64,000 nucleotides of DNA, taken from assembly GCA_015061745.1 (NCBI GenBank), contig SUWB01000009.1, positions 1 through 64,000 on the forward strand, in the 5' to 3' direction. The stretch comes from Lentisphaerota bacterium. Its GTDB lineage: Bacteria; Verrucomicrobiota; Lentisphaeria; Victivallales; Victivallaceae. Shown piece by piece: positions 1 through 64,000 of the stretch (position 1 is its first letter; every line of letters begins with the position of its first letter). A program made the translations under genes and the position numbers. The notes below the pieces were generated by a model that was given only the letters and a program-made list of their open reading frames with translations, was not told the DNA's origin and did not search any database.

Positions 1-7
1 CAGCCCT

Positions 8-75
8 TGCCGCCCTTTCAGGGCTACCGCAAAAAATTGTTTGCGGTAATTCCCTTCTGCCGCCCTTTCAGGGCT
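8..75. repeat. Two copies of an 18-bp palindromic repeat
   Basis: The sequence TGCCGCCCTTTCAGGGCT occurs at 8-25 and again, identical, at 58-75, with starts 50 bp apart. Each copy holds a GCCCT/AGGGC hairpin with a 3-nt loop. Between them, at about 26-52, is a second hairpin with an ACCGCAAA/TTTGCGGT stem. The pattern looks like a small dispersed intergenic palindrome family (REP-like), truncated by the window edge. No protein role is claimed. The rest of 1-257 holds only a GC-rich hairpin near 210-240 downstream of the GNAT gene, and I see no gene in it. Confidence 0.6.
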
Positions 76-257
76 TGTGCCTCAATGGGGGAGAGAAATA
101 GCTCGGGGCAAAAAAAATAGTTTTGCAGCCGTCCCTTTTTATTACAGCATACAGGCTTTCTCCGGAAGTTTGGCAAGTCAATGTCTGTGCACAGCCCCCC
201 AAAAAACTGCCCCCGGGACAACAATGCATCCACGGGGGCAAGCGATCGGGGAAATAT

Positions 258-1184
258 TCAAAGTTTCGCCCGCATCTGGGCACACCAGCCGCCGGAATTT
301 GAAATTTTTGAGAAAGGCAATTCATACTTCCGCAAAAATTTTTCAGTCAACTCCAGATTACAGCCGATCACAGCCTTTTCACAATGATCGTCTGCAATGC
401 GGTGCAGAGCTTCACACAAAAGAGAAAATGCAATCGTTTCATCCTGTATGGAAAAATTGTAAATACTGCTGCCGCAGCGGAAAAGATAACCATTGAAATT
501 TTCCGTTGCAGGCGAAACAAAACAATCCAACTCAAAACAGGATTTTCTCAGACAAAATTCCCGGTCAAAAATTTCAGAATTAAAGATACGCTGTCCCGGG
601 ATACGGGGCTGAAGCGACAATATTTGTTCTTTATCCTGACTGAAGTTCAATTGGCGAAGCATATCTGCCGCAGGGCGCGGTATACGTTTCAACACCGGGA
701 AACGGCCGGTGCCTCCTCTTTCCGGTGCTAATCTCACCTCAAAAAAAGTATGGCCTTCCACACGCTCAAATCCGAAACGCCGGTAAAAATTAACATAACC
801 GCCGAGAAATGCAAACGTTCCGTTCCGGGGAGCATTTTTTATAAGAGTCATAGCATTTTCCATCAAAAATGTCCCGACCCCGCATCCCTGAAACTCAGGC
901 AGAACGGCCACTTCTCCGATATGGATGCCCTTTTGATCTTCGCCGGAACTTCCGGCAAAAACGGCATCTTCAAGTCTGAGAGCGGCGACAAGTTCACCAG
1001 TTTGACGTTTTCTGACCGCAGCCAGACGGACCGTTCCAGTCAAAAAACCGGAATTCAGTCTGTCTGCAATGATTTCTGCCGTTTCATCACTCCACGACAC
1101 AAAAACCTGCCGCCACAATTTCAGGATTTTTTCCTGCCACTCCGGTCCGGCTTCAAAAAATTCAAAATCTTGATATGTACTCAT
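258..1184 (-). CDS. GNAT family N-acetyltransferase
   Basis: Predicted acyl-CoA-dependent N-acetyltransferase of about 308 residues; the substrate cannot be read from the sequence. The N-terminal half is a GNAT fold: the acetyl-CoA loop appears as LPEFQGCGVGTFLMENA (about residues 95-111), followed by FYRRFGF near 135, the usual beta6-beta7 end of the fold. The C-terminal 150 residues match nothing I recognise. I chose ATG at 1184 over an upstream TTG at 1193; either start overlaps the 3' end of the preceding oxidoreductase gene (stop at 1162), which suggests translational coupling. It is the last gene of the LacI-led minus-strand cassette I. Confidence 0.75.
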   Translation of the reverse strand: MSTYQDFEFFEAGPEWQEKILKLWRQVFVSWSDETAEIIADRLNSGFLTGTVRLAAVRKRQTGELVAALRLEDAVFAGSSGEDQKGIHIGEVAVLPEFQGCGVGTFLMENAMTLIKNAPRNGTFAFLGGYVNFYRRFGFERVEGHTFFEVRLAPERGGTGRFPVLKRIPRPAADMLRQLNFSQDKEQILSLQPRIPGQRIFNSEIFDREFCLRKSCFELDCFVSPATENFNGYLFRCGSSIYNFSIQDETIAFSLLCEALHRIADDHCEKAVIGCNLELTEKFLRKYELPFSKISNSGGWCAQMRAKL

Positions 1185-2487
1185 CGATTTCAATCACTTT
1201 TCCGCCATTAAGTCTGGATTCCTCAGCAGCAAAACCGACAACGTGGGACATAACCGCTTCTTCCAGAGAATTTCTCATCACCTCTTTTTTTCCGGAGCGC
1301 ACCGCATCAAGGAAATTTTTGAATACACCGTAATCACCGCCGCCGTGGCCGCCTTCAGGGAATCCGGTCTGTGCCCGGTGGGTTTGAGTGGTAAGAAAAT
1401 CGGTATACTCAATATGTCCGTATCCGGGAGCATTCAACACGCCTTTGGTGCCGAAAACAGTAAAGGTCCGCCCCGAGCCGCCGCTGATCATACCGCCGAA
1501 TTTTTCCATCATCGGCCCTTTGGGACTTATGGCACCAAATCCGTTCATTGTGAAACCGACAGTAAGCCCCTCCTCAAATTCAATGTTGACCACCTGATGA
1601 TCGACAACATCGTTTCCGCAATGGAAGACACACCGCCCGTAAGGACTGCTTTGCAGCACTTCAATACGTTTTTCTTTTGAGGTTTCAGCAGAGACCTGCC
1701 ACTGTCCGCCGCCGGCATAGCCGATCTTGGGACCGTTGCCATTGGCATAAGTTCTGATCGCTGAAAAGGGACAATCCAACTCTGCCGGACAACCGTCTGT
1801 ACACCGCAAGGGTGCTCCTTCCGGAGCATTTTCAGGCTTGTAAAAGCTCAAGGAGCCGAAACTGCTGACTTTTTTAGGTTTGCGTCCCTGAGCCATCCAC
1901 ATCAATATATCCAGATCGTGGCAGCTTTTGGCAAGGATCATCGGACTTGCCGATTCTCTTTTACCGTAAGCACCGCGGACATAGGAGTGGGCCATATGAC
2001 TGCAGGATACATTTTCCTCATAGGTAATCATCACGGGAGTGCCGATAAAACCTGATTCGATCACCTTCATTGCTTCCATATAAAATGAAGTAAAACGCAG
2101 GCAATGGGCAATTTGGATCATCCGATCCGTATTGCGTGCAAGTTTCAAAAGAGCCAGACATTCTTCAATGGTTCCGGCAATAGGTTTTTCCTGAAACACG
2201 TGATAACCGTTGGCGACAGCAAATTCGGTCACTTCATAATGCATACGATCCGGAGTGGTATTGACAAGGACCTCTCCTGCTTTCGGCCCTTTGGCAAGAT
2301 CACGGTAATCAGCAAAACATCTTTCCGCCGGGATGCCGTGTTTAGCGGCAAATTCCTCTCGCCGCCACTGATCGGGATCTGCAACTGCGGTAAATTTCAC
2401 AAACTGCGGATAACGCAAAGCAAAAGTACCAAACTCCATCATACCCCGGCTTCCGGCACCGACAAGAACTGCTTCGATCGGTTTCAT
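1162..2487 (-). CDS. Gfo/Idh/MocA family oxidoreductase
   Basis: Predicted NAD(P)-dependent sugar or inositol dehydrogenase-like protein, 441 residues. A Rossmann motif (VGAGSRG, residues about 9-15) opens the protein and the family EKP motif with its catalytic-type Lys lies near residue 100 (QEKPIAGT). A long C-terminal alpha/beta domain follows, with a Cys-containing segment (CTDGCPAELDCPF) that could bind metal or be structural. The ATG at 2487 has a clear GGAGA ribosome site. It lies 24 bp after the pseudopilin gene in cassette I, so it probably processes a sugar released by the DUF4838 protein of the same operon. Some GH109 glycosidases share this fold, so a glycosidase role is possible. 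Confidence 0.85.
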   Translation of the reverse strand: MKPIEAVLVGAGSRGMMEFGTFALRYPQFVKFTAVADPDQWRREEFAAKHGIPAERCFADYRDLAKGPKAGEVLVNTTPDRMHYEVTEFAVANGYHVFQEKPIAGTIEECLALLKLARNTDRMIQIAHCLRFTSFYMEAMKVIESGFIGTPVMITYEENVSCSHMAHSYVRGAYGKRESASPMILAKSCHDLDILMWMAQGRKPKKVSSFGSLSFYKPENAPEGAPLRCTDGCPAELDCPFSAIRTYANGNGPKIGYAGGGQWQVSAETSKEKRIEVLQSSPYGRCVFHCGNDVVDHQVVNIEFEEGLTVGFTMNGFGAISPKGPMMEKFGGMISGGSGRTFTVFGTKGVLNAPGYGHIEYTDFLTTQTHRAQTGFPEGGHGGGDYGVFKNFLDAVRSGKKEVMRNSLEEAVMSHVVGFAAEESRLNGGKVIEIDEYISRF

Positions 2488-2511
2488 TTTTTTATTCTCC
2501 TTAAATGTTTA

Positions 2512-3702
2512 TCAGAAGCGTAAAGTCCCGACAAAATAGCTGTAAAAACTTTGAACTCTTCCATTAGTGAACATATTACGCTTTCCCTTGAGCGGTACCG
2601 GCGACAACGCTTCGACGTGTCCATCTGCAAACAGAAAGTGGGCACGTTTGTTGTGCCGTGCCTGCGGATGGGCATATTTACCGTCAAATGCGCCGTTCCA
2701 CAGACGGGTACTTTCGGCGGTCTTGTATGTGGTGCTGTAACTGTCGGCAGCAATAAAAAACTGACTTGGCCGATATTCATTGCCTTCAGCATCTCTGAAC
2801 CGGCCGGTTTTGAAAACAGCAGCAGCATAATATGCATCCGGCCCCCCGGCTTGGGCGATACCGTATGCGTAACGTCCGAGGATCTCAGGTTTTACTTCCT
2901 GTGCCGGGCAGAGAAAAACTTTAGGCGTCAGAGTATGACTGCGCCGGGTGGAATCTGTTTTGATCTGACTCCAGGTCGGACCGCCCACATAACCGGAATA
3001 ACGGCTGTATCCGGAAGTTTGCCAACCTTCAGCAAGATTCCCCTGATTGTGGAAATAAAAACCGTTACTGTCATCACCGTACATAAAGATCGCCCGTGAA
3101 AGCTGAGTAACATTGGAAAGACACTGGCTCTCTCTGGCTCTTTCCCGTGCCTGCTGCAAGGCGGGCAAAAGCATTGCAGCCAAGATGGCGATGATGGCAA
3201 TAACGACCAAAAGTTCAATCAGCGTGAACGCTGATTGAGTGAAGATGTGAAGGTGTGAAGAGCATTTTTGACCGTTGTCAAAAATGCGTGAAGTGCGCCC
3301 TTGCGGGCGTAAGGATGTGTCGTTTTTATAAATTATTTTGAGGTAATAAAACGGCAAAACCCTAACTTTACAAGCAGCACTCACCAGAAGTTCTATCAAG
3401 GTGAAAGGAGTCGGGTAAGGAAGGGAGCCCTTTTTGAAAAAAGCTCCTCCCTTCCTTCCCCGAACCCCATCCATCCTTGCCAAAAACTTTTGGTGGATTG
3501 CCGTTTTTGCATTTGCAAAACCGACAATCCCGCATTTGGCAGAATTGCAATGACAAATATTAAGGCAAGGGGCAATTTTTCGCAAAGCATAAACACATAT
3601 TTGACAAGTTTTGCTTACAAGAAGTTCAATCTGCGTAAACGCTGATCGGGTGAAAATGTGAACGCACGAGGTACGTCCTGCCGGAGTGGCAAATTTTTTC
3701 AT
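2512..3702 (-). CDS. H-x9-DG pseudopilin with two inserted in-frame modules
   Basis: Type II secretion/type IV pilin-like pseudopilin, 396 residues. The functional-looking signal is the last FTLIELLV (Phe about residue 159) followed by a hydrophobic helix ([17 protein letters not shown]), as in GspG-like pseudopilins. The C terminus has the H-x9-DG motif ([16 protein letters not shown]). Unusually, two further copies of the motif (one as FTQIELLV) precede it, each beginning an inserted module: a 234-bp module at 3406-3639 and a 177-bp module at 3229-3405. The ATG at 3702 has an AGGG site about 10 nt upstream, so the modules are probably translated. Residues before the first module ([13 protein letters not shown]) look like the worn tail of a third module. 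The gene sits 36 bp after the DUF4838 gene. Confidence 0.85.
3229..3405 (-). repeat. 177-bp in-frame module, family 2 (copy A)
   Basis: Unit of 59 codons between the second and third FTLIELLV blocks. It contains a perfect 11-bp hairpin (GCATTTTTGAC/GTCAAAAATGC) and a CGCCC-TTGC-GGGCG hairpin. It differs from the copy at 21250-21426 by two bases in the roughly 150 bp between motifs, and both differences change the amino acid. Its downstream end forms a perfect palindrome with the codons of the next FTLIE (3215-3238). Confidence 0.85.
3406..3639 (-). repeat. 234-bp in-frame module, family 1 (copy A)
   Basis: Unit from one FTLIELLV codon block to the next, 78 codons long and open throughout. 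It holds two inverted repeats, one around the GATTGYCGGTTTTGC arm and one around a GGAAGGAAGGG arm. This is the most diverged of the four family 1 copies ([12 protein letters not shown] in place of [12 protein letters not shown]). Several of its differences fall in both arms of the long stem and leave it largely paired. Confidence 0.85.
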
Positions 3703-3738
3703 AATATATTTTCCCTATATTTTTATGTTTTCTGTAAA

Positions 3739-5643
3739 TCAATACTCAAGAGGCATAACAAATTCATTTTCCTCCTGCTGCCACTCGGCAGCAGATTTTG
3801 CGGCGGTACGGCGGCAGCTCATACGCCAGATATCATTTCTGACGTTGATGGCTTTACTTTGCGAATATCTTGCCCGCCACCTGTCAAGAGCGGCAAATTC
3901 AGCGGCCCCGGCACGGGAATTGCCTGCCTGACGGACTTTTCGCAACCCGGCACAAAGCAGACGGGTGTATTCCCAGGGCAATTTGCACAATATGATATTT
4001 TCCCGGGCGGTACTATTTTTCCCGGCCGCAGCCAAAGCTTTGTCAAGCAAATTTTCAAAGCGTTTGATCTCTTTTTCAGTATAATAAGTCGGAGCATAGA
4101 CACCCCAGCCCCCCTGGATACCATTATTATTGCCGCTTGCGGCAATCTTATCAGTAAATTTTTCAAGTTCTGAAAAATAGTGCTTCATTTCTTTTTCAGC
4201 CGGCCCATAAAGACCTTTGCAGTATTCATCAAAAATCTTTTCGTAGGAAAGTTCCGGACGGCTTTGCAGTCTGGCAGCAAGGTAATAATGGAACCCTGTG
4301 GCCCCCCAGTGACCGCTCAGAGCATCAAAATCCCAGCCCAGCACACCGGCTTTGGTGCAGAACTGGAAATCTTCATACATCTTCCTGCCGTAAAAAAGCG
4401 GCATACAGGCTCCGTGATGCAGATAATTGGGACGGACAACGATATTCGGAGTCAATTTACGCCACTTTGCAAAATTTTCACGTCCCAATTTACGTCCTTT
4501 ATCGGAAACATAATTGAATCCGGCGTAATAAATCACCACATTCGGTTCGATTTTTTCCCGAACCGGAGCAGATGAACCGTTGCGGTAAGCTGTGTAGAGA
4601 ATAAACTTTCCCGGCCATTCCCGGGCAAGACGCCGTGCAGCCTTGTTGATGAGGACCATATACCGGTCAGTAATTGCCGGCATATACCCTTTGTCTTTGT
4701 GATTGACTCCATAATAATAACGGTAATTGGGAACATCTACCGGATCAAGTGCCCGGCAATTGGCACAACGGCAGAAAAAGTGACTTCCGGCATCATTGAA
4801 TGTAAAACTGACGGCGATGATTTCCGGACGGTTGTTCATCTGGGAGACCACCTGATCAAACCACAGATCCAGAAATGCCGGATTGGTGATACACTGCTGA
4901 CTGCGATGTGCATAGGGCGGTATCCGTGTACCATCCAGCTGCAAAGCGAATACATCAGGATGGGTTTTTCCGAAACGGCTGTACCAATGTTCAAAAGCGT
5001 GACTGCCTTCATAAACAAATGCACGTCCCAAACGGTGACGGCGGCAAAAGAGCCGTCCATCTTCATCCTTGCGGCTGCAACGCAGTCCCCGGTTGGGCAT
5101 TCCGGGGCTTTTCTGCACCGACAGTTGGGGAATAACAATATTTTTGTTCGGCGGATAGAACTCCCCATTTTTCCCCGCCATAAAAAAGCGGCAGCCGAAG
5201 TATTCATCCAGAAGATACTGGACCGAAGCAAAAGTACCGTCCCGGTGGATGTTCCATTTTTTACTGAGCAGTTTATCGTCTCCGAAAAGATAAAGTGTCT
5301 TTCCGATCGTTTTGAGCAGATAACCTTCCGGCGGCAGATATGAAGGGGACTTCAAGCCTGCCGGAGCTTTTTGCGGATAACCGACATAGATCATATTCCC
5401 TGTATAATTGTCAGGAACAGCCGGCAGCAGCGGCACATCTGCACCGGATATTTTTTTGAAGGCATACTGCAATTCTTTTGCCGCTTCCGCAGCATAATTA
5501 TTGCCGGAACGCCAAACGATTATACCGCACGCTTTTCCCTCTCTGACCATATAAAAAGATTTTTCTCCGGCAGGTTTTCCGGCAAAGGAAAACAAGGGAA
5601 GCAGACAGAGAACTGCCAAAAGATATTTGCAAATGGCTTGCAT
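3739..5643 (-). CDS. Secreted DUF4838 family glycosidase-like protein
   Basis: Secreted protein of 634 residues with a signal peptide (residues 1-21, ending FSFAG). The N-terminal third resembles the GH20/alpha-glucuronidase accessory domain (EAAKELQYAFKKISGADVP). The central part is a DUF4838 domain with the family's KTHPDVFAL stretch and a CRCANC cysteine motif. The C-terminal part is helical. DUF4838 proteins are abundant in Lentisphaerota and Planctomycetota and are taken to be polysaccharide-active, though the reaction is not known to me. The ATG at 5643 follows a GAGGAG site. It is the second gene of cassette I, 20 bp after the LacI regulator. Confidence 0.85.
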   Translation of the reverse strand: MQAICKYLLAVLCLLPLFSFAGKPAGEKSFYMVREGKACGIIVWRSGNNYAAEAAKELQYAFKKISGADVPLLPAVPDNYTGNMIYVGYPQKAPAGLKSPSYLPPEGYLLKTIGKTLYLFGDDKLLSKKWNIHRDGTFASVQYLLDEYFGCRFFMAGKNGEFYPPNKNIVIPQLSVQKSPGMPNRGLRCSRKDEDGRLFCRRHRLGRAFVYEGSHAFEHWYSRFGKTHPDVFALQLDGTRIPPYAHRSQQCITNPAFLDLWFDQVVSQMNNRPEIIAVSFTFNDAGSHFFCRCANCRALDPVDVPNYRYYYGVNHKDKGYMPAITDRYMVLINKAARRLAREWPGKFILYTAYRNGSSAPVREKIEPNVVIYYAGFNYVSDKGRKLGRENFAKWRKLTPNIVVRPNYLHHGACMPLFYGRKMYEDFQFCTKAGVLGWDFDALSGHWGATGFHYYLAARLQSRPELSYEKIFDEYCKGLYGPAEKEMKHYFSELEKFTDKIAASGNNNGIQGGWGVYAPTYYTEKEIKRFENLLDKALAAAGKNSTARENIILCKLPWEYTRLLCAGLRKVRQAGNSRAGAAEFAALDRWRARYSQSKAINVRNDIWRMSCRRTAAKSAAEWQQEENEFVMPLEY

Positions 5644-5663
5644 TTTTCCAACTCCTCTTTTCT

Positions 5664-6659
5664 TTATTTTCTGATAATGACTTCAGGATTGATTGTTTGT
5701 GAACACTTTTCCGCAGAGCCGATATGTTTTACAAGTGTCTCCGCAATTTCATCGACCTGATGCCGGACAGAAGTTATGGGAAAGTGATGAAAACGGACAG
5801 CATTTATATCATTGTATCCGGCGACCAGCACATCTTTGCCGGGAGTCCGCCCGGTTTCAACCAGATAACGGATACCGCCGAGGACATAATAATCTGACAA
5901 ATAGGAGACCGCTTCAATATCCGGCTCAGCTTCAAAAGCCCGCCGGGTCGCTTCATACCCGATCTGCACAAGGACATCCACATCAGGCGTCTGATACTCC
6001 CCGAGGTTGATGTAATATCTGCGGCGGAGCTCCTCATCATCCAGTTGCGGAAAAACATCCCGCAAGCCCTGAAAACGAAGACATTTCCGGAGAGAATTCC
6101 GGAGAAAAATTTTGAAATGCGGTCTGTTTTCACGCAGAAAGAAACGGATTATTTCAGCCTGAGCCAGACGCGGAGGAACATTTATATTGTGCGGATAACA
6201 GGTATTGTAACCGATCAATTCTCTGCCGTTCTGCCGGATTTCTTCATAAAGGCTCATTTCTCCGACAGGAGTACCCAGTGCAATGAAACTTTCCACCCCT
6301 CTGACACACAATTCCCTGACCTTTTCCAGGTTGACGTGTGCATCGTCTTTAAGCGTAACAACATAAGAACTGTATCCGTGCTGTTCAAGAAGTTCCAGCA
6401 GGCAACCGGTCAATTTCTGTATCTGTTCCTCGTGGTTAAGGCGATACTGACTTGAAAGAATACAAACGGTTTTTGTCCGGTCTCCCCGCAAAAGTTTATG
6501 GCCGAATTTCTGTTTATAGCCCAATTCCTCAGCCATAGCAAAAACTTTTTTACGGGTACTTTCCGAACTTAAATCGTTGGGTTTCCGGTTTAGAATCTGC
6601 GACACTGCCGCCTGGGAAAGCCCTAAACGCTCGGAAATTGTTTTCAGGGTAACAGCCAT
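5664..6659 (-). CDS. LacI family transcriptional regulator
   Basis: Sugar-responsive repressor of 331 residues. An N-terminal HTH (LKTISERLGLSQAAVSQILN, about residues 5-24) and hinge lead into a periplasmic-binding-protein-like sensor domain; the C-terminal part includes YNDINAVRFHHFPITSV, typical of the family. First gene of cassette I. Its own promoter (-35 at 6742-6747, -10 at 6719-6724) is followed by a 9+1+9 palindrome at 6692-6710 spanning the likely start of transcription, which points to autoregulation and control of the whole operon. The effector sugar is unknown. Confidence 0.9.
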   Translation of the reverse strand: MAVTLKTISERLGLSQAAVSQILNRKPNDLSSESTRKKVFAMAEELGYKQKFGHKLLRGDRTKTVCILSSQYRLNHEEQIQKLTGCLLELLEQHGYSSYVVTLKDDAHVNLEKVRELCVRGVESFIALGTPVGEMSLYEEIRQNGRELIGYNTCYPHNINVPPRLAQAEIIRFFLRENRPHFKIFLRNSLRKCLRFQGLRDVFPQLDDEELRRRYYINLGEYQTPDVDVLVQIGYEATRRAFEAEPDIEAVSYLSDYYVLGGIRYLVETGRTPGKDVLVAGYNDINAVRFHHFPITSVRHQVDEIAETLVKHIGSAEKCSQTINPEVIIRK

Positions 6660-6691
6660 AACTCCACCACTTTCAGGGATATAAAAGTTGT

Positions 6692-6710
6692 GACATTAAA
6701 TTTTAATGTC
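6692..6710. promoter_or_regulatory. Operator-like palindrome for LacI of cassette I
   Basis: GACATTAAA-T-TTTAATGTC is a perfect 9-bp inverted repeat around one base, just downstream of the -10 box of the minus-strand promoter and 33 bp before the LacI start codon. Position and symmetry fit an autoregulatory operator. The odd central base, rather than the central CG of classic LacI sites, is a caveat. Confidence 0.65.
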
Positions 6711-6718
6711 AGTGTGGT

Positions 6719-6747
6719 AATATACTCCCGGCTGTTCCACATTACAA
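6719..6747 (-). promoter_or_regulatory. Promoter of cassette I
   Basis: On the minus strand TTGTAA (6742-6747), a 17-bp spacer and TATATT (6719-6724) form a good sigma-70-type promoter reading into the LacI gene. Confidence 0.7.
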
Positions 6748-6793
6748 GTTTAAAACAGAAAAAAAACAAAAAACAGTTGCCGGTACTCCCCCT

Positions 6794-6829
6794 TGACCGG
6801 ACAGCATCACAGCAGCCGCTGTCCGGTCA
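6794..6829. other. Strong 12-bp hairpin between divergent operons
   Basis: TGACCGGACAGC (6794-6805) and its exact complement GCTGTCCGGTCA (6818-6829) enclose a 12-nt loop. No T-run follows directly on either strand, so it is not a standard terminator. It lies in the 339-bp gap (6660-6998) between cassettes I and II; apart from this and the two promoter/operator regions I see nothing else in that gap. Confidence 0.6.
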
Positions 6830-6944
6830 GGAGCCGGAAATCCGCCCCAACTCCCTAAACCTCATTTACCGACCTTTATCGGAAACAGAGCGTATCTTTT
6901 ACAACTGATTTTAAAGATTTATAGAAAATTTTTTAATCCTTCTC

Positions 6945-6973
6945 TTGACTTTTATTTTTTATTATGGTATATT
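6945..6973 (+). promoter_or_regulatory. Promoter of cassette II
   Basis: TTGACT (6945-6950), a 17-bp spacer and TATATT (6968-6973), 26 bp before the GntR-type regulator start codon. The -10 box is overlapped by the operator-like palindrome. Confidence 0.8.
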
Positions 6974-6986
6974 GTAGTGTACAATA
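6970..6986. promoter_or_regulatory. AraR-like operator palindrome of cassette II
   Basis: TATTGTAGTGTACAATA has perfect 7-bp arms around GTG and overlaps the -10 box. It resembles the ATTTGTAC-GTACAAAT type of site bound by AraR, which has the same GntR-HTH plus LacI-sensor architecture as the adjacent gene product. It is most likely the autoregulatory site. Confidence 0.7.
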
Positions 6987-6998
6987 ATAAAAAAGATT

Positions 6999-8174
6999 AT
7001 GAAAAACTGCTTCAGCCCCAAAATCGTTCTTGACAATACTTCAAGGCTGCCTTTGCAAGAGCAGATCGCAGAGGCATTCAGGAAGCATATTGCCCGTTTC
7101 CGGCCGGAAGCGGGAACGCGGATCATCTCGGAACACGCTCTTTCCAAAGAGCTTGAGATCCACCGGAAAACAGTTCATCAGGCATACGAAATTCTTGTTG
7201 CCGAAGAATTTTTCAGTTACTCAGCCACACGAGGTGTTGAAATATCCGCCAAAGCAAAACTGCTTTGCCGCAAACCTTTTCCCTCTATCGCTTTTGTAAT
7301 GCCCTACACTATGACAGAACAGCTTGAACACTTCGGACGCTGGGGATATGAATTGTTTGCAGGTGTCATCGACCGGGCGGCAGAATTGGGCATAGCAGTA
7401 AGTATCCTTGCCCTGCCTTCATCAAAGCTGAGCGATGAAGAACTGGAACTCTGGCTGGAAAATTCCGTTATGCGTAACATCGGTATCATCGACCTGGGGC
7501 CGCGCCCGGAAGACGATGCCGCGGTAATAAAAAAATTGCTGCAAGCCCCTTTGCCCCACGTTTTGATCGCTTCAGAAAGTACATTCCCCGGTATCAGCAC
7601 GTTGCGGGCAGATTATGAAGGGGCTTATGAGTGTATGATAAAGCATCTGGTAAAATTGAAACACAAACACATCGTCTGCCTGGACAGACCGCCCAGCAAA
7701 AACATCTTTTTTGCAGATACTGCCTACCTCAGAACCCGGATCGCCGGAAAAATTGCTGCAAGATATGGAATTGTCAGCACTTCTCTGGTCATACAAAAGA
7801 AGAATACTGGCAATATAAATTTTTCAGCTGTGGCCGACGAGATTCTGAAAATCTCTCCCCGCCCCACTGCAATCATCTGTTCCAATGATGATACGGCACA
7901 CGCAGTTATTGAAGAACTGAAATCAAGAAACTTCACGATACCGGAAGATTTTTCAGTTCTCGGATATGACAGAATCATTCCCGGAATCGCCGGATGTGAT
8001 CACTCCCGGTTGGAATTGGGAAGAAGAGCTGTCGATATGATTTTTGAAATGGACAAAAATTGGAAATTCGGAGAATTTAGAGAAGAATATATACCAAGTG
8101 TTTTTTATGAAGATCTGTCTTCAGGATCTGCATTGACACAGATAAAGAATAAAAAAAAGGAGCTCTCTGTATGA
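6999..8174 (+). CDS. GntR-HTH regulator with LacI-type sensor (AraR-like)
   Basis: Transcription regulator of 391 residues. A winged-helix GntR domain occupies about residues 15-80 ([18 protein letters not shown], then [20 protein letters not shown]). A PBP/LacI-type sugar sensor fills the rest ([26 protein letters not shown] near 325). First gene of cassette II. Its stop overlaps the start of the pseudopilin gene (ATGA at 8171-8174), so the regulator and pseudopilin are translationally coupled. A promoter and a 17-bp palindrome lie directly upstream. The ligand is unknown; it is probably a sugar released by the GH42-like protein encoded two genes downstream. Confidence 0.88.
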
Positions 8175-9196
8175 GTAAGAAATCCACATTGATCCAAATG
8201 CCTGCGGCCTCTTTTTTCCTCAAGATGTGTAACGCCGTAAAAACAAAAACTGCAAAAGAAAAACTGTTTGACGGCACTCCGCATAAAAAGCGTTTTACTC
8301 TGATCGAACTTCTGGTGAGCAAAACCTGGCAAATATGTGTTTATTTTTTGCGAAAAATTGCCTCTTGCCTTAATATTTGCCATTGCAATTCTGCCAAATG
8401 CGGGATTGTCGGTTTTGCAAATGCAAAAACGGCAATCCACCAAAAGTTTTTGGCAAGGATGGATGGGGCCCGGGGAAGGAAGGGAGAACCTTTTTTCAAA
8501 AAGGGTTCCCTTCCTTCCCCGGCTCCTTTCACCTTGATCGAACTTCTGGTTGTTATAGCGATCATCGCTATTCTGGCGGCAATGCTTTTGCCTGCTCTGC
8601 AGCAGGCACGGGCACGGGCCAAGAGTACCCAATGTACCAACCAACTGAAAAATATCGGCCTTGCCGGACAGCAGTATATTACTGACAATCAGGAATATGT
8701 CCCCTTTGGATATACTGAGGGCGGAAACTTCAGAGGATATGCCAGTGCCGGATTGCCCGCCTGGTTCAGCCGGGTCAGCGGCTATCTGGGACACCCGCCC
8801 AAAAATTTCTATCAGCTCAACAGCGGTGAGAAATATATTCTCTATTGTCCCTCTGAAGAAGCCCGGGGACCAAAGTACAACACTTATCTGCCCACGGCCC
8901 AAATGGGACAATATTCTCCTAAAAACGGGATTTTCCAGAATGCCAAGATTTCCGGCGTCAAACGCCCCTCGGGTACGATTTACATTTTTGATGCCAATCA
9001 CAATGACAATTACCGTCTGAATGTTCAAAGTTCTACGGAACCCCGTTTTACAATGCGTCACAGCGGCGGCAGCAACTTTGTTCTGTATGATGCTCACGTT
9101 GCTTTACGCAAATATGCCCAGTTGGCAATGTGGGGGACCCAATACTGGTACACGCCCTTTGATGCTTTTTCGACTGCTCGTGTTTTCGGTCTGTAA
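8171..9196 (+). CDS. H-x9-DG-type pseudopilin with one inserted module
   Basis: Pseudopilin of 341 residues, with a strong AAGGAG site before ATG 8171. The prepilin motif occurs twice: at 8294 (Phe 42, not followed by a transmembrane helix) and at 8528 (Phe 120), which is followed by the hydrophobic helix [21 protein letters not shown]. The two are separated by a family 1 module. The C-terminal motif is H-x9-DA ([17 protein letters not shown]), a slight variant of H-x9-DG. An internal ATG at 8459 would give a 23-residue basic leader ending directly at the functional motif, so a shorter product is possible. It overlaps the regulator gene by 4 bp and ends 12 bp before the 1744-aa secreted protein. 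Confidence 0.87.
8294..8527 (+). repeat. 234-bp in-frame module, family 1 (copy B)
   Basis: Seventy-eight codons from the first FTLIELLV block to the second, with no stop. The first palindrome has a 15-bp stem around a GCAAATGC centre (about 8404-8438). The second is a long stem GGGGAAGGAAGGG...CCCTTCCTTCCCC around a T/A-rich loop (about 8473-8520). The last ~140 bases, which hold both palindromes, are identical to copy D, while the first ~80 bases differ at five positions. Confidence 0.9.
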
Positions 9197-9208
9197 AAAG
9201 GATTTTTT

Positions 9209-12200
9209 ATGAAACAGATATTTTCTGCTCTTTTTATCTGCTGTGCAGCTGCTTTCTGTCTTGAAGGTGCTCCGCTGAAAGTTGCCGCCTACCGTTTCAA
9301 TGCGGCTTATCTCAATAAGGGTTCGTCAGACCCGGGATTTACCAAATTAACAGACGGCAAGAGCGGCAGCAGCGGAGACCGTCTGGTGGTCTGGAATCGG
9401 CCGAAGGCTCCGAAAAAACTGATCAAACTCGACTTTAAATTTGCCTCTCCTGTCAAAATCAAATATGTTGATTTTCATATTTTCCGGGGGCCCCGGAGTT
9501 ACGGCTGGTACAGTATCACCGCTCTGGGCTCTTTGAACGGTGCCCGGATGCCTCTCGGCAAAAAAAGTATCAAACACCCTTACGCCACTCCTGATAAAAA
9601 ATCGAAACAGGAAGTGATCCGTATGGAGATCCCCTATCAGACACCTGTTACTGAAGTTGAATTCACTCTTGAAGGCTCCGGAACATTTCAGGCTTTGAGC
9701 GAAGTGGTCTTTGAGGGATCAGTGATGCCCGTCAAAGCGGTCAAACTGCCCCCCAATCCTTATGAACATCTCGTCAAAAAAGCCACAGGAAAATTTCAGC
9801 TGCGTAAAGATGGTGACGTTGTTGTTCTTGAAAACAGACACGGCCTCTTTGCCATTGATCCCAAACGCAACGGCGGCATCGTTTTTGCCTATGATAAGCT
9901 GAGCAAACACAACTGCATCCCCGGTGAATATGAGGTAGGGGGGGCATTCCTTGACAGATTTCACAGCGGCAGTGCCCAGCGGGATTTCTATCTGGATGTC
10001 AAATATGACTGCAAGGTCGTGGCGGACACCCCGGAACGGAAACAGGTCGTTGTTTCCGGAAAGGGCAAAGGGGGGATCTTTATCAATGTTCTGGTGGAAA
10101 AACTTTATACCCTTGAAAAAGATTCTGCCGTCTTGCGTACTGATTATACCATTACCAATCTTCAGGAAAATGTGGTTGATCTGGAAAGCGGCTACTGGCT
10201 TTTCAACGGATTCCTTTTCCCCGCCGGGGGCGTCAGGCTCATCCCGGGGATCTACGGTGTGGAAAAAATCGATCCTGCCATAAAAGAGTTTTACCACCGG
10301 GAACTTTCCGGTGCCTGGTTCGGCGGCGGCAGCAAAGAATGCGGTACCGCATTTATTTTTCCTTATGAGTTCTTCCGTGAAGTCTATTTCTGGGGTTCAA
10401 GTCCCCGCCACGGCACGGCAGAATGTAAATTAGGTGTCTATCCTGTCAAAGCCGGGAGCAGTCTCAACTTTTCCACATATCTTGCTCCCTATTCCAATGT
10501 AGGATTTCCGGACAAAGTCAGCCGTTATGCTGCGGCCTCCTTTGATCTTGAAAAAGAGTACAAAACCGCCCCTGCACAAATCCTTTTCCGCAGCAGGCTC
10601 CTTACTCCCGGCAATTATACGCTTAAAATTTCCGGCGGTATCGCTTCCAACGACGGGAAAGTCAAGTTCCGTGAATTGAAAAGCGTTTCAGTGAAAGGGA
10701 AAGAGCTTTTTTCACTGACCTTTGCCAATCCTTTCAAAAAAGGGACTGCCGTTTTCAAAGCCGAACTGTTTTCAGGGAATACCAGACTCTTTTTTACGGA
10801 AAAACAATCTGTTTTCAAAGAATCAAGCAGCGTTTATATGCTCACCCGGGACGGCATTATCAAGCCTGACTTGCAAACACGCCGGAATAAGCTGAATTTG
10901 AATTTCAACACCTCCACAGTCGGACTGCCTGCATTTGACTTTGTCCGGAAATATGCGGGCGGCACCCCGAAAGTTCTTGCGGTCAACGAAAGAAGCGGCG
11001 GTATCCGCGATATGGTGGAAATTGCCCGCCGTTTCGATATGAAACTGACCACCAATTACATCAACGGCATCTGGGCTTTGAGCAATCATTTCACTTCACT
11101 TACTGAAAAACGCTGTATCAATGAACTCACCCAGGTTTTACGGCAGGAATTTGACTGTATGATTTTTTCTGCCAATGTGTGGCACTTATTCAGCGAGGCT
11201 CTCAAAAAAGCGATTATGGCAAAGGTGGAAAAAGGAACGGGCTTGATCCTGATTGCACCCTTGAATTTTCCTGAAGAGCTGAAGAAAAATATCGTTTCCA
11301 CCTATACCCCGCCGAAACGCAAAGTTTTGATGCTCAATCAGAAACCGCCCCGGAAATTCAAATGGCGATCTGCCGGCGAATCCGCATTGATCTCCGGGAT
11401 CCCCGTGGATCATCTGCCGCCTACGCCTGTAATGCCTTATAAGACAACAAATGTCAAAAATCACATTATGGCAGGGAACAATCCGCTGCTGAGTGAATTT
11501 TCTTACGGCAAAGGCAAAGTGTTCCTCTGCACCTGGCAGGTGGAAGCTCCCTCTGACAATAAACCCAGCGGGTTCTTTCTGCCCCTGAACAATATTGCTC
11601 CTCCGTCAGAAACCTGGAAATATTACGAATACCAGATTTCACTTATGGGTAAATTGATCTATGCATCTTCAAGGAAATCCGACACGATGCCTCAGGGCAA
11701 AGCCGCAGCAGTTGTGAAAAACGGAACAATCAATGCCGCTCTGGAGCTGGAATCTCCCAAAGATGCCGATATCACAGTTGCGTGGATCTTACGCAACAAA
11801 TTTTCTGACACCTGGCATATGCTCAATCAAAAATGCCGGATGAAAGCCGGAAAAAACCGTTTTACCGCCGCACTGCCCGGACCTGCTATGGAGGGAGTGA
11901 ACTTTGTGGATATCCGGGTATTCAATGCTGCCGGAGCCGTCCTCTGGTGGGGCTGTGCTCCGGTTGAATTCCGCGGTACAGCCAAATTCACCAAAGTGAT
12001 ATGCGACACAAACAAAGTCTACAAGGAAAAAGAGAAAGTCCTCTGCTCCGTCATTGCTTCGGGAAAAGGAAAAACCATTGTTGAACTGTGGGACAATAAC
12101 GGCAACCTCTGTGAAAAACTTTCCGGTGACAAGGTGGCTCTGCCCCTTGACAAATGTCGCACCAAAGCGGCAAGGATCATCTTCCGCCGTATGGACGGTA

Positions 12201-14443
12201 AAAAAGAGCTTGACCGTGCTGTCCGCAAGATCCAGATCTACGGCAATATCCCCTCCGGCACCTATACTGTGATGCAGGGGTGGCCCTCATTGAGCCGGAA
12301 CGCTCATATCTGGAACTATGACCTCTATCTTTCCCAGCTCAAAAAAATGGGTATCAACAAAGCCGGCGGCGCCAAAAGCTACGGGGATTTCCCCAGTGCT
12401 GAACGGGCGTTCCGTGAAAATGACATTCTTCACGGCGGCGTTTATTCCTCTATGTGGACCGGTGGGAAATTCCCCTACAAGGCAGGCGAGAAAGCCAAAT
12501 TTTCTCTGATCCGCCGCCCCTGTTTGAGTTCCCCAGAGTATAAGCAATACTTGAATACTCCTGCTCAGAGAAACTTCGGTCCCACCTATAAACTGGGGGC
12601 TATTGATGTTATGGGGGCAGATGAATCCAACTCCATTGTCAACTGGGACGGCTGTTTCTCCATTCACTGTCAACAGGAATTCCGCAACTTCCTCAAAAAA
12701 GAGTACAAATCCCTTGAGGCTTTGAACAAAAGCTGGAAAACCTCTTTCGCCAAGTGGGACGACGTGATCGCCTCTACGGCAGAAGAAGCACGCAAGATGA
12801 AATCCTTTGCCTCCTGGCTGGATCACCGTACCTTCAATGACCGTAATCTGGCAAACGCTCTTGCCAGACTTGTGAAAAATCTGAAAGCTGCCGATCCCCG
12901 GCTGATCTATTCCCTTTCAGGGACACAAAACACCAATCCCTGGAACGCCTGGGACCATTATCTGATGACTCCCAGCCTTGAATCCTTGAACTCTTACTCC
13001 GGTGAACAGACCGTCCAGCAGCGTTGTTTCGCCAAAGGACGCTTTACCAACTGTCCCTGGGACGGATACGACAAGCCGTGGGAAATTTCAAGTTACCTCG
13101 GCATCAAAACTTTGATGGACGGCTGTTCCGGAGTGGCCTTTTATGGTAATTTCACCATTGATCCGGCCTACAACATCGCTCCCGGAGGCGAAAGGCTGAT
13201 CAAAGCATATTCACCGTGGACCAACGGTACGGCTGAAGCGGTTATGCGCAGCTCTTTCAAAGCCTCGCCTGTGGCGTTCCATTATACGCCGGCTTCTATC
13301 AAAGCCGACTGGTTTATCGGCCTCGACAAGATGCGGCAGCTCAGTACCGACGGATTCAGGCTGCTGCAGCAGGATTCATTTTTACCCTACGATTATGTGG
13401 CTTACGGTCAAATGGAAAAAGAGGGGATCCCCGCCAGATACAAAGTTATGGTATTGCCTCTTTCTGCTGCAATGTCTGATAAAGAGATCGCTGCCGCAGC
13501 AGAGTTTGTCCGCAAGGGCGGCACCCTTGTGGCAGATCTGATGCCGGGATTTTACGATCAGCACGGAGCCGTCAGAGAAAACACAGCCAAACTCTACGAA
13601 CTTTTCGGTATGAAAAAAATGGGTAAGGCCCGGGAGTGTCCTTACCCCCTCATCTGGCAGACGGGCCGTTTCAAGATCGATTATGCCGACTTTGAAGCTC
13701 GACCCGGCAGTGCCAGATCTTACGGCAGAATCAACGGAAAACCGGCCTTCTTTGTCAATCGTTTCGGCAAAGGGAAAACCGTCTATATGGGCTGTTCTCT
13801 TACCTCGTCTTTCGGTGACTGGGATGCAATGCGCTATTCACCGGGAACTGTCAGGGAAGCAAAACTGCTCCACGCATTCTGGTCTGAGCTTCTGGCAGAA
13901 CAAAAAATCTTTTCAGAAGTTCAAATTTCCGGTATAACTGATCCCCAGATCGTCTGCCGTACCATTGCCAACGGTATGCTTCTGGCTGTTATACGCAATC
14001 CCAGAGGGGCTGCGCCTCTGCCTCGGGAAAAGCAGATCGCCAATATCAAATTAAGGAAAAAATACCACATTTACGATACGGTCAACAAAAAATATCTCGG
14101 GTACCGCGCTTCCTTCCAATATGAATTTTTGCAGCACACTCAAGCCCTTTTCACACTCCTGCCCTACAAGGTGGAAAAGGTACTCTGCAATGTGGAACGC
14201 TCCGGAAGAAAAACTGTTATGAAAATAACTCTTGCAGCTGAGAGTTCAAATTTCAGTGACCACACTTTCAGAGTGGATGTCTTTGATAACAGCGGCAAAA
14301 AGAATCCTTCGTACTCCACCGTCATACACGGCTCAGGAAATCGGGGACAATTTGAATTCCAGATGCCGTTGAATAAGGGAAAAGTACGGAACGCCGTAAT
14401 AACGGAACTCCTTACAGGGGTACAGTGTTCTGTCAACTTCTGA
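9209..14443 (+). CDS. Very large secreted GH42-like glycosidase
   Basis: Secreted protein of 1744 residues with a signal peptide (MKQIFSALFICCAAAFCLEG). A discoidin-like region (about 25-175) and beta-rich domains precede a GATase-like domain (about 600-800). A GH42-like TIM barrel spans about 1000-1330: GADESNS near 1138 carries a candidate acid/base Glu, and CFSIHCQQEFRNFLKKEY followed by LNKSWKTSF is the GH42 signature context. NSYSGEQ near 1265 is a candidate nucleophile. A beta-galactosidase trimerisation-like domain (KYKVMVLPLSAAMSDKEI, about 1410-1550) follows. The likely role is exo-hydrolysis of beta-galactosides or related linkages outside the cytoplasm. An AAAAGGA site precedes the ATG, and the gene ends at a bidirectional terminator. 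Confidence 0.8.
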   Translation: MKQIFSALFICCAAAFCLEGAPLKVAAYRFNAAYLNKGSSDPGFTKLTDGKSGSSGDRLVVWNRPKAPKKLIKLDFKFASPVKIKYVDFHIFRGPRSYGWYSITALGSLNGARMPLGKKSIKHPYATPDKKSKQEVIRMEIPYQTPVTEVEFTLEGSGTFQALSEVVFEGSVMPVKAVKLPPNPYEHLVKKATGKFQLRKDGDVVVLENRHGLFAIDPKRNGGIVFAYDKLSKHNCIPGEYEVGGAFLDRFHSGSAQRDFYLDVKYDCKVVADTPERKQVVVSGKGKGGIFINVLVEKLYTLEKDSAVLRTDYTITNLQENVVDLESGYWLFNGFLFPAGGVRLIPGIYGVEKIDPAIKEFYHRELSGAWFGGGSKECGTAFIFPYEFFREVYFWGSSPRHGTAECKLGVYPVKAGSSLNFSTYLAPYSNVGFPDKVSRYAAASFDLEKEYKTAPAQILFRSRLLTPGNYTLKISGGIASNDGKVKFRELKSVSVKGKELFSLTFANPFKKGTAVFKAELFSGNTRLFFTEKQSVFKESSSVYMLTRDGIIKPDLQTRRNKLNLNFNTSTVGLPAFDFVRKYAGGTPKVLAVNERSGGIRDMVEIARRFDMKLTTNYINGIWALSNHFTSLTEKRCINELTQVLRQEFDCMIFSANVWHLFSEALKKAIMAKVEKGTGLILIAPLNFPEELKKNIVSTYTPPKRKVLMLNQKPPRKFKWRSAGESALISGIPVDHLPPTPVMPYKTTNVKNHIMAGNNPLLSEFSYGKGKVFLCTWQVEAPSDNKPSGFFLPLNNIAPPSETWKYYEYQISLMGKLIYASSRKSDTMPQGKAAAVVKNGTINAALELESPKDADITVAWILRNKFSDTWHMLNQKCRMKAGKNRFTAALPGPAMEGVNFVDIRVFNAAGAVLWWGCAPVEFRGTAKFTKVICDTNKVYKEKEKVLCSVIASGKGKTIVELWDNNGNLCEKLSGDKVALPLDKCRTKAARIIFRRMDGKKELDRAVRKIQIYGNIPSGTYTVMQGWPSLSRNAHIWNYDLYLSQLKKMGINKAGGAKSYGDFPSAERAFRENDILHGGVYSSMWTGGKFPYKAGEKAKFSLIRRPCLSSPEYKQYLNTPAQRNFGPTYKLGAIDVMGADESNSIVNWDGCFSIHCQQEFRNFLKKEYKSLEALNKSWKTSFAKWDDVIASTAEEARKMKSFASWLDHRTFNDRNLANALARLVKNLKAADPRLIYSLSGTQNTNPWNAWDHYLMTPSLESLNSYSGEQTVQQRCFAKGRFTNCPWDGYDKPWEISSYLGIKTLMDGCSGVAFYGNFTIDPAYNIAPGGERLIKAYSPWTNGTAEAVMRSSFKASPVAFHYTPASIKADWFIGLDKMRQLSTDGFRLLQQDSFLPYDYVAYGQMEKEGIPARYKVMVLPLSAAMSDKEIAAAAEFVRKGGTLVADLMPGFYDQHGAVRENTAKLYELFGMKKMGKARECPYPLIWQTGRFKIDYADFEARPGSARSYGRINGKPAFFVNRFGKGKTVYMGCSLTSSFGDWDAMRYSPGTVREAKLLHAFWSELLAEQKIFSEVQISGITDPQIVCRTIANGMLLAVIRNPRGAAPLPREKQIANIKLRKKYHIYDTVNKKYLGYRASFQYEFLQHTQALFTLLPYKVEKVLCNVERSGRKTVMKITLAAESSNFSDHTFRVDVFDNSGKKNPSYSTVIHGSGNRGQFEFQMPLNKGKVRNAVITELLTGVQCSVNF

Positions 14444-14453
14444 AAAAAAAATC

Positions 14454-14497
14454 AGGCAATCTGTTTACCGTTTTTCCGGAACAGATTGCCTTTTTTT
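14454..14497. terminator. Bidirectional intrinsic terminator
   Basis: A perfect 12-bp stem AGGCAATCTGTT/AACAGATTGCCT (14454-14465 and 14480-14491) with T7 on the plus strand and an A-run before it, so it can also stop minus-strand transcripts of the converging cassette III. Confidence 0.9.
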
Positions 14498-14536
14498 ATG
14501 GGCATAGAACAGTTCTTCCTGTTAAATGCCTGTTTT

Positions 14537-16981
14537 TTATTTCACCTTGCGTCTGACTTCAGCTTTGACTGATTCAAGGATAAGGGTGCCGCCGGGCTTC
14601 AGCAGATAAATGGCAAAGACCGCTCCTGAAGCATCTTTCTGCACCAGGTGTCCCGGAGAGAAACGTTTTTCCACAACAGCAGTTTTGTCAGAAAGTTTCA
14701 GGTCAGGAGCAATGGCATTGGCGACCCACTTACCGGCACTGTTCCGCCAGGAAACAGAAAAACGCACATAACCTTTCCCCCGCATCCGGGCAGTCAGGAC
14801 GATTTCTTCATCTGCTTCAGCTTTGATCAGGCAGTCGTTATAGGCCGCATCAAATGAAGTCACTTTGCCTGACAGTTCCAAAGCATTGCCGGAAGCATTT
14901 TTATGCAAACGCATTTTCAGCTTTTTTGTGCTCCACTTGACAGGCTGTTGATTCTTGCCCAATTGGACAAAATTGCCATTGATATCGACGTTTTTGTTTC
15001 CGGCACGTTCCCCGAAACGGACACCGCCGAAACCGCTGATATCGTGGAGTCCCCCGGAAAGGGGCAAATGCCAGCAGCTGATCTCCCCGGCCCCGGGAGC
15101 GGAAAAGGCAAACTGCATCCGGCAGCGGATGCCTTTTGAAAAAGGAGCCAAACCGGTACTTCCCCAGGGAAGTGTTACTTGGGATTCCCATACTCCATCT
15201 TTGAAAGATTCTTTGACACTCCAGGGTGCCCGCCAGGAAACAGAGCGTCCCCCGCCGGGATAGATCAAAGCATCATAAAATGATCCCGGTGCACCATTGA
15301 AAGCAAATTGACGGGTAAATTTGCCATCGGCAATAAAGATTTCCCAAACGGCATCGTGCCACATCCTGGTGGTATCACGCAACTTTGCCCTTCTGGCCGC
15401 CAATTTTTCTTTGGTCAGAGGAGCTCTCAGTTTCAAAAGGATCCCTTTGGCATTGTAACCGATCCTGACACGCAGTTCTTGTGAAGAACTGCTCTTGAGA
15501 CCGATAAGTTTCAACTCTTTTCCCTTGCTCCAGGCCGGATCATTGAAATCCCTGACCTCAACAGCAGCGGTTTCGGGAACACTTCTGCGGAGCAATGCAG
15601 GATCACTGTTAAAAACGCCGCCGAAAATACCTGCCATATAACCGCCCCGCTGCAGCCGTTCCACAGTTGCGTGTTCAAAACTGTCTGTGATCCATTTATC
15701 TTTTTTTCTTGCAGGGCGGGCAGCAATAAATTTGTTGCGTTTTTCCAATGCATCGGCCAACCGGTTGCGGGCGGCAGCATCATTTTGTTTATCCAGCAAA
15801 GCAGCTGCGTTACAGGCTTCGGCAGAAAGGCACATATACTCAAATTCAACTTTGAGCCGGACCAGCATAGAGTTAGCAGGATCGCAGCGTTTGATCCCTG
15901 CGTTAAAAAGAGCTGTCAATTTTTTCAGCACATCATCAGGATAGCGGTCCTGCCAGAGTTTGAGAGCACTCTGACGTTTTTTGAATCCCTGTACATCGTT
16001 GAAGTCCTGAGAATTCCAGAGGGGGAACATTTCCATTCTCTTGTCGATGAGCGTAAAAAATTCAATAAAGTAAGGAGCTGCCTTTTCTCCGAAAGCAAAG
16101 CGGCAATAATCAGACAGGAGCTCTTTATACTCAACTTCTTTGTTGCCCATAAATTTTCCCCAGGCATAGATCCAGGGGCCGTTAATGGCAAAAGAGGTGG
16201 TATACTGGCACAAATAGAGGCTCGTCACCGGAGTGCTTTTAAGAAAACGCACCGACTTTCGCAAAGCAGAAAAACTTTCTGCCGGAGAAAATCCGCAAGC
16301 CCGGTAAGATCCCATATCGTAGGCCCAGGCATTCATTCCTGTAACGTTAAACTTTTTCCATTTTTCCAGCAAGTCAGGTTTTGCAGGAGCAATATTGACA
16401 AAAACGCCTTTTCCGGGAAAACGTTTGAAACTTTTGGGGACAGAATGGGTCACGCCGTAACAGGCGATCGCCACCTGGATCCCCGGCCGGGCTTTGATGA
16501 GTTTTTCCATCATATCCCTTTGAAAGAGCCACATTTTTTCGCTCCAATCCGAAGTGTTGTACCACGCCTTGCAGCGGGGACATTCACAGCCTATAAAGCC
16601 GTCTGCCTGCCCCAATTCGACCACGGTATACCCTGCATCAGCACGGGAAAGAGCTTCTTCAAAAAGCCCCTTATGGATATCCGGATGACTCATACAGTAC
16701 TGGGGCAAATCGGCACGGGTATAACGTTTGCCGTCAATAATGGCAAAGTATTCGGGGTGGGTTTTCAAAAACTTTTCAGGGGGAAACACCTTGCCGATGT
16801 AATGCACGTCAAACTTGGTTCCGCAGTCATAAACGTAATTATTGGCAACGGAATAAAGGACTCCCCCTTGATCGTTCTGCATAGTAAAACGGGGCGTGTC
16901 ACGATAAGAAAAACGATCGGGAACAGCAATTTTTTTCAACGGCAGAGTACGCACACCGTCATTTTCATCATCATTGTTCAT
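14537..16981 (-). CDS. DUF4838 protein with C-terminal CBM9-like domain, no signal peptide
   Basis: Protein of 814 residues. The DUF4838 catalytic-type region starts almost at once (KTHPEYFAIIDGKRY, near residue 75) and includes the paired cysteines CECPRC. A CBM9/DOMON-like carbohydrate-binding domain lies at about 470-680, and a beta-rich tail follows. Compared with the DUF4838 protein at 3739-5643, about 180 N-terminal residues, including the signal peptide and accessory domain, are missing: the ORF begins MNNDDENDG. An in-frame TGA lies about 40 nt upstream and an AAGGA site precedes the ATG, so this is a real start and not a frameshift visible here. Last gene of cassette III, 59 bp after the beta-helix gene. 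Confidence 0.75.
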   Translation of the reverse strand: MNNDDENDGVRTLPLKKIAVPDRFSYRDTPRFTMQNDQGGVLYSVANNYVYDCGTKFDVHYIGKVFPPEKFLKTHPEYFAIIDGKRYTRADLPQYCMSHPDIHKGLFEEALSRADAGYTVVELGQADGFIGCECPRCKAWYNTSDWSEKMWLFQRDMMEKLIKARPGIQVAIACYGVTHSVPKSFKRFPGKGVFVNIAPAKPDLLEKWKKFNVTGMNAWAYDMGSYRACGFSPAESFSALRKSVRFLKSTPVTSLYLCQYTTSFAINGPWIYAWGKFMGNKEVEYKELLSDYCRFAFGEKAAPYFIEFFTLIDKRMEMFPLWNSQDFNDVQGFKKRQSALKLWQDRYPDDVLKKLTALFNAGIKRCDPANSMLVRLKVEFEYMCLSAEACNAAALLDKQNDAAARNRLADALEKRNKFIAARPARKKDKWITDSFEHATVERLQRGGYMAGIFGGVFNSDPALLRRSVPETAAVEVRDFNDPAWSKGKELKLIGLKSSSSQELRVRIGYNAKGILLKLRAPLTKEKLAARRAKLRDTTRMWHDAVWEIFIADGKFTRQFAFNGAPGSFYDALIYPGGGRSVSWRAPWSVKESFKDGVWESQVTLPWGSTGLAPFSKGIRCRMQFAFSAPGAGEISCWHLPLSGGLHDISGFGGVRFGERAGNKNVDINGNFVQLGKNQQPVKWSTKKLKMRLHKNASGNALELSGKVTSFDAAYNDCLIKAEADEEIVLTARMRGKGYVRFSVSWRNSAGKWVANAIAPDLKLSDKTAVVEKRFSPGHLVQKDASGAVFAIYLLKPGGTLILESVKAEVRRKVK

Positions 16982-17040
16982 CTTTCCTTGAATATTTATT
17001 AATTCCAGTCATCAAAGTGACTTTTCCCGCAAAAAGAGCG

Positions 17041-20000
17041 TCAGCGAATTTCCTTCTCTCTGAGCCCCATATTTCTTTTACGCACTTCAGCATCTGCGGG
17101 GAAAAAATCTTTGAAATCAAGTTCCTGCCAGCTTTTGCCGTCTGCCGTTGCACGGTATTCAATTTGGGTGACATTTTTCGGGAAAGGAGCTTTGTGCAGT
17201 TTGAGTCCTGCCATAACAGGATCTTTGAAAATGTTGGTCTCTTTTGCTACTGGATGTGCTTTCCTGTAATGGGCTATGGGGTGGATCCCGGACCATTTAC
17301 CGTACCAGGTTCCAACAAAGTTACGTTTCTCAGCATCAGTACGAATGTAGAAACAGTTGTTTTCGATCTTCAACCCGGGGTGCACAGGTTCTGCAAAGAA
17401 AATAGAGTTGTGGGGCTTTCCGGCGATAGTGTCACAGACGATATTGTTTTCAATGACCGCTTTGGCTTTTTCTGAAAAACTGCTGAAATGGATCTGATTG
17501 AGTGAATTGAGAGCCAGGACACAGTTTCTCACTCTGATTCCGTCACAGGCAATCAGATGAAACCCCCGAAAGGCATTCATAGAAACACTGTTTTCAAAAA
17601 GAATGTTGTTGCAGAAAACCGCAAAAAGTGCCGTCGGCGAATAGCCCTCAGCCCATCTGCCGTCGATGAAAAGACGTTTCAGTTTGATATCTGAAGAACT
17701 GATGCAATGGATATAGGAGTCGTTTGCGGTAATCACGCCCCTCATTCTGAAGTTGTCGATGGTGATGTTGCGTTTGTGATAAAAACTGATCAAATTCATC
17801 AGTTTCCGTTCGCCGTCAAGCAAGACCTTTTCTCCGGGCATTCCCCTCAAGGTCATATCAGAAACCTTGAACATCAGTTTTTCAAAGTAACGCCCTCCCC
17901 GTACGGTGACAGTATCACCGGGAGAAATGTGGTCAAGGGCATAGGTGATCGTTCTGAAAGGCTTTTCCAAAGTGCCGGGATTCATATCGGATCCGTTGAC
18001 AGCGACAAAGTATTCTCCGGGAGCCTGAGCCTTGACGGGAGTGGTAAAGGCAAGTTCCGCCACCACCTCTCCGGCCTGAGTCGGTTCAATGTTGAGAAAA
18101 CGCGCCTGTTCGCTGTGGGAACCTGAGATGCGGCATATATACCCGGTGCCGGGTTTAAGATCCGTGAGTGTCACATTGCGGAAGCTCTCTCCCCGGATTG
18201 TTTTTTTCATCCAGCGGCCGCCTTTTTTCTCTTTCCAACTGATATGGCAATCTTCTTTGCCTGCGGGCAGATGCCACTGAATTTCCGCACTGTCAGGTGT
18301 GGTACGGTAAACAACAGGATAAAGGATTTTTCCGTCAGGCAGACCGGGCACACGGTTCCAGGGACCGACGGGGAAAGCGTCAAGGGCACGTCCGGCAAAG
18401 GATTGCGCATTTTTCAATGTGAAGTTCCCCTTCTCAGGGGCATTAAAAAGGGCCTTGCAAACAAAGGAACGCTTTTCTCCGGCAGGAACACGGTCAGGGT
18501 AAGCATTGTTATCGCTGTAAATCGAAGCTGATTTTTTTACCGCTTTGGCAAGGATATTGGAAAAAACAGCTCCTGAACTTTGAATTGCGTCCACAGTTCC
18601 TTTAACAAAAGCACAATGGATCACGCGGAAATCTTTTGACTCTCTGAAATTCAAATTTTCTGCAAAAGAACAGTTTTCAAATGTCACGTTGTTTCCCTTG
18701 ACAGCGACAGGAGCGGAAAAATTGACTTTGCGCACTGTCACATTGCTGGTTGTAATGTTCCCTCCCGCAACAAGAGCTTTGGTATAACGGCCTCTTCCGG
18801 CGAGAGTCAAATTTTTTTGAGTGACAACAAGTTTGCCGTATTTTCCGGGCATAAGGTAAACGGTGGAACCGTCAGGAATATTTTTCAAACTCTTCCGGGG
18901 AGCCCGGATGGTGGTTCCGGAATTGGTATCCTTTCCATCAGGAGCAAGAAAATAAACCGTTTTATCATAAGGCAGTCCCCCCTTGAAGGTGCTGTCAGAC
19001 ATAGGACGGCCGTCGAAATTTTCCCAGTCGGCAAGGTTATATTGCATTTTTTCCCTGATGCCCTTCTGAGTCCAGTAGAGACTTGTGGGGTCGTCCTGAG
19101 GTTTCGGGCGGAAAACATTGCCTGCAATAATATTGTTTCTGACAGTGTGGGTGGTGGCATTTTTGAGTGCGACACATTCACGGATGACCGCCCTTTTGTC
19201 CGGTGGTTTGACCTGAAGATCACTGACGCCGTGTCCCCAGGAGACACACTTTTCGATCACACAACCGGGGGTGGCCGCCGCATAAAAACGGATCCCGCTC
19301 AGTCTGGATTTGAAGGTGGTGCACTTTCTGACAATGCAGTTTTCATTTGTTCCGCTTACAAAATAAATATTGGCAGCTGAATCGTCAGCAAGTGAATGAT
19401 TGGCGTATGAAACACAGTTTTCCACCAGAATATTTTTCACCGTATTCCCGGTCAGACCGCATCCGTTGAGAAAGAAACGGCAATTGGTGACCTTCATATT
19501 GGAGCTTTTTCTGAAATAGAGAGATTTCACCGAATAGTAACGGTTCCCCCATTTGATAACGTATGAATCAAAGCCGGTAAAAGTCAAGCCGTCAAAATGC
19601 AGATAGGCACTTTTTCCCAACAGCTGCAAACCGTGTCCCTCCCGGGGATCACCGGTACAGACGGTCATCATATGAGTATCGGGAGCTTTGCCGTCGCTGG
19701 TGACGACGTAAAGTTTTTTCTTTTTGACATCGTGGAACCAGACGGCCCGGTTGTAACGCAGCAATTCAAAGGTCTTGACGGGATCATACCAGCTCAAGGT
19801 ATCACGTTCTTTGACACCGCCGGTCTGTTCATCCCAGGGCAGTTCGTAAATAAAACGTTCCCCGGCACAAAGTTTGAAGCCTTTGACCTCCCGGTCTCCC
19901 CGGATGACGGCCGTTCCCGGAATGGCCGCCCGGATCAGAATGGGCTTTTCCTTTGTCCCGGCAAGGATCAGATCTCCTGCCCCGGCATAGTCTCCCGGGG

Positions 20001-20196
20001 TCAGAGTCAGGATATCTCCCGGCTTCAAAACCGAAAGCCCTTTTTTGAAAGTTGCAAAAGGCTTTTCCCTGCTTCCCGGAAATGAGTCTTTCCCGGAAGG
20101 ACTTACAAAATATTCCCTTCCGCAGAGCTGACAGGTGAAAGCAAAGAGTACCAAACAACTCAAAAAAAGTTTACAAACAGAGAGCTTACTTTTCAT
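17041..20196 (-). CDS. Secreted triple-module parallel beta-helix protein with Fn3 domain
   Basis: Secreted protein of about 1051 residues with a signal peptide. I chose ATG 20196 (GGGAG site 8 nt upstream, signal directly after) over ATG 20214. Three DUF1565/pectate-lyase-like right-handed beta-helix modules each begin with a similar cap: YFVSPSGKDSFPGSREKPF near residue 30, YFLAPDGKDTNSGT near 415, and YFVAVNGSDMNPGTLEKPF near 750. A fibronectin type III-like domain (LTDLKPGTGYICRISG) lies between modules two and three. Helix rungs are marked by repeated N-x-hydrophobic-x-N-C strings. Likely a polysaccharide lyase or glycan-binding protein; catalytic residues are not identifiable. It sits 18 bp after the pseudopilin gene in cassette III. 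Confidence 0.8.
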   Translation of the reverse strand: MKSKLSVCKLFLSCLVLFAFTCQLCGREYFVSPSGKDSFPGSREKPFATFKKGLSVLKPGDILTLTPGDYAGAGDLILAGTKEKPILIRAAIPGTAVIRGDREVKGFKLCAGERFIYELPWDEQTGGVKERDTLSWYDPVKTFELLRYNRAVWFHDVKKKKLYVVTSDGKAPDTHMMTVCTGDPREGHGLQLLGKSAYLHFDGLTFTGFDSYVIKWGNRYYSVKSLYFRKSSNMKVTNCRFFLNGCGLTGNTVKNILVENCVSYANHSLADDSAANIYFVSGTNENCIVRKCTTFKSRLSGIRFYAAATPGCVIEKCVSWGHGVSDLQVKPPDKRAVIRECVALKNATTHTVRNNIIAGNVFRPKPQDDPTSLYWTQKGIREKMQYNLADWENFDGRPMSDSTFKGGLPYDKTVYFLAPDGKDTNSGTTIRAPRKSLKNIPDGSTVYLMPGKYGKLVVTQKNLTLAGRGRYTKALVAGGNITTSNVTVRKVNFSAPVAVKGNNVTFENCSFAENLNFRESKDFRVIHCAFVKGTVDAIQSSGAVFSNILAKAVKKSASIYSDNNAYPDRVPAGEKRSFVCKALFNAPEKGNFTLKNAQSFAGRALDAFPVGPWNRVPGLPDGKILYPVVYRTTPDSAEIQWHLPAGKEDCHISWKEKKGGRWMKKTIRGESFRNVTLTDLKPGTGYICRISGSHSEQARFLNIEPTQAGEVVAELAFTTPVKAQAPGEYFVAVNGSDMNPGTLEKPFRTITYALDHISPGDTVTVRGGRYFEKLMFKVSDMTLRGMPGEKVLLDGERKLMNLISFYHKRNITIDNFRMRGVITANDSYIHCISSSDIKLKRLFIDGRWAEGYSPTALFAVFCNNILFENSVSMNAFRGFHLIACDGIRVRNCVLALNSLNQIHFSSFSEKAKAVIENNIVCDTIAGKPHNSIFFAEPVHPGLKIENNCFYIRTDAEKRNFVGTWYGKWSGIHPIAHYRKAHPVAKETNIFKDPVMAGLKLHKAPFPKNVTQIEYRATADGKSWQELDFKDFFPADAEVRKRNMGLREKEIR

Positions 20197-20214
20197 CACA
20201 CGCTCCCTCACCAT

Positions 20215-21438
20215 TTAATTCCAGGCATCGAAGTCGGCTTCTTTTCCGGGAATAGGCATATAATTGAAAAAGCTGCAATGCCGGGCCTTGCTGCCGATAT
20301 TCCAGGTGGTGGGCATACGGTTTCTCTGACGCAGTTCCACGTGAGCGTCAGAAAAGAGCATAGTGGCTCCCCCATTGCCGCCGTTACCGTGGCGGAATGA
20401 GAAAGCATTGTCCCTCGTTTCACCGGGAAGATTCTGTTCATCCCACCAGAGTGCGGTCGCCCCTGTTGCGTATTCAGCCTCTGCCACAGGGCAGTAGCGG
20501 GAAGGACGGCGGATCATAGAGACATTGACCTTGCGGTTGATAAGATCCAAAGCGGAACTTCCGGCACTGTTCACATTGCGGGTGTAAGCAATACCAAGTC
20601 GACGATCAGAACCGGGAACAGGCTTTGCCGGAAGCTTCGGGCAGGCAAGAGGACTCATATACTCCTCTCCGTTATTCGAGTTGCGGTAGAAAGAAAAAAA
20701 CAATCCGGTTTTAGATGTCCCGTTGCCTACATACTGAGCAAGGTTGCCGCAATCGCCGGTCATATTTCCTGTGCGGATTTGGGTATAGAGCCAACAGTTG
20801 CGTGATGTTCCGCTGCCGCCGCCACCGCTCCACCAGCCGGGATAGAAGCCTTTGTTGTCCTGATGATAAAAGACAAAGGCACTGCCGAGAGTTTTCATAT
20901 TGGCCTGACATTTGACAGCAGCGGCACGGTCCCGGGCCTGCTGCAAGGCGGGCAGCAGCATAGCGGCGAGGATCGCAATGATGGCAATCACAACCAGAAG
21001 TTCTATCAAGGTGAAAGGAGCCGGGGAAGGAAGGGAACCCTTTTTGAAAAAAGGTTCTCCCTTCCTTCCCCGGGCCCCATCCATCCTTGCCAAAAACTTT
21101 TGGTGGATTGCCGTTTTTGCATTTGCAAAACCGACAATCCCGCATTTGGCAGAATTGCAACGGCAAATATCAAGGCAAGAGGCAATTTTTCGCAAAAAAT
21201 AAATAGATATTTGCCAAGTTTTGCTCACCAGCAATTCAATCAGCGTGAACGCTGATTGAGTGAAGATGTGAAGGTGTGAAGAGCATTTTTGACCGCTGTC
21301 AAAAATGCGTGAAGTGCGCCCTTGCGGGCGTAAGGATGTGTCGTTTTTATAAATTGTTTTGAGGTAATAAAACGGCAAAACCCTAACTTTACAAGCAGCA
21401 CTCACCAGCAATTCAATCAGCGTAAAAAAACGTTTCAT
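20215..21438 (-). CDS. H-x9-DG-type pseudopilin with two inserted modules in swapped order
   Basis: Pseudopilin of 407 residues. ATG 21438 has an AGGA site. The prepilin motif occurs three times, with Phe at residues 5, 64 and 142; only the last is followed by [21 protein letters not shown]. The order from the N terminus is family 2 then family 1, the reverse of the gene at 2512-3702. The C-terminal domain has a degenerate H-x9-DG ([20 protein letters not shown], longer spacing, DA). The first motif at residue 5 would already be a normal short-leader prepilin start, showing that the modules were inserted behind the native leader. It follows the GntR gene by 80 bp and precedes the beta-helix gene by 18 bp. 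Confidence 0.87.
21016..21249 (-). repeat. 234-bp in-frame module, family 1 (copy D)
   Basis: Seventy-eight codons between the second and third FTLIELLV blocks. The palindromic half is identical to copy B, while the first third carries changes (QISIYF, CLDICRC). This copy follows a family 2 module directly, sharing one FTLIELLV block with it. Confidence 0.9.
21250..21426 (-). repeat. 177-bp in-frame module, family 2 (copy D)
   Basis: Fifty-nine codons between the first and second FTLIELLV blocks. Nearly identical to the copy at 3229-3405. It carries the GCATTTTTGAC hairpin and ends in a perfect 11-bp-arm palindrome (21236-21259) made together with the following FTLIE codons. Confidence 0.88.
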
Positions 21439-21518
21439 AATTGATTTCCTGAAATTATTATTGTTAAAAAAATTTATGTGTTTTAAAACAGCAAAGGGGC
21501 ATTTGAAATAATTAATTT

Positions 21519-22610
21519 TTACTTCCTTTCAATTTCATATTTTATAACAGAAGTACTTTCACGCACAACCACATCAAAAGGGGAATAGATCACCGGAGGT
21601 AATCCGGCATAATCAGGACTCAGCAGCAGATCGACGGCAAACGCCGCCGCTCTTTTATAATCGAAATCCACCGTTGAAAGCCCCGGTTTCAGCAGACAAT
21701 TGGCAAGACAGCCCACAAATCCCAGCACGGCCACATCATCAGGGATAGCAAGTTCCAACCGCCGCAGCCCCTCATAAGCAAAAGCTGCAATACCATCCGT
21801 ATCGCAGAAAATCGCCGTGGGACGGGGCTCCCTGCCTGAAAAAAGTTTTATCGTCTGTTCGATCATATCGTCGGGATTATTGTTGTCGCAGAAGCCGATA
21901 GAGATTTGTTCCTTTTTCAGCCCCAATTTTTCAAGTTGTTCCACAAACTCTTTTTCGTCTATGCGAAGCCGCTCCTGAACCTTTTGCCAATTCAGAGTGA
22001 GCAAAAAGGCAATACGGCGATGGCCCCGGCGAAGCAAATGTTCAACACCTGCAAGAAAAGCTTTTTTTCTGTCAGGAAACACACAGGGACACTGACAAGC
22101 CGAAGGGGTCTTTTCAAATCCGGCAATATTGAGCATAGGAAGTTTCTGTTCCCGCAAAAGAGCCAGTTCTTCAGGGAAACTGCCGACCCGGGGGCTTTCA
22201 AGAATAATTCCCTTATAACTCTCCCCGAGAGGCAGAATATTTTTCACCATACGGATATTAACGTGATCGCACTCGATCTTCAGCTCCCGGCAACGCTGAA
22301 GCACGCCGGGATAGGTATAATATGTCGTGCGTGTCGAAGGCCAGGGCCCCTCATTGATCTGATCCGCATTGACAAAAAGAATCCTTTTTTCAGTGCTTCC
22401 TGAAAAATCACAAACAAATGTCCCTTTATGAGGCGTCCGCCGGATCAATCCTTCTTTTTGCAGCAGACTCAATGCATTACGGAGGGTCTTTCTTGCCACT
22501 TTCAGTTCAGCGGCAAGTGCAGGCTCTGCCGGCAACCGGCTGCCCGGAAGCAATACCCCCGAAGCGATACGGGAACGGAGCAGTGTATAAATTTCAAGAA
22601 ATCGCGGCAT
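21519..22610 (-). CDS. GntR-HTH regulator with LacI-type sensor
   Basis: Regulator of 363 residues. The GntR winged helix spans about 1-70 ([20 protein letters not shown], then [18 protein letters not shown]). A PBP-like sugar-sensor domain follows, with [19 protein letters not shown] and the DVAVLGFVG strand. First gene of cassette III. An AAGGAG site and a consensus promoter lie just upstream. An imperfect inverted repeat (22612-22624 with 22637-22648) flanks the -10 box and could be its operator. The ligand is unknown, probably a breakdown product released by the beta-helix or DUF4838 proteins of its operon. Confidence 0.88.
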
Positions 22611-22630
22611 ATATTGTTCTCCTTGTTATT

Positions 22631-22659
22631 AAGATAAAGGAAACAATACACTCTGTCAA
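22631..22659 (-). promoter_or_regulatory. Promoter of cassette III
   Basis: On the minus strand TTGACA (22654-22659), 17-bp spacer, TATCTT (22631-22636), about 20 bp before the GntR start codon. Half-sites TATTGTTCTCCTT (22612-22624) and AAGGAAACAATA (22637-22648) flank the -10 as a possible operator. Confidence 0.75.
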
Positions 22660-22681
22660 GGGGGAACAAAACATTTTTCTG

Positions 22682-22719
22682 AAAAAAAAAGCCGCAAAAC
22701 TATTTTTCTGTCTTGCGGC
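22682..22719 (-). terminator. Terminator of the IclR-led operon
   Basis: GCCGCAA/TTGCGGC 7-bp stem (22691-22697 and 22713-22719), followed on the minus strand by a run of T (the A9 at 22682-22690). It lies just after the esterase-like gene. Confidence 0.8.
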
Positions 22720-22743
22720 ATTAACTGTTATAAAAGGGGTGTT

Positions 22744-23769
22744 TTACCGGGTCAGTTTTTCAGCCTTCCCGCTGGCTTTGAAATTGTGGTGCCAGTCAGC
22801 AGCCTTTCCCTTGTGCTGCTTGAGAAGCCAGGCAAAACCGTAACTTGAAAGAATATTGTGGCCGCCTTCAAAAATAGTGATACGGACATTGCCGGAAACT
22901 TTCCGGTAATGGATCTTGCGTCTGCCGTAACCGGGATCTTTGAACTCAGGAGTCCCGGCAGGAGCTTTTTCGTTTTTGACCATAAAGTCAATATCCTTTG
23001 CCGCCACTTTATCCGCAGGAGCAGCCAGACAATTGTAGGCGTTGAAGGCTTCACTGATGGGCACACTCCCTTTGTGCCCGTCGTGGATGCCGGTACCGAT
23101 ATCCACAGCCACATTTTTGGCCCGGGCAAGCCAGGTCACAGGAGAACGCCGTGCCGCTTCTTCGGCAGCTTTGGCATCACTTCGGGGGTCGCCCTTGAGG
23201 TTGCGGATAATATGGGCTCCATATCCTTTGCCCTTATGAAATTCACACCATTTTTTAATGTCGCTGATAGGACACCAGGCGGAAACGCCCGCCCAGATTT
23301 CAGGATGACGGCCCGCCATCAGCAATGCCATATGTCCCCCGCCTGAACCGCCGATGATATAGATGCGGTCATTATCGACCGGGACTTTTTTCTTCATCCA
23401 TTCAACGGCTGAAACGATATCGGCCACAGCAGCGTCAGAGCCCATTGAAAGAGGATTGCCCACAGTATTCTTTCCCCGGAAATTGGGAGCGATCATATGA
23501 ACGTCGGCTTTCTTGGCATAAGGAAAATAGTTGGCAGCTTTTTCATAAGTACAGCTCCAGGTATGCAAAGCCACCACCAGAGGCCGGACTCCTTTGGCTT
23601 TTGCAAAATAAGCCAGGGCCTTTTGGGGCTTTTTGTCATAACTGCTGATAAATTCCACTTCAGAAGCAATGACAGAAAGAACCTTTTTCTTTTTTGGGGC
23701 ACTTTTTTTCACTTCGGCACCGCCGACAGCAACAGCCAGGCACAACAACAGCAAAAATAATTTTTTCAT
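22744..23769 (-). CDS. Secreted alpha/beta hydrolase (prolyl oligopeptidase/esterase type)
   Basis: Predicted exported serine esterase or peptidase of 341 residues with a signal peptide (residues 1-18). The nucleophile elbow is GGSGGGH with Ser about 142. A candidate acid is Asp in VDIGTGIHDGHKG, and the catalytic His is in EGGHNIL near 312, giving a plausible triad. The fold resembles acetyl-xylan and other carbohydrate esterases. Last gene of a four-gene minus-strand operon (IclR, QueG-like, TIM-barrel, esterase), 12 bp after its neighbour and followed by a terminator. The substrate, perhaps an acylated glycan, is inferred from context only. Confidence 0.8.
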   Translation of the reverse strand: MKKLFLLLLCLAVAVGGAEVKKSAPKKKKVLSVIASEVEFISSYDKKPQKALAYFAKAKGVRPLVVALHTWSCTYEKAANYFPYAKKADVHMIAPNFRGKNTVGNPLSMGSDAAVADIVSAVEWMKKKVPVDNDRIYIIGGSGGGHMALLMAGRHPEIWAGVSAWCPISDIKKWCEFHKGKGYGAHIIRNLKGDPRSDAKAAEEAARRSPVTWLARAKNVAVDIGTGIHDGHKGSVPISEAFNAYNCLAAPADKVAAKDIDFMVKNEKAPAGTPEFKDPGYGRRKIHYRKVSGNVRITIFEGGHNILSSYGFAWLLKQHKGKAADWHHNFKASGKAEKLTR

Positions 23770-23781
23770 TTTTTCACCTTA

Positions 23782-25749
23782 TCAGTTGAAAAATTCAATA
23801 TATCCGAATGTACGGAACTCTTGTATAACAAATCTTTTTCCCTCAAAAGCGACACTTTCCCCCTCAAGGGGATGATAAATACCTTTGCGGGGTCTGTCAA
23901 ACTCTATGGAAACTTGAGTGGCACGTTCCGGAAGCATATAGTCCAAAAGCAGCATATACTCTTTGTTTTCAGAACTGCGGCGCAAGACCGCCGCCACATC
24001 ACCTGCAACGGTAAATCCGGCAGGATTCAACTCTCTTACCATTTCAGCAAGTGCCCCGGAAGTCAGATATCCGGCACGGCAAAAGGGTGCTCCTGAAACC
24101 GAAAGATGCTGAAAATTGCTGCCTCTTACGCCGTCATCCCGGAGCAGATGCCAGTTGCCGCAATGTGAAACAGGTTCATTTCCGTAACGGCTGCTTCCGG
24201 CAAGAAGTGCCAGAGGAGAATCGTTCCTGCGGAGCATATTTTCGTTGAAATACCCGGAATCCGCCCCCACAAGCAGGATCTGCACCCCCTGTTGAGCCAT
24301 TTTCTCAAGTTTGCCAATCAGCTCATCGCTCATACTTCTTGCAGTGGGAACGATCAGCAGTTTCAACTCTTTGGTATCTTCAAGATCAGTGACCATACGC
24401 CAGGGAATATTGGCGGCACTCAAAGCCTCAGTTACAGAATAGCGGGAACTTTCAAAACAGCCGTAATCAAATTTCCACGATTGTTCCGCAAAAAGGACTC
24501 CGGTAGAAGCGGGATTGAAACTTTCTCCCGGCAATTTCTGCACAAAGGAAAAAAGGGAGTGCAATCGCTTTTTCATAGGCGGATACTCAAAGTATCCTTT
24601 TTCTTTATCCCCGCCGCAGGAGCAGAATTTATCCGGTGTCTCCCGGATAAGCCAGAAAGCTCCTGTCATACTGCCTCCCAGCAGGGGTTCAAAAATGGCA
24701 GGGGCGATCTCCTGGGGTTCAGGCATCCGGGAAACAAAACTTTTTTCCACGCCCGGGTCAGGGACTTTATGACGCCAGCCGCCGCTGACTGCGGCAACTC
24801 CGGCAGCTTCGCAGTCGGCAAATGCCCGGTAATTCCCCAGACGGATGCCATCTTCCACATCCACAGTCTGAGCATTTTCTATGTAGAGGATATCGTGGAG
24901 TTCCGCAAAAGGCAAAAAATCAACGCCTGAAAAAGAATTGGGTTTTCCCCGGTGCAAAGCGGGATTGGAGGCGAAAAGTCCATAGGGATTCACTTTCAGC
25001 ATCTCATCCCGGAAAATTTGCATATTTTCCAGATTCCGCTTCATATTGAAGTCGTGAAAACTCTGCATAACAGGATCATTGTTATGGGTTGAAATATATT
25101 CCGGGATCTCCACTTTTTCCGGAATCAGTTTCAGTTCCTCAAGAAGCTGCGGCCTTTCCTCTTTCAAAAAGCGGACAAATTTCTCCCGGCACTCCGGACA
25201 CTCACAAGGATGCAGATAGCTGTTGTCGATCCAGATACCGTTGGCCCCCAGAGTTTGAGATTTGCGGATCAGGCCTTTGAAGTAGTCTCTGAAATCTTCT
25301 GAACTCTGACACAAAGTCCTGCGGTAATAGGCATAACTCCGGACTCCGCCCCCGGGAACGACGGCGAAAGAATCAAAGTTTTGCGGATTTGACTCCTGCA
25401 ATATATTCTGATACTGCAAGTAAGGCAGAACGGTAATGTTTCTCTGAGCACAAAGAGCGGCAGCCTGACGGAAATCTTCGTGTTCCTGTGCTTCCTGTTC
25501 TCCGGTTCCCCCCAGAGAAAAGGGCAGAATCACCAGATTGACGCCCATTTCAGCTAAAGTGTCAAATGTCTCCGCCGAAAGCATCCGGGCATACCACTTG
25601 TCATACGAAAGCATATCCCCCGGAATTTCACCGGCAAAGCTCCGTCCCCGGCGGCGGAGTTTGGAAATCCCCCAAAAGGGGACCCAGATAATGGGCTTAC
25701 CTTTGAAATAATGGCGGAGCCGTGCTTTTTTTGCGTTGATATCTGTCAT
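23782..25749 (-). CDS. Cytoplasmic glycoside-hydrolase-like TIM-barrel protein
   Basis: Protein of 655 residues without a signal peptide. The N-terminal TIM-barrel region (about 1-400) resembles GH42 and related hypothetical-glycosidase families: LVILPFSLGG, ANGIWIDNSYLHPCECPECREKF with a Cys pair as in GH42/DUF4838 relatives. A GATase-like domain (about 440-520; LKLLIVPTARSMSDELIGKLEKM) and a beta-sandwich end follow. It probably acts on an imported oligosaccharide, but no catalytic pair can be assigned with confidence. The ATG has a GAGG site and lies 7 bp after the QueG-like gene. Confidence 0.7.
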   Translation of the reverse strand: MTDINAKKARLRHYFKGKPIIWVPFWGISKLRRRGRSFAGEIPGDMLSYDKWYARMLSAETFDTLAEMGVNLVILPFSLGGTGEQEAQEHEDFRQAAALCAQRNITVLPYLQYQNILQESNPQNFDSFAVVPGGGVRSYAYYRRTLCQSSEDFRDYFKGLIRKSQTLGANGIWIDNSYLHPCECPECREKFVRFLKEERPQLLEELKLIPEKVEIPEYISTHNNDPVMQSFHDFNMKRNLENMQIFRDEMLKVNPYGLFASNPALHRGKPNSFSGVDFLPFAELHDILYIENAQTVDVEDGIRLGNYRAFADCEAAGVAAVSGGWRHKVPDPGVEKSFVSRMPEPQEIAPAIFEPLLGGSMTGAFWLIRETPDKFCSCGGDKEKGYFEYPPMKKRLHSLFSFVQKLPGESFNPASTGVLFAEQSWKFDYGCFESSRYSVTEALSAANIPWRMVTDLEDTKELKLLIVPTARSMSDELIGKLEKMAQQGVQILLVGADSGYFNENMLRRNDSPLALLAGSSRYGNEPVSHCGNWHLLRDDGVRGSNFQHLSVSGAPFCRAGYLTSGALAEMVRELNPAGFTVAGDVAAVLRRSSENKEYMLLLDYMLPERATQVSIEFDRPRKGIYHPLEGESVAFEGKRFVIQEFRTFGYIEFFN

Positions 25750-25756
25750 ATCAGCC

Positions 25757-26788
25757 TCAATCGGTATCCAGTTTGGTATTGATGCCGATGATGCCGCCCG
25801 GAAGGTCTTTCACTTCGCTTTCATAGTTGCTCCAATCGACCTTCCAGGGCTGACAACGGCGGAAAGGCTTTTTCATCTTGCGGGTCAGAACGCCCCGGGC
25901 TTCGAGGCTTGCAAGGCAGGCACGGGTACAGCCGCCAGCACCGCAAACGGCTTTACCGGCGTTGTAGACTTTGGGGGGAGCCTGATAAAAAGGAGAAATG
26001 GCATTGGGACGGTAGTTATCAGAACCCTTGATATAATTGCCTTTGCCTTCTTCTGCACCCCGGAAGGCAAGGTCACATCCTTCAGTATCTATTTCTCCCC
26101 ACTCCAATTCGTGTCCGGCGACGGTGACTTTGACCGATTTTTCGGTGCTGATACTGTGTCCGGGACAGGCACGGGCACAGGCCATACAGCGGTTGCAGAG
26201 CTGCGGGCCTTCGTAAATGGGATCGGGTTCAAGTTCCATTTCAGTAAAGAGCAGTCCCACCCGGACAGCGGGGCCGAATTCAGGGGTAATGAGCATCTTG
26301 CTCCAACCGATTTCCCCAAGACCGCACAGATAGGCGGCAATACGCAAGTGGACCATAATGTCAGGAGCGGGCTTCCCGGGAGCGACCGGTTTGCTGAATC
26401 CGGTTCTCAAGATGCCTTCATTGTCAATAGCACGCCAGTCACTCTGATGCCCCATAGGGAAGGCTTCATATCCCAGGTCTTCAATTTCCCTTGCCATATT
26501 ATTGACAGCCATAGGCATAAAAATATAGGTGATACCGCCGTAGCCCATACCGGAGTAATTACTGAAAAAAGTTCCTTCTTCAATCCCCCGCAGACTCCCT
26601 CTGAGCACCCGGAAAGCCAGGGCGATACAACTTTTGGCTTCAGGCATAATATAGCGGGGATCCATCTGTTTCGGAGCTCCTTCAAACCGGCTCATCGGAG
26701 CGATTCCCACCAGATCCGCCCCCAATTCTTTTCCCCGCTGTTTTATCCACCGTGCGGCGGCAGCAGGATCGTTAAAATCGACATTCAT
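25757..26788 (-). CDS. QueG/reductive-dehalogenase-like 4Fe-4S protein
   Basis: Iron-sulfur protein of about 343 residues. The 4Fe-4S motif is CNRCMACARACP near residue 200, with a second Cys set CGAGGCTRAC further on. The N-terminal domain resembles the cobalamin-binding part of epoxyqueuosine reductase and reductive dehalogenases (ADLVGIAP, then SMAR-like helices). It is a divergent paralogue, not a confident QueG. I chose ATG 26788; a TTG at 26794 overlaps the IclR stop and is also possible. Between a regulator and two hydrolase genes, a redox step on a carbohydrate- or aromatic-linked substrate is conceivable. Confidence 0.72.
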   Translation of the reverse strand: MNVDFNDPAAAARWIKQRGKELGADLVGIAPMSRFEGAPKQMDPRYIMPEAKSCIALAFRVLRGSLRGIEEGTFFSNYSGMGYGGITYIFMPMAVNNMAREIEDLGYEAFPMGHQSDWRAIDNEGILRTGFSKPVAPGKPAPDIMVHLRIAAYLCGLGEIGWSKMLITPEFGPAVRVGLLFTEMELEPDPIYEGPQLCNRCMACARACPGHSISTEKSVKVTVAGHELEWGEIDTEGCDLAFRGAEEGKGNYIKGSDNYRPNAISPFYQAPPKVYNAGKAVCGAGGCTRACLASLEARGVLTRKMKKPFRRCQPWKVDWSNYESEVKDLPGGIIGINTKLDTD

Positions 26789-26790
26789 CG

Positions 26791-27513
26791 TCAATTTTCT
26801 CCTGTTTTTTCTCTTATTTTCTGAACGGCATTCTGAAGCAGCCGTATACCACGTTTCAATTCATCTTTGGGACATCTGAGACTGATGACATAATTTTCGG
26901 CAAGGGGAATGGCAATACCGGAGTCTCCTGTCCCGCAAAGATCCATTATTACAAAGTTCTGTTCTCTTGCTTTTTCAAGAAAGGCATCAAGATTTTCCTT
27001 ACTTTTCCAGAAATTGGCTCCATTTTCTTCAAAGGGCCAATAACTGAAAAGCCCGGGAGCGTAAACACTCTGCATAAGAAAGGCAAGCCCTGTACACGAC
27101 GAATACAAAGGCAGCGTCATACTCACAGGATACTGCAATACATTGCGCCTTTCGGGAGAAACTCTCAAAACAGTCCGCAGGTGATTGTCACAAAGATTTG
27201 TTACCCCTGCCACACATCCGGGCATTGCTGAAGCAAGTTTCAACAGCATCGTGCCTGAACTCTGCATCAGAATATGGGATCGTTCCTGCATCAGCAATTC
27301 TGTCACAGCTCTTCCGAGGCGGTAGCGGTTCAGAGAATCTTTTTGCAGATATCCTCTTTCGGCAAGAGTCCGCATCAGATTATACGCTGTCGTGGCATTG
27401 AGTCCCAGTTCGTCACTCACATCCGCCAACCGGACGCCTGAGGGGGAGCGGGAAACCGATTCCATTATATCCAATGCACGAACAAGAGATTGTACAAGTT
27501 CATTACCCGGCAC
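26791..27513 (-). CDS. IclR family transcriptional regulator
   Basis: Regulator of 240 residues. The HTH is at about 5-70 (LVRALDIMESVSRSPSGVRL, ADVSDELGLNATTAYNLMRTL) and the IclR effector domain at 75-240. The start is GTG 27513 with an AAAGG site 9 nt upstream. It heads a four-gene operon and is divergent from the U32-like gene. A promoter (27563-27591) and a perfect TTCATCA-T-TGATGAA palindrome (27526-27540) lie upstream, giving a typical autoregulated divergent arrangement. Confidence 0.9.
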   Translation of the reverse strand: MPGNELVQSLVRALDIMESVSRSPSGVRLADVSDELGLNATTAYNLMRTLAERGYLQKDSLNRYRLGRAVTELLMQERSHILMQSSGTMLLKLASAMPGCVAGVTNLCDNHLRTVLRVSPERRNVLQYPVSMTLPLYSSCTGLAFLMQSVYAPGLFSYWPFEENGANFWKSKENLDAFLEKAREQNFVIMDLCGTGDSGIAIPLAENYVISLRCPKDELKRGIRLLQNAVQKIREKTGEN

Positions 27514-27525
27514 GACAGCAAACCT

Positions 27526-27540
27526 TTCATCATTGATGAA
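27526..27540. promoter_or_regulatory. IclR operator-like palindrome
   Basis: TTCATCATTGATGAA, a perfect 7+1+7 palindrome between the IclR promoter and its GTG start; IclR proteins commonly bind 15-bp palindromes in such positions. Confidence 0.65.
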
Positions 27541-27562
27541 TTATTTTTTCACACGACATCTT

Positions 27563-27591
27563 AATATAGTCCTGTTCAACTGCTTTTACAA
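27563..27591 (-). promoter_or_regulatory. Promoter of the IclR operon
   Basis: On the minus strand TTGTAA (27586-27591), 17-bp spacer, TATATT (27563-27568). A plus-strand promoter for the divergent gene is likely at 27633-27662 (TTTGCA, 18 bp, TATATT). Confidence 0.7.
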
Positions 27592-27701
27592 GAAAAAAAG
27601 GTAAGAAAAATCATTTTTTCCGGAAAATTTCCTTTGCAATATTCCATAAGCGGCAGTATATTGAAAATGAACTTATTACCCTAAAGAAAGACCCTTGACA
27701 G

Positions 27702-28715
27702 ATGAAACCTTTATTAGCAGTTGGCTATCAGGCCACAGAAGGCACTCAACTTTTTTCAGATATCATTGCCGACTACAAAGAAAGTATCGGTGAAGTTTAT
27801 TTTTCCTGGGGCTCCACCCCTTCCGGGCGGCCGGGCCTTCCCCTGACCGACTGGGAACTTCAGGAACGTTTGGAATATGAACTGCACGCAATGCGTCATC
27901 AGGGATTCAAACTGGATCTGCTTTTTAATGCCAACTGTTACGGAGCGGAAAGTCTTTCTGAACATCTGGCAGCTGAATACTGCGGTATTCTTTCTTATCT
28001 TGATTCCCGGGAGCTGCTGCCTGATATCGTCACCACGGCCTCCCCTTTTCTGGCAGAGGTTCTGAAAAAAGAGTTCCCTGAAATCGAAAGACGTGCGTCT
28101 GTCAATATGCGTCTTGACAGTACACTTGCTCTGGAGTTTCTGGGGGATCTTTTTGACAGTTTCTACCTGAAACGCGATTTGCAGCGTAATCTTGACAGAG
28201 TCAGAATGTTCCGCAACTGGTGCGATGAACACGGCAAAAAAATGGGGATCCTTGCCAACAGCGGCTGTCTGCGCAACTGCCCGGCACAAACGTTTCACGA
28301 CAATTTAGTAGCCCACCAACGGGATCTCTACAAACTCCGGAATCTCCCCGGCAGCTACCAGACCTTTTGTATGAAACATTATCAAAAAGAAGAAAACCGC
28401 CCTGATTTCCTCAAAAGCAGCTGGATCAGACCTGAAGATCTGCACCTTTACGATGAGCTGGTCGATTTTGTCAAGATCGCCACAAGGCAGCACGACCGCC
28501 CCCGGACAGTCATAGCAGCTTACGCAAACAGGAGCTATTCAGGCGACCTTGCAGCTTTGATGGAACCTAATTTTTCCTCCGTTTTCGCACCTGCCGGTAT
28601 CGTTGAAAACTCCCTCATCCCCGGGTTTGACTCTCTCCCCGGAGATTGTGCGACAAACTGCACCCATTGCGGTAAATGCGAAAAATTGTGGCAGGAAATT
28701 TTCATTCCCTTCTGA
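27702..28715 (+). CDS. U32-peptidase-like TIM-barrel protein with C-terminal Cys cluster
   Basis: Protein of 337 residues, not firmly identified. It has the look of the U32 family (TIM-barrel periodicity, a SGCLRNCPAQTF segment near 190, a QTFCMKHY Cys) and ends with a CATNCTHCGKC cluster that could hold an Fe-S centre or zinc. Some U32 proteins work with Fe-S clusters in tRNA, ubiquinone or collagen-related chemistry; the role here is unknown. It is divergent from an IclR regulator and shares the palindrome between them, so it is probably part of the same regulon as the QueG-like protein. Confidence 0.55.
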   Translation: MKPLLAVGYQATEGTQLFSDIIADYKESIGEVYFSWGSTPSGRPGLPLTDWELQERLEYELHAMRHQGFKLDLLFNANCYGAESLSEHLAAEYCGILSYLDSRELLPDIVTTASPFLAEVLKKEFPEIERRASVNMRLDSTLALEFLGDLFDSFYLKRDLQRNLDRVRMFRNWCDEHGKKMGILANSGCLRNCPAQTFHDNLVAHQRDLYKLRNLPGSYQTFCMKHYQKEENRPDFLKSSWIRPEDLHLYDELVDFVKIATRQHDRPRTVIAAYANRSYSGDLAALMEPNFSSVFAPAGIVENSLIPGFDSLPGDCATNCTHCGKCEKLWQEIFIPF

Positions 28716-28729
28716 CACACTGCCAAAAT

Positions 28730-28767
28730 AAAAAACTCCCCATATATCTGTGATAATATACGGGGAG
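28730..28767 (-). terminator. Terminator of cassette IV
   Basis: CTCCCC-ATATAT / ATATA-CGGGGAG stem with one mismatch, followed on the minus strand by a T-rich run (the A-run at about 28725-28735). No comparable T-run follows on the plus strand, so it mainly ends the minus-strand operon. Confidence 0.75.
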
Positions 28768-28779
28768 ACACTGGGGCAC

Positions 28780-31647
28780 TTATTTTTTCTTGAGGGGCGG
28801 ATAGATCAAGTCTCTTCCGGCTTTCTTTCCCGTCTTATAACGTATGAGGATGCGGTCTGTTGTCAGCTTGCCCACTTTGACCGTTTTGCCGTATCCATTC
28901 AAGTAGGTGTATTCAGGAGAATCCACAAAGCTGACTCTGGAACCATTCTGAAGCACAGAATACTCCAAAAAGCTCTTTCCCTGTCTGGCAAACCAGCCTC
29001 CTGCGGGAAGTGCGTATTTTTTACCGTCAACCGAAATTTCCCAGATCCGTTCATCCCAGTTGCAGTTGACATAAAGTTCCAGACCGTTTTTATATTCCAC
29101 ATACACCATATTGTCACGGTATTTTCCGGAAACCAAAGCCTCCTCTGTGGGAACAAGTTTTTTGCCGTCGAAGTAACAGATCCTTTTGACTTCTTGCATC
29201 ATATACCGCTTTTGCAGCTGCCGTACAAGATAATAGGTTTCAAGAGTTTTGTCAAAATACTTGTGGGGATTGGGATAAGCATCGCCGCTGGGCTCAATAA
29301 ATCCAACAGTACCGAAAGCAATATTCATAGCCAGATAATGATAAAGCAGTGAATAATCATTGGTCGAATACCAGGGATTGCCGCAGAACATCGCATAACC
29401 GATATTCAATCCCCACGCCGGAGCCAGAGGATTGAGCTTTTTCAAACGGAAATCCACCAGCAGTTCATAGCGAGCCTTCCGGGGCTTTACACGGTGTCCG
29501 AAATTGGGCAGTTTTCCATAATCTCCGTCATTGAGACCGACCCAGTAATAATCGGCACCGCGGCCTTCGGCAAATACGGGGCCCTGATAGTTGTCCCGGA
29601 TCCGCTGGAATCCGGTTCCAATGGCACGGATCGTGTCGATCATTTTTCCGGCTTCCGGATAACGGTGATCGTAGTCGTTGTACATAAAGGGCAGCCGTGA
29701 GGTGAAGCCGTCCACATATCCGGTCCGGCGGGGCTGGTATTTCTGATGACGCTTTTTGAAATACCCCTGTTCCCATTCTGCCAGAGCCCACATCTTATGC
29801 ATATAGGCCTGCACATTGGAGGTGTTCCAGGTGCCGTCGGAACGGATCACGACCTTATCAGGATCCCACACACCGGATTTGATCTGCATCGCATTGTAAG
29901 TCTCATAGTATCCGGGAACCATCTGCTTTTTCTGCAGATCCTCAAGCATAGCCTTAAAAGCCTTATCCCCTCCGTGCTGTTGATGGATATAAGAAAGCTG
30001 TGCCGAGTGGAACGCCGACTCGCCGCTTCCCCAGAGACCGGAGATCCAGAGCCAGCCGAATACATCAAAGAAGATATGATTGACTCCATACTGATCGTAA
30101 AGATCAGTCAGTACTTTCGCCTTGCGGAAAATGTCTGAACGAACTTCAAATTTTTTGTAAAGATTATTGCTCAGCATCTCCTGATAAGGTGATTTGGGAT
30201 TGGAGGGATTGATAAGCACCTCCTCAAAATTCCGTGCGGCGGTAATATATACAGTTTCCCGCAGGGGGTGACGGCTGCCGTCAGACCGCGGACTGTAACA
30301 GTAACCGATCTGCAGGAAATTGTAAAACGCCTTTCCGGGCAGCACCTGGCTGCCGGCATCGTGGGAATGTATGGAAAAATTGCCTTTGTAATAGTCGTGA
30401 AAGTGCGAGAAGAACCACCCGTCGTTCCAAAGGATCTTGGGGGTATGATTCATAAAAGGCACAGCGAAAATTTTTGCATTGGCAGCAGTTCCCTCTGCGT
30501 GCCCCGGCCACCACTCTTTAAGGAAACGCTCTTTGGAATCCAGATCAACGATCAGACTTTTCCCGGCTATTCCAAAACGGTATGTGATTATCTGGGAGTG
30601 CTTGCCGAATTTGAATTTCCAAACTGCCTGAACCTGATTATTTTTCAGTTGGCAGTTCAGCAGTTCCGTTGTCACCTCACCTTTTTTACGGATATCAAAG
30701 CTCTTTCCTCCGGCAGTGAAGATAGGACCGCTGCCCGCAGCAGGCCGGATCTCTTTACCGGAAGCACAGCGGACAGAAATATCAGCCAGCGTTCCCTTTT
30801 CGGGCCGGTAGGTAAAGACCGCTCCCACACCTTTGGCGTTCATATAACTCAACTTAAAGGCACTGCCTTCCTTCCACACCCGGTGCGAGACCTTTTCGCA
30901 AGGCACAGGACGGGCCCCTGCCGGAGAGACGGGAATCTTGACGACCTTGCCTGTATTGAAGCGGATAGGGGGCCGCTTCAAGTGATCTTGCGTCATCGTA
31001 ATGCCGAACTGTTCCAGATGCCAGATATCAGGAGCACGGTTGGTACGGAACCGGATGCTCTGGAATCCGATTGAAAGGAGCTCTGTTCCGGCAGGCATCC
31101 TGGTATACAGCGGAATCCGCAGCAGATGCCAGCCGGTCAAAAGTTCATTGAAGTTGTTTTTCCGGCTCTGCCAGGTATAGATTTTTCCGTCCGGCTTGCG
31201 AAATTTCACCGTCACAACAGAGACATTTTTGGCATAAGCAAGAAGCATAAAACAATCAAATTCCCGTGAAGATTTCACAGGTTTCACCGGTATGATCTCT
31301 GCCATTGCTCCGGTTTTCGGGGAGGTCAATTCCAATTTCAGATTCGGCCGCTTCCGGATCATCTGATCCCGGGAAAGGCACAAAAATCCTTCGCTGCCGT
31401 AAAGCCGTGCTTTCCATAAAGGATCTGAGGCAAAATCAACCAGAGGAGCTTTCAGGAAGGCTTTTTCAGTAATTTCTGTCGGCGGCGGAGCAAATCTGGG
31501 ATTGGCACGATATTCAACATCCTTAATATGGCTGACAGGATCATTTTTCAGAAGCGTGACCTCCTTGAAGGGCTGCTGTCCCTGATAGTGTATGGTCAGC
31601 AGAGAAAAAACTGCCAAACTGCAAATTTTAGAAACAATAAATTTCAT
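28780..31647 (-). CDS. Large secreted glycosidase-like protein
   Basis: Secreted protein of 955 residues. A signal-like hydrophobic start (residues 1-20) is followed by beta-rich domains (about 40-420). A (beta/alpha)8-type catalytic region at about 430-780 contains candidate acidic motifs VNHIFFDVFG, YYETYNAM, YVDGFTS and GPVFAEGRGADYYW. A C-terminal beta-sandwich ends it. The layout recalls GH101/DUF5696-type endo-glycosidases of mucin O-glycans, but I cannot assign the family with confidence. An AAAGGTG site precedes the ATG. It is 35 bp after the cassette IV pseudopilin gene. Confidence 0.65.
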   Translation of the reverse strand: MKFIVSKICSLAVFSLLTIHYQGQQPFKEVTLLKNDPVSHIKDVEYRANPRFAPPPTEITEKAFLKAPLVDFASDPLWKARLYGSEGFLCLSRDQMIRKRPNLKLELTSPKTGAMAEIIPVKPVKSSREFDCFMLLAYAKNVSVVTVKFRKPDGKIYTWQSRKNNFNELLTGWHLLRIPLYTRMPAGTELLSIGFQSIRFRTNRAPDIWHLEQFGITMTQDHLKRPPIRFNTGKVVKIPVSPAGARPVPCEKVSHRVWKEGSAFKLSYMNAKGVGAVFTYRPEKGTLADISVRCASGKEIRPAAGSGPIFTAGGKSFDIRKKGEVTTELLNCQLKNNQVQAVWKFKFGKHSQIITYRFGIAGKSLIVDLDSKERFLKEWWPGHAEGTAANAKIFAVPFMNHTPKILWNDGWFFSHFHDYYKGNFSIHSHDAGSQVLPGKAFYNFLQIGYCYSPRSDGSRHPLRETVYITAARNFEEVLINPSNPKSPYQEMLSNNLYKKFEVRSDIFRKAKVLTDLYDQYGVNHIFFDVFGWLWISGLWGSGESAFHSAQLSYIHQQHGGDKAFKAMLEDLQKKQMVPGYYETYNAMQIKSGVWDPDKVVIRSDGTWNTSNVQAYMHKMWALAEWEQGYFKKRHQKYQPRRTGYVDGFTSRLPFMYNDYDHRYPEAGKMIDTIRAIGTGFQRIRDNYQGPVFAEGRGADYYWVGLNDGDYGKLPNFGHRVKPRKARYELLVDFRLKKLNPLAPAWGLNIGYAMFCGNPWYSTNDYSLLYHYLAMNIAFGTVGFIEPSGDAYPNPHKYFDKTLETYYLVRQLQKRYMMQEVKRICYFDGKKLVPTEEALVSGKYRDNMVYVEYKNGLELYVNCNWDERIWEISVDGKKYALPAGGWFARQGKSFLEYSVLQNGSRVSFVDSPEYTYLNGYGKTVKVGKLTTDRILIRYKTGKKAGRDLIYPPLKKK

Positions 31648-31682
31648 ACTTTTTCACCTTTTGGGTATTACTGCAAGAGAAC

Positions 31683-32615
31683 TCACTCAGGAAGCCACAT
31701 CCACTGTCTCACGCTGGTATAATTTGTGTAAGTGTAAAATGCAAAGGGCGATGAAGAAGGACATTTGAAAAAACTAACGTGTCCATCCACCCAGCCGATA
31801 TTCAGACCGTTGTCGTGGCGGGGATAAAAGATTCCTTCAGTATAGGCTTCTGTACCGTTGCTGTACCAGCCGCCGGTAAAATCCCGGTCAGTTGTTTTAA
31901 GATTCATAATATCAGCTATCAGCAATTTTTCCGACGCCCGTTTGATACGGCTGGTCTTAAGCGGCAAAGCTCCGGTGGAGTTTGGCACCATCCAGACGTT
32001 GATGCCGTAAGAGAGCTTGGCGGCGTTCCAGTCCATCTTGTAACGGTGGGACGGACAGGATGCCAACTCTTTTTTGTCAGCGAGCATCCGGTGGGGCCAA
32101 CGGATACCGTAAGTGGTTCCGTCAGATATCTTGTGGGGCGGAAAATAATCCTGATTTTCGGCGGCATACATTTGAAATCCCGTATTGATCTCTTTGAGCT
32201 GAGCGGCACATTTGATCTGCTTGGCTTTATTCCGGGACTTGCTCAACGCCGGCAGCAGCATCGAAGCAAGTATCGCAATAATAGCTATCACGACCAGAAG
32301 TTCGATCAAGGTGAAAGGAGCCGGGGAAGGAAGGGAACCCTTTTTGAAAAAAGGTTCTCCCTTCCTTCCCCGGACCCCATCCATCCTTGCCAAAAACTTT
32401 TGGTGGATTGCCGTTTTTGCATCCGCAAAACCGACAATCCCGCATTTTGAAGAATTGCAACGGCAAGTATTAAGGCAAGAGGCAATTTTTCGCAAGATAT
32501 AAACACATATTTGACAAGCTTTGCTTACCAATAGTTCAATCAGCGTAAAAACTGACTGCGACGCACGATGATGCGGCAGTGCACTGCATTTTATTTTGCG
32601 GAGGGTGTGGTTCAT
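31683..32615 (-). CDS. H-x9-DG pseudopilin with one inserted module
   Basis: Pseudopilin of 310 residues. ATG 32615 has an AAAGGA site. FTLIELLV occurs at residues 23 and 101; only the second is followed by [18 protein letters not shown] family 1 module separates the two. The C-terminal motif is a proper H-x9-DG ([17 protein letters not shown]). The leader before the first motif ([13 protein letters not shown]) comes from DNA with a GCAGTGCACTGC palindrome and might itself derive from another module. It lies 45 bp after LacI and 35 bp before the glycosidase gene. Confidence 0.88.
32316..32549 (-). repeat. 234-bp in-frame module, family 1 (copy E)
   Basis: Seventy-eight codons between the two FTLIELLV blocks. 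Protein changes relative to copy B are scattered ([26 protein letters not shown]). The long GGGGAAGGAAGGG stem is retained and the reading frame is open. Confidence 0.88.
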
Positions 32616-32660
32616 TTTACTTTTTCCTTTCTGTATATTGTTTTGTGAGAGATACTATTA

Positions 32661-33710
32661 TCAATTGGTATTTTCATTATCCTCTGTATTTTCCAGTACA
32701 GGAGGAATTCTTTCCCAGTAAAATCCGAAATCAAAGGGGACGCTGCAGCCGCAGCTTTCCCCGATCCGGAGCGTAACAGGCAGCAGAATTTTCCGGTCAT
32801 TCTTTTTGCCTTCCATTCTGGCCAGCAGCAGTTCCACCGTCCTTTCGGCGAGCTGCCTCAGAGGCAGCACCACTGTTGTCAGGGGAACCGGTGTCATCGT
32901 ACTGGCGGCAAGTCCGTCAAATCCGGTGATAGCGACCTCTCCGGGAACGGAAATACCCGAGTGCTGCAGCAGTCCCATCAAACGCCCGGAAATGTAATCG
33001 TTGGAAGCCATAAAGGCTTGTACTTTTTCATTTTTCACCGCCGACAGGATCTCATTGACAATTTCCGGATTGTGGTGAAACTCCATTGCTTTCAAGGTTA
33101 CACCGGGAATATTGGAATTGCGGATCGTCTGTTCGATGGCAGAATATTTGTCAATATTCTTCTCAACAGTATTGCAGAGAAAAACGAACCGCCGGAGTCC
33201 GTGATCAAGCAGATGTTTACAAAGAAGTTCCCCGCCTTGAAAATCATCAGCAGCCACATCAGGATTTCTCCAGGAAACGCCAAGAGACACTGCCGGCAAC
33301 GGCCACTCTTCCGACAAATTCAATTCAAACCCCAGATAAAATCCGATAAACGCATCAATTCCCAGAGCTTTCATTTCAAGGAGCTTTTCTCTCAATTCCC
33401 CGGGATCACCTGCGGTAACTGTATAGGCGTGAAGATGCCGCTCCTCAAGAATCCTGAGCATAATCCTCAAGATTTCATTCTGCAGTACAGAACACCCCTG
33501 ATTGGTAAAAATGGCAATGGTATTGGTCTTTTTACCCCGGAGATGCCGGGCCGCAGAATTAGGACGGAACCCCAATTCTTTGGCAAGTGCCAATATTGCT
33601 TCACGCTTTTCTGCAGACACCCGGCAATAGCTGCGGTTGTTTAAAACCGCAGACACAACCGGCTGGGTCACGCCCACCTGCCGGGCAATACTTTTCATAG
33701 TAACGCTCAT
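32661..33710 (-). CDS. LacI family transcriptional regulator
   Basis: Repressor of about 349 residues. The HTH (MKSIARQVGVTQPVVSAVLN) starts at residue 5, the hinge has NSAARHLRGKKTNTIAIF, and the sensor domain contains FMASNDYISGRLMGLL and EVAITGFDGLAAS. First gene of cassette IV. I chose ATG 33710 with an AGGTG site; ATG 33698 is an alternative, and GTG 33716 is possible. A promoter at 33722-33750 overlaps a perfect 16-bp palindrome. If that promoter is used, the transcript would start only a few bases before ATG 33710, which argues for a nearly leaderless message or the later start. A second promoter-like pair lies further upstream (33891-33919). Confidence 0.9.
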   Translation of the reverse strand: MSVTMKSIARQVGVTQPVVSAVLNNRSYCRVSAEKREAILALAKELGFRPNSAARHLRGKKTNTIAIFTNQGCSVLQNEILRIMLRILEERHLHAYTVTAGDPGELREKLLEMKALGIDAFIGFYLGFELNLSEEWPLPAVSLGVSWRNPDVAADDFQGGELLCKHLLDHGLRRFVFLCNTVEKNIDKYSAIEQTIRNSNIPGVTLKAMEFHHNPEIVNEILSAVKNEKVQAFMASNDYISGRLMGLLQHSGISVPGEVAITGFDGLAASTMTPVPLTTVVLPLRQLAERTVELLLARMEGKKNDRKILLPVTLRIGESCGCSVPFDFGFYWERIPPVLENTEDNENTN

Positions 33711-33720
33711 TTTCACCTCT

Positions 33721-33736
33721 GATAATACGTATTATC
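33721..33736. promoter_or_regulatory. LacI operator of cassette IV
   Basis: GATAATACGTATTATC is a perfect 16-bp palindrome with the central CG typical of LacI-family operators. It covers the -10 box of the regulator's own promoter. Confidence 0.85.
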
Positions 33737-33750
33737 AACCTATTTTTCAA
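33722..33750 (-). promoter_or_regulatory. Promoter of cassette IV
   Basis: On the minus strand TTGAAA (33745-33750), 17-bp spacer, TATTAT (33722-33727). A second candidate is TTGACA (33914-33919), 17 bp, TAAATT (33891-33896). Apart from these and the serA promoter, I see nothing else in the gap 33711-34104. Confidence 0.65.
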
Positions 33751-34039
33751 CCACCACGATCTTTTTTTTGACGGAATAAATTACTGTGCGTCCGGGGATG
33801 TTCTTTTTAACACGTCTGAGACAGTTTCAACTTCCGGACTGTGACATTATCTCTCTCTGAAAAACCAAGAGAGCAACTGGAACTATAATAAATTTATCAC
33901 CAATATACTTATTTGTCAAGCAAAAAAATGATTTTTTTCTGACTGAAACAAATTCAACCCCTTCTTGACAACAGATATCCGGCTGCCTGTGTGAAATTTC
34001 GATAAAGCACCGCAGACCAATGAAAATCATCAATATGAT

Positions 34040-34068
34040 TTGAAAAAAGCTCATATTGGCTGTATATT
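34040..34068 (+). promoter_or_regulatory. Promoter of serA
   Basis: TTGAAA (34040-34045), 17-bp spacer, TATATT (34063-34068), 36 bp before the serA start codon; a GGAGG ribosome site precedes the ATG. Confidence 0.75.
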
Positions 34069-34104
34069 ATGTAAAAGCGTTTTTGTAATGGAGGTTTATT
34101 TACT

Positions 34105-35679
34105 ATGCGCAAGGTTTTGATTCCGACTAAACTCGACAAGTTCGCAGCAGATTGGCTGATCGAACGGAACTACAACGTTATCCTTGATGCGGCAACTCCC
34201 ATCGCCGATCTTTTCAAGGCCAACCCCGATGCAGAAGTGGTCATCGTCCGCAGTGAAAAAATCACTCCTGAACTGATCGACCTGCTTCCCGATCTCAAAC
34301 TGATCGTCCGGGCCGGTGCCGGTTTCAACACCATCGACATCAAGTATGCCCGCAAGAAAAACATCGATGTGATGAACACCCCCGGAGCCAACTCCAACGC
34401 TGTTGCCGAAGAAGTCATCGCTCTGATGCTGGCTTCCGCCCGTCATATCGTCGCTGCCGACAAGTCCACCCGCGCCGGACTTTGGGAAAAGAGCAAACTT
34501 ATGGGTCACGAACTGACCAACAAAACTGTCGGTATCCTCGGACTGGGCCATATCGGACAGCTTCTGGTCAAGCGTCTTGCCGGTTTTGAAGTCAAAGTTC
34601 TGGGTTTCGATCCTATGATCTCCCCTGCCCTGGCTGAAAAACTGGGTGTGGAACTTTGTTCCGTCGAACGCATTTTCGCCGAATCTGACTTTGTATCTCT
34701 GCATATCCCCGAAAATGACGAAACCCGGGGTATGATCAATAAAGCTCTCTTTGACTCTATGAAACCCGGTGCCACCCTGGTCAACTGCGCCCGCGCCGGA
34801 GTCATCAACGAAGATGATCTGCGGGCCGCCAAAGCTGAGAAAAAGATTTTCTACCTCAACGACGTTTATCCCAAAGATGAAGCCGGCGAAAAGAGCATCG
34901 CCGATGTGGCCGATCTGATGATGCCCCACCTGGGTGCCAATACCTTTGAAGCCAATTTCAACGCCGCCCGCAAGTCTGCTGAACAGATCGTTGACTACTT
35001 TGAAAAAGGCATCACCACCGCCGTGGTCAACAAAGCTCTGCCCGACGGCCTGGATGCCAAATATCAGCATCTTGCCTACGTCCTCACCGCTTTGATCCGC
35101 GAATACCTCGGCACCGATAAAAATCCCGCCAGAGTCGAAACCAGCTTCTATGGAACTTTGGGCCAGTTCGCCAACTGGATGACCCCCGCCATCGCCGCCG
35201 CCATCTGCGGCAACTCCGCCATTGACCGTTCCCCCAGAGATGCTGAGCAGTACCTTGCAGAAGCCGGCGTGGAACTGGTCAACCGCGAAGTTGACAACAA
35301 AAAGAATTACGGTGCTTCTATGAGCATCGACATTTTCGCCGGTGACAGCCCCATTTTCAAGGCCGGCTGCCGCGGAACTGTCATCGAAAACAAACTGATG
35401 ATCTCCCGTCTCAATGACTTCGACGGTCTCTATCTCGATCCCGTAGGCTACCACCTCTTTGTGGAATACACTGATGCCCCCGGTGTCATCGGTGCCATCG
35501 CCGGAATCCTCGGCGAAAAGAATATCAACATCATCGACATCCGTGCTCCTCAGGACACCCGTACCGGCCGCTCTCTGAGCGTTATCACCACCAATGTGGA
35601 AGTGCCCGATATGCTGGTGGAAAAAATCCGTGAAGCCGTCAAAGCCACCAAGGCTTTCCGCTTTGCTTATCAGGCTTGA
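34105..35679 (+). CDS. serA: D-3-phosphoglycerate dehydrogenase
   Basis: First enzyme of serine synthesis, oxidising 3-phosphoglycerate with NAD; 524 residues, the long form. The NAD-binding GLGHIG motif lies at 146-151. The substrate-binding Arg is in NCARAGVI and the catalytic His in MPHLGANTFEA. An intervening (ASB-type) domain and a C-terminal ACT domain (about 450-524; HLFVEYTDAPGVIGAIAGIL) follow, so serine feedback control is likely. Codon use is strongly biased to C-ending codons, as in highly expressed genes. It is followed without a clear terminator by a hypothetical gene and purL. Confidence 0.95.
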   Translation: MRKVLIPTKLDKFAADWLIERNYNVILDAATPIADLFKANPDAEVVIVRSEKITPELIDLLPDLKLIVRAGAGFNTIDIKYARKKNIDVMNTPGANSNAVAEEVIALMLASARHIVAADKSTRAGLWEKSKLMGHELTNKTVGILGLGHIGQLLVKRLAGFEVKVLGFDPMISPALAEKLGVELCSVERIFAESDFVSLHIPENDETRGMINKALFDSMKPGATLVNCARAGVINEDDLRAAKAEKKIFYLNDVYPKDEAGEKSIADVADLMMPHLGANTFEANFNAARKSAEQIVDYFEKGITTAVVNKALPDGLDAKYQHLAYVLTALIREYLGTDKNPARVETSFYGTLGQFANWMTPAIAAAICGNSAIDRSPRDAEQYLAEAGVELVNREVDNKKNYGASMSIDIFAGDSPIFKAGCRGTVIENKLMISRLNDFDGLYLDPVGYHLFVEYTDAPGVIGAIAGILGEKNINIIDIRAPQDTRTGRSLSVITTNVEVPDMLVEKIREAVKATKAFRFAYQA

Positions 35680-35714
35680 GAAGCTCTGGCTTCCCCGATA
35701 TTGAGGACTTTTTC

Positions 35715-36278
35715 TTGAATCAGGAAAAAACAAATCATATATATGCCGGCCGCCGCCGCAGCACCGGTATGATCCAACGGCTTAATCTCGCCCCCCTTAT
35801 GGGTCGGCGGGATGCCGTTTATGATGCCGTTGCAAAGTTTGCAATCGGTCCCTGTATTTTTCCTCAGGTCTCTGAGCTTCTCAAGATGCTCAACAGTGCA
35901 GAAAAAGACTCTTTGGAACTGCTCACAATGTTGAGCAGTCCTGACACCATTGACCGGGAACGGAATATGCTTGAGCATATCCGCAAGGTCATCCGGCTGC
36001 TGCAAGTTATTGAGGCTTGGATCAGCAGCCGCACCTCAAAACCTTCTCCGGGAAAAACAGGAAAAGAAGATGATGATACAGACCCCGTACTTATAACTGT
36101 TGTCTCAAGACTTTCTTCTTTGATCCGCAATGCCAGTCCCCATCTGATCCGCTACCGGGCTTATGCCGAAAAAAGTGCAAGCCCTTCTTATGCGGACCGT
36201 TACAAAAAATCATATTCTTTTTATCTGGGAATATATCAGAGCCGCTTGCCGGCACTGCCCAAAACAGTGGAAAATTGA
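35715..36278 (+). CDS. Hypothetical helical protein between serA and purL
   Basis: Not recognised. About 187 residues, mostly helical, with Leu-rich segments (VSELLKMLNSAEKDSLELLTML and IRKVIRLLQVIEAWI) and a charged low-complexity linker (KTGKEDDDTD). The likely start is TTG 35715 with a GAGG site 8 nt upstream; ATG 35769 is an alternative. The stop lies 3 bp before the purL ATG, so it is probably co-transcribed. I treat it as real because it fills the gap exactly and the frame has natural protein composition. Confidence 0.55.
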   Translation: MNQEKTNHIYAGRRRSTGMIQRLNLAPLMGRRDAVYDAVAKFAIGPCIFPQVSELLKMLNSAEKDSLELLTMLSSPDTIDRERNMLEHIRKVIRLLQVIEAWISSRTSKPSPGKTGKEDDDTDPVLITVVSRLSSLIRNASPHLIRYRAYAEKSASPSYADRYKKSYSFYLGIYQSRLPALPKTVEN

Positions 36279-36281
36279 TCT

Positions 36282-39236
36282 ATGAATTATCGGATTGAAA
36301 TCACGACTTTGCCGACTATGCACGATTCCCGTGCCGCCGGCGTCCGCAATGCCATTGCTGAACAGTTCGGCATCAAGCTTGAAAATCTGCTCTCCCGGGA
36401 TGTTTACACCATTTCATCCCCCTCAATCAGCAGCGACGAAGCCTTTGCCATCGCCGGCAGAATCAGCAATCCGGTTCTGCACTGTTTTCAGGTGAATGAC
36501 CGGAAATCAGAGAATTTCGCAGTTCTTCCTCAGTGTGACGCCCTTATCGCCGTGGGATTCCGTCCCGGTGTGACCGACAACGTGGGCCGTACTCTGAGTG
36601 CTGCGTCCTCTGACGTGCTCGGCCGCAAAGTGAACGCCGATGAATACTTTTTCAGCTCAACTGAGTATCTGCTCTACGGCGATATTTCAAAAGAAAAAGC
36701 CGAACTTATCGGTAAAAAGCTCCTTGCCAATGAACTGATCCAGACTGTGGTTGTCCTCACCGGAGCCGACACAGAAAACGTCCCCCTCAATCTGCCTCTG
36801 GTCAACGGCGGTTCCGAGATCCGGGTCAACGAATACGATCTGGAAGTCAGCGACGCCGAGCTGGAAGAAATCAGCCGTAAAGGTACTCTGGCCCTCTCTC
36901 TCGAAGAAATGAAGTCCATTCAGAACTACTTCCGTTCCGAAAAACGCCGCCCCACCGACGTGGAACTTGAAGTCCTCGCCCAGACCTGGAGTGAACACTG
37001 CAAACACAAGATCTTCAGTGCCGATATCGATTACACCGAAAAGGTCCCCGGCACTGCTGAAAAACAGGAAACCATCAACTCCTGCTACAAGAGTTTTATC
37101 CAGAAATCCACCAAAGAGATCGCCGAAAAGGTGGACTTCCTTGTTTCTGTTTTCAAAGACAACGCAGGTGTCATCGACTTTGACGAAAAATGCGACGTCG
37201 CCTATAAAGTTGAAACTCACAACAGTCCTTCAGCCCTTGACCCTTACGGCGGTGCTATGACCGGTATCGTCGGTGTCAACCGCGACCCTATGGGTACCGG
37301 ACAGGGCGCAGAACTGCTGCTTAATGTCTGGGGTTACTGCCTGGGCTCCCCCTTCAGTGCCGATGAACTGATCCCCGAAGGTCTGCTCCACCCCCGCCGT
37401 CTGCGCGACGGTGTCCACAAAGGTGTTATCGACGGCGGCAACCAGAGCGGTATTCCTTATGCCAACGGCTGGGAATTCTTTGATGACCGCTATATCGGCA
37501 AACCTCTTGTTTTCTGCGGTACTGCCGGTAAGATCCCCAAGATGATCAACGGTGTTCCCGGAGCTTCCAAACGCATCGAACCCGGCGACCTGATCGTTAT
37601 GGGCGGTGGACGCATCGGTAAGGACGGTATCCACGGTGCAACTTTCTCAAGTGAAGAACTCCACAAAGACAGTCCCGTTCAGGCTGTGCAGATCGGTGAC
37701 CCCATCACCCAGAAAAAGCTGTCCGACTTCATCCTTGAAGCCCGGGACAAAGGTCTCTACCGTTTCATCACCGATAACGGTGCCGGCGGTCTTTCATCAA
37801 GCGTGGGCGAAATGGCCGAGGAATGCGGCGGCTGCCGTCTCGATCTGGCCAAAGCTCCCTTGAAATATTCCGGTCTCCAGCCCTGGGAAATCCTGGTTTC
37901 TGAAGCTCAGGAACGTATGAGTTTCGCCGTTCCCCCGGAAAAACTGGCTGAATTCCAGCGTCTTGCTGCTGAACGTGATGTGGAAGTCACTGTCCTGGGT
38001 GAATTCACCAATGACGGATTTTTCCACATCCTCTACAACGAAAAGACCGTTGCCCGTCTTTCCATCGAATTTATGCACAAGGGCCTGCCCAAGATGCAGC
38101 TCAAGGCTGTCTGGGTTCCTCCCGTGCACGAAGAACCCTGCCTCTGCGGCCGGGATGCTGCCAAAGATTTGATCGACCTGGCCGGTTCTCTGAACATCTG
38201 TTCCGACGAATACAAAGCCCGTCAGTACGACCACGAAGTGAAAGGTCTGAGCGTGCTGAAACCCTTTGTCGGCAAAGAACGTGATGTCCAGTCCGATGCC
38301 ACAGTCTCTATGATCGAGCCTTTGAACAAGGCCGGTATCGTTCTGTCTTCAGGTATTCTGCCCCGGTACAGCGACGTTGACACCTACCATATGGCTGCCA
38401 GCTGTATCGACCTTGCCATCCGCCGCATCATCGCAGTGGGCGGCCATCCCGGCAAGATCGCTGTGCTTGACAACTTCTGCTGGCCCGATCCGGTCCAGAG
38501 TGCCAAGACTCCCGATGGAGAATACAAACTGGCTCAGCTTGTCCGGGCCAACAAGGCTATCTACGACTATACAAAATCCTTCCTGACTCCCTGTATCTCA
38601 GGTAAGGACTCAATGAAAAACGACAGTACCCGCGGCGGCCGCAAGATTTCCATTCCGCCCACCTTGCTCATCAGTGCCATTGCCAAGATCGACGATGTGA
38701 GCCGTGCAGTCTCTCTTGATGCCAAACGGGCCGGAGACCTGGTTTACGTCATCGGCGATACCGCTGCTGAACTGGGCGGCAGTGAATACTTCGCTCTGTT
38801 GGGTGCCGTCGGCAACACCTGTCCCAAAGTGGATGCTGAAAAGGCAAAAGCCATTTATGCAAAGGTCGCAGAAGCAACCGGAGCCAAGATCGTCAATTCT
38901 CTGACCACTCCGGCTTTGGGAGGTCTGGGTATCGCTTTTGCAAAAACCGCTATGGGCGGCAGACTCGGTCTCAAGATCGCTCTTGACAAAGTGCCCGTCA
39001 CCGGAAAATGCTCCGAACTCGAAGCTCTTTTCTCAGAATCCAACAGCCGTTTTGTGGCAACTGTTGCTCCTGAAAAGAAAGCAGAGTTTGAAAAAGCTCT
39101 TGCCGGTATCACCTTTGCCTGTGTGGGCGAAGTAACCGATTCTCAGACAATCGAATTCAGCGGCAAAGAACTCAACTTCAACGTGGGCATTGCCGATTTG
39201 CTCAAGAGTTACAAATCCACTCTTGACCACATTTGA
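36282..39236 (+). CDS. purL: Phosphoribosylformylglycinamidine synthase, synthetase subunit
   Basis: ATP-dependent step 4 of purine synthesis, FGAR to FGAM; 984 residues. An N-terminal PurS-like region (about 1-170) precedes two AIR-synthase-related halves. The first starts at TWSEHCKHKIF and includes DNGAGGLSSSVGEMAEECGG; the second includes ISGKDSMKND. The glutaminase (PurQ) domain of the 1300-residue fused enzyme is absent, so a separate PurQ must supply ammonia; none is seen in this window. Downstream, 100 bp of untranslated DNA leads to the sigma factor gene. Confidence 0.9.
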   Translation: MNYRIEITTLPTMHDSRAAGVRNAIAEQFGIKLENLLSRDVYTISSPSISSDEAFAIAGRISNPVLHCFQVNDRKSENFAVLPQCDALIAVGFRPGVTDNVGRTLSAASSDVLGRKVNADEYFFSSTEYLLYGDISKEKAELIGKKLLANELIQTVVVLTGADTENVPLNLPLVNGGSEIRVNEYDLEVSDAELEEISRKGTLALSLEEMKSIQNYFRSEKRRPTDVELEVLAQTWSEHCKHKIFSADIDYTEKVPGTAEKQETINSCYKSFIQKSTKEIAEKVDFLVSVFKDNAGVIDFDEKCDVAYKVETHNSPSALDPYGGAMTGIVGVNRDPMGTGQGAELLLNVWGYCLGSPFSADELIPEGLLHPRRLRDGVHKGVIDGGNQSGIPYANGWEFFDDRYIGKPLVFCGTAGKIPKMINGVPGASKRIEPGDLIVMGGGRIGKDGIHGATFSSEELHKDSPVQAVQIGDPITQKKLSDFILEARDKGLYRFITDNGAGGLSSSVGEMAEECGGCRLDLAKAPLKYSGLQPWEILVSEAQERMSFAVPPEKLAEFQRLAAERDVEVTVLGEFTNDGFFHILYNEKTVARLSIEFMHKGLPKMQLKAVWVPPVHEEPCLCGRDAAKDLIDLAGSLNICSDEYKARQYDHEVKGLSVLKPFVGKERDVQSDATVSMIEPLNKAGIVLSSGILPRYSDVDTYHMAASCIDLAIRRIIAVGGHPGKIAVLDNFCWPDPVQSAKTPDGEYKLAQLVRANKAIYDYTKSFLTPCISGKDSMKNDSTRGGRKISIPPTLLISAIAKIDDVSRAVSLDAKRAGDLVYVIGDTAAELGGSEYFALLGAVGNTCPKVDAEKAKAIYAKVAEATGAKIVNSLTTPALGGLGIAFAKTAMGGRLGLKIALDKVPVTGKCSELEALFSESNSRFVATVAPEKKAEFEKALAGITFACVGEVTDSQTIEFSGKELNFNVGIADLLKSYKSTLDHI

Positions 39237-39279
39237 TCGTACAGGCAGAGCGATTGGGACGTTCTGCATTAATAAAAAA

Positions 39280-39313
39280 TGCTGTGCCTTTTTTGAGGAG
39301 AGAAGGCACAGCA
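39280..39313 (+). promoter_or_regulatory. Perfect 11-bp hairpin in the leader of the sigma factor gene
   Basis: TGCTGTGCCTT (39280-39290) pairs exactly with AAGGCACAGCA (39303-39313). The 12-nt loop holds GAGGAG. It ends 13 nt before the GGGG ribosome site of the sigma gene. No T-run follows, so a terminator is unlikely. It could control translation or message stability. Confidence 0.55.
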
Positions 39314-39337
39314 GACAACCAAAAAAGGGGAATGACT

Positions 39338-40072
39338 ATGGGGAGCGATGAGGAGCGCAAGCCTGAAGTCGAGGCCTTGATCGAGAGCAATATGCGGTTG
39401 GTCCTTAAGATCGCCAATGAGTTTCTCGGTCGGGGTTTGTCGTGGGATGACCTTGTGTCAGAAGGCAATATGGGACTGGTGATAGCGGCACGCCGCTTTG
39501 ATCCCAGCCGAGGTGCGAAATTCAGCACTTACAGTGCCTGTTGGATCAAACAGGCCATCCGTCTTGCCATTGCTGAACAGGGGCAGACAGTGCGTGTTCC
39601 AATGGGAACACAGATCAACTTCCGCAGAATCAAAAAAGCAGTAAAAACACTGACTGAACAGTTGGGCCGCCCGCCCACCAACGATGAGGTGGCAAGTTTT
39701 ACCAATCTGCCTTTGGTCACAGTTGAGCGGCTGCGGGATGCCAAACAGCTCAATATCACCTCGCTCAATGCACCGCTTGACGACGATACGCCCGAAGGAG
39801 GGCAGCACATTGATGTCGTCACGGATGAGACTTTTCCGTCTCCTGCTGATGAAATGGTGAAAGTTGAAGATGTGGAACAACTGCTCCGTCTGATAGATAC
39901 CCTGTCAGAAAGAGAACGCAAAGTCATCTGTCTGCGTTTCGGTATCGGGGGCAGACCTGTCAGAACTTTGGATCAGGTGGGAAAAGAACTGAACTGTACC
40001 AATGAACGGGTACGGCAAATACAAAATCTTGCCTTAAAAAAATTACATAACCGTATGGTGAAGCTGAAATGA
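39338..40072 (+). CDS. RNA polymerase sigma-70 family factor
   Basis: Sigma factor of about 244 residues with regions 2, 3 and 4. Region 2 is NMRLVLKIANEFLGRGLSWD...FSTYSACWIKQAIRLAI, region 3 PPTNDEVASFTNLPLVTVER, and region 4 LSERERKVICLRFGIGGRPVRTLDQVGKEL with the HTH NCTNERVRQIQNLALKKL. Region 1.1 is absent, so it is an alternative factor of the RpoS/RpoH or group 2-3 type and not the primary sigma. I chose ATG 39338 (GGGG site at 39327-39330, spacing 7); earlier in-frame starts lack good sites. The stop overlaps the dus start (ATGA). Confidence 0.88.
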   Translation: MGSDEERKPEVEALIESNMRLVLKIANEFLGRGLSWDDLVSEGNMGLVIAARRFDPSRGAKFSTYSACWIKQAIRLAIAEQGQTVRVPMGTQINFRRIKKAVKTLTEQLGRPPTNDEVASFTNLPLVTVERLRDAKQLNITSLNAPLDDDTPEGGQHIDVVTDETFPSPADEMVKVEDVEQLLRLIDTLSERERKVICLRFGIGGRPVRTLDQVGKELNCTNERVRQIQNLALKKLHNRMVKLK

Positions 40073-41022
40073 TTTATGAACCGGACGCTCTTGTTTTAGC
40101 TCCGCTGTCGGGTTTTACCGATGCTCCCTATCGCAGGAGTGCCCGGAGATGCGGCTGCCGCTATGCCTTTACCGAAATGGTGGATGCGGCAAGCCTCACC
40201 TTTGCGTTTGACCGCTCAAAAGATTTATTGCTGCGCTATGAAGATGAGGATTTTCTGGGCGTTCAGCTTTTGGGCGGCAACGCAGACCATATCAAAGAAG
40301 CAGTCCAAAAGCTCAATGAGTTCAACTTTGACGTGCTGGACTTCAATCTGGGCTGTCCCGTCCCCAAAGTGGCAAAAAAATGTGCCGGTGCGGAGCTGGG
40401 ACTCCATTACGAAGAAGCGATCCGCTGTTTTGATACAGTGGCAAAGTACAGCAAATTTCCGGTCACTGCCAAATTAAGAATTCTTGATATGGATGATCCG
40501 GAACCGACTTTGAAGTTGTGCCGGGGACTCGTCAACTGCGGAGCACAAGCCCTGACAGTTCACGGACGGGTCAAAAAAGCCTTTTATTCAGGCACAGTTC
40601 ACCACGAGATCATCAAAGCGGTCCACGATACTTTCCCGGAAATTGAAGTCATTGCCAACGGCGGTGTCAATTCAGTCGATTCTTACCGCACGATGAAAGA
40701 GCGTACCGGCTGCACCCGGGTTATGCTGGCAACAGGAGCTATGGGAAATCCCTGGCTTTTCCGTCAGCTTCAGGACCCGGAACATTTTACCGCTCCCACC
40801 TTTCAGGAATGGCGTGCTGTCATCGAAGAACAATCCCGGGGAATGGTGGAGCTTTACGGTTCTGAATGTGCTTTCCGTCACGGCAGAAAAATTTTTCACG
40901 ATTACCTGAAGGGCCGCGGATTTCACGGTTCTTTGCGGGCCGTCGCCTCCGCCACTTCCTGTGAAGCAGATTTGAAGGCGTGGCTTGATATGGCAGAAGA
41001 AAGCGGAGTTATGCCCAGATGA
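40069..41022 (+). CDS. tRNA-dihydrouridine synthase
   Basis: FMN-dependent reductase that makes dihydrouridine in tRNA D-loops; 317 residues. Family motifs are APLSGFTDAPYRR (11-23), QLLGGNADHI, the catalytic Cys96 in NLGCPVPK, KLRI near 150 and NGGVNS near 200. A C-terminal helical tRNA-binding domain follows. It overlaps both the sigma factor gene and the next gene by 4 bp (ATGA), so the three are translationally coupled. Confidence 0.92.
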   Translation: MIYEPDALVLAPLSGFTDAPYRRSARRCGCRYAFTEMVDAASLTFAFDRSKDLLLRYEDEDFLGVQLLGGNADHIKEAVQKLNEFNFDVLDFNLGCPVPKVAKKCAGAELGLHYEEAIRCFDTVAKYSKFPVTAKLRILDMDDPEPTLKLCRGLVNCGAQALTVHGRVKKAFYSGTVHHEIIKAVHDTFPEIEVIANGGVNSVDSYRTMKERTGCTRVMLATGAMGNPWLFRQLQDPEHFTAPTFQEWRAVIEEQSRGMVELYGSECAFRHGRKIFHDYLKGRGFHGSLRAVASATSCEADLKAWLDMAEESGVMPR

Positions 41023-42764
41023 AAAGAGTTGAAAAAATCCGCCGCTATGCTTGGGCAGGTCTGCTTTTGAGCTTGCCTCTTTTTTCCTATCCGTTAGCCT
41101 GGTCTATGGTTTTCAAAGGAGCTCTTCCCGGTTGGGATATGTTTCAGGGATGTACGCCTGCTGTTATCGCACTGGCGGCACTGGCGGCGGCCATTGCAGA
41201 ACCGGGACGGCTTATCAAAGCCTGGCAGAGTTCAAAAGTTTTACGTTCCTTTCTCATTGCGATCGCACTTTGTACCGTTGCAGCCGGAGCACAACAGCTT
41301 CTTTACGGCGGCATCTGGGAATATTTTTTCCACGGACTTTTCGCTCTCACGCTGCCTCTTGCGGGTATCGCTCTTGCTCCCGAACTGAAACGGCTGCTGC
41401 CCTGGTGGTGCAGCGGCTTATTTTTCCTGCTGCTGCTGTCAACAGTCAACTCGCCTATGTGTTCAGGATTTACAGGCAACTGGAACTGGAACTTTTCTCT
41501 GCTGGCAGTCACTCTTGTTGCCCTGGTGGTGCTGACATTCCGTTCAAGATGGCATCTTGCAGCGGCGGGTATCTCAGTCAGTGCCGGCGTTTTTTCAGTT
41601 TTTTACCTTTTCCCTGAGCTGGCTCCCCGGGGAACTCTTGCGGGAATCATCGGAGCAGCGGCAGCATTGGGAGTTGCGTTTCTTTTCAAACGCCAGGAGC
41701 GTTGGCGTTATGCCCTGCTTGCGGCTCTTGCCGGAGGCACTCTCTTTCTTTCTGCGGTCAACACCCCCGGGAACGCCGCTCTTGCGAACTCCCGTGTCCA
41801 GCTTTGGCGGGGGTCTCTTGATTTGGCTCTTTCGCACACCGTCATCGGTGTGGGGCCTGCCCGTTTTGAAAGCAAGATCCCGCCCTATCTGCCGCCTGAG
41901 TATTTTCTCTCGGACTATCCGGCAACCCGTCATCCTCATCCGCACAACGAATTGCTGAATATGTGGGCCGGTTACGGCATTGCCGGGATCTTGTATATAC
42001 TGTTGTGGATCGCCGCCGCAACACGGCAAATCAGACGCAAAGATCCGGCAGGACTCTGGTTGTTCTGGAGTGTTCTGCTGCTTTTGATACACGGTCTTTT
42101 TGATGTGCATTTAAGTATTCCCTTGCCGGGAACGCTCTTTTTCCTGATGCTGGGCACTATCTGCGGCAGCGGCTTATCAGGCAGAGAGACAGAGACGCCC
42201 CTTTTACGCAGACGTTATATCTGTGCCGCAGTTGTTTTGGCTCTTGGCGGATTTTTTCTGTGCCAGAACCTGCGTTCAGGGCAAGCTCTTTACGAAGGCA
42301 AGGTGCTGCTGATGCAAAACCGTAAAAAAGAAGCTCTTGAAAAATTCTGTAAATCGGCATTGATCTATCCCAGTGCGCCCGCTTTGTATATGGCGGGGCA
42401 GGTCGAATTTTTTGATTTCCACCGTCCGGATATGGCGATTTACTGGTGGAGACAAATCAAGAATGATTTGCGTATGAATTCTTTTATCCACCTGAACCGG
42501 CTTTTGGGACACGCTTTTGACGTGAAGGGAAATTACGCGCTTGCACTCCACTGCTTTGAACGGGAAGCCAGAGATTTTCCCTTCAGTGCCATAAACGCCG
42601 GTCTGCGTTTGGGGACACTGCAAAAAAGCGGGGCTCCGCCGGAAAAAATCAATGCCGCCGCTAATATTTTCAACAAAACTATGGAAATGCGGAAACTGAA
42701 ACCTTCTGATTTTCAACAGCTGCTCCGCAATCCGGAAAAAGACGATGAACCTCTGGTGCAGTAA
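41019..42764 (+). CDS. O-antigen ligase/polymerase-like membrane protein with TPR tail
   Basis: Integral membrane protein of 581 residues with about 11-12 hydrophobic segments (residues 10-410). It carries the Wzy/WaaL-type periplasmic motif HPHPHNELLNMWAGYGIAG near 310-330, where the His/Asn-Glu pair is diagnostic. The C-terminal 150 residues are soluble and TPR-like (KVLLMQNRKKEALEKFCKSA). It probably joins or polymerises a surface glycan at the membrane. It is directly followed (TAA then ATG) by a GT39-like protein, an expected partner. Confidence 0.85.
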   Translation: MKRVEKIRRYAWAGLLLSLPLFSYPLAWSMVFKGALPGWDMFQGCTPAVIALAALAAAIAEPGRLIKAWQSSKVLRSFLIAIALCTVAAGAQQLLYGGIWEYFFHGLFALTLPLAGIALAPELKRLLPWWCSGLFFLLLLSTVNSPMCSGFTGNWNWNFSLLAVTLVALVVLTFRSRWHLAAAGISVSAGVFSVFYLFPELAPRGTLAGIIGAAAALGVAFLFKRQERWRYALLAALAGGTLFLSAVNTPGNAALANSRVQLWRGSLDLALSHTVIGVGPARFESKIPPYLPPEYFLSDYPATRHPHPHNELLNMWAGYGIAGILYILLWIAAATRQIRRKDPAGLWLFWSVLLLLIHGLFDVHLSIPLPGTLFFLMLGTICGSGLSGRETETPLLRRRYICAAVVLALGGFFLCQNLRSGQALYEGKVLLMQNRKKEALEKFCKSALIYPSAPALYMAGQVEFFDFHRPDMAIYWWRQIKNDLRMNSFIHLNRLLGHAFDVKGNYALALHCFEREARDFPFSAINAGLRLGTLQKSGAPPEKINAAANIFNKTMEMRKLKPSDFQQLLRNPEKDDEPLVQ

Positions 42765-44555
42765 ATGAATGCCCTTGATCCATTTATTTTCCAATGGCAT
42801 ACTCCTTACTGGCACAGTCTGGGAGTTGCACTGCTGCTGCTTTCGGCTTTTTTCGGATGCGGGAAAGTTGTATTGCGCGCCTTTCCCAAAGAACACCTGA
42901 CAGCTTTCGGCTGCGGCACAGCCCTCTTTATGACCTTGTTTTCCCTGTCGGCTGCTGACAGAAATCTTCTTTGGGGAATCACCTTGCCTTTTTCCCTGTG
43001 GGGGCTATGGAAGTTATATTCTGCCGTCAAAGAAAATCCTTATCAAGCCTTGTTCACTGCTGTTTTTTTTCTGCTGACTCTCGGTTCTGCTCTCATCGTC
43101 CCCTACGCCTGGGATGAACAAACCTACCAACTGGCATTGCCTTTGCGTTACCTGCAAAACAGCTCTTTTGCCCCCTGCCCTGACAATCCTTACTCTTTTT
43201 ATCCGGCTCTGACAAGCTGGTTCTTTGCCAACGCCATAAAACAGGGAGGGCTGGCAGTGCCCCGTATCATCGTCAGCTTTCTGACACCGGTTCTGCTGCT
43301 GGGAGTATGGCGTTTGAGCCGTCCTCTGGGAAAAGCAGCAGCAGCAACTGCTGTGGCAGCACTTCTTGTTTCCCCCCTGCTGCTGGCGGCCAACCGGGGC
43401 GTTTATGTAGAAAACTTCATTGCTCTTTTTACTTTGTCCGGTTTCTTTGCTGCGTGGAAAATGCGTAAAAAATCTTTTTACGCGCCTCTTTTTTGCGGAG
43501 TTCTTGCCGGAGCAGCCTTTGCAGTCAAACCGACGGGTGCTTTGGGAAGTTTGTTTCTTTTCATTCTTTGCTTTCTTTCTTTGAAAAATTATAAAAAGGC
43601 CCTTCTTTTCTGCGGAGCGGCTTTTCTGTTCAGCTTTTTCTGGTATTTGCGTACCTTTCTTTACACGGGAAACTTTTTCTATCCCTACTCTTTTTTTCCG
43701 GCCCCGGGAAGCGTGGAGGAGTTTCACCGTCTTTCCGGCAGTGCCCGGTACGGTCTTGACGGAACAATGGGGCTTTTGCTGAACTGGCTCTTTGCCGGAT
43801 TTGACAGAAAAATTTTTGACGGGATCGTAACAGGTATGCAAATACCTTTTCTCGGGCTCTGTGCTTTGGCAGGTCTCTACGGGGCAGTAAAAGCTCACCC
43901 CCGGTGGAAGATGTTTTTTTTCCGGGCGATACTGGCACTGCTGCTGCCTTTGCTGCTCTGGTCGGTCTTTTTTCCACAAAGCCGTTTTCTGTTGTTCCTG
44001 CTTCCCTTTGCCGTTGCCGGAGGAGTTTGGGCAATCAGCCGTACGGCCTGGAAAAAATATCTTTTGATTCTCCCGGCGGTGATATTGCTTGGTGTTATAT
44101 TTTTTCAATCCCGTCCTTTTATGTACCATTACTTTGTCAGCTGGAAAATCCTGAACCCGGTACAGCACTCGCCGGGCAGAGCCTTGGCCTTTCTCTCAAA
44201 AGATCCCGGACTTTTCCAAAGTTTTTCCTATTTGAATTCAAACACGCCCCCTGACTCCCGGTGTCTGCTTCTTATGGAGCGGCGGGGACTCTACTGTCCC
44301 CGGAAATATGCTCTGGCGATTCCGGGCTTTGAACCGACTCTCACGCCTGTTCCTGAAACTTCAGAAAAATTGCTTGAAAAGTTGCGGCAATTTGATTATA
44401 TTATAGTAGGTGAGACCACTCAAAATGTGGATTTGCAAAGTGCCAACACTGAAGCGTGCAAACAAGTATTTTTACATCTTGAAACACTTATCCAAGAGGG
44501 CAAACTGCAAAAATTATCCTCCCCTGGATATTCTGTACTGCAAGTTATCAAATAA
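42765..44555 (+). CDS. GT39/ArnT-like membrane glycosyltransferase
   Basis: Polytopic membrane protein of 596 residues. The first periplasmic loop has the WDEQTYQLALPLRYL motif (acidic DE pair near 120), typical of lipid-linked-sugar glycosyltransferases of the PMT/ArnT type. About 11 membrane spans and a soluble C-terminal domain follow. It probably transfers a sugar from a polyprenyl-phosphate donor to a surface glycan or protein. It starts immediately after the stop of the O-antigen ligase-like gene. Confidence 0.8.
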   Translation: MNALDPFIFQWHTPYWHSLGVALLLLSAFFGCGKVVLRAFPKEHLTAFGCGTALFMTLFSLSAADRNLLWGITLPFSLWGLWKLYSAVKENPYQALFTAVFFLLTLGSALIVPYAWDEQTYQLALPLRYLQNSSFAPCPDNPYSFYPALTSWFFANAIKQGGLAVPRIIVSFLTPVLLLGVWRLSRPLGKAAAATAVAALLVSPLLLAANRGVYVENFIALFTLSGFFAAWKMRKKSFYAPLFCGVLAGAAFAVKPTGALGSLFLFILCFLSLKNYKKALLFCGAAFLFSFFWYLRTFLYTGNFFYPYSFFPAPGSVEEFHRLSGSARYGLDGTMGLLLNWLFAGFDRKIFDGIVTGMQIPFLGLCALAGLYGAVKAHPRWKMFFFRAILALLLPLLLWSVFFPQSRFLLFLLPFAVAGGVWAISRTAWKKYLLILPAVILLGVIFFQSRPFMYHYFVSWKILNPVQHSPGRALAFLSKDPGLFQSFSYLNSNTPPDSRCLLLMERRGLYCPRKYALAIPGFEPTLTPVPETSEKLLEKLRQFDYIIVGETTQNVDLQSANTEACKQVFLHLETLIQEGKLQKLSSPGYSVLQVIK

Positions 44556-44567
44556 AGGAGAAAAGCT

Positions 44568-46184
44568 ATGAGATTCGGCAAGTTGTTTTTATTGTCCTTC
44601 GCAATTCTGCCTCTGGGAGCAGCTGAAATTCCTGCTCCGGCCACAGAAGTTATGATATTCCGCAACAACAATGCTCTGATCCGCTATCAGGCGGACCCGA
44701 AGGGGGCTGCTGTTTTTACCGTTGCCGGGAATTTTTCTCCTCTTGAAGGAACTTTGTGGTGTTCCCCCAACGTGAAACAGATTCGTAAGACTCTGACTGA
44801 AATTTCCCGTAAAGTCCCCGTTCCTTTCAGCGACATTACAGCCACCTACAAAAATCAGCGTGTCACCCTGCGGCTCAATGCAGGAAACGGAAAAATCGAA
44901 AAGGTCACCGGCACCATTCTTGACCTTTTCAAAAAAGAACAAACCGACTACTGGAACCAGATTGTCGCCTTGAAGTGTGCTGACGGCAGGATCCTTGCCA
45001 TTCAACGCAATCAGATCACCGGGGTCGAAAGTGCCGCTCTGAAAGCAGCTGAACGCACTGTCAAAGATACAAAACAAGCCTGGGAATTCACAATGGCCCC
45101 CAAAGCAGGCGGAAAAGTCACCTTTGACTGTATCAGCAAAACTCTTGGCTGGACTCCGGCTTTGAAAATGACCTTGCTCCCTGAACATAAATTCACCCTC
45201 TCCCGGGCCGCTGCTGTGGTCAACAACGGCGACGACTTGAAAAATGTAAAATGTATCCTCTGGGCAGGAACCCCCACTATTGAAAATGCGGGCCGTATCA
45301 GTCCTATGGCTATTGTAAAATATCTTCCTCCCGGCCATTCTCCTCAGCCCAGAGCAGTCTTTGCCAAAGCCAAAGCCTATCACCTCAACGTTGATGGCGG
45401 AGCTCCGGCATCAAATTCAGAATGGACGCCTGCCGCTCCGGGGCTGACCGGAAATATGGCTCCCTTTGACATTGGTTTGCTTTCACTGAAAAAAGGTGAA
45501 GCTCTGGTGCGCAGTTTGGGCAGTGCTTCAGGAACCTACGAAAATCTTGTCCGCTGGCAGATCCCCGCCCGTCAGGGAGACAACGGCACCCGGGTTTGGA
45601 AAAATTACGGCAGTTACACAGACAATCTCAAGGAGTGTCTGCGTTTCGTCAATCCCTTCAAAACGGCCGTTCCCAACGCTCCGGTGGAAATTTGCGATGG
45701 GACAAAAGTCCTTGCTCAAATCAAAGGTACCTGGGTCAATCCCGGCGAAAAAGCCACTTGGGAAGTCACCTCCTGCCACGATGTCAAAGCCACCTTTGTG
45801 GAACAGGAAGCCCCCAGCACCATTAAAAACCGCGGCACAGAAATTTTTCAGCGTCTGGATTACGGTTCAGGCAAATCCTCTATGCGTTCAGCCAAGGACA
45901 AAGCAGCTTCCGTCAAGGGGGGATACATCAACGGCATCTATTACCGTGTCACTGATATCAAAGGACGTATGGAGTTAAAAAATTTCCGCAAGAGCCCGGT
46001 CAAAGTGGTTGTTGAAATGGAGTATTTCGGTCTCTTTGTTTCAGCTTCCGGAAAGCCGGAAAAAGCTGCACTCAATCATTTCGGTTCCCTCAACCCCAAA
46101 AACAAACTTATCTGGACTCTCCTGCTCAAACCGGGAGAAACACGCAAATTGGATTTCAGGTACAATATAATCCTGAACCGCTGA
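44568..46184 (+). CDS. Secreted DUF4139-like protein
   Basis: Exported protein of 538 residues with a signal peptide (1-18). It resembles the DUF4139/mucoidy-inhibitor family: a beta-rich N-terminal part (ATEVMIFRNNNALIRY), a KAGGKVTFDCISKTLGWTP segment, and a C-terminal WNPG-like stretch (KGTWVNPGEKATWEV) with EMEYFG near the end. The function of the family is not established. A GGAG site precedes the ATG. It may be the last gene of the sigma-dus-ligase operon; a new promoter follows at 46195. Confidence 0.65.
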   Translation: MRFGKLFLLSFAILPLGAAEIPAPATEVMIFRNNNALIRYQADPKGAAVFTVAGNFSPLEGTLWCSPNVKQIRKTLTEISRKVPVPFSDITATYKNQRVTLRLNAGNGKIEKVTGTILDLFKKEQTDYWNQIVALKCADGRILAIQRNQITGVESAALKAAERTVKDTKQAWEFTMAPKAGGKVTFDCISKTLGWTPALKMTLLPEHKFTLSRAAAVVNNGDDLKNVKCILWAGTPTIENAGRISPMAIVKYLPPGHSPQPRAVFAKAKAYHLNVDGGAPASNSEWTPAAPGLTGNMAPFDIGLLSLKKGEALVRSLGSASGTYENLVRWQIPARQGDNGTRVWKNYGSYTDNLKECLRFVNPFKTAVPNAPVEICDGTKVLAQIKGTWVNPGEKATWEVTSCHDVKATFVEQEAPSTIKNRGTEIFQRLDYGSGKSSMRSAKDKAASVKGGYINGIYYRVTDIKGRMELKNFRKSPVKVVVEMEYFGLFVSASGKPEKAALNHFGSLNPKNKLIWTLLLKPGETRKLDFRYNIILNR

Positions 46185-46194
46185 AGATTTTTCC

Positions 46195-46223
46195 TTGAAA
46201 AATCCTTCAGACGATGATATATT
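46195..46223 (+). promoter_or_regulatory. Promoter of the oxidoreductase/isomerase pair
   Basis: TTGAAA (46195-46200), 17-bp spacer, TATATT (46218-46223), 40 bp before the start codon at 46264, which has an AGGAG site. Confidence 0.8.
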
Positions 46224-46263
46224 TTGTTTAAGTTCATTTTCTATGATTACAGGAGATAAAATA

Positions 46264-47328
46264 ATGTCAGAAAAGATAAAAGTCGGTATCTTGGGGCTTG
46301 GCAGAGCCGGCAGAGGAATGCATATCAGTGAGATTGCTGCAAACAGTGAGCAATTTGAGTTTGTTGCCGGTTGCGATATCGCTCAGGATCAGATCGAAGA
46401 AACTAAAAAACTTCATCCCAATGCCCGTTATTATACGGATATGAATGAACTTTTTGCCGATCCCGAAGTGGAACTGGTCACCATCGCCACCCGTTCACTG
46501 GATCACGTCAAGCACGCTCTGGCAGCTTTCAACGCCGGCAAAAAGGTTTTCTGTGAAAAACCGGTCACTCCCAGTGTTGCTGAATTTGACCAGCTCTGGG
46601 AAGCCGAAAAGAGCCGTCCCGGTTCTATTTTCATCCGTCACAACCGCCGTTTTGAAGCAGCTTTTTCCCATATCCGTGACATTATCGCTTCCGGGAAACT
46701 GGGTTGGGTCTACGAGATCAAGCTGGCACGGAACAATTTTCAGTGGCGCAATGACTGGCAGACTTTCCGTCAATTCGGCGGCGGTCAGCTTCTCAACTGG
46801 GGTCCTCACCTCATCGACCACTCTCTGCAGTTTCTGGAATCTCCGGTCAAATCCGTCTGGAGCAATCTGAAACTGGTTGCCGCCAAAGCTGATGCCGAAG
46901 ACCACATCAAGATCATCTTTGAAGGTGAAAACGGCCGTATCGTGGATATGGAAATTTCCGGCGGTGCCGCTATTAAAGATCCCGTTTATGTCGTCCACGG
47001 AACCCGCGGTTCTCTGGTGAGTTTTGATGAATCCCGTTTGAAACTCAAATATATGAACCCCGCCACTCCCCTGCCTGAGATCCAGCCCCACAACGATAAT
47101 CCCAAAGGCTTCGGCCCCGGCATTAATCCTGATTGGGTGGAAGATGATATTCAGGTAGCCCCCGCCAACGGCAACAATATCCGCACCACCATCTGGCGGA
47201 AACTTTATGATGCCATCCGCAACGGCAAAGAGTTCCCCATCAAGTTTGAGGAAGCCCGTGAGGTCGTCCGCGTGACCGAAATGATCCGTCAGGGTGCTAT
47301 CGATAATGCCCGTGACCGCAAATTCTGA
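46264..47328 (+). CDS. Gfo/Idh/MocA family oxidoreductase
   Basis: NAD(P)-dependent sugar or inositol dehydrogenase-like protein of 354 residues. The Rossmann motif GILGLGRAGRG starts at about residue 7 and CEKPVTPS is near 95. The C-terminal domain includes the GGGQLLNWGPHLID motif with the family Asp-His. It pairs with the isomerase/epimerase gene 33 bp downstream, as in inositol and related catabolic pathways. Confidence 0.88.
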   Translation: MSEKIKVGILGLGRAGRGMHISEIAANSEQFEFVAGCDIAQDQIEETKKLHPNARYYTDMNELFADPEVELVTIATRSLDHVKHALAAFNAGKKVFCEKPVTPSVAEFDQLWEAEKSRPGSIFIRHNRRFEAAFSHIRDIIASGKLGWVYEIKLARNNFQWRNDWQTFRQFGGGQLLNWGPHLIDHSLQFLESPVKSVWSNLKLVAAKADAEDHIKIIFEGENGRIVDMEISGGAAIKDPVYVVHGTRGSLVSFDESRLKLKYMNPATPLPEIQPHNDNPKGFGPGINPDWVEDDIQVAPANGNNIRTTIWRKLYDAIRNGKEFPIKFEEAREVVRVTEMIRQGAIDNARDRKF

Positions 47329-47361
47329 TTGCAACTATTTTTAAACAGGAGATATTAAATT

Positions 47362-48156
47362 ATGAAAGCCCCCGATTCACAAATCGCCGTCACCCTGTAC
47401 AATCTGCGTGAATTCTGCAAGACCGAAAGCGATCTTGACCGTACTCTTGACAAAGTCTGTGCCATTGGTTATCAGGCAGTTCAGGTTTCCGGTGTCCAGC
47501 TGCCCGCTGAAGTCATCAAAAAACAGCTTGACAAGCACAACCTCTTTTGCTGTGCCTCCCACGACGGACAGGCCGCTCTCACCGCTGACGATCTTTCACC
47601 TGTCATTGACAAACTCAAGACTCTTGAATGTGACTTTACAGCTCTCGGCTGCCCCACACCTCCCTATCTCAACAGCTACACAATGTGCTGCGAGCTGGCG
47701 GACAAGATGATGAGAGCCGGTGAAGAACTCCTGAAACACGGCATTCGTCTCGGATACCACAATCACGCTGGCGAATTCAGAAAGTTCCGTGAGAACAACA
47801 AGACGATGCTTGAAACTTTTTATTTGCGGACCGCTTCTGCCGGAGCCCCCAAAGTCTATGCTGAAATCGACGTGCACTGGGTCGCCCGGGGCGGCGGCAG
47901 CCCTGTCCGCTGGATCTGGAACGTCAACGGCCGTATGCCCGTTGTCCACTTCAAGGACTTGGTAATGTGGGAAGGTGAACCCCGCATCTGCGAAGTGGGC
48001 GAAGGCAACCTTGACTGGCCCGCCATCATCAAAGCCTGTCAGGAAACCAATGTCCGCTGGTACACCGTTGAACAGGACAATGAATGGCCCGGAAGAGATA
48101 TTTTTGAGTCAATCAAGATCTCTTACAACAATCTCCGTGCTCTGGGAGTCCGCTGA
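47362..48156 (+). CDS. Sugar phosphate isomerase/epimerase-like TIM-barrel protein
   Basis: Xylose-isomerase-like TIM-barrel protein of 264 residues. Metal-binding and catalytic-type motifs are YHNHAGEF near 135, AEIDVHWVARGG near 175, VHFKD and YTVEQDN near 240. It is related to IolE, IolI and hydroxypyruvate isomerase-type enzymes. An AGGAG site precedes the ATG. Co-transcribed with the preceding dehydrogenase, so it probably handles the same keto-sugar or keto-inositol. Confidence 0.85.
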   Translation: MKAPDSQIAVTLYNLREFCKTESDLDRTLDKVCAIGYQAVQVSGVQLPAEVIKKQLDKHNLFCCASHDGQAALTADDLSPVIDKLKTLECDFTALGCPTPPYLNSYTMCCELADKMMRAGEELLKHGIRLGYHNHAGEFRKFRENNKTMLETFYLRTASAGAPKVYAEIDVHWVARGGGSPVRWIWNVNGRMPVVHFKDLVMWEGEPRICEVGEGNLDWPAIIKACQETNVRWYTVEQDNEWPGRDIFESIKISYNNLRALGVR

Positions 48157-48219
48157 CACTTTTTTCCGGCGGCAGAATTTTCCGTTGAAAATCAGAATAA
48201 AAAAAGAGTTTCATTTCAG

Positions 48220-48861
48220 ATGATCGATTACGGTGAAGATAAACAGAATTTCGGAGTCCCTGAAATCAAAGTGGGGCCGGTCAGTCAAATCCTGACGGCT
48301 CTTTACATCGGGGTATTTCTTTTTTCCTTTTTTGCCTCCGGAGCCGCTGCCAAGTGGCTGCCTCAGGTCAATGCCGATCTGCCGGGAAAATTCTGGACCG
48401 TGTTGACGGGACTTTTTGTTTTTCCTGAATCGGTGGGTGTCTTTACCCAAACACCTGCCGGCTTCTGGGTCGTTGTCACCTTTTTGCTGATTTTCTTTGT
48501 TGTACGCCCTCTGGAACTGAAAGCTGAAAATAAATGGAATTTTTTCCTTTTTCTGCTTATTTTTATGATAGGTCCGGCACTCATTCTCTGGGGGCTCTCC
48601 CCCAAAAATATTGAACCGGCAGGCACCTGGCCCTTCTGGTTCAATGCCGCTGCGGGCTGGGCGTTCTGGAAGTTCCGGCCCCTTACGGTCAAGATCGGCG
48701 AAAAAGTTTTCTTACGCAAATGGTTTTTTGCGGCATTGGCAGTGATCCCTTTGATTTGGAGTGCCTGCCAATGTCACTGGAGCCGTATGCTCATCTATCT
48801 TGCCTGTGCAGTGCTCGGAGCTCTTTGGGGTGTCATCGAAGAGCAGAAGAACCAAAAGTAA
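48220..48861 (+). CDS. Hypothetical membrane protein
   Basis: Not recognised. Protein of 213 residues with about six hydrophobic segments (near 25-45, 55-70, 80-98, 105-125, 140-150, 165-205) and short charged ends. The ribosome site is weak. It lies between the isomerase gene and cysS on the same strand. Confidence 0.7.
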   Translation: MIDYGEDKQNFGVPEIKVGPVSQILTALYIGVFLFSFFASGAAAKWLPQVNADLPGKFWTVLTGLFVFPESVGVFTQTPAGFWVVVTFLLIFFVVRPLELKAENKWNFFLFLLIFMIGPALILWGLSPKNIEPAGTWPFWFNAAAGWAFWKFRPLTVKIGEKVFLRKWFFAALAVIPLIWSACQCHWSRMLIYLACAVLGALWGVIEEQKNQK

Positions 48862-48898
48862 AGTTCTGAAAAAGTCAATTTATCTTTAAGGTATTCTT

Positions 48899-50311
48899 AT
48901 GGAACTCAAATTTTACAATACACTTACCCGGGCTCTTGAAACTTTCAAGAGTGTGAAAGAAGGGGAAGCCGGTCTCTACACCTGCGGCCCCACTGTTTAT
49001 AACTTTGCTCACATCGGAAATTTCCGTGCCTATGTCTTTGAGGATCTGCTCCACCGGACACTTGCCTATGCCGGTTACAAGGTCAAACAGGTGATGAACC
49101 TCACCGACGTGGATGATAAAACCATCCGCAACTCCCGGGCCGCCGGAGTCCCCTTGCGGGATTTCACAGCCACCTACAAACAGGCCTTTTTTGAAGATAT
49201 CAAAACTTTGAATATTTCCCCTGCGGCAGTTTATCCCGCTGCGACCGATCATATCAAAGAAATGATCGCTATGATCCAGGTGCTTATGGACAAAGGCATC
49301 GCCTATCAGTCCGAAGACAAAAGCATCTATTTTTCCATTGAAAAATTCCCCGAATACGGCAAACTTGCCCATATCGACCGGGACAATCAGCGTGCCGGAG
49401 TCCGTATCGACGCAGACGAATATGCCAAAGATTCTGTGGCCGACTTTGCTCTGTGGAAAGCCCGGGACGAAGCTGACGGCGACGTCTGGTGGCCCAGCCC
49501 CTGGGGTGAAGGCCGTCCCGGCTGGCATATCGAATGCAGTGCTATGTCTATGAAATATCTGGGGGAAACCTTTGATTTGCATACCGGCGGTGTGGACAAT
49601 ATGTTCCCCCACCACGAAGATGAAATCGCCCAGAGCGAAAGTGTCACCGGTAAAAAATGGGTCAACTACTGGCTCCATTGCGAACATTTGATGGTGGACA
49701 ACACCAAGATGTCCAAGTCTCTGGGCAACTTTTACACCCTGCGTGATTTGCTGGACAAGGGATACACCGGCCGGGAGGTCCGCTGGGTTCTGATCGGTAC
49801 TCATTACCGTAAAAAACTCAACTTCTCTCTTTCGGCTCTGGATCAGGCACGGGAAACCCTGGGTAAATTTTCAAGTTTCTTTGCCCGTATGAAAGAGATC
49901 ACCGCTGCCGGAGACGGCAGTGAAGCCGCTGCTGCCGTGGAACAGGCTTCTGCTGCGTTCCGCACTGCCATTGCTGACGACTTGAACTCCGCCGGAGCAA
50001 CAGCTGCTCTCTTTGCTCTGGTCCGTGAAGGAAACCGTCTGGCAGACACAGGAGCTCTCACCTCTGCCGGAGCAGCAAAGATTCTCGATTGCTGCCGTGA
50101 CTTTGACCGTATTTTCGGCTGCCTTGATGTGGATGCCGCACCTGTTGCTGAGGAATTCCCGGCTGAAGTCGTGGCTATGGCTGAAGAACGTTCCGCTGCC
50201 CGTAAAAATAAAAACTGGGCCGAAAGCGACCGTTTGCGTGATGCCATTAAAGCCGCAGGCTATCTGGTTGAAGATGCCCCCGGCGGTGTCTGGAAATTGA
50301 AAAAGCTCTGA
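48899..50311 (+). CDS. cysS: Cysteinyl-tRNA synthetase
   Basis: Class I aminoacyl-tRNA synthetase of 470 residues. Zinc-binding Cys29 and the HIGN signature (38-41) are in [24 protein letters not shown] (zinc-site Cys) is near 210 and [10 protein letters not shown] near 240. The KMSKS loop is at about 270. A C-terminal helical anticodon-binding domain ends it. It is followed by a strong bidirectional terminator. Confidence 0.96.
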
Positions 50312-50335
50312 TTCTTTTTCGACCGTATTCAAAAA

Positions 50336-50369
50336 ACGCAGCAAGGATAAAATCTTGCTGCGTTTTTTT
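50336..50369. terminator. Bidirectional terminator between cysS and the VWA gene
   Basis: ACGCAGCAAG/CTTGCTGCGT, a perfect 10-bp stem, with T7 on the plus side and A6 on the other side. The stop codon of the converging minus-strand gene overlaps its end. Confidence 0.9.
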
Positions 50370-53079
50370 ACTGTCTTTTGGCCCGTTTCAATGCGGAACT
50401 TATGGCATCTTCTTCTTGCGGGAGCTGTTCTTTTTCCTCAGCCTTGGCCGGGGAAGGCTGCGATTTTTTCCTGACAGGTGGAACTTTGGGGGTTCCTGCC
50501 TTCCATTTGAAACGCGGCAGTTGGATTTCAGGCAACTTTATATCCATACCGCAGCGGCGGCAGAAAACCTGAAGTACAAGCAGCACCACTGCCGCAGCCA
50601 GCATCTCAGGCACACAACTTCTGCGTTCCCGGCTCCAGGGCAAAAATTTGATTGCATCATCAAAATTACCTTTGATCCGTCCCCCCGCGGCACGGACAAG
50701 ATGGGACACATCTTTTTCCTCATTCCGGGAAAATTCCGGCGTAATGCTCTGCACAGCAGGTGCCAGCAAAAAAGGTGCTTCCCCCTGAATTTCAAGAGCA
50801 GAATTGACCACATCTCCGGCAGCAAGGGAGATACCGGCACTCAGCAGATCAGGATTTTCCCAGCAAAAATCCAACACCCGTTTTTCCACCTTGCCCCCTT
50901 TTTTGCTGATAAGCATAGATAGGCGGGGCGTTTCTTTGAAGGGATGTTTTTTTCTTTCCGGATCAAGATGTATTTCACATTTGAATCTGCCTTCATTAAC
51001 ATTTTGCAGAACCATATATTCATTTCCGCCCCGGTTGCGGGGCATCACTGTATAACGGACTAACGCCGTTAAAAGTGCAGGCGCAGCCGCCGATTGGGCA
51101 AATTTTCCTGAAAATTCTCCGTCTGCTTCAAGCATCAAAGCCGCCGTTCTGCCCATTCCGGCAAAACCGGTCACTGCCAACGGCGGAGAATCCTCATTCT
51201 GCGCCGCAAGAAGCACACTGCTTTTTTCCCGGGCAAAACAAAGATTGTATCCATTGGCCTCCACTTTTCCTTGCAGCCGTTCCGCCCCGGAGATCGTCGA
51301 CACCAATGGCGTAAAGGCCCCTGTCACTTTTTCACTCAGGAAAGAATTTCTGACCATCACAAAAGTATCCTCGGCAAAAATGCGGGGCAGCTCAAGGGCA
51401 TCCTCGGCGAAATAACATTTACCTCCGCCCCGGAGGGCAATGTCACGCAAAAGTTCCGCATCACTGTCAGAGGGCTTTCCCAATCCCACCACGCTGACCG
51501 TGATCCCGGCTTTGGAACTCCGGGCTAAAAGTTCCTTATAATCCCCCGGCTGTTCCGCATCGGCGGCATCAGCAAAAAGAAGCAAATGCCGGACAGGAGC
51601 TTTGGATTTCATCAGCTGCCGGACACATTCGTGGAGAGCTTTGTCAACAAAGATACCTCCCCCCATAGATTCGATGGCAAGAATATCACCAGTGGGGTCA
51701 GGAGAACTTTTCTTTTCTGCAAGGGGCACCACCTGATGCACCGAACTGTCCACGGCGATCAGACCGAATTCATCTTCCGGAGCAAGAACCGCATAACTGC
51801 CTGCCGCCGCCCGGTTGGCCATAATCATCTTGGTCACGCCGTCAACACTTGCCGCCATACTTCCGGAACGGTCAAGAGCCATCATCACTGCGGACTTGCG
51901 GCGGCGGATATCGTTTTGTTTTTCCATTGAAACAGGCAATATCTCTCCGATGGGGGTTTTGTACCATCCCCCCACTGCGAAGGAGCTTTTCCCCCCAGTC
52001 ATCACCACCCCCATCCGGCCGTTTTTGACCAGTTCTGCAATCAGGGCATTGTTCTCCCTGCTCAAGGCTGAAGCGGGGAAATTTTCCAATATAACACTCT
52101 GATATCCCCCTAAAATCCCGGGAGAAAGCCGGGGAGCCGGCAATGTAAAAGTGTCCACTTTGAAATTGGCTTTCCGGAGCAGTTTACCCAAATTTCCGGA
52201 AGGAGAATTGGTCAAAAGCAGTATCTTGTTTTCGCCCTTGATCTCTAAAAGATGTTCTGCCCGGTTGTTTTCGGCAATGGTATCCCCCGGAGGCGGCACA
52301 AGCTGAAATTCATAAGATACGATCCCGGAAAAAAGATTGCGGTCACGCCATAAAATATGGTTTTCTCCACTTTTAAGCTGTACAGAACGCTCAATCCAAT
52401 TCCCTTTGTTTTTGCGTATACGGCACTTGACACGGGCAGCAAAGGGAGCATAAATGCGGCATCTCAAAGCACAGCTTTCTCCCGGAACAGCCCGTACAGG
52501 AGCCGAGACTCCGGAAATTGAAAAATCGTTGACCGGATCTCTTTCAAGAGGGAGAAAATCCACTTTGATTTTCCGCATAGCTGCGGCGTAAAAACTTTTT
52601 TCAGGCGAAATACCGTTCCACCGGCCATCTGAAATAAGCAGGATCCGTCCGGGAGTGTCCTGCGGAATCAGCGATAAGGCCAATTCCAATGCTCCGTGAA
52701 CATCACTGATGTCCCGATTTGAAAGTTGAGAATCAAATCCCTTGAAACTGCTTATCCCGGGAGTTTGCTCAAGGATCTTTTCACCGGCAAAAGAGATGAT
52801 ACCGGGAGCGTTTTTCAAATTTTTTGAAATGGCTCTTATCTGTTCTTCCATCCTCCTTTCAGCGTCAAGAGGCATAGAACGACTCCTGTCACACAGAATA
52901 AAAAGCACGCCTTCTTTCCGGGGCAGCACAACAGAGATCCCGGCAAGAGCACAGACGAGGGTAAGAGAGAGCAATATTTGCAGCAATGCCGCACTCCGCA
53001 GTTTGCAGGGGAAAAAGTACTGAAGCAGCAGCAGAGGAATGGCAAGCAATAAAAATCCGGGTGTTTCAAAAGAGATCAT
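50368..53079 (-). CDS. Membrane protein with two VWA domains and a GATase-like domain
   Basis: Protein of about 903 residues. Two N-terminal membrane helices (about 5-22 and 30-50) precede the first VWA domain, with MIDAS CDRSRSM (Asp about 64). A GATase1-like region lies near 300-400 (ENKILLLTNSPSGNLGKLL). The second VWA domain has MIDAS ALDRSGSM near 410. Another membrane helix and a proline-rich cytoplasmic tail end it. It resembles the BatB/YegL-like partners of BatA. I start at ATG 53079 (AGGAG site), which overlaps the upstream stop by 4 bp, rather than further upstream. Confidence 0.82.
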   Translation of the reverse strand: MISFETPGFLLLAIPLLLLQYFFPCKLRSAALLQILLSLTLVCALAGISVVLPRKEGVLFILCDRSRSMPLDAERRMEEQIRAISKNLKNAPGIISFAGEKILEQTPGISSFKGFDSQLSNRDISDVHGALELALSLIPQDTPGRILLISDGRWNGISPEKSFYAAAMRKIKVDFLPLERDPVNDFSISGVSAPVRAVPGESCALRCRIYAPFAARVKCRIRKNKGNWIERSVQLKSGENHILWRDRNLFSGIVSYEFQLVPPPGDTIAENNRAEHLLEIKGENKILLLTNSPSGNLGKLLRKANFKVDTFTLPAPRLSPGILGGYQSVILENFPASALSRENNALIAELVKNGRMGVVMTGGKSSFAVGGWYKTPIGEILPVSMEKQNDIRRRKSAVMMALDRSGSMAASVDGVTKMIMANRAAAGSYAVLAPEDEFGLIAVDSSVHQVVPLAEKKSSPDPTGDILAIESMGGGIFVDKALHECVRQLMKSKAPVRHLLLFADAADAEQPGDYKELLARSSKAGITVSVVGLGKPSDSDAELLRDIALRGGGKCYFAEDALELPRIFAEDTFVMVRNSFLSEKVTGAFTPLVSTISGAERLQGKVEANGYNLCFAREKSSVLLAAQNEDSPPLAVTGFAGMGRTAALMLEADGEFSGKFAQSAAAPALLTALVRYTVMPRNRGGNEYMVLQNVNEGRFKCEIHLDPERKKHPFKETPRLSMLISKKGGKVEKRVLDFCWENPDLLSAGISLAAGDVVNSALEIQGEAPFLLAPAVQSITPEFSRNEEKDVSHLVRAAGGRIKGNFDDAIKFLPWSRERRSCVPEMLAAAVVLLVLQVFCRRCGMDIKLPEIQLPRFKWKAGTPKVPPVRKKSQPSPAKAEEKEQLPQEEDAISSALKRAKRQ

Positions 53080-54773
53080 TTTCCGCTCCTGAAATTCCAG
53101 CAATAATTGAACATAAGCAGCAAAAGAGCACCGACAATAAAAAGTTGACTCCACTTTTTCAAAGCACGCCCCTGAGTCAGGGGAGCAAGTTCAGCGTAAT
53201 GTTCCAGAGTTTTACACTGCCGCCGATCTGAAAGTTCTGAAACAGCCGGATTGACGGATATCCGGAACTTTTCCCTGCCGTCATCCAAAGTATAAAGCCC
53301 ACATCTTTTCAGCTGTGCCAGTGTTTTTCCCTCTGAAACGGGGAATTCCCCTTTAACTTCTGCCTTTTCCCATATCAACCGTTTGACTCCCCGGGCAGCG
53401 TTGAAAACGAGAAGCTCTCCGGAACGGATATTATTTTCCCGGGGCCCGATACGGTTCAAGCGGCAATATTCTGCCAGATTGCAAAAAAATCCCGGCCAGA
53501 AAGGCAAACGGTGCAGATTGGAATATTCCACTGCAAGATTCAGGTGGAACACACAACTTGAATATCCGTATTTTTCCACGGACAATAAAGGAGTTCCGTC
53601 CGAAAATATCACCCCTTTCCCGGCCATTTGCACCCCCGGATAAAATGCCCACTTGAGTGCGGAACTTTTGAGTCCTGTCAGGATTTTTTCATCTTCATTA
53701 AAAAGAGGTGTCAAAGCGGCAAAACGGGGGGATTTCCCCCGATGAAAGAAAAGTTTGCTCCCGGAACGTTTCTTTAATTCTTTTGAATAAGGAGCGATCA
53801 GCAGCTCGGGATTTTCAGATACTACTTGAAAATCCGGATTATCTTTCAATGCTTCTTCCACCAATCTCTTTTCCACTGTACTCAAACCTTTATCCAAATG
53901 GTATGTTACAGGAACAGCAGACTCTTTCAGCAGCAGCACTTTATTGTCATATTCAAATGAATCACCGGGAGACTCAAGAGTAAATTCAAGTTGTTTTTGA
54001 GCACCTGACCAGCGGAAGTTAAAAATCTTACGTTCCTCTTTACCGATGACAAAAGATTCCAATATGCGGTTATTGACTTTGAGTTGAGCCGGCATTTCTC
54101 TGTCAGAAAAACTGTGGATCTCAAGCAGGATCCTTTCTCCTTTGATGCGGGCATTGGCGACAGCCAGATTGTTTCCGGCAACTCCTGAACAAAGAAGTGT
54201 CACCCCTTTCAGCGAACAGTTATCAGGAATCCTGTCGGTAACGATAACGACTTCGCTCCCCGGAAAATTCTTACCCGCATAAGCAAGTGCTTTACCGGCA
54301 TCGAATTCAGCATCATCAGCATTCCATTGTTTCTCAAAGTCAAACTTCCAATCAGAACGGCTCAGAAGTTCCACATCTCTGCCGCATCTGAGCCAGATCA
54401 CCCGGCGGTGAGGGAAACGGCTCAAATATTTTTTCACCTTCTTTGCCCCTTGTTCCAATGGTTTTTCCTTCATAGGAAAAGCATTGTTCAACACCACCAC
54501 TGCCGGAGGGAATTTTTCTTCAGATGAAGTAAAGAATCCAGCCGCACCGCAAATCAAAAGCAGTATGGCAGTTGCTTCAAGGAAGAAGCTCAAAGGCAGT
54601 TTTTGTACCGTGATCCGACCGGAAGCTCTGCTTTCTGCGTTCCCCTCATCCCAAAGGAAAAGCGCAGCTGTATAAAACCTTTTTCCCCGGTGACGGAACC
54701 AATAAAGCAAAAGCAGCACCGGCAAGGCTGCGGCAAGGAAAAAATACCAACTGTTTTCCCACCCCCAGATCAT
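53076..54773 (-). CDS. BatA-like membrane protein
   Basis: Protein of 565 residues. It opens with the BatA N-terminal membrane domain (WYFFLAAALPVLLLLYWFRHR, then the helix FFLEATAILLLICGAAGFF). A VWA-like region without an intact MIDAS follows (VVVLNNAFPM), then a long beta-rich part, and a C-terminal membrane helix. Part of the DUF58-BatA-VWA set; both neighbours overlap it by 4 bp, so all three are made together. The set is associated with envelope stress or chaperone-like MoxR systems. Confidence 0.78.
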   Translation of the reverse strand: MIWGWENSWYFFLAAALPVLLLLYWFRHRGKRFYTAALFLWDEGNAESRASGRITVQKLPLSFFLEATAILLLICGAAGFFTSSEEKFPPAVVVLNNAFPMKEKPLEQGAKKVKKYLSRFPHRRVIWLRCGRDVELLSRSDWKFDFEKQWNADDAEFDAGKALAYAGKNFPGSEVVIVTDRIPDNCSLKGVTLLCSGVAGNNLAVANARIKGERILLEIHSFSDREMPAQLKVNNRILESFVIGKEERKIFNFRWSGAQKQLEFTLESPGDSFEYDNKVLLLKESAVPVTYHLDKGLSTVEKRLVEEALKDNPDFQVVSENPELLIAPYSKELKKRSGSKLFFHRGKSPRFAALTPLFNEDEKILTGLKSSALKWAFYPGVQMAGKGVIFSDGTPLLSVEKYGYSSCVFHLNLAVEYSNLHRLPFWPGFFCNLAEYCRLNRIGPRENNIRSGELLVFNAARGVKRLIWEKAEVKGEFPVSEGKTLAQLKRCGLYTLDDGREKFRISVNPAVSELSDRRQCKTLEHYAELAPLTQGRALKKWSQLFIVGALLLLMFNYCWNFRSGK

Positions 54774-55615
54774 TGCAGAACTCCTTCCCGGCAGAATTCA
54801 GCCATATTCCAATCAGCCAGCAGCTCTGAAGCATTGACAAAAAAGATTCTGCTGCCGCAGTTTCTCACATATTCCGCCCATTCACGCTGAAAATTGCTCA
54901 ATCTTTCTTTATAACGCCGGAGCACATCCTCATTGACAGCAATAGTTCTGAATGAACCGTCTTCCGGATTTTCAATGGTCACCTCACCTTTTACAGCGGG
55001 ATCAAGCTCCTCTGCCCCCAGAAGTTGTATGACAACACTGCTGCTTCCCAGAGAACACATCAAATCCCGGGGCGGAGAGCCAAAAAAAAGATCGCTCAAA
55101 AAAATCCTCATTCCGCTGCGGTAAAATCCGGAGGGCGTTGATTGCAGTATTTCAGGCGGATTTTCCCTTCCGGCAGAAGCAGGAAGTTCCCAACTTTGGG
55201 GGAGAAAGGGAGTACTCATCTTGCATATTCCGTCGCACAATGCCCAGACCTGAAGGGAAAATCCGGCATTAAGAGCACACTGGGCAAAAAAAGCGGCCAT
55301 TCCGGCGGCAGCGGCACTTTTGTTATAAAAAGCCATTGAAGCGGAACAATCTATAATAATATCACACCGGGGATCTGTTTCCTGAGCATAATTACGCACC
55401 ATAAGCTGTTCACTTTTGGCATAGACACGCCAATCAATATGCCGCAGGGGGTCTCCGGCACGGTAAGAACGGTAGTCGGCAAACTCCATTGCACCTCCGC
55501 TGCTTTTACCGGTACGCCGTCCGTCAAAAGAACCGCTGCACAAAGGGGGGACCAGTTTCAATTCAGCAACAGCCTGCAGCGCAGATTGAATAGCATTTAA
55601 TGATGTTTGTTCCAT
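54770..55615 (-). CDS. DUF58 domain protein
   Basis: Protein of 281 residues. The DUF58 signature is EFADYRSYRAGDPLRHIDWRVYAK near 45-65, followed by a VWA-like fold with MIDAS DCSASM near 90. In most bacteria it is encoded next to a MoxR ATPase, which is not present here. A near-perfect AAGGAGG site precedes ATG 55615. First gene of the three-gene set, 46 bp after the glycosyltransferase. Confidence 0.85.
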   Translation of the reverse strand: MEQTSLNAIQSALQAVAELKLVPPLCSGSFDGRRTGKSSGGAMEFADYRSYRAGDPLRHIDWRVYAKSEQLMVRNYAQETDPRCDIIIDCSASMAFYNKSAAAAGMAAFFAQCALNAGFSLQVWALCDGICKMSTPFLPQSWELPASAGRENPPEILQSTPSGFYRSGMRIFLSDLFFGSPPRDLMCSLGSSSVVIQLLGAEELDPAVKGEVTIENPEDGSFRTIAVNEDVLRRYKERLSNFQREWAEYVRNCGSRIFFVNASELLADWNMAEFCREGVLQ

Positions 55616-55661
55616 CAAAAATCCTCCTTGTTGTATAAAATATCACAAAGTAAGGACTTTT

Positions 55662-56723
55662 TCAAGCGTCGCACCAGTGGAGAAACCGTAAAGTTTTAAG
55701 TCCGTCAAACCAGATGTGGAACGCACTGCACAACTTGGTGCGGGGAGTATTGCGTCTGATAGAGCTCCACACTTTGAAAAAGCGTTCAGCTTCAAAAAAT
55801 TCCTGCTCCGGCAGCAAAGGCGTGTCGGTATCAAGTGTTTCCAGAGAAACACTCTCAAGCACTCCTTTCAAACGGTCAAAGGCTCGGTCAGATACTTCAG
55901 AAAGGGGTTTCCCAGCCATAATATCTTTCACTGCCTGCCCGGTACCGAATGGAGTCCTGTCTGAAATTCTGGGAGAGGGAAAAACCAGAACCTTATCAAG
56001 AGTGGAAACCCCGGAAGTTTTGGCAACTTCCTGAAGAAAATAGAAATCCTCTCCGGCCGGACGGACTTTCATACCGCCGCACTTCATATAGGCTTCACCG
56101 GTCACCGCAAAAGCAGATCCCACCGTATGAAATCCATAGGGAGAACCGCATCTTTTGAGCTGAGCGGCATAACAGTCAAGATAGGCTTCATAACGCCGTA
56201 TGGCCTGTTCCTGTTCCTCATTACCGGCAGTTCTGTGGCGCAAGCTGATAGAAACACCGCCGGCGGTACTGTTTTTGAAATGGGTGATTATCTCTTTGAA
56301 ATAACTTTTATCGACCAATGTGTCCCCGTCCATAGAACAAATAAGAGTCCCGGGAGCATTTTCAGCCGGACGGCTCTGTAAAAAAGAGTCCATACCGATC
56401 TTGCGTGCTTCCCCCACGCCTCCTTTCAATCCGGGGGCGTAAAGAAAAAAGAGGAAAGGATAATCAAACGCCCTTTCCTCCAAAAGTTTGCACAAAAGCA
56501 GAGATTGAGTATCATCTGCTCCTGCCGGATGGTTGACCACCACCAGAACCGCCGCCGCTTCTTCTGATTCAGCAAGAGCCTCTTTCAGAGAAGACAAGGT
56601 TTCCCCCAAAGCGGCATTTTCGTTGTAACAGGGAATAACAACCCCGATCCGGAAATTTTCCAACCCCGGAAGAATCTGCGCCGGATTGCGGCGGCGGTAT
56701 TTTTCTGTATCACGGACGGTCAA
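55662..56723 (-). CDS. Family 2 glycosyltransferase
   Basis: Nucleotide-sugar glycosyltransferase with a GT-A fold, about 353 residues. It has VVIPCYNENAALGETLSSL at the N terminus, MDGDT (DXD-type metal motif) in the middle, and AGEDFYFLQEV further on. No membrane spans are seen. The start is uncertain: TTG 56723 has a GGGAG site 10 nt upstream and overlaps the preceding gene by only 14 bp, whereas ATG 56786 would overlap it by 77 bp. It probably modifies a surface glycan or glycolipid. Confidence 0.78.
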   Translation of the reverse strand: MTVRDTEKYRRRNPAQILPGLENFRIGVVIPCYNENAALGETLSSLKEALAESEEAAAVLVVVNHPAGADDTQSLLLCKLLEERAFDYPFLFFLYAPGLKGGVGEARKIGMDSFLQSRPAENAPGTLICSMDGDTLVDKSYFKEIITHFKNSTAGGVSISLRHRTAGNEEQEQAIRRYEAYLDCYAAQLKRCGSPYGFHTVGSAFAVTGEAYMKCGGMKVRPAGEDFYFLQEVAKTSGVSTLDKVLVFPSPRISDRTPFGTGQAVKDIMAGKPLSEVSDRAFDRLKGVLESVSLETLDTDTPLLPEQEFFEAERFFKVWSSIRRNTPRTKLCSAFHIWFDGLKTLRFLHWCDA

Positions 56724-57750
56724 GGATAAACTTCTCCCAGGGAATGTCAAGATCGGCACCGTGATGAATGGTAGCATCCAAAGCAAGGAGCAAAGGAAAA
56801 TCTTTCAGATCCACCTTTCCTGCTGCGGCAAGTTTACGCAGACTGTTGGACATCGCCTGAGCAATGGCAACAGATTCAAGGGTGACTCCGGCGAGGATCT
56901 CTTTTGCCTGAGCATAGGATTTGCCTCTGCCCAGCAGCACGCCCAATTTGCGGGTACGGCCGCCGAAAACGGTCACATAAAGGTCTCCTGCCGCCAGCAT
57001 AATGGCATCAGGATCACCCCCCATAATCTTGAGCAGCCGTCCGATTTCCCGGACGCTTTCACCGAAAAGTCCCGCCTGGGGGTTGTACTTTTCCTGTCCG
57101 CCCATACCGACGATCAGTTCATTGGCTCCGATAGCCGTTGAAACGGCGGCGGCGTACACATTTTTCATAGCCACGGCAGTTTCAACGCCCCGGATATCGG
57201 TGGAACAGCTGATGTGATAATATTCCACAGCAAAGGCTTTACGCAAAGTGCACAAAGTATCGTAATCGCTGCCGCAAAAGGTAACACAGGTATGGCGGCG
57301 GTCTGCCAGTTCATAACTGGTGCACGGTCCACCCACAGCGTTGAAAGAGATATTTTTGTCCGTGTCCCGGCGGCTCAGATATTCGGGGAAGGTTTCAGGA
57401 ATCCCTGTTTCAGTTTCCCGCAACCCTTTGGTAATGGAAAGCACCACCGCCTTTTCAGGCAGACGGGGGATCACATAATCGGCAAACCATTCCACACCGA
57501 AACTGCTGACGCCGCCCACAAAAAAGTCAGTTTTGGCAATAACCGCTTCCAGTTCTTCGATCTGATGATAAAAGATACCGGGGGGCAAAGTTCTTTTCAT
57601 ATTGGCGTGAAAGCTGTCGACCTTGAGCCGGTCAACGATTTCCCGGTCAAGAGGAGTACCGACGATATGCACTTCGTGTCCATTATCTCTGAGGGGATAA
57701 CTCATTGCCGACCCCATCATACCGGCACCGATAATTGTAAAAACACTCAT
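56710..57750 (-). CDS. NAD-dependent glycerol-3-phosphate dehydrogenase-like protein
   Basis: Protein of 346 residues related to GpsA. The Rossmann motif IIGAGMMGSA is at 6-15, SITKGLRE near 105, GGPCTSYE near 140, and the catalytic-type Lys is in GVETAVAMKNVYAAA near 195. It may make sn-glycerol-3-phosphate for lipids or act on another phosphosugar; sequence around the substrate site differs enough from GpsA that I do not give the symbol. AAGGAGAAG precedes the ATG. It follows rnfE by 27 bp. Confidence 0.82.
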   Translation of the reverse strand: MSVFTIIGAGMMGSAMSYPLRDNGHEVHIVGTPLDREIVDRLKVDSFHANMKRTLPPGIFYHQIEELEAVIAKTDFFVGGVSSFGVEWFADYVIPRLPEKAVVLSITKGLRETETGIPETFPEYLSRRDTDKNISFNAVGGPCTSYELADRRHTCVTFCGSDYDTLCTLRKAFAVEYYHISCSTDIRGVETAVAMKNVYAAAVSTAIGANELIVGMGGQEKYNPQAGLFGESVREIGRLLKIMGGDPDAIMLAAGDLYVTVFGGRTRKLGVLLGRGKSYAQAKEILAGVTLESVAIAQAMSNSLRKLAAAGKVDLKDFPLLLALDATIHHGADLDIPWEKFILDRP

Positions 57751-57777
57751 TTTCTTCTCCTTATTTTATTGACTTCA

Positions 57778-58476
57778 TCAAAAATCAGAAGTTTTTTCTT
57801 CATCTTTTTCCAGCTTGCATATCTGACAGCGGCGGCAATCCAATCCGGCGGGAGGGATATAGAGTTTTCCTGCCTTCACGGCGGCCCGGCTTGCAAAGTA
57901 ATTTTTTACAGCCAGAATGATTCCCAGGATAAAAAAGGCTCCCGGAGCCGCCGATACCAGCAGAAAATCCGTTGTCCAGCAGGTAATGATCTTGACTTCA
58001 AAAATCGAACCGCTGCTGAAAAATTCCCGCAACGCCCCCACCAGAGTCAAAGTCAGAGCAAAGCCGAGTCCCATACCGATACCGTCAAATGCTGAACGCA
58101 AAGGACCGTTTTTAGCGGCAAAGGCTTCCGCCCTGCCCAGCACGATACAGTTCACCACAATAAGGGGGATAAAGATCCCGAGGGAAGTATATATGACAGG
58201 CGGAGCATAGGCTTTCATCAGCATATCGACCACACTGACAAATGTGGCAATGACCACGATGTAAACAGGGATCCTGATTTTTTGGGGCACAATGGAAGCA
58301 ATACACGAGATGACAACATTGCTGCCGCAGAGGACACAAGTGGTCGCCATTCCCATTGCAAAACCATTGGCGGCGGAACTGGTGGTCGCCAGAGTGGGAC
58401 AGGTTCCCAAAAGGAGTACAAGCACCGGATTTTCTTTCCAGATGCCTTTGAACATATCGGCAAAAAGAGCTTTCAT
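57778..58476 (-). CDS. rnfE: Rnf complex subunit RnfE
   Basis: Membrane subunit of the ion-pumping ferredoxin:NAD oxidoreductase, 232 residues with six predicted membrane helices (GTCPTLATTSSAANGFAMG at the start of the core; LGIFIPLIVVNCIVLGRAEAFA in the middle). Unusually it ends in a charged cytoplasmic tail with CRRCQIC, a Cys cluster not found in the classic E. coli protein. The start overlaps rnfG by 4 bp. Confidence 0.93.
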   Translation of the reverse strand: MKALFADMFKGIWKENPVLVLLLGTCPTLATTSSAANGFAMGMATTCVLCGSNVVISCIASIVPQKIRIPVYIVVIATFVSVVDMLMKAYAPPVIYTSLGIFIPLIVVNCIVLGRAEAFAAKNGPLRSAFDGIGMGLGFALTLTLVGALREFFSSGSIFEVKIITCWTTDFLLVSAAPGAFFILGIILAVKNYFASRAAVKAGKLYIPPAGLDCRRCQICKLEKDEEKTSDF

Positions 58477-59138
58477 CGGCGGTCTCCTTTTATGAATTCA
58501 TTTTTCCGGAGTGCGAGGGTTTTCCCCGCCTGTTCCACAGCTTCAAGAACGGCCCTTGAGGTAATGGTGGCTCCCGTAATGAAATCAAATTCACCGCCGT
58601 CGCGTTTCACCTTCCAGCTCCCCTCAGCGGGCACACTCAGCCCATTGAACCGGTCAAGGACCCTGTTGGGCGGCAGACCGGGAGGGAGTGGTTTGAAAAT
58701 ATTGAATATGGTCTTTGTGAATTTTCTTTCACACACATTGCTTCCCAGTCCGGGAGTTTCCCGGTGCCGGGTCACAAGGACAGCAGTGATCTTGCCGGAA
58801 GGGGTGAATCCGGCAGTTATTTCCACATCTCCTGCGTAACCGTTTGGAGAAGCACATTTTACAGCAAATGCCACAATTTTTCCTTTTTCCCTGACAGGAA
58901 GCACCGTTGCCGGAAATCCTGCCGGAGAAAGGAAACGCCGTTCCTCTGCCTGGGGATTATTGTCAAATTGAGGCAAATTGAGCATTTTTAAAGAACTTTG
59001 CACACTTTTCAGTTCCATTGCTTCAACAGGTTTACGTGTAAGCTGAAACACAAGAGCCAGCACCAAGCCGGAAATAAGAGCGGTTATGCCAAGAAATCCC
59101 CCCAGCACAAAAACATTTTCGCTGTCTCGCAATTTCAT
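58473..59138 (-). CDS. rnfG: Rnf complex subunit RnfG
   Basis: FMN-carrying subunit of 221 residues. One N-terminal membrane helix (about 10-32) anchors a periplasmic FMN-binding domain. The flavin attachment motif appears as TGATITS with the acceptor Thr about 191. PGLGSNVCERKF near 135 is also typical of the family. Confidence 0.93.
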   Translation of the reverse strand: MKLRDSENVFVLGGFLGITALISGLVLALVFQLTRKPVEAMELKSVQSSLKMLNLPQFDNNPQAEERRFLSPAGFPATVLPVREKGKIVAFAVKCASPNGYAGDVEITAGFTPSGKITAVLVTRHRETPGLGSNVCERKFTKTIFNIFKPLPPGLPPNRVLDRFNGLSVPAEGSWKVKRDGGEFDFITGATITSRAVLEAVEQAGKTLALRKNEFIKGDRR

Positions 59139-60289
59139 CGTCCGACTCCTTGTATCTTGCCGCAGCCAAAAGGACGACGGGTACAGAAACGGTCAATAAG
59201 AGGAACCAATGCATTCATAATGAGAATGGCAAAGCTGACTCCTTCAGGATAATTCCCCCAGATACGGATCACTGCGGTAATAAGGCCGCACCCGCATCCG
59301 AAAATCACACATCCCCAGTTTGTCACTGGCGACGTTACCATATCGGTCGCCATAAAAATTGCTCCGAGCAGCACGCCCCCCGTCACCAGATGAAAGAGTG
59401 CCGGAGGCGTCACTCCGGGGAAAAAGTAATTGACTATCCCCGCTGTCAAAGCCAGAGTTCCGGCGAAACATACCGGCACCCGCCAGTTGATCAATTTGAA
59501 AAAGATCAGCAATATCCCCCCCAGAAGCAATGCAGGGATGCACGTTTCACCGATACATCCCGGGCGGACACCCCAGAAGTACTCTTTCAGCAGTTCCGGC
59601 GTATTGACGTGATCAAAATTTCTTTTGGCAGCGGCGATCTTTTTTCTGTCATTTCCGGTATGGGCGATCTTTCCGGTATCCGTCATAAGTCCGAGGGGCG
59701 TGGCGCAAGTCACTGCGTCAAGCTGCCCGCTGTTGAGCTTTTCCATTCCTGTTGCTCCGAAAAAAACGGTGCTGTTCGGATAATTTTTGTCCATTCCCCG
59801 GGGAGGAGTCCACAAAGTCATCGCCGCAGGCAGCGCAATAAGCAATGCCACCCGGGCGGTCACAGCAGGATTGAAAGGATTGTATCCGAGGCCGCCAAAG
59901 ACCTGTTTCCCGAGCCAGATCGCAAGAAATGCTCCGATGACAGGCACATACAAAGGCACTGCCGCAGGCAGATTCAGGGCCAGGATCACTCCAGTCACAA
60001 CAGCACTGCAGTCTCCGATAACAGAAGTGATCTTTTTTCCGGCTCCCCAACACCACAGAGCTTCAGCAGCCACACATCCGGCAACTGTAACGGCAATGAC
60101 CGCCAAAGCCCGGAATCCGAAAAGCCAGACTCCGGCCGCGACCGTTGGTATCAATGCCAGCAGCACTTTGAGCATTATCTTGCGGACACTGTCAGAAGCT
60201 CTCACGTGGGGGGAACTGCTGACGACCAGTTTTTCCCCGGTGGGGAGTTTTACATCATCAGGATTGAGCTGTGTTTGAATATCGTTCAT
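59135..60289 (-). CDS. rnfD: Rnf complex subunit RnfD
   Basis: Membrane subunit of 384 residues with covalent FMN. The flavin attachment motif is TCATPLG with Thr about 197 (the family usually has SGATPL). GYNPFNPAVTARVALL near 135-150 and a run of membrane helices match NqrB/RnfD. Overlaps rnfG by 4 bp. Confidence 0.93.
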   Translation of the reverse strand: MNDIQTQLNPDDVKLPTGEKLVVSSSPHVRASDSVRKIMLKVLLALIPTVAAGVWLFGFRALAVIAVTVAGCVAAEALWCWGAGKKITSVIGDCSAVVTGVILALNLPAAVPLYVPVIGAFLAIWLGKQVFGGLGYNPFNPAVTARVALLIALPAAMTLWTPPRGMDKNYPNSTVFFGATGMEKLNSGQLDAVTCATPLGLMTDTGKIAHTGNDRKKIAAAKRNFDHVNTPELLKEYFWGVRPGCIGETCIPALLLGGILLIFFKLINWRVPVCFAGTLALTAGIVNYFFPGVTPPALFHLVTGGVLLGAIFMATDMVTSPVTNWGCVIFGCGCGLITAVIRIWGNYPEGVSFAILIMNALVPLIDRFCTRRPFGCGKIQGVGR

Positions 60290-60301
60290 TAAAAAGACAC
60301 C

Positions 60302-61618
60302 TTACTTCTTTTTACGGAGTTCACTTTTGGCACGGCGGAACTGCTGCACCAACGGGCGGTGAGAAGGACATACATAGGCACACGCTCCGCATTCGAGGCA
60401 GTCCATTACGTGACCTTTCCGGGCCAGATCAAAGCGTCCCCCCTCAACAAAACTGCACAATAAACAGGGTTCAAGTTTCATAGGACACGCTCCGACGCAG
60501 CGGCCGCAGCGGATACAGGGAGAATCCGAAAAATTCAATGCCTGACCGACTGAAAGCAGCAATATTCCTGAAGTATTCTTGGTAACAGGCACATTAAAAG
60601 ACCGCTGGGCCAATCCCATCATCGGCCCGCCGAGGATCAATTTTCCCGGTTCTTCAGTTACGCCGCCTGCCCATTTGATTCCTTCCATAAGGGGAGTACC
60701 GATCTTCATCCTGAAATTGCCGGGGTTTTTCACAACGTCCCCGGTAACGGTCACAATACGCTCCACAAGAGGGATCCCCAAAAGAACAGCATCATAAACA
60801 GCTGCCGCAGACGCGGCATTCTGCACCACACATCCGGCATCGGCAGGCAATCCGCCGGAAGGAACGACCCGTTCCGTCAAAGCAAAGATCAACTGTTTTT
60901 CAGAGCCCTGCGGGTAACGTACCCGGAGCGTTTCAACTTTGACATTCAGCTCAGAGCCCTGCTGAGTCAAAGCCGTAACAGCATCAAGTTTGTTTTCTTC
61001 AACGCCGATAATGACATTGGAAACGTTGAGTATCTTCCCCATAATCGCAGCCCCTGTGACTACTTTTTGCGGATATTCCACCATCATTCTGTGATCTGCC
61101 GTCAAAAAAGGTTCACATTCGGCCCCGTTGATAATGAGGGTATCCACCTTTTTTCCGGGGGGCACAGTCAGTTTAACGTGAGAGGGGAAAGCGGCACCGC
61201 CCATACCGACGATACCGGCAGCTCTGATCCGTTCCATAAGGAGGGCACTTTCTTCGGACTGCCAATTTTCCAGAATATCAAAAGGAGCATCACCGTGGTC
61301 ATATCCGTCAGCGGCAATTTCAATGGCATCTGCAGGAATTCCCAAAGGGCCGGAAATTTTGACAATGCCGGTGACTTCTCCGCTGGTGGGAGCGTGCAGA
61401 TCGGCAGAAACAAAGCCGTCGTGTTCAGCAATAAGCTGATATTTTTTCACCTTATCCCCTTTGGCGACACAGGGCAGAGGGGGCCGCCCTGCATTTTCAG
61501 CTAAAAGGACATAATATTTTTCAAGCAGCGGCGTATCAACTGAAGCTCTTTCGCAAGTAAGAGACTTTCCGTCATATTCGGGATGTATTCCTCCCTTGAA
61601 ACTTTTGAGTCTGTTCAT
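60302..61618 (-). CDS. rnfC: Rnf complex subunit RnfC
   Basis: Peripheral NADH-binding subunit of 438 residues. A Gly-rich nucleotide-binding region (GMGGAAFPSHVKL near 137) and SLBB domain precede two 4Fe-4S motifs, CIRCGRCVGACP and CLECGACAYVCP, near 365-415. Overlaps rnfB by 4 bp and ends 12 bp before rnfD. Confidence 0.95.
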   Translation of the reverse strand: MNRLKSFKGGIHPEYDGKSLTCERASVDTPLLEKYYVLLAENAGRPPLPCVAKGDKVKKYQLIAEHDGFVSADLHAPTSGEVTGIVKISGPLGIPADAIEIAADGYDHGDAPFDILENWQSEESALLMERIRAAGIVGMGGAAFPSHVKLTVPPGKKVDTLIINGAECEPFLTADHRMMVEYPQKVVTGAAIMGKILNVSNVIIGVEENKLDAVTALTQQGSELNVKVETLRVRYPQGSEKQLIFALTERVVPSGGLPADAGCVVQNAASAAAVYDAVLLGIPLVERIVTVTGDVVKNPGNFRMKIGTPLMEGIKWAGGVTEEPGKLILGGPMMGLAQRSFNVPVTKNTSGILLLSVGQALNFSDSPCIRCGRCVGACPMKLEPCLLCSFVEGGRFDLARKGHVMDCLECGACAYVCPSHRPLVQQFRRAKSELRKKK

Positions 61619-62469
61619 TTTTCAGATTTCTCCCACGCCGGATTATGTTTCTCAATGTAATGATGTTCTTCGGCACTCAGCAAAGCTCCTGTGGGACATT
61701 TGATATTGTCGAGATCCTCCCGGACGGGCAGTACCTGGGCCTCATAATTGACAGAAGCAAGAAATCCCTCAATGGTAAATTTATCAGGGGCATATTTGGC
61801 ACATTTCCGGCATCCGATACAGCCGACCTTGCATACTTTCCGTTTTTCGGGAGCTTTTTCAGGTGAGTTGCAGTAAACGTGGACTTCAGCTTCTGCGTTA
61901 ACAAGAGAAATGACTCCTCTGGGACACACGTCAACGCATTTACCGCATCCCACACAAAGTTCCCGGTGGACAAGGGCAAGATTATTGACGATTTCAATCG
62001 CCCCAAAAGGACAGACATTGACACAGGAGCCAAGGCCCAGACAGCCGTAGCGGCACCCTTTCGGCCCCCCCGTCACCAGAGAAGCCGTCACACAGTCGGC
62101 AACGCCGTTGTAATTCACCTTGTCGGCAACTTGCAGCGTATCACCACCGCAGCGGACAACAGCTCTTTTGCGGCCCTGCGTTCCGGCAGTGATCCCCAGA
62201 GCCATTGCAATGGCGTTGACCTGTTCCACGCTTGAAACAGGACAGCGGGAGGGAGGATTTTCGCCGGAAACAACAGACCTGGCAAAATCGGCACATCCGG
62301 CCTTTCCGCAGCCGCCGCAGTTGGCTCCGGGCAGCAGTTCCAGGACAAGATCGACCCGGGCATCAGAAGGAGTTTTGAAAAAGCGGGCGAACAACGCAAT
62401 AACAACGCCAAGCAATATCCCGGCTCCTCCCATCAGGAGCACTGCTCCGGCAATGACATCCATATCCAT
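61615..62469 (-). CDS. rnfB: Rnf complex subunit RnfB
   Basis: Ferredoxin-type subunit of 284 residues. An N-terminal membrane helix (about 5-28) is followed by the 4Fe-4S domain of the family (LLPGANCGGCGKAGCADFA). Ferredoxin-like clusters CRYGCLGLGSCVNVCP, CVGCGKCVDVCP and CIGCRKCAKYAP follow. It takes electrons from reduced ferredoxin. Confidence 0.95.
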   Translation of the reverse strand: MDMDVIAGAVLLMGGAGILLGVVIALFARFFKTPSDARVDLVLELLPGANCGGCGKAGCADFARSVVSGENPPSRCPVSSVEQVNAIAMALGITAGTQGRKRAVVRCGGDTLQVADKVNYNGVADCVTASLVTGGPKGCRYGCLGLGSCVNVCPFGAIEIVNNLALVHRELCVGCGKCVDVCPRGVISLVNAEAEVHVYCNSPEKAPEKRKVCKVGCIGCRKCAKYAPDKFTIEGFLASVNYEAQVLPVREDLDNIKCPTGALLSAEEHHYIEKHNPAWEKSEK

Positions 62470-62494
62470 AAATCACTCAACTCCTGTCACATTT

Positions 62495-63085
62495 TCAGCA
62501 CAAGCCGGAAAATCCCACAAAGGCCATAGCAAGGATCCCCGCAGTAATCAGCCCGATAGGGATACCTTGAAATGCTTTGGGAGGAGAGGCAAGTTCCAGT
62601 TTTTCCCGCAAACTGGCAAAAAGCAGAAGGGCAATGGCAAAACCGATACCGGAGAAACACCCGAAAATGGTGGCGTCAAGAATACTCCTGTTGGCATTGA
62701 AGTTCAATGTTGCTGCTCCGAGAACAGCACAATTGGTCGTTATAAGAGGCAAATAGATCCCCAAAGCCTGATAAAGCCCCGGAGTCGCCTTTTGCATAAC
62801 GATCTCAATGACCTGAACCAGAGCGGCGATAACAAGAATAAAAACGAGGACCTGCAAAAAGGTCAGATCAATACTTTTGCCCCTCAGCGTGAATTTCAAA
62901 AGATAATTGTAGATACAGGAGGTACAAAAGGAGGCCACTGTCATAACAAAAACAACTGCCCCCGACATTCCCATTGCAGTACTCAGCTGCCGGGAAACAC
63001 CGAGAAAGGGGCAAATCCCCAGAAAACGGGTCAGCACAAAGTTATAAACAAGGGCCGCTCCCACCGTTAATTCAAGATATTTCAT
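62495..63085 (-). CDS. rnfA: Rnf complex subunit RnfA
   Basis: Membrane subunit of 196 residues with six helices. Family motifs are NFVLTRFLGICPFLGVSRQL near the N terminus and GIYLPLITTNCAVLG in the middle. First gene of the operon; AGGAG site 12 nt before the ATG and a consensus promoter upstream. Confidence 0.95.
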   Translation of the reverse strand: MKYLELTVGAALVYNFVLTRFLGICPFLGVSRQLSTAMGMSGAVVFVMTVASFCTSCIYNYLLKFTLRGKSIDLTFLQVLVFILVIAALVQVIEIVMQKATPGLYQALGIYLPLITTNCAVLGAATLNFNANRSILDATIFGCFSGIGFAIALLLFASLREKLELASPPKAFQGIPIGLITAGILAMAFVGFSGLC

Positions 63086-63117
63086 CTGAAAATTTCACTC
63101 CTGATATGTCTTTGTGT

Positions 63118-63146
63118 AATATAGCAGAAAAAGAGCTGTTTGTCAA
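63118..63146 (-). promoter_or_regulatory. Promoter of the rnf operon
   Basis: On the minus strand TTGACA (63141-63146), 17-bp spacer, TATATT (63118-63123), 33 bp before rnfA. The remainder of the 326-bp gap to 63411 is AT-rich with the divergent promoter at 63345-63373 and nothing else I can support. Confidence 0.85.
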
Positions 63147-63344
63147 ATTTTTAACCTCAAACACTTCCATTTTTCCCTGATTTTACGAAAAATGTTTAGT
63201 TGTTTGTTTACTTAATATAAACTACTCCTATATTTTTTTCAAGCACCTTTACTGAGAAAAATATTATTTTTCCCCGATTTCCGTTTCGACAGCAGTTTCA
63301 GCTGTTTTTTCTCAACAATATCCTTATTGTTTTTTACAAACACC

Positions 63345-63373
63345 TTGACTTTGCCGACCTTTGATGATATACT
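63345..63373 (+). promoter_or_regulatory. Promoter of the YihY/BrkB family gene
   Basis: TTGACT (63345-63350), 17-bp spacer, TATACT (63368-63373), 38 bp before the start codon. Confidence 0.8.
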
Positions 63374-63411
63374 ATAAAAAAACATCTTCCACGTTAATAT
63401 GAGGAGTGAAA

Positions 63412-64000
63412 ATGAAACTGCAATTTCTCAACCGTTTCTGCCGTATCCTGTGGTTCAGTGCCAAACGCTATTCCGCCGACAACCACAGCCAGCGGGCAGT
63501 GGCTCTGACCTATTACACTGTTTTTGCCATTGTTCCGATGGCGGCACTGTTGTTCGGCATTGCCAAAGGCTTTGATCTTGATTTGCGTCTGCGTTCCGAA
63601 CTGAGCCGCCAGTTGAGCCAGCATCAGGAGATTCTTGACTGGGTATGCAAATTTGCCGATACCACTTTGAAACAGGCTCAAGGCGGCGTGGTGGCCGGTG
63701 TCGGTGTGGTGGCATTGATCTGGACCGTTCTCTGGCTTGCCGGTAATATTGAACGTGCCTTTAATGATGTCTGGGGACTTCCCGGGCGTAAAAATATTTT
63801 CCGCAGGTTCAGTGATTATCTTGCGTTGATTCTGCTGACGCCTCTGGGTCTTGTGATCGTAGGTGCTTCCGGTGTTGCTTTGCGGACATTTCTCAATAAA
63901 ACCGCTGAAGCCATCCCTGATTTGAGTTCGACGCTTCCCACGATGCTTTCTTTTGCGGCTGACCTTTCTCCGTTGGTGATCTCCATTGCTGTGTTCACAG
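63412..64000 (+). CDS. YihY/BrkB family membrane protein (3' end outside window)
   Basis: Open frame from ATG 63412 (GAGGAG site) to the window edge, 196 residues seen. It reads MKLQFLNRFCRILWFSAKRY, then HSQRAVALTYYTVFAIVPMAALLFG, matching the start of the YihY/BrkB (formerly RNase BN-like) family. A helix around GVVAGVGVVALIWTVLWLAGNIERAFNDVWGL follows. The function of the family is a membrane role not fully defined. The protein is incomplete here because the window ends, not because the gene is broken. Confidence 0.85.
   Translation, partial: MKLQFLNRFCRILWFSAKRYSADNHSQRAVALTYYTVFAIVPMAALLFGIAKGFDLDLRLRSELSRQLSQHQEILDWVCKFADTTLKQAQGGVVAGVGVVALIWTVLWLAGNIERAFNDVWGLPGRKNIFRRFSDYLALILLTPLGLVIVGASGVALRTFLNKTAEAIPDLSSTLPTMLSFAADLSPLVISIAVFT

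Follow-up and report, generated by a model that had tools for sequence, protein, structure and literature searches.

Palindromic inserts at the prepilin motif of pseudopilin genes in a Lentisphaerota genome

Four pseudopilin-type genes and their inserts

The window, that is, the whole 64,000-nt stretch analysed (positions 1 to 64,000 of contig SUWB01000009.1, assembly GCA_015061745.1), contains four pseudopilin-type genes. One is located on the forward strand at 8171..9196 (341 aa, Pfam matches N_methyl and DUF1559), and three lie on the reverse strand at 2512..3702 (396 aa), 20215..21438 (407 aa) and 31683..32615 (310 aa). A reading of the sequence alone had called the hosts pseudopilins, and the NCBIfam model TIGR02532 scored above its cut-off in all four, with the best stretch at the last prepilin motif of each (in the 8171..9196 gene at the downstream motif, residues 120-140). 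In every open frame the insert lies downstream of the first ATG, and AAGGAG precedes the ATG at 8171. A motif scan of the window with a limited pattern revealed no further motif-bearing gene.

Each gene carries a 234-nt module, here termed F1, comprising a left motif and a body. The modules identified by BLAST lie at 8294-8527 (forward strand) and at 3406-3639, 21016-21249 and 32316-32549 (reverse strand), exactly where the sequence-only reading had placed them, and all four are open in the host frame as it had claimed. That reading also described FTLIELLV on both sides. A motif copy does follow all four modules, but the left motif of 3406-3639 is FTQIELLV. Likewise, the claim that two copies share about 140 identical last bases is true of the modules at 8294 and 21016, which show no differences in nt 95-234, five in nt 25-94 and five in the left motif, whereas the five other pairs differ more.

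In the forward-strand module, the left motif copy FTLIELL-GT (8294..8316) is followed by the F1 body (8317..8527, GAGCAAAAC...CGGCTCCT), which by BLAST and the alignment of copies begins at the third Val codon base and extends to the right motif copy, again FTLIELL-GT (8528..8550). Sequence and fold place an inner inverted repeat at 8403..8438 and a 53-nt hairpin at 8470..8522 (GGGGAAGGAAGGG...CCCTTCCTTCCCC). The hairpin noticed beforehand proved to be real: as DNA, the 210-nt body of this copy folds at -57.3 kcal/mol (z -7.9), and none of 200 shuffles folded as well. A search of 8000-9000 against Rfam assigned no family; all 36 matches up to E 1 were under the gathering scores, and nearly all were microRNA-type hairpins.

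Two of the four genes contain a second insert, F2, which measures 177 nt with its motif and whose peptide includes HIFTQSA. By sequence comparison the F2 bodies at 3229..3381 and 21250..21402 (both on the reverse strand) are 99% identical. The order of the inserts is reversed between the two genes, with F1 then F2 in 2512..3702 and F2 then F1 in 20215..21438. The leader before F1 in the former gene (3640-3702) resembles a shortened F2 tail and is perhaps an older, decaying insertion.

Genes of carbohydrate-use type adjoin three of the four pseudopilin genes. A periplasmic-binding-protein-like regulator with a weak GntR match is encoded before the gene at 8171 (region 6999-9196), which is followed by a gene (9209-14443) whose 1744-aa product has matches of GH42 type. 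A LacI regulator lies upstream of the gene at 31683 (31683-33716), and a beta-helix protein of 1057 aa follows the gene at 20215 (17041-21438).

F1 copies at the motif and their boundaries

We compared the 234 bases by BLAST with the genome to which the window belongs (3.10 Mb, 75 contigs, 91.6% complete; referred to as the own genome) and found at least 41 F1 copies, either full or cut by a contig end, a lower bound since scoring covered 40 of 99 first-look candidates. The remaining 41 of the 82 listed matches were opposite-strand palindromic matches overlapping F1 copies, except for one, which fell on the left portion of a different insert (C69:5259). This search did not select for the motif. 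Nevertheless, each of the 41 copies was flanked by the motif on one side or both, always in the same orientation, and was open in its frame (in two, a contig end truncates one side, and the left motif of C30:1946 has decayed past recognition). Matches outside pseudopilin genes or out of frame would have spoken against the sequence-only reading; its proposal of a single conserved signal motif as target was borne out by every copy. Together with one left-truncated and one internally deleted copy from fetched stretches, the genome holds at least 43 distinct F1 copies.

The motif itself occurs 154 times in the genome, compared to zero occurrences of a reversed-pattern control. In the stretches read, among the 100 of these places that were listed, it stands before VVIA in at least 75 genes. 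On contigs C1-C43, at least 38 of 62 pseudopilin genes contain a recognisable element, which is F1 in 29 of them; the figure of 38 is a lower bound, as among the other 24 genes there is at least one insert relic (C16:15264), and several have leaders that end in palindromes. Fetched loci of this genome contained 57 pairs of consecutive motifs within less than 450 nt of each other; 56 of these pairs were separated by a multiple of three, the exception spanning Ns, with no in-frame stop between any of them. The same was true of all 35 distinct motif pairs in loci of relatives, each a multiple of three and free of in-frame stops.

These copies bear on two alternatives. Elements might insert widely, in the manner of Rickettsia palindromic elements (RPE) or MITEs, with selection sparing those in the dispensable pseudopilin leader, a naturally harmless place; the hairpin part of F1 does resemble motif-free palindromes in other genomes. 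Such insertion would, however, be expected to leave neutral intergenic copies, and none of the 41 F1 copies was off the motif (40 of 99 candidates scored). The fixed phase and orientation of the scored copies contradict it as well, and we regard it as highly unlikely. We give almost no credence to the second alternative, the duplication of one long-leader pseudopilin gene or an assembly artefact. Repeats do occur at the ends of several contigs (C8, C22), but copies also lie inside long contigs with differing flanks, and the same arrangement is present in the genomes of other species. Moreover, the host bodies are at most 37% identical to one another, which argues against gene duplication.

To locate the boundaries we used 39 full-length F1 copies; excluded from the 43 were the two cut by contig ends, the left-truncated and the internally deleted one. 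A 41-row alignment retained the latter two, which are the source of most off-consensus bases. As reference served 23 sites without a recognised insert (C10:39785 and C16:15264, each with an insert, were left out). Over motif nt 1-23, summed entropy was 10.5 bits for the 29 left motifs that are intact (15.6 with all 39 included) and 10.4 bits for the insert-free sites, in contrast to 2.9 bits for the 39 right motifs. In the right motifs, the wobble positions nt 3, 6 and 9 are constant in 39/39 and nt 7 in 38/39 copies, while nt 12, 18 and 21 vary; from nt 24 onwards, variation on the right side equals that among other genes. After GT, the next base is A or G in left motifs; in right motifs it is mostly C or T. 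Thus, the left motif is the ordinary target and varies as empty sites do, whereas the near-constant right motif is the element's own.

Copies with similar bodies agreed at left nt 24 and at right nt 12 more often than shuffled copies (p 0.001 each). No agreement beyond shuffling was detected at left nt 1-21, at positions -12 to -1 upstream or at right nt 24-36, and at right nt 21 the value was p 0.17. Taken together with the motif entropy, this pattern indicates that the unit begins with the third Val base and includes the right motif. Against a sharp boundary, such copies also agreed at right nt 39 (p 0.005), 46 (p 0.02), 53 (p 0.016) and 61 (none of 2,000 shuffles as high), a sharing that falls in a ten-residue region of the host.

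Amino-acid changes affected 10 of the 39 left motifs (for example FALIELPV, FSLFTPLV and FDDSAEKH) and none of the right motifs, all of which read FTLIELLV. The downstream copy is therefore the one under selection. Neither terminal inverted repeats nor a target-site duplication gave a signal. For 8317-8550, a comparison of the first 40 nt with the inverted last 40 yielded no better match than shuffled sequence (p 0.94), and as to a target-site duplication, left and right motifs agreed no better than shuffled ones at seven of eight positions, the sole exception being position 18 (p 0.011).

Other families, orthologous genes and recombination

F1 is not alone at this site. Between motif copies we also found F2b (147-159 nt), F3 (105-129 nt, KRSHLCCDRVYG...VKLYS) and F4-like inserts (192-231 nt, ...MLHTAKPCFIRSA), and the site is shared, beyond F1-F4, by elements of ten related species. 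On visual inspection, F2, F3 and F4 each have at their right end an inverted repeat that reaches into the first motif codons, for instance CAATCAGCG-TTCA-CGCTGATTG. With one member per cluster and 60 shuffles, fold z values were -8.1 for F1, -6.8 for the G002-type, -4.7 for F2b and -3.2 for F3. Two F4-like clusters (-1.4, -0.5) and two single inserts (-1.1, -1.7) folded no better than shuffles, so strong folding is established for some of the families only. Several leaders without a listed element (C2:13198, C6:573, C11:34781, C17:32212, C33:81100) end in SPACRQVK or GVKPAG-like sequences. These ends resemble that of F3 (the TTCACCTGC...GCAGGTGAA palindrome in L002) and are perhaps further insert remnants.

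Orthologues of the gene at 20215..21438 form a ladder, being empty in genome G027, occupied by F1 in G012 and by F2 plus F1 in the own genome, with flanks 93-97% identical. In G027 (locus L188) the leader is joined directly to the motif and VVIA, and 1,299 nt aligned to 21404-22687 at 93.5% identity. G012 (L066, L181) has the same leader end followed by an F1 of the same subtype as in the own gene (SKTWQISIY) with a contig break inside it; the two contigs, which we infer to adjoin, match the window at 96.9% over 1,177 nt and 96.0% over 2,486 nt. In the own gene F2 is nested in the motif left of F1, and G013 contains F2 alone in a gene with matching body and different leader.

Further filled and empty pairs are L186 (F3) and L184 (empty), L178 (F3) and L172 (without insert), L161 (F4) and L167 (without), and L160 (F2b) and L168 (empty). 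Two of them speak against mobile elements: the empty motif of L168 looks F2-like, so that this empty site may reflect loss, and the L161/L167 junction is a crossover within the motif, upstream of nt 18. The host at C40:95836 contains F1 in the own genome, whereas its best-matching genes, 64-73% identical to it, are empty in G024, F2-like in G012 and F4-like in both G027 and G013. Site, boundaries and this presence and absence in orthologues support the original suggestion that a palindromic element, mobile or gene-converted, gains entry at the FTLIELLV codons.

Among the 117 distinct variants in the 210-nt body of the 39 copies, 26 were synonymous (30.7 expected) and 91 non-synonymous (83.0 expected), and no variant created a stop (3.3 expected, p 0.018). 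That is, the F1 peptide is not conserved as such, but the frame is kept. We accordingly rejected a selected protein function of the F1 peptide, which shows no synonymous bias and merely misses stops. A related possibility is that the inserts are domesticated leader modules selected for sorting or regulation. Their presence in at least 38 of the 62 pseudopilin genes sampled on C1-C43 and the open frame would suit such a role. Yet the variant counts reveal no protein constraint apart from the missing stops, and orthologues possess different families or none; functional modules are scarcely credible to us.

All four combinations of bases were found in 143 of 435 site pairs, rarer for neighbouring sites than in shuffled data (p 0.002), and we conclude that F1 copies recombine and are mosaics. 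Tandem inserts exist as well, namely an F1 pair on C29 and F2b on C19. These mosaic and tandem copies, the L161/L167 junction within the motif and the failure of our searches to reveal a mover (below) favour the main rival, in which host homologous recombination alone suffices: a motif-flanked insert would loop out or be copied and then recombine with any motif in the genome, with no dedicated enzyme. We consider this a serious rival, although on balance an unlikely one. It predicts right motifs with target-like 5' halves, but among 39 copies a single base fits, nt 7 of C2:48212. In addition, the shared stretch measures only 23 nt with several wobble differences, and the adjoining VVIAIIA codons were not co-transferred, the agreement at nt 39-61 notwithstanding.

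Some F1 copies appear to be decaying. C11:35831 is left-truncated, C40:85335 has an in-frame internal deletion, and the leader at C40:96070 ends in SPTP, like the right end of another F1, which suggests deletions between tandem copies.

Spread, proposed mechanism and known systems

A 26-mer from the F1 left end (up to three mismatches) was detected in 11 of 34 genomes of the genus, including the own genome, and in none of 26 genomes outside it; the control gave none. We read 30 of the 84 left-end places (four from the own genome; C47:24627, C56:20669 and C57:102793 lie outside the set). Many of the remaining own-genome places are F1 copies already counted above. The left flank was present in 29 of the 30, and all 29 had the motif there, 26 of them exactly and one each as FTLIKLLV, FTPIELLV and FTLIELPV.

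F2 matches occurred in 15 of 40 genomes. They reached at least 80 nt in ten only, all of the genus and including the own genome, and measured 24-49 nt in the rest. Within the 30 loci inspected, matches that began at base 1 or 2, spanned at least 144 nt and had a left flank followed the motif in 14 of 14 cases, once as FTLIEPLV. Short partial matches in L226, L227, L228, L236 and L237 lie away from the motif, and L225 has a degenerate STLIELLK. Identity to the own F2 was 98.7% in G016 and 99.3% in G020 and G013, where the hosts are pseudopilin genes whose (unaligned) bodies differ in look. One comparable gene (62495-63085) is 69.8% identical over 596 nt between the own genome and G016. Near-identity of F2 against this yardstick, a thin one of a single gene, favours horizontal spread, and the sequences strongly suggest that the elements spread between species. 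F1 was also found in RGIG5592, a Lentisphaeria bacterium MAG from sheep colon, and, at 62% amino-acid identity, in RGIG5364, likewise a Lentisphaeria bacterium. Phage and plasmid collections gave no F1 match, and viral contigs gave one match of 25 residues.

In our view, F1 and its companion families are probably small, mostly palindromic, non-autonomous mobile elements that land on prepilin-motif DNA. This reading builds on the boundaries, the orientation, the fixed phase, the presence and absence in orthologues, the nesting, the decay of the upstream motif and the several families per site that we established. A unit would consist of the Val third base (RAGCAAAAC... in F1), one or more hairpins and its own motif copy, and would insert directly after FTLIELL-GT. 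With a fixed phase and a stop-free unit whose length is a multiple of three, the gene stays open, and the motif at the unit's end puts an intact copy back in front of the ten host residues. The upstream motif and the insert would become leader, free to decay, and new units could land on either motif, giving rise to nesting. A trans-acting recombinase may read the non-wobble bases of the motif and tolerate wobble, with the folded hairpins as putative recognition structures.

The prepilin peptidase would then take off the added leader. In PMC4471445, leaders are described as 6-26 residues long and Gly-ended in bacteria. Here, Pro precedes the last motif in 36 of 37 F1 genes, and among the 24 genes without a recognised insert end Gly does so in 3. 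With Pro where Gly is canonical, cleavage at this point is not assured, which weighs against mobile elements; judged from these residues, leader processing in the lineage must be relaxed, or the leader would stay.

We searched for candidate movers. Among 60 genomes searched for Y1 transposases, the own draft genome contained no intact one; two remnants of about 35 positions exceeded the Pfam cut-off there (C59:94462-94566, C62:258-359). Of the ten other genomes with the F1 left end, all drafts, four (G002, G017, G028, G031) lacked a Y1 match and six had one each, in G033 as an open frame of 186 aa. Neither a reverse transcriptase, as in group II introns (RVT_1; present in 8 of 33 genus genomes, the own one among the 33), nor an IS110 transposase, as in bridge-RNA elements (PF02371; 1 of the same number), was found in the own genome. 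The tyrosine recombinase model PF00589, run on this genome only, gave four matches, two of them near full length, which are presumably what Xer proteins would give; tyrosine recombinases are located, for instance, at C57:95370 and C33:128960. Thus, searches for these four enzyme types in the 91.6% complete genome did not yield the moving enzyme, and at the 30 left-end loci, several of them cut by contig ends, no long insert of an autonomous relative was seen behind the left end. These negative results, like those on termini and target-site duplication and the weak folding of F4-like inserts, count against mobile elements.

How do these elements compare to known systems? REP elements are extragenic, and TnpA-REP (RAYT) is a Y1 transposase. 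Like REP/REPIN sequences, F1 is a many-copy palindrome that may fold as a single strand; unlike them, it is intragenic, in a genome in which no intact Y1 transposase was found. Integrators at tRNA genes use a conserved gene target that is restored by the element's end, and homing-endonuclease elements use a conserved gene target whose wobble positions are tolerated. The elements described here share with both the conserved gene stretch as target with the tRNA-gene type its restoration by the element end, and with homing endonucleases the latitude at wobble positions. They differ from both in that the target is a peptide motif in at least 75 genes and the unit measures 0.1-0.3 kb, with no enzyme of its own seen.

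MITEs, as described in PMC10969869, are likewise small, multicopy, non-autonomous and hairpin-forming, some with open frames; F1 differs in having neither terminal inverted repeats nor a target-site duplication signal and in its strict coding-motif target. In the same review, RPE are in-frame palindromic DNA in unrelated protein-coding genes. The sequence-only reading had drawn this comparison, which holds for the way of working and not for membership. Shared are short palindromic DNA, in-frame residence in coding genes and several families per genome. By that description RPE differ from the present elements, which occupy one signal motif of one gene class (41/41 F1 copies) in a fixed phase and carry a copy of that motif. 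Because the site rule differs, we do not file them as Rickettsia palindromic elements. Searches of open-licence PMC papers brought up no mention of elements of this kind, either in Lentisphaeria or at the prepilin motif.

Kinship is with coding palindromic selfish DNA, and we keep the reading as something categorically new open. In its full form the latter would posit a guild of elements, unrelated in sequence, that came by convergence to attach at a single protein signal motif: recombination would target a coding motif in dozens of genes per genome, regenerate it, be phase-locked to the genetic code, hide its product in a leader peptide, spread between species and make up much of the pseudopilin leaders of the genus. 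We judge the case for and against this to be evenly balanced. Selfish DNA in frame, such as RPE, must somehow persist within genes, and mobile elements at the prepilin motif, if that is what they are, would display in their anatomy how this can be done: they land ahead of the retained part, bring the motif with them and hold the phase. They would also account for the unusual length of the leaders in these pseudopilins. With dozens of insertions, nested or confined to one species, next to orthologues that are empty, target choice, loss and spread can be measured directly, and a recombinase with a degenerate coding motif as its target, if it exists, would be of unusual interest for its specificity.

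As to the origin of the hairpin, F1 may have captured a widespread palindrome. With at most eight F1-like matches scored per genome, the palindrome matches without the motif at fetched loci of other genomes were partial (about 35-95 nt), and none was a full F1. F1-hairpin-like palindromes (AAAGTTTTTGG...GGGGAAG...CCTTTTTTCAAAAAGG...CTTCCCC) exist in other genomes of the order and in one Clostridia MAG (L116). By the motif pattern applied, the fetched loci of the order (L045-L059, L063, L067-L070, L072) have no prepilin motif, except L067, where it is about 960 nt off. In L051 and L054, mechanical ORFs of 681 and 825 codons, respectively, enclose the palindrome match.
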